This document shows, piece after piece, positions 1 through 9,295 of a stretch of DNA of 9,295 nt. Under the pieces are notes generated by a model. That model saw only the letters and a program-made list of their open reading frames with translations, ran no database searches and was not told where the DNA came from. Positions within the stretch are counted from its first letter, which is position 1, and the number at the start of each line of letters is the position of its first letter. A program made the position numbers and the translations under genes. The stretch spans positions 1-9,295 of the forward strand of contig JAPPQG010000182.1 in assembly GCA_028816945.1 (NCBI GenBank), written 5' to 3'. The DNA is from Alphaproteobacteria bacterium. Lineage in GTDB: Bacteria > Pseudomonadota > Alphaproteobacteria > RS24.

Positions 1-539
1 GCCTTATCACCCGTTGAGTCTAGAGCAACTAAAACGCCAATTTTGCCCTGCCCTTCCACAGTTTGACTGTGAATATAGGCGGCAACCACGCCCTGCTCGA
101 CAGACAAGCCAACCGCACGGCGCAAACTCATATTTTCACCTATTGTGCCGACCATTTCCGCAATATGCGCTTCAACTGATTTGTCTGTATTGGGAAAAAT
201 GGCTTGTCGCAAAGCGTCACAATCGCCCCCGACAGTCAAAGCAAGTTGGGCAATTTGCCCGACCATATCGGTAAATTGCGTATTGCGGGCGACAAAATCG
301 GTTTCCGAATTAACCTCAATCACCGCCCCCTTTGTGTCCGCAACAGCCACAGCAACCAGCCCTTCGGCCGCGATACGGTCTGACTTTTTGGCCGCTTTGG
401 CAAGCCCTTTTGTCCGCAACCAGTCAATCGAGGCTTCAAGCGCGCCATTATTTTCCCGCAAAGCCTCTTTGCAATCCATCATGCCTGCGCCCGTTTTGGT
501 GCGCAAATCCTTAACCATAGCGGCGGTAATTTCAGTCAT
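1..539 (-). CDS. tsf: Elongation factor Ts, N-terminal part (runs off the window)
   Basis: EF-Ts is the guanine nucleotide exchange factor that recycles EF-Tu-GDP during translation in the cytoplasm. The 179 visible residues start [20 protein letters not shown], the N-terminal UBA-like domain that contacts EF-Tu. They include the family hallmark TDFVARN at about residues 79-85, which belongs to the EF-Tu-binding core. The rest of the core and the C-terminal module lie beyond position 1. The start ATG (539-537) is supported by an AGGA Shine-Dalgarno (complement of 547-550) with a 7-nt spacer. The gene overlaps the rpsB stop by 8 nt (ATGACTGA), so translation is probably coupled and both are likely on one transcript from the rpsB promoter. 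It is partial only because of the window edge; the visible part is intact. Identification is secure. Confidence 0.96.
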
Positions 540-1623
540 TTTGTTTTCCTGTGTTAGAGTCTGCTTGTGCTGTCAAAGCTTCTGCTTTGTCAGCCTTTGG
601 TTCTTGTTTTTCAGCGGCGGCTTCGGCTTCTTCTGCCTTTTCAGCCGCGGCGGCCTTTTCAGCTGCCATTTTTGCTCTTTTGAAAGGTGATTTTATTTTC
701 TCAATCACAACGGCTTGCTTTTTAGTGGCTGGCTCTGTCTTTTCAGCGGGTTTTTTATCGCCTTTGCTAGCCTTATTGGGCGGCGGTGCGGGCTGAACTG
801 CCTCTTGCCCGTCGGGTGCAGTTTCGGGCGTTGCCGCCGCTTGTGTATCGGGCATATCGGCGGGCATTGCCTCATCGAGGGGCGTTTCGCTCTCGCCACT
901 ATCTGCGCCCGCGGCCGCTTCACGCTCTATTTGTCCTTTTTCAATCCCGTCTAGCACGGCTTTGGCGAATAGGTCACAATAAAATTCAATCGCACGGGTG
1001 GCATCATCATTGCCCGGTATGGGATAGCTAATGCCGTCTGGATTGCAATTTGTATCTAGTACGGCAATTATGGGAATGTTTAATTTCTGCGCTTCGGCAA
1101 CCGCTATCGCCTCTTTATTCGTATCTATAACGACAATAATATCAGGCAGGCCGCCCATATCTTTCACCCCGCCAATCGCCCGCTCTAATTTATTATATTC
1201 CCGCTGTAAGCCTAAAATTTCCTTTTTTGTTAAGCCCTCTGTGCTGTCCTCTTGCAAAGTGCTTTCTAATTCCTTCAACCTTTTGATAGAATTGGAAATT
1301 GTATCCCAATTTGTCAATGTGCCGCCAAGCCAGCGCGAACTCATATAATATTGGGCGCATTGCTGTGCGGATTGGGCGATAATTGCCGATGCTTGCCGCT
1401 TTGTGCCGACAAATAAAACCCGCCCGCCTTTGGCGACAATATCACTTATCGCCACAAGGGCTTGATGCAAAAGCGTAGTTGTCTGTGATAAATCAATAAT
1501 ATGCACCCCATTGCGGTCAATAAAAATATAGGGTGCCATTTTAGGATTCCAGCGATGTGTCTGGTGTCCAAAATGCGCGCCAACCTCTAATAATTGGCGC
1601 ATAGTAAATTGTGGCAATGCCAT
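532..1623 (-). CDS. rpsB: 30S ribosomal protein S2 with a long charged C-terminal tail
   Basis: S2 is a late-assembling small-subunit protein at the head-body junction, required for S1 docking. Residues 1 to about 236 form the complete S2 core: [20 protein letters not shown] at the N terminus, then the [26 protein letters not shown] and [13 protein letters not shown] blocks, and a final [20 protein letters not shown] segment. A tail of about 127 residues follows, rich in Ala, Glu, Lys and Pro, bringing the protein to 363 residues against roughly 240-260 in most bacteria. Extended S2 tails are known in Alphaproteobacteria, but this one is long. The start at 1623 is supported by an AAGGA Shine-Dalgarno (complement of 1632-1636) with an 8-nt spacer. 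The stop codon lies inside the first codons of tsf. A promoter and a structured leader precede the gene. Confidence 0.97.
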
Positions 1624-1749
1624 AGCCTGCTTCCTTTCTCCGGTTAATCCGCCATGGGGGCAGGGTCATGCGCTTGATATATAATCAATTATTATCAATC
1701 GTTTGACACCGGAGCAGCCTAATAGGCATACCCCCCATGTGTGAAATCA
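1624..1749 (-). promoter_or_regulatory. Structured rpsB leader, candidate pseudoknot autoregulatory RNA
   Basis: The predicted leader of about 125 nt has two complementary pairs that interleave. Arm A, CATGGGGG (1739-1732), pairs with A', CCCCCATG (1660-1653). Arm B, CTCCGGT (1714-1708), pairs with B', ACCGGAG (1644-1638). The order A-B-A'-B' is that of a pseudoknot. A small hairpin, GCCT/AGGC, lies between A and B (1727-1717), and TTGAT/ATCAA (1688-1674) lies between B and A'. B' ends one base from the rpsB Shine-Dalgarno (1636-1632), so folding could control ribosome access. In E. coli, S2 represses its own rpsB-tsf mRNA through the leader. That this leader does the same is inference. No match to the SAM-II riboswitch was seen. 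Confidence 0.45.
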
Positions 1750-1755
1750 GCCTTT

Positions 1756-1784
1756 CATATAGAGCAAATAAATAAATTTTGCAA
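1756..1784 (-). promoter_or_regulatory. Probable rpsB-tsf promoter
   Basis: On the minus strand, TTGCAA (1784-1779) and TATATG (1761-1756) are separated by exactly 17 nt, giving a sigma-70-type promoter with four of six consensus bases in each box. The -35 box begins only about 10 nt after the dnaE stop codon. Transcription would start near 1749 and leave a leader of about 125 nt. No terminator is visible between dnaE and this promoter, so read-through from dnaE may also feed rpsB. Confidence 0.5.
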
Positions 1785-1793
1785 GCCGTAAAA

Positions 1794-4700
1794 TCAAATA
1801 TCCTCTTGGACATGGAGAACGCCTGAAAGGGCTTTAAGGGCGTTTGCTATGCGCGGGGTAATGGCATAATGGTTCGGCAGACGCAATTCGACCTCGCGGG
1901 TTTCATTTTTCAAAATAAGTGCGACATTGCTTGTTTGCTGGGCTTGGTTGTTAGCAGGACTTTGCCCATTTGGCGGGGCTTGCGCCCCAATATCATCTAA
2001 ACGCGCTTTGATATGCGCTAAGGCTTCTGGTTTTTCAACAAAAATACGCAAGCCCGCTATATTGTTTGCGACCACCGCATCAATCGGGCGAATGGATTCG
2101 GCCTGCAACCGCCTTTGCTGGTCTTTGTCATGGCTTACTTTGACGCTTAACACAACACAATTCCCAACCACTAAAAGCTCTTGTGCCTGCATAAGTGTTT
2201 CGGAAAAAACGACAGTTTCAAATTGGCCTGTCGGGTCAGACAGATTGAGAAAGGCAAAGCGGCGGCCTGTTTTGGATTTGCGCTCATCCACTTTTGTAAT
2301 TGCGCCGGCAAGCAAAACATTATTTTCCGTCCGTTCAGCCAAGTCTTTATAACATATCACATGGGCGCGGTGCAAAGCAGGCATATAATCATCTAGCGGG
2401 TGGCCTGAAAGATAAAAGCCAATCGCTTCAAATTCACGCGTTAAACGCTCAATCGGCGACCACGCAACCGCATTTGGCAAGGCGATGGCTTCTTCTTCCC
2501 CGCCCATTTCACCAAACAAAGTTTCCTGCTGTGTTTGCCTGTCTTCTTCAACACGGTTGGCTATTTTCAAAATTCTATCAATACCTTCAATCAAACGGGC
2601 GCGGTCAGGCTCTAATGAATCCAATGCGCCGGCATAAATTAACCCCTCTAACATGCGCCTATTTAGCCCTTTGCCGCCAATACGGCTAGCAAAATCAAAC
2701 AGGCTTTCGAATGCCCCATTGGCTTCGCGCTCTTTAATAATTTCTTGCACCGCCTGCTGGCCGACATTGCGAATGGCAGCAAGCGCATAGATAATTTCAT
2801 TATCCGCAGTTTCAAATAATGCGCCTGAACGATTTATATCTGGATTGCTAATTTTAATATCATGGTCAGTTGCATCACGCACAAACACATGCAATTTATC
2901 CGTATGCTCATAGTCAAGCGACATAGAGGCGGCTAGAAAAGCAACGGGATAATTGGCTTTCAAATAAGCCGTCTGCCATGCAACCAACGCATAAGCAGCC
3001 GCATGGCTTTTATTAAACCCATAGCCAGCAAAACGCTCTACTTGGTCGAAAATACTGCTTGCCGCGCGTTCATCGACGGCATTTTTCATTGCCCCTTGAA
3101 TAAAACGCTCTTTTTGCGCTTGCATTTCTGATTTGATTTTTTTACCCATCGCACGGCGCAATAAATCGGCTTCGCCTAATGTATAGCCCGACATGGTTTG
3201 CGCGATTTGCATAACTTGTTCTTGGTAAATTGGCACGCCATGCGTCTCTTCCAATATGGGTTTAATCAATCTATGCATATAGGTTGGCTGTTCTTCGCCC
3301 TTTTTACAGGCAATATAGCGGTCGATATTATCCATGGGGCCGGGCCGATAAAGGGCAACAAGGGCGATAATATCCTCAAAGCAATCGGGCTGCATTTTCC
3401 GCAATGTGTCGCGCATACCGCCACTTTCCAATTGGAATATGCCGACTGTGTCGCCCTTCCCTAACAATTTGAAAGTTTTCTCATCCTCAAACGGTAAATT
3501 AGCAAGCTCAATGTCAATCCCCTCAGCCGCCAATAAAGACAGGGTGCGCTCTAATACGGTTAATGTTTTGAGACCGAGAAAATCAAATTTCACAAGCCCC
3601 GCCTTTTCTACCCATTTCATATTAAATTGGGTCAGCGGTATATCGGATTTTGGGTCACGATAAAGCGGCACTAATTGTTGCAAAGGCCGCCCGCTAATCA
3701 CCACGCCTGCGGCATGGGTGGAGGCGTGGCGATAGAGACCTTCTAATTTCAAACTCATGGTGAATAATTGCTCGACCATTGGGTCTTTCTCACGCTCTGC
3801 TTGCAAACGCGGCTCTTCATTAAGGGCTTGTTGGAGACTAACCATGAGTGCCGCATTATTTGTCTGCGGTATCATTTTGCATAGGCGGTCGACTTGCCCA
3901 TAGGGCATTTGCAGGACACGCCCAACATCACGCAAAACAGCGCGGGCTTGTAGTTTTCCAAAAGTAATAATTTGTGCGACCCGCGACGCGCCATATTTTT
4001 CCTGCACATAGCGGATAACTTCATCGCGGCGGTGCTGGCAAAAATCAATATCAAAATCAGGCATAGAGACACGGGCTGGATTCAAAAACCGCTCAAATAG
4101 GAGATTGAATTGCAACGGGTCGAGGTCAGTAATGGTTAAAGCCCAAGCAACAACCGACCCTGCCCCCGAACCACGCCCCGGCCCAACAGCAATGCCATTT
4201 TTTTTCGCCCATTGGATAAAATCGGCAACAATGAGAAAATAGCCGTCAAAGCCCATTTTATTGATAACATCCAATTCATAGGCAAGGCGTGTTTCATATA
4301 GGTGCGGCTCTTTATCTGTTTTGCGTTGTGCAAGGCGGGCTTTCAACCCCATTTCAGCCTGCTGTTTAAGGGCTTCGGCTTCGGCCTTTTTGTCTTGTAT
4401 AGAGTGCTTATCTTGTATAGGGGCGTCCTCTATATGTGCTGAGTCATCGCCGGCACTAGCCGAAAAACTAGCCGAACTTGTTGTAAAAGGCGGTAAAATT
4501 GGTTCGCTCACTTGTGGGCGAATGGCACAGCGGCGGGCAATTTCAATCGTATTTTCTAAAGCTTCGGGCAAATCCGCAAATAAAGCAACCATATCTTGTG
4601 GGTCTTTGAAATGGTGCTGTGGGGTTAAGCGGCGGCGGTTTTGGTCGGCAATATAAGAGGCGGCGGCAATACAAATCAGCGCATCATGGGCTTGATAATC

Positions 4701-5033
4701 TTCTTCACGCTCAAAATAGCACTGGTTGGTGGCAACAATGGGTATGTCATGCGCATAGGCAAGATTGAGTAAATGGGTTTCACTATCACTGCCCTTATCA
4801 TCTGGTTGATAGCGTTGAAGTTCTACATAAAGAGAATCTTTGAACTCTTTGTTTAGACTTAATAAATAGGATTTTGCTTTTGCTGTTTGGCCGTGCGCAA
4901 GCAGGCGGTCAATCGGCCCTTCCTGCCCGCCGGTAAGGCAAATCAGCCCATCTTTATGAGTAAATAGGCTTTCTAACGATACGCCCGGCAATTTCTGGCT
5001 ATCGTCAAGGTGCGCCATGCTAACTAATTTCAT
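1794..5033 (-). CDS. dnaE: DNA polymerase III alpha subunit, main C-terminal part of a split gene
   Basis: This part carries nearly all of the replicative polymerase: the rest of the PHP domain, palm, thumb, fingers, helix-hairpin-helix, OB fold and C-terminal domain. Numbering from the ATG at 5033 (1079 residues), the catalytic aspartates are D328 and D330 in PDFDIDF and D484 in KFDFLGL, matching E. coli D401, D403 and D555. GPGRGSGAGSVVAWAL precedes the palm motif, and ALYRPGPMDNID lies in the fingers. A QETLF motif (836-840, complement of 2528-2514) fits the beta-clamp-binding consensus. The OB fold follows at VLLAGAITKVDERK. A Ser/Asp/Ala-rich insertion between the PHP and polymerase regions is built partly from short DNA duplications. 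The reading frame is open upstream to a TTG at 5045, but it cannot join the N-terminal part because of the 82-bp repeat. No strong Shine-Dalgarno precedes 5033. On its own this product would lack the first PHP motifs. Confidence 0.93.
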   Translation of the reverse strand: MKLVSMAHLDDSQKLPGVSLESLFTHKDGLICLTGGQEGPIDRLLAHGQTAKAKSYLLSLNKEFKDSLYVELQRYQPDDKGSDSETHLLNLAYAHDIPIVATNQCYFEREEDYQAHDALICIAAASYIADQNRRRLTPQHHFKDPQDMVALFADLPEALENTIEIARRCAIRPQVSEPILPPFTTSSASFSASAGDDSAHIEDAPIQDKHSIQDKKAEAEALKQQAEMGLKARLAQRKTDKEPHLYETRLAYELDVINKMGFDGYFLIVADFIQWAKKNGIAVGPGRGSGAGSVVAWALTITDLDPLQFNLLFERFLNPARVSMPDFDIDFCQHRRDEVIRYVQEKYGASRVAQIITFGKLQARAVLRDVGRVLQMPYGQVDRLCKMIPQTNNAALMVSLQQALNEEPRLQAEREKDPMVEQLFTMSLKLEGLYRHASTHAAGVVISGRPLQQLVPLYRDPKSDIPLTQFNMKWVEKAGLVKFDFLGLKTLTVLERTLSLLAAEGIDIELANLPFEDEKTFKLLGKGDTVGIFQLESGGMRDTLRKMQPDCFEDIIALVALYRPGPMDNIDRYIACKKGEEQPTYMHRLIKPILEETHGVPIYQEQVMQIAQTMSGYTLGEADLLRRAMGKKIKSEMQAQKERFIQGAMKNAVDERAASSIFDQVERFAGYGFNKSHAAAYALVAWQTAYLKANYPVAFLAASMSLDYEHTDKLHVFVRDATDHDIKISNPDINRSGALFETADNEIIYALAAIRNVGQQAVQEIIKEREANGAFESLFDFASRIGGKGLNRRMLEGLIYAGALDSLEPDRARLIEGIDRILKIANRVEEDRQTQQETLFGEMGGEEEAIALPNAVAWSPIERLTREFEAIGFYLSGHPLDDYMPALHRAHVICYKDLAERTENNVLLAGAITKVDERKSKTGRRFAFLNLSDPTGQFETVVFSETLMQAQELLVVGNCVVLSVKVSHDKDQQRRLQAESIRPIDAVVANNIAGLRIFVEKPEALAHIKARLDDIGAQAPPNGQSPANNQAQQTSNVALILKNETREVELRLPNHYAITPRIANALKALSGVLHVQEDI
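4393..4476 (-). repeat. Short direct repeats inside the DnaE linker insertion
   Basis: Two kinds of 10-nt direct repeat lie here. tcttgtatag occurs at 4393-4402 and 4411-4420, encoding a repeated IQDK. actagccgaa occurs at 4455-4464 and 4467-4476, encoding SASFSAS. They fall in a Ser/Asp/Ala-rich insertion between the PHP and polymerase regions. This suggests that the linker grew by small in-frame duplications (spacings of 18 and 12 nt). Confidence 0.7.
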
Positions 5034-5116
5034 ATTTATGAGCAAATAGGCTCTCTAATGATACGCCCGGCAGTTTCTGGCTGTCATCAAGGTGCGCCAT
5101 GCTAACTAATTTCATA
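4953..5116 (-). repeat. 82-bp imperfect tandem repeat that breaks dnaE
   Basis: Copy A (4953-5034) and copy B (5035-5116) are directly adjacent and exactly 82 nt each, with no gap or indel between them. They differ at six positions, all transitions. Read as DnaE, five differences are silent (two Asp, one Leu, one Ser, one Glu codon) and one changes Ala (copy B) to Thr (copy A) before His-Lys. Both encode the stretch MKLVSMAHLDDSQKLPGVSL followed by ESLF(A/T)HK. Because 82 is not a multiple of three, the second copy is in another frame relative to the first. The N-terminal frame therefore ends at a TAG (5022-5020) shortly after copy B. Confidence 0.97.
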
Positions 5117-5565
5117 AGGTTTTCATAGCCTTGCTGGTTTTGCGCATAAAGAGCCAAAGCAGAGACAGGCTGTTGGCTTATTTTGTCGGTCTGCTTGTCT
5201 AATATAGATAAGGTTGCGCCAATAATCGGCTGGATACCTGCCGCGGCCAAACTTTCGGCTATTTCAAGCGCCCCGAATAAATTATTGCGGTCGCAAACAG
5301 CCAAAGCAGGGGCTTGGATTTTTTCACACGCGGCAAGCAAGGTTTCCACTTTCAACGCCCCTTCTAATAGCGAATAGGCACTATGAACGCGCAAATGAAC
5401 GAATTTCGTTGGGTGCGGGAGTTGCGGGCAAGCCTCTTTATTATCAGCGGGTGCAGGCTTGTCATTAGCTAGGGGCTTGCTAGTGGCCGCCGTCTTTGCA
5501 GAGGCTGTGGGCTTATCAGCGGCGGGTTGGGGTAAATCAATTTTTTCAGCGGTTTGCGTTGTCAT
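5020..5565 (-). CDS. dnaE: DNA polymerase III alpha subunit, N-terminal PHP part of a split gene
   Basis: This is the N-terminal part of the replicative polymerase alpha subunit. Residues 1-54 are a low-complexity Ala/Lys/Pro/Asp extension. From residue 55 the PHP domain begins with FVHLRVHSAYSLLEGAL (H57 and H61 of the first metal-site motif), followed by AVCDRNNLFGALE (D92) and AGIQPIIGATL. The true DnaE sequence ends at residue 177 (HK); the last four residues, YEIS, are frameshifted translation of the second repeat copy. Rejoined across the repeat, DnaE would have about 1229 residues, longer than the E. coli protein of 1160, mainly because of the N-terminal extension and a linker. No Shine-Dalgarno precedes the ATG at 5565, and no other Met occurs before residue 151, so the start rests on the frame alone. 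Both halves look under normal protein constraint, which argues against an old pseudogene. Confidence 0.9.
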   Translation of the reverse strand: MTTQTAEKIDLPQPAADKPTASAKTAATSKPLANDKPAPADNKEACPQLPHPTKFVHLRVHSAYSLLEGALKVETLLAACEKIQAPALAVCDRNNLFGALEIAESLAAAGIQPIIGATLSILDKQTDKISQQPVSALALYAQNQQGYENLMKLVSMAHLDDSQKLPGVSLESLFAHKYEIS

Positions 5566-5593
5566 AAGAAGGCATTATCAATAAAGCTAGGCA

Positions 5594-5613
5594 ATAGAAT
5601 CACATGATTCTAT
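5594..5613. promoter_or_regulatory. Palindrome with two GANTC sites at the dnaE transcription start
   Basis: The arms ATAGAATCA (5594-5602) and TGATTCTAT (5605-5613) are perfect 9-nt inverted repeats separated by 2 nt. Each arm contains a GANTC site (5598-5602 and 5606-5610), the target of the alphaproteobacterial methyltransferase CcrM. The palindrome begins about where transcription from the predicted dnaE promoter would start, about 30 nt before the dnaE ATG. It could be an operator, a methylation-sensitive site for a factor such as GcrA, or a short hairpin in the mRNA. The sequence does not decide between these. Confidence 0.55.
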
Positions 5614-5619
5614 GTAACT

Positions 5620-5647
5620 ATTCTACGCAACATACCGCTTCTGTCAT
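5620..5647 (-). promoter_or_regulatory. Probable dnaE promoter
   Basis: On the minus strand, ATGACA (5647-5642) and TAGAAT (5625-5620) are separated by 16 nt, each matching five of six sigma-70 consensus bases. Transcription would start near 5613 and give an untranslated leader of about 48 nt before the ATG at 5565. The palindrome with two GANTC sites lies just downstream of the -10 box, a usual place for an operator. Confidence 0.5.
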
Positions 5648-5708
5648 GCATTTTTTAGGCATTTATCGGGCGTCTAGCGGGTTTTTTTGCCAGACCTAAA
5701 CGCAAATT

Positions 5709-5732
5709 GGGGATAAGTCGTAACTTATCCCC
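5709..5732. other. Perfect 10-bp inverted repeat (hairpin or operator)
   Basis: GGGGATAAGT (5709-5718) and ACTTATCCCC (5723-5732) are perfect complements around a 4-nt loop. It lies about 60 nt past the stop of the small membrane gene and about 60 nt before the dnaE -35 box. No run of T follows the stem on either strand, so it is not a canonical intrinsic terminator. It could stabilise or end the small-gene transcript, or be a protein-binding site upstream of dnaE. Confidence 0.65.
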
Positions 5733-5794
5733 AGACGCATGTAACCTCATATCTAGGGCATGCAGTTAAACAGTTTTGCGCCTCTTTGTAAAGC

Positions 5795-5896
5795 TCAACC
5801 CGATAGGGCTTGTCCGATTGTTCCCCATAGCAAGGCAACATAGCCAAAGGCAAGCAAAGCAAGCACAGCCAAAATATCTTCAATATAACGTCTCAT
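5795..5896 (-). CDS. 33-residue single-span membrane protein, unrecognised
   Basis: I do not recognise this protein. It begins MRRYIED, basic then acidic. A hydrophobic stretch of about 21 residues follows, starting ILAVLALLAFGYVALLWGTI (from about residue 8), and the protein ends in a short polar tail, GQALSG. This is the profile of a small single-pass inner-membrane protein, probably N-in by the positive-inside rule. The start is strongly marked: GGAG (complement of 5903-5906) lies 6 nt before the ATG, the same layout as at the outer-membrane protein gene upstream. A perfect -35 TTGACA promoter precedes it, and a strong hairpin follows the stop at 5795. Small proteins of this shape are often subunits or regulators of membrane complexes, but no Cys, His or family motif points to a partner. 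The gene is not a known cydX, ccoQ or kdpF as far as I can judge. Confidence 0.72.
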   Translation of the reverse strand: MRRYIEDILAVLALLAFGYVALLWGTIGQALSG

Positions 5897-5902
5897 AAAT
5901 CG

Positions 5903-5906
5903 CTCC
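5903..5906 (-). promoter_or_regulatory. Shine-Dalgarno that marks the small membrane gene
   Basis: GGAG on the minus strand sits 6 nt before the ATG at 5896. It is the main evidence that this short frame is translated. Confidence 0.75.
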
Positions 5907-5939
5907 ATATATCATGCATTTATAATATGTTCTCTATTT

Positions 5940-5968
5940 GTTCTAGTCTCTTTTGCTCTTATTGTCAA
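5940..5968 (-). promoter_or_regulatory. Promoter of the small membrane gene
   Basis: TTGACA (5968-5963), a perfect -35 box, is followed after 17 nt by TAGAAC (5945-5940), four of six -10 bases. Transcription would start near 5933, leaving a leader of about 36 nt with the GGAG site. The upstream flank (about 5969-6030) is very A/T-rich and could act as an UP element. The rest of the gap back to the upstream stop codon (6031-6094) shows no gene and no convincing terminator. Confidence 0.65.
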
Positions 5969-6094
5969 TGGCGTTTTTAATTTTTTTGAAAATAATTTTT
6001 TAATTAGAATCAATTAGTTATAAAATTAAAGCGGGCGCGACAAAGGGCGCATTGGCGATATTGTTGCTTATTTACAGGCAAGAAGCGAATCAGC

Positions 6095-7231
6095 TCAAAA
6101 GAGATATTTGACGCTAAATCCAACGCTCCAAAAGTCTAAATCGTCTGTTTGGAAGCGATAGCGCACAGGGTCGCCGCCTGCTGTGCCCGGCGCAATCGTT
6201 GATGCATGGCCGCGCAATAAATCCCATTCTCGCCCGTCTGAAAATTTATCCTCAAAGCGCACATAGCGCAATTTGACGCCGGGCAAAACCCGCTCTGTTA
6301 GCGGATAATCCAAGCCTAGCATAAATTGCCATGTCATAAGTTCGTCCGATAATTTATGGTTGGCAAGCGTGGCTGTGCCTGCGGCTCCAGGATGACGCCC
6401 CGCCGCACGCAAAACAGACGCATCACTATTGCGGATAAATTGGGCTGAATAAGCAAATTCTATATCTGTTATCCCTACGCCCAAACCAATATAGGGCATA
6501 AAATGAGATTGTAGGGGTTGGAAGTCATAATAAACATTGAGCGAAAAATGTTCGTTGCGAAAATCTGTCACGGATTCACCTTGCACAACGAGTTCTGAAT
6601 CTTTGGATGTATCACTCGCAATAGAGACAACATTCTGCAAGGGCGAATAGCCGCCACTATGCGTATGGCGCAAATATTCTAACTCTAAACGCACCGCCCC
6701 CCAATCATAACCAGCAGTCAAGCCAAACAGAGCGGCTGTGTCTAAATCAAAACTATTCTCCCAACTATCGCCGCGCTGACAAGTTGGGCTTGTCAATGGT
6801 ATAGGCAAACTCAATGTCTCGCCCGCTGAATCAGGGTCGGGAATTGTGGTTGGCGCAAAATGCTGGTCGCAATTTGTCGGCACATCTGTATCACTTGACG
6901 GATTGGTAATTTTATTATCGGTGGTTATGCCAAGTTCCAAGCCGCCATACCAGCCTTGCCTCTGTCCTCCCCTCTGCCTCTGTGTTTGCTTCTGCGCCTG
7001 CTTCTGTGCTTGCTCTTGCCTCTGTCCCTGCGCCCGCTGCTGTTCTTGCGCCTGCTTGTATCCATCTCTTCCACCCGCATAGGACATGCCCGACAAGCCC
7101 GTCAAGACGCCCACAAAGGTAAAACACAGCGCGATAATAAAACAAAACGCGCCCTGTAAAATGTTATGTGAAATCTTGTGTAAAATCTTATGTAAAAATC
7201 TATTTGCAAATCGGTAAGTGACACTATTCAT
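6095..7231 (-). CDS. Outer-membrane beta-barrel protein with a glutamine-rich linker
   Basis: This looks like a secreted outer-membrane barrel of the OmpA-like/porin-like superfamily; its substrate or role is unknown. An ATG at 7243 is in frame, but a GGAG (7240-7237) sits 6 nt before the second ATG at 7231, so the shorter form of 378 residues is preferred. Residues 1-27 are a long basic and His-rich n-region, about 28-48 are hydrophobic, and SYA (50-52) is a plausible signal peptidase I site. Residues 60-92 are almost entirely Gln with Ala, Lys, Arg and Glu. The mature domain from WYGGLELG (94-101) has alternating beta-strand sequence: AGYDWGAVRLELEYLRH, FSLNVYYDFQ, YIGLGVGITDIEFAYSAQF, WQFMLGLDYPL and PGVKLRYVRF. 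It ends WSVGFSVKYLF with the C-terminal Phe used by the barrel assembly machinery. The gene has its own probable promoter and lies between lolD and the small membrane gene. Confidence 0.85.
   Translation of the reverse strand: MNSVTYRFANRFLHKILHKISHNILQGAFCFIIALCFTFVGVLTGLSGMSYAGGRDGYKQAQEQQRAQGQRQEQAQKQAQKQTQRQRGGQRQGWYGGLELGITTDNKITNPSSDTDVPTNCDQHFAPTTIPDPDSAGETLSLPIPLTSPTCQRGDSWENSFDLDTAALFGLTAGYDWGAVRLELEYLRHTHSGGYSPLQNVVSIASDTSKDSELVVQGESVTDFRNEHFSLNVYYDFQPLQSHFMPYIGLGVGITDIEFAYSAQFIRNSDASVLRAAGRHPGAAGTATLANHKLSDELMTWQFMLGLDYPLTERVLPGVKLRYVRFEDKFSDGREWDLLRGHASTIAPGTAGGDPVRYRFQTDDLDFWSVGFSVKYLF
6955..7054 (-). repeat. Low-complexity Gln-rich linker coding repeat
   Basis: The DNA is a degenerate series of CAG/CAA codons alternating with Ala, Lys, Arg, Glu or Gly codons, encoding residues 60-92 of the outer-membrane protein. 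The 13-mer cttgcctctgtcc recurs at 6955-6967 and 7015-7027, 60 nt apart and in frame. The pattern suggests growth by slippage or unequal recombination. Confidence 0.8.
7155..7202 (-). repeat. Four imperfect 12-bp tandem repeats in the signal-peptide n-region
   Basis: On the plus strand the units are TGTAAAATGTTA (7155), TGTGAAATCTTG (7167), TGTAAAATCTTA (7179) and TGTAAAAATCTA (7191). Units 1 and 3 differ at one base, units 2 and 3 at two; the fourth is shifted by one A. They encode the LHKILHKISHNIL stretch, so each unit adds four residues in frame to the n-region. Confidence 0.8.
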
Positions 7232-7283
7232 ATGATACTCCATTTATATTATGACGAAACACAATAAGGCTATAAGGGCATTT

Positions 7284-7289
7284 ATTATA
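7284..7289 (-). promoter_or_regulatory. Probable -10 box of the outer-membrane protein gene
   Basis: A perfect TATAAT lies on the minus strand, about 46 nt upstream of the ATG at 7231 allowing for the start site. The region 17-18 nt further upstream is A/T-rich but has no good -35 box, so the promoter may need an activator. It lies in the short gap after the lolD stop. Confidence 0.4.
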
Positions 7290-7321
7290 ATCTGCTTCTA
7301 TCCTCTAATATGATTCGCTCT

Positions 7322-8023
7322 TTATTTCAACTTACCATCTTCTAAAATAAATTGTTGGTCGAGGCGGGTGGCAAGGGCGTGATTATGCGTGGCAATAATC
7401 GCGGCCGCGCCTTGTTCGCGGGCAGTTTGCATAAATATATCAAATACATGCGCCCCAATACGCGGGTCGAGACTGCCTGTCGGCTCATCTGCCAAAACGA
7501 GGCTTGGCTGGTTTGCCAAAGCACGCGCAATGGCTATGCGTTGCTGCTCGCCACCTGACATTTCACCCGGCAAATGATTGGCGCGCGCCGTTAGGTCAAG
7601 TTGCGCTAACAAATCATGCGCCCGCGCCCGTGCTGCTTCTTTATGCCGTCCCGCAATACGCATAGGCAACATAATATTTTCAAGCGCGGTAAATTCGGGC
7701 AGTAAATTATGGAATTGATAGACAAAGCCAATATGAGCGCGCCGTAAATCTGTGCGCTGTTTGTCATTTGCTTTGCTTATATCTTTACCGACTAGATATA
7801 TTTGCCCTTCTTGGGGGTGTTCTAGCAAGCCCGCAAGATGCAAGAGGGTCGATTTACCCGACCCTGATGGGCCTGTTAAAGCAACTAATTGGCGCGCTTG
7901 CAAAACGAGGTCAATGCCACGCAAAACATCAATCCGCTGTGTCCCTTGCTGGTAGAAATGTTTTATCTGCGATAGGCGCAAAATGTCTGTCTCACCCTTA
8001 TTCTCATTCTCATTTTTATTCAT
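7322..8023 (-). CDS. lolD: Lipoprotein-releasing ABC transporter, ATP-binding subunit LolD
   Basis: LolD powers extraction of outer-membrane lipoproteins from the inner membrane and their hand-over to LolA. The 233 residues match the usual family length. Walker A is GPSGSGKST (51-59), the Q-loop is VYQFHNLLPEFTALENIMLP (Q103), the ABC signature is MSGGEQQR (155-162), Walker B is LVLADE (175-180), and the H-loop His is H213. VYQFHNLLPEFTALEN is typical of LolD rather than of other small ABC exporters. The ATG at 8023 is chosen because GGAGG lies 9 nt upstream and it overlaps the permease stop by 8 nt (ATGAATAA). A longer frame back to 8116 would add an unrelated N terminus inside the permease gene. 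The first residues, MNKNENENKG, come from a short AATGAG-like repeat. Confidence 0.96.
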   Translation of the reverse strand: MNKNENENKGETDILRLSQIKHFYQQGTQRIDVLRGIDLVLQARQLVALTGPSGSGKSTLLHLAGLLEHPQEGQIYLVGKDISKANDKQRTDLRRAHIGFVYQFHNLLPEFTALENIMLPMRIAGRHKEAARARAHDLLAQLDLTARANHLPGEMSGGEQQRIAIARALANQPSLVLADEPTGSLDPRIGAHVFDIFMQTAREQGAAAIIATHNHALATRLDQQFILEDGKLK

Positions 8024-9275
8024 AGCGCAAAGCCTCCACAGGTGCCAAAGAGGCGGCGCGCCAAGCAGGATAAAGGGTTGAGAGAAAGGACAGACCCAAA
8101 GCCATGAGCGCAACAATAATCAGTTGTGAGGGGATAATTTCCGCCGGCAAGTCGCGCAAAAAATAAACATCAGCGGGGAATAATTCGGCACCCGTTAGGC
8201 TTGTAATTATTTGCCGTATGGTTTCTATATTTTCACAAAAGACCACGCCAAGTAGCAAGCCCGCAAGCGTGCCAGCTACGCCAATCGATGCGCCTGTGAT
8301 AAAGAAAATCCGCAAAATAGCGCCGCGGGTCGCCCCCATGCTACGCAAAACGGCAATATCCCGCCCCTTATCTTTAACAAGCATAACCAGTCCCGATACG
8401 ATATTCAGCGCGGCAACAAGCAAAATAAGCGTCAAAATCATAAACATAACATTGCGTTCAACCTTTAATGCGCCCGATAGAGTCGCATTCGCCTCTTGCC
8501 AATCGAGCATATAGGCGTTGTCATCTAATGCTGCTTGCAGCGCAGGACGTTGGGCTTTAATTTTATCCGCATGCGCAACGACAATTTCCAAAGCAGAGGC
8601 GGCGCGTGTTTGCCCTAAAAGGTCAGCCACATTTTCCATATTGGTAAAAATAAAACTGAGGTCATATTCGGACAGGCCAACTTCAAAAATCGCGGCTATT
8701 TCATAGCGGCGCAGGCGCGGTGCTGTGCCAAAAGGCGTGACCGCCCCGCGGGGCGCAACTAGGGCTAGCGGCGTGCCAATCTCTAACCCATAACGTTGCG
8801 CTAAACGCTGCCCTATGGCAATCGCCCGCCTCTTATTTCCTATATCGGCAAGACTGCCCTGCCTTATATTATTGGCTAAAACAGGCAGGCTTTCTAATGC
8901 GCTTTGCGGCAAGCCCCGCACTAATGCGCCGCGCACAAGGCGACCAGATGAAACCATAACCTGCCCTTCTAAATAAGGTGTCACGCGCACCACCCCTTCA
9001 ACCGCTTCTAGTTTGGCAATTTGTCCGTCAATATCATTAAATGTGCCTGTAATGGGACGCACTGTCGCATGGCCACCAACACCTAAAATGCGGTCGAGTA
9101 AATCTGTGCGAAAGCCATTCATCACAGCCATAACAATAATTAAAGTCGCAACACCAAGCATAATGCCAAGAAAAGAGACCCAAGCAATGACTGAAATAAA
9201 GCCGGCGCGCCGTTTGGCTTTAATATAGCGCAAGGCAATTTGCCATTCAAAAGCTGCAAAGGGAGATAAAGTCAT
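8016..9275 (-). CDS. lolC: Lipoprotein-releasing ABC transporter permease, LolC/LolE family
   Basis: This is the inner-membrane permease that works with LolD to release lipoproteins for LolA. At 419 residues it has the family's usual length. The N terminus FEWQIALRYIKAKRRAGFIS is a typical LolC/E opening. One membrane span follows (about 26-52), then a large periplasmic domain (to about 265). Three C-terminal spans follow, around residues 268-300, 312-345 and 380-402. KDKGRDIAVLRSMGATRGAILRIF is the FtsX-type cytoplasmic coupling loop, and PAWRAASLAPVEALRYE is the characteristic C terminus. LolC and LolE cannot be separated from the sequence; with only one permease visible, it may act as a homodimer, as in single-gene (LolF-type) systems. 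The ATG at 9275 has only a weak GAG-type Shine-Dalgarno. The gene overlaps lolD by 8 nt, so the two are translationally coupled. Confidence 0.94.
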   Translation of the reverse strand: MTLSPFAAFEWQIALRYIKAKRRAGFISVIAWVSFLGIMLGVATLIIVMAVMNGFRTDLLDRILGVGGHATVRPITGTFNDIDGQIAKLEAVEGVVRVTPYLEGQVMVSSGRLVRGALVRGLPQSALESLPVLANNIRQGSLADIGNKRRAIAIGQRLAQRYGLEIGTPLALVAPRGAVTPFGTAPRLRRYEIAAIFEVGLSEYDLSFIFTNMENVADLLGQTRAASALEIVVAHADKIKAQRPALQAALDDNAYMLDWQEANATLSGALKVERNVMFMILTLILLVAALNIVSGLVMLVKDKGRDIAVLRSMGATRGAILRIFFITGASIGVAGTLAGLLLGVVFCENIETIRQIITSLTGAELFPADVYFLRDLPAEIIPSQLIIVALMALGLSFLSTLYPAWRAASLAPVEALRYE

Positions 9276-9295
9276 TATGGCGTCTCATTTAATTA

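What the first reader, a model, noticed from the sequence alone, without database searches (positions are those of the whole stretch)
4953..5116. dnaE is split by an 82-bp tandem repeat whose copies differ almost only by silent transitions
The two copies abut exactly, differ at six positions (all transitions, five silent, one Ala/Thr), and 82 nt shifts the frame. A recent slippage event would give identical copies, and decay would not spare the protein sequence. The simplest reading is two strain alleles of the same segment stitched end to end in a mixed-strain assembly. The alternative is a real, tolerated split: an N-terminal PHP piece and a polymerase piece restarting at ATG 5033 or TTG 5045. 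A split in PHP would be striking in an essential polymerase.
Basis: partly seen in the sequence, partly recalled or inferred. Interest (0 to 1): 0.75.

Follow-up and report, generated by a model that had tools for sequence, protein, structure and literature searches.

The report
Stitched strain alleles splitting dnaE
The 82-base tandem repeat that cuts the DNA polymerase gene dnaE in two in this fragmentary alphaproteobacterial genome is most likely an assembly error that laid two strains' versions of one segment end to end, because joins of the same kind also break three other genes in the same assembly.

Summary
In detail: copies 4953-5034 and 5035-5116 abut, match at 76 of 82 positions and differ by six transitions, five silent; the offset breaks dnaE inside its PHP domain. 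It is almost certainly not biology. The window starts an N-gapped scaffold of a 238-contig, 69%-complete assembly. In 100 sampled contigs (85 readable, 533 kb) lie, with dnaE, five abutting two-copy repeats whose offset is not a multiple of three. Besides dnaE they split glyQ (7 of 7 differences silent), polA (5 of 6) and an LppC-like gene (0 of 3); one is intergenic. In 40 stretches (557 kb) of relatives one such repeat occurs, splitting no gene. The nearest DnaE found (91% identity) is uninterrupted with one copy, and 34 of 40 related genomes show one long dnaE frame. A cell with dnaE, glyQ and polA all cut this way is implausible; strain contig ends abutted without merging explain the joins. 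Reads were not available, so direct proof is missing.

The parts
5035..5116 (-). Copy in frame with the N-terminal piece (reads ...ESLFAHK); would be haplotype 1
   Evidence: 82 nt, 76/82 identical to the other copy; Ala at the variable residue, as in relative P0001.
4953..5034 (-). Copy in frame with the polymerase piece (reads ...ESLFTHK); would be haplotype 2
   Evidence: six transitions against the other copy, five silent.
5034..5035 (.). Blunt join between the copies; no shared bases on either side
   Evidence: the base before copy 4953-5034 (C) differs from the base before 5035 (A), and the base after 5034 (T) differs from the base after 5116 (A).
5020..5565 (-). dnaE N-terminal frame, 181 aa, with the first part of PHP, ending in an out-of-frame YEIS-stop
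   Evidence: PHP positions 1-113; TIGR00594 positions 1-125.
1794..5045 (-). dnaE C-terminal frame, 1083 aa: rest of PHP, polymerase, finger, HhH, OB fold
   Evidence: TIGR00594 positions 99-1022.

Best explanation
The 82-nt repeat is most likely an assembly artefact in which the overlapping ends of two contigs from different strains were set end to end, so the split dnaE would not exist in any living cell. Inferred steps: the sample probably held at least two close strains, about 6% apart at these sites. A short-read assembler probably ended one contig inside the first strain's copy and began the next inside the other's, because the mismatches kept the ends from being merged. Scaffolding or gap closing would then have abutted them with no Ns. 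Shown directly: the blunt join, the mostly silent differences in three of the four split genes, the N-gapped scaffold, and the repeated occurrence of the same kind of join in other genes of the assembly.
For: (1) Same signature elsewhere in the same assembly: in 85 readable contigs (532,769 bases), five abutting two-copy repeats of at least 50 nt with an offset not divisible by 3. Four split genes: dnaE (offset 82), glyQ (146), polA (73), LppC-like (73) (families). (2) In 40 stretches (557,127 bases) of relatives the same filter finds one two-copy repeat, at base 1 of a contig, splitting no gene, and one multi-copy array. (3) The differences are those of two working alleles: silent in 5/6, 7/7 and 5/6 for dnaE, glyQ and polA, against 34-36% of transitions, or 20-23% of all changes, being silent by chance. 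(4) Comparable divergence at the four sites: 6/82, 7/146, 6/66, 3/73, as for one pair of strains (the scan saw only copies at least 85% identical). (5) Joins share 0 bases (dnaE, LppC-like, intergenic) or 1 (glyQ), or carry 7 nt of filler (polA); neither slippage between short repeats nor a k-mer overlap would leave that. (6) The scaffold has N gaps at 9296-9448 and 11234-11268; the sample has 40 N runs besides 15 contigs that read wholly as N. (7) The nearest DnaE found, 91% identical, is uninterrupted with one copy. (8) 34 of 40 relatives have one dnaE frame of 1127 aa or more. (9) Published precedent: passages of PMC7111523 describe metagenome scaffolds in which flanking sequences overlap yet are not merged.
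Against: No reads were available. The published error has Ns between the overlapping flanks, whereas here the join has none. None of the N gaps in the sample has repeated flanks within the limits of the scan (35 nt, 85%, offset up to 1500). The LppC-like repeat differs by three adjacent changes in one codon (Thr/Glu), not by silent changes. No second-haplotype copy of the region was found in the assembly, whose estimated contamination is only 0.18%.
Confidence: 0.95

Rival explanations
1. A real split: the cell makes an N-terminal PHP piece and a separate polymerase piece restarting at ATG 5033 or TTG 5045, and the two may associate.
For: Both frames are open and start codons exist at the stated places; split polymerases exist in cyanobacteria, joined by split inteins (PMC7765530, passages).
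Against: The same accident in glyQ, polA and an LppC-like gene; 34 of 40 relatives have one unbroken frame, and in the one with two adjacent frames (G015) the break is near query residue 790, not here; among the 120 hits listed of 1573 for the N-piece none exceeds 60% identity; no intein domain in either piece; both pieces share 27 residues.
Confidence: 0.02
2. A real, recent tandem duplication (slippage or template switch onto a sister strain's allele) that inactivated dnaE in one lineage.
For: The copies abut exactly.
Against: Slippage would leave identical copies; loss of the replicative polymerase should be lethal (recalled) and no other DnaE was found in the assembly (though it is only 69% complete); no microhomology at the join; similar joins in three other genes.
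Confidence: 0.02
3. A laboratory chimera (amplification or ligation) in the library rather than an assembler error.
For: Joins with 0-1 shared bases and a 7-nt filler in polA would fit a molecular chimera.
Against: Each join brings homologous ends together in the right order and orientation, which random chimeras would not; two alleles are needed, which a single amplified cell would not supply (inference).
Confidence: 0.03

Closest known systems
Scaffolding error with unmerged overlapping flanks in metagenome assemblies (Chen et al. 2020, PMC7111523; passages seen)
   Same: Overlapping contig ends kept as a duplicate in one scaffold; coexisting close strains named as the usual cause of the worst fragmentation.
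   Different: The paper's case has Ns between the duplicate flanks; here there are none, and the two flanks differ at several positions.
Heterotype false duplication (Ko et al. 2022, PMC9516828; passages seen)
   Same: Two divergent haplotypes of one locus kept side by side; the paper notes copies sometimes connected through incorrect gap filling, and false chimeric genes.
   Different: Described there for vertebrate genomes with two haplotypes in one animal; here bacterial strains and copies of 59-146 nt.
Cyanobacterial split DnaE (PMC7765530, passages)
   Same: DnaE encoded in two pieces.
   Different: There the pieces are separate genes in different parts of the genome and carry intein halves; here they overlap in place, with no intein, and share 27 residues.

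Membership tests
Strain-haplotype false duplication in an assembly | Copies are two divergent alleles of one single-copy locus | tested here: met
   One copy in P0001 and in the three other relatives aligned, P0002, P0003, P0005; six transitions, five silent.
Strain-haplotype false duplication in an assembly | Recurs across the same assembly, not in relatives | tested here: met
   Five two-copy non-3n repeats, four splitting genes, in 85 readable contigs; one, splitting no gene, in 40 control stretches.
Strain-haplotype false duplication in an assembly | Gap or unsupported sequence between the copies | tested here: inconclusive
   No Ns at the join, though the scaffold has N gaps elsewhere; read support not testable here.
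Strain-haplotype false duplication in an assembly | Reduced read depth or haplotype-specific k-mers over each copy | not testable with these tools
   No reads or coverage held.
Natural split DnaE (split intein) | Intein halves at the split | tested here: not met
   Pfam scan of both pieces shows only DnaE domains plus a T2SSK match below its cut-off in the C piece.
Natural split DnaE (split intein) | Pieces adjoin in the protein without duplicated residues | tested here: not met
   27 residues are in both pieces.
Real tandem duplication by slippage | Identical or near-identical copies, or homology at the join | tested here: not met
   6 of 82 positions differ and no bases are shared at the join.

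The most novel reading that the evidence does not exclude
A lineage of the PS1-related alphaproteobacteria really carries dnaE, glyQ and polA each cut by a diverged short tandem duplication and makes working enzymes from overlapping two-piece proteins.
Probability: 0.01. Interest if true: 0.9.

Novelty: not a real feature. Interest (0 to 1): 0.08.

Why it matters
It removes a false report of a split replicative polymerase. It also gives a cheap sequence-only warning sign for strain-stitching in draft genomes: abutting two-copy repeats, a few percent apart, offset not divisible by three, mostly silent differences, broken conserved gene. Annotation of this assembly should expect further false gene breaks of this kind.

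Tried and rejected
Rejected: a split intein (no intein domain in either piece); a translational restart with a good ribosome site (no GGAG-like motif just upstream of ATG 5033, read); a second intact dnaE elsewhere in the assembly (one search finds only the two pieces; one search finds the repeat region once). The N-piece search looked for other records of the same split; of 1573 hits the 120 listed reach at most 60% identity. It can only return proteins of similar length, so it cannot show intact relatives.

Limits of the counts. My automatic split-gene test missed the LppC-like case, because its two frames overlap by more than the bounds I set; one search shows it. The same test paired two different neighbouring genes in L192, which I count as intergenic, not split. 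The period-52 repeat in L159 (4182-4292) was set aside as a multi-copy array, as was the control L180. Repeats under 50 nt, all 3n offsets and strongly overlapping copies (short-period arrays) were left out of the count; one search lists them down to 35 nt. Six of 40 relatives lack one long dnaE frame: G009, G014, G018 and G021 show only partial frames, G015 two adjacent frames, G035 only a low-identity match; I did not look into them. The first script let runs of N match each other and its output was cut; one search repeated it with N masked.

Literature: led to PMC9516828, to PMC7765530, to PMC7111523; two searches gave listings that I did not use, and one search did not lead to the source of this genome.

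Full report
On the minus strand dnaE runs from 5565 to 1794. Within it 4953-5034 and 5035-5116 are abutting copies, 76 of 82 identical, differing by six transitions. Translated in frame the copies give the same 27 residues but for one Ala/Thr. Since 82 is not a multiple of three, the gene falls into a 181-aa and a 1083-aa frame. Together these cover the DnaE model with a 27-position overlap, 1-125 and 99-1022. Pfam PHP is cut between them.

The source is a fragmentary assembly. The window is bases 1-9295 of contig C216 (13,548 bases) of a 1.33-Mb genome in 238 contigs, 69.07% complete, 0.18% contaminated. Base 9296 begins a 153-base run of N, and a second gap lies at 11234-11268. Several of the listed DnaE proteins at 61-64% identity are named Parvibaculales.

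Relatives have an unbroken gene. The nearest DnaE found (P0001, 1220 aa, 91% identity, from a JGI contig; top of the 120 listed of 8000 scored) is uninterrupted and reads once through the segment as ...ENLMKLVSVAHLDDSQKLPGVSLESLFAHKDGLICLTGG. In one search, 34 of 40 relatives have one dnaE frame of 1127 aa or more without a stop. Of the other six, G009, G014, G018 and G021 have partial frames, G015 two adjacent frames (break near query residue 790), and G035 only a low-identity match; these were not examined. Searching with the N-piece gave 1573 hits, of which the 120 listed reach at most 60% identity, so no other copy of this split was seen.

The deciding evidence comes from the rest of the same assembly. 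I took 100 of its 238 contigs; 85 held letters, 532,769 bases, and 15 read wholly as N. A scan for abutting repeats (copies 50 nt or longer, identity 85% or more, spacing within 10 bases, offset not divisible by three) gave six rows, one of them a multi-copy array. The five two-copy cases are: dnaE (82 nt); glyQ in C182 (146 nt, seven differences, all silent); polA in C178 (66 nt aligned, offset 73, six differences, five silent, with 7 nt of filler); an LppC-like gene in C184 (73 nt, three adjacent differences in one codon, Thr/Glu); and one intergenic case in C60 (59 nt, three differences). The gene names come: glyQ and polA by NCBIfam and Pfam; the LppC-like gene by Pfam LppC and Peripla_BP_6 on its N-terminal piece only, as its C-terminal piece matched no family and neither piece matched NCBIfam. 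In each of the four genes the frame changes at the repeat (the automatic test flags three of the four, its bounds missing the LppC-like gene).

Controls. Forty stretches from twelve relatives, good and fragmented assemblies (557,127 bases), gave two rows under the same filter: a 127-nt repeat starting at base 1 of a contig (one mismatch, no gene split), itself perhaps an assembly end effect, and a multi-copy array. Gene-splitting cases: four in 85 own contigs, none in 40 control stretches. glyQ passes its cut-off in 23 of 26 genomes searched; the others are the own genome with two pieces, G007 with a partial match and G015 with none. polA passes in 24 of 26, the own genome's larger piece included; G013 and G034 do not, and G001's polA holds one internal stop.

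Why this means an artefact. Two copies that differ almost only by silent changes should each have evolved inside an intact gene; that is not expected after a frame-breaking duplication. If 34-36% of changes were silent (the fraction for transitions), 5/6, 7/7 and 5/6 silent would have probabilities 0.025, 0.0005 and 0.022. Two of the glyQ changes and one of the polA changes are transversions, for which silence is rarer, so these values err on the high side. The LppC-like case (0 of 3) does not follow this pattern. Divergence is comparable at the four sites, 4 to 9%, 22 of 367 positions in all by my sum of the counts, as expected for one pair of strains. The joins share no base, or one, or carry filler, which does not fit slippage between short repeats nor an exact k-mer overlap, but fits contig ends laid end to end. 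A living cell with dnaE, glyQ and polA all cut in this way is not credible (inference from the known essentiality of dnaE and glyQ; recalled).

Literature. Chen et al. 2020 (PMC7111523, passages) describe scaffolds in which flanks overlap but are not merged, and name coexisting close strains as the usual cause of the most pronounced fragmentation. Ko et al. 2022 (PMC9516828, passages) describe heterotype false duplications, sometimes connected through incorrect gap filling. One difference is that here the overlapping flanks abut without Ns. The intein review PMC7765530 (passages) describes the natural split DnaE, whose intein halves are absent here.

Verdict. As biology it is most likely nothing. 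What is not shown: the raw reads, the assembler used, and the identity of the two strains.

Noticed in passing
L160 (G000:C182) 430-721: glyQ is split by a 146-nt abutting repeat with seven silent differences.
   Followed up: yes
L159 (G000:C178) 1487-1633: polA is split by a repeat with offset 73 and 7 nt of filler at the join.
   Followed up: yes
L223 (G000:C184) 3217-3362: An LppC-like gene is split by a 73-nt repeat; copies differ by three adjacent bases in one codon.
   Followed up: yes
L192 (G000:C60) 7398-7515: A 59-nt abutting repeat between two genes that look by eye like a secretion ATPase and its membrane partner (names recalled, no call).
   Followed up: partly
L177 (G004:C2) 1-258: A 127-nt near-perfect repeat at the very start of a contig of a relative; may be a k-mer end effect.
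   Followed up: no
G015:C4:80455-82984: dnaE of a relative lies in two adjacent frames (298 and 892 aa); possibly another frame error.
   Followed up: no
window 532-1623: rpsB carries a long Ala/Glu/Lys-rich C-terminal tail (363 aa in all) and its end overlaps the start of tsf.
   Followed up: no
window 7155-7197: A 12-nt tandem repeat (3.6 copies) near the start of a 382-aa beta-barrel-like protein with no NCBIfam match (barrel reading by eye).
   Followed up: no
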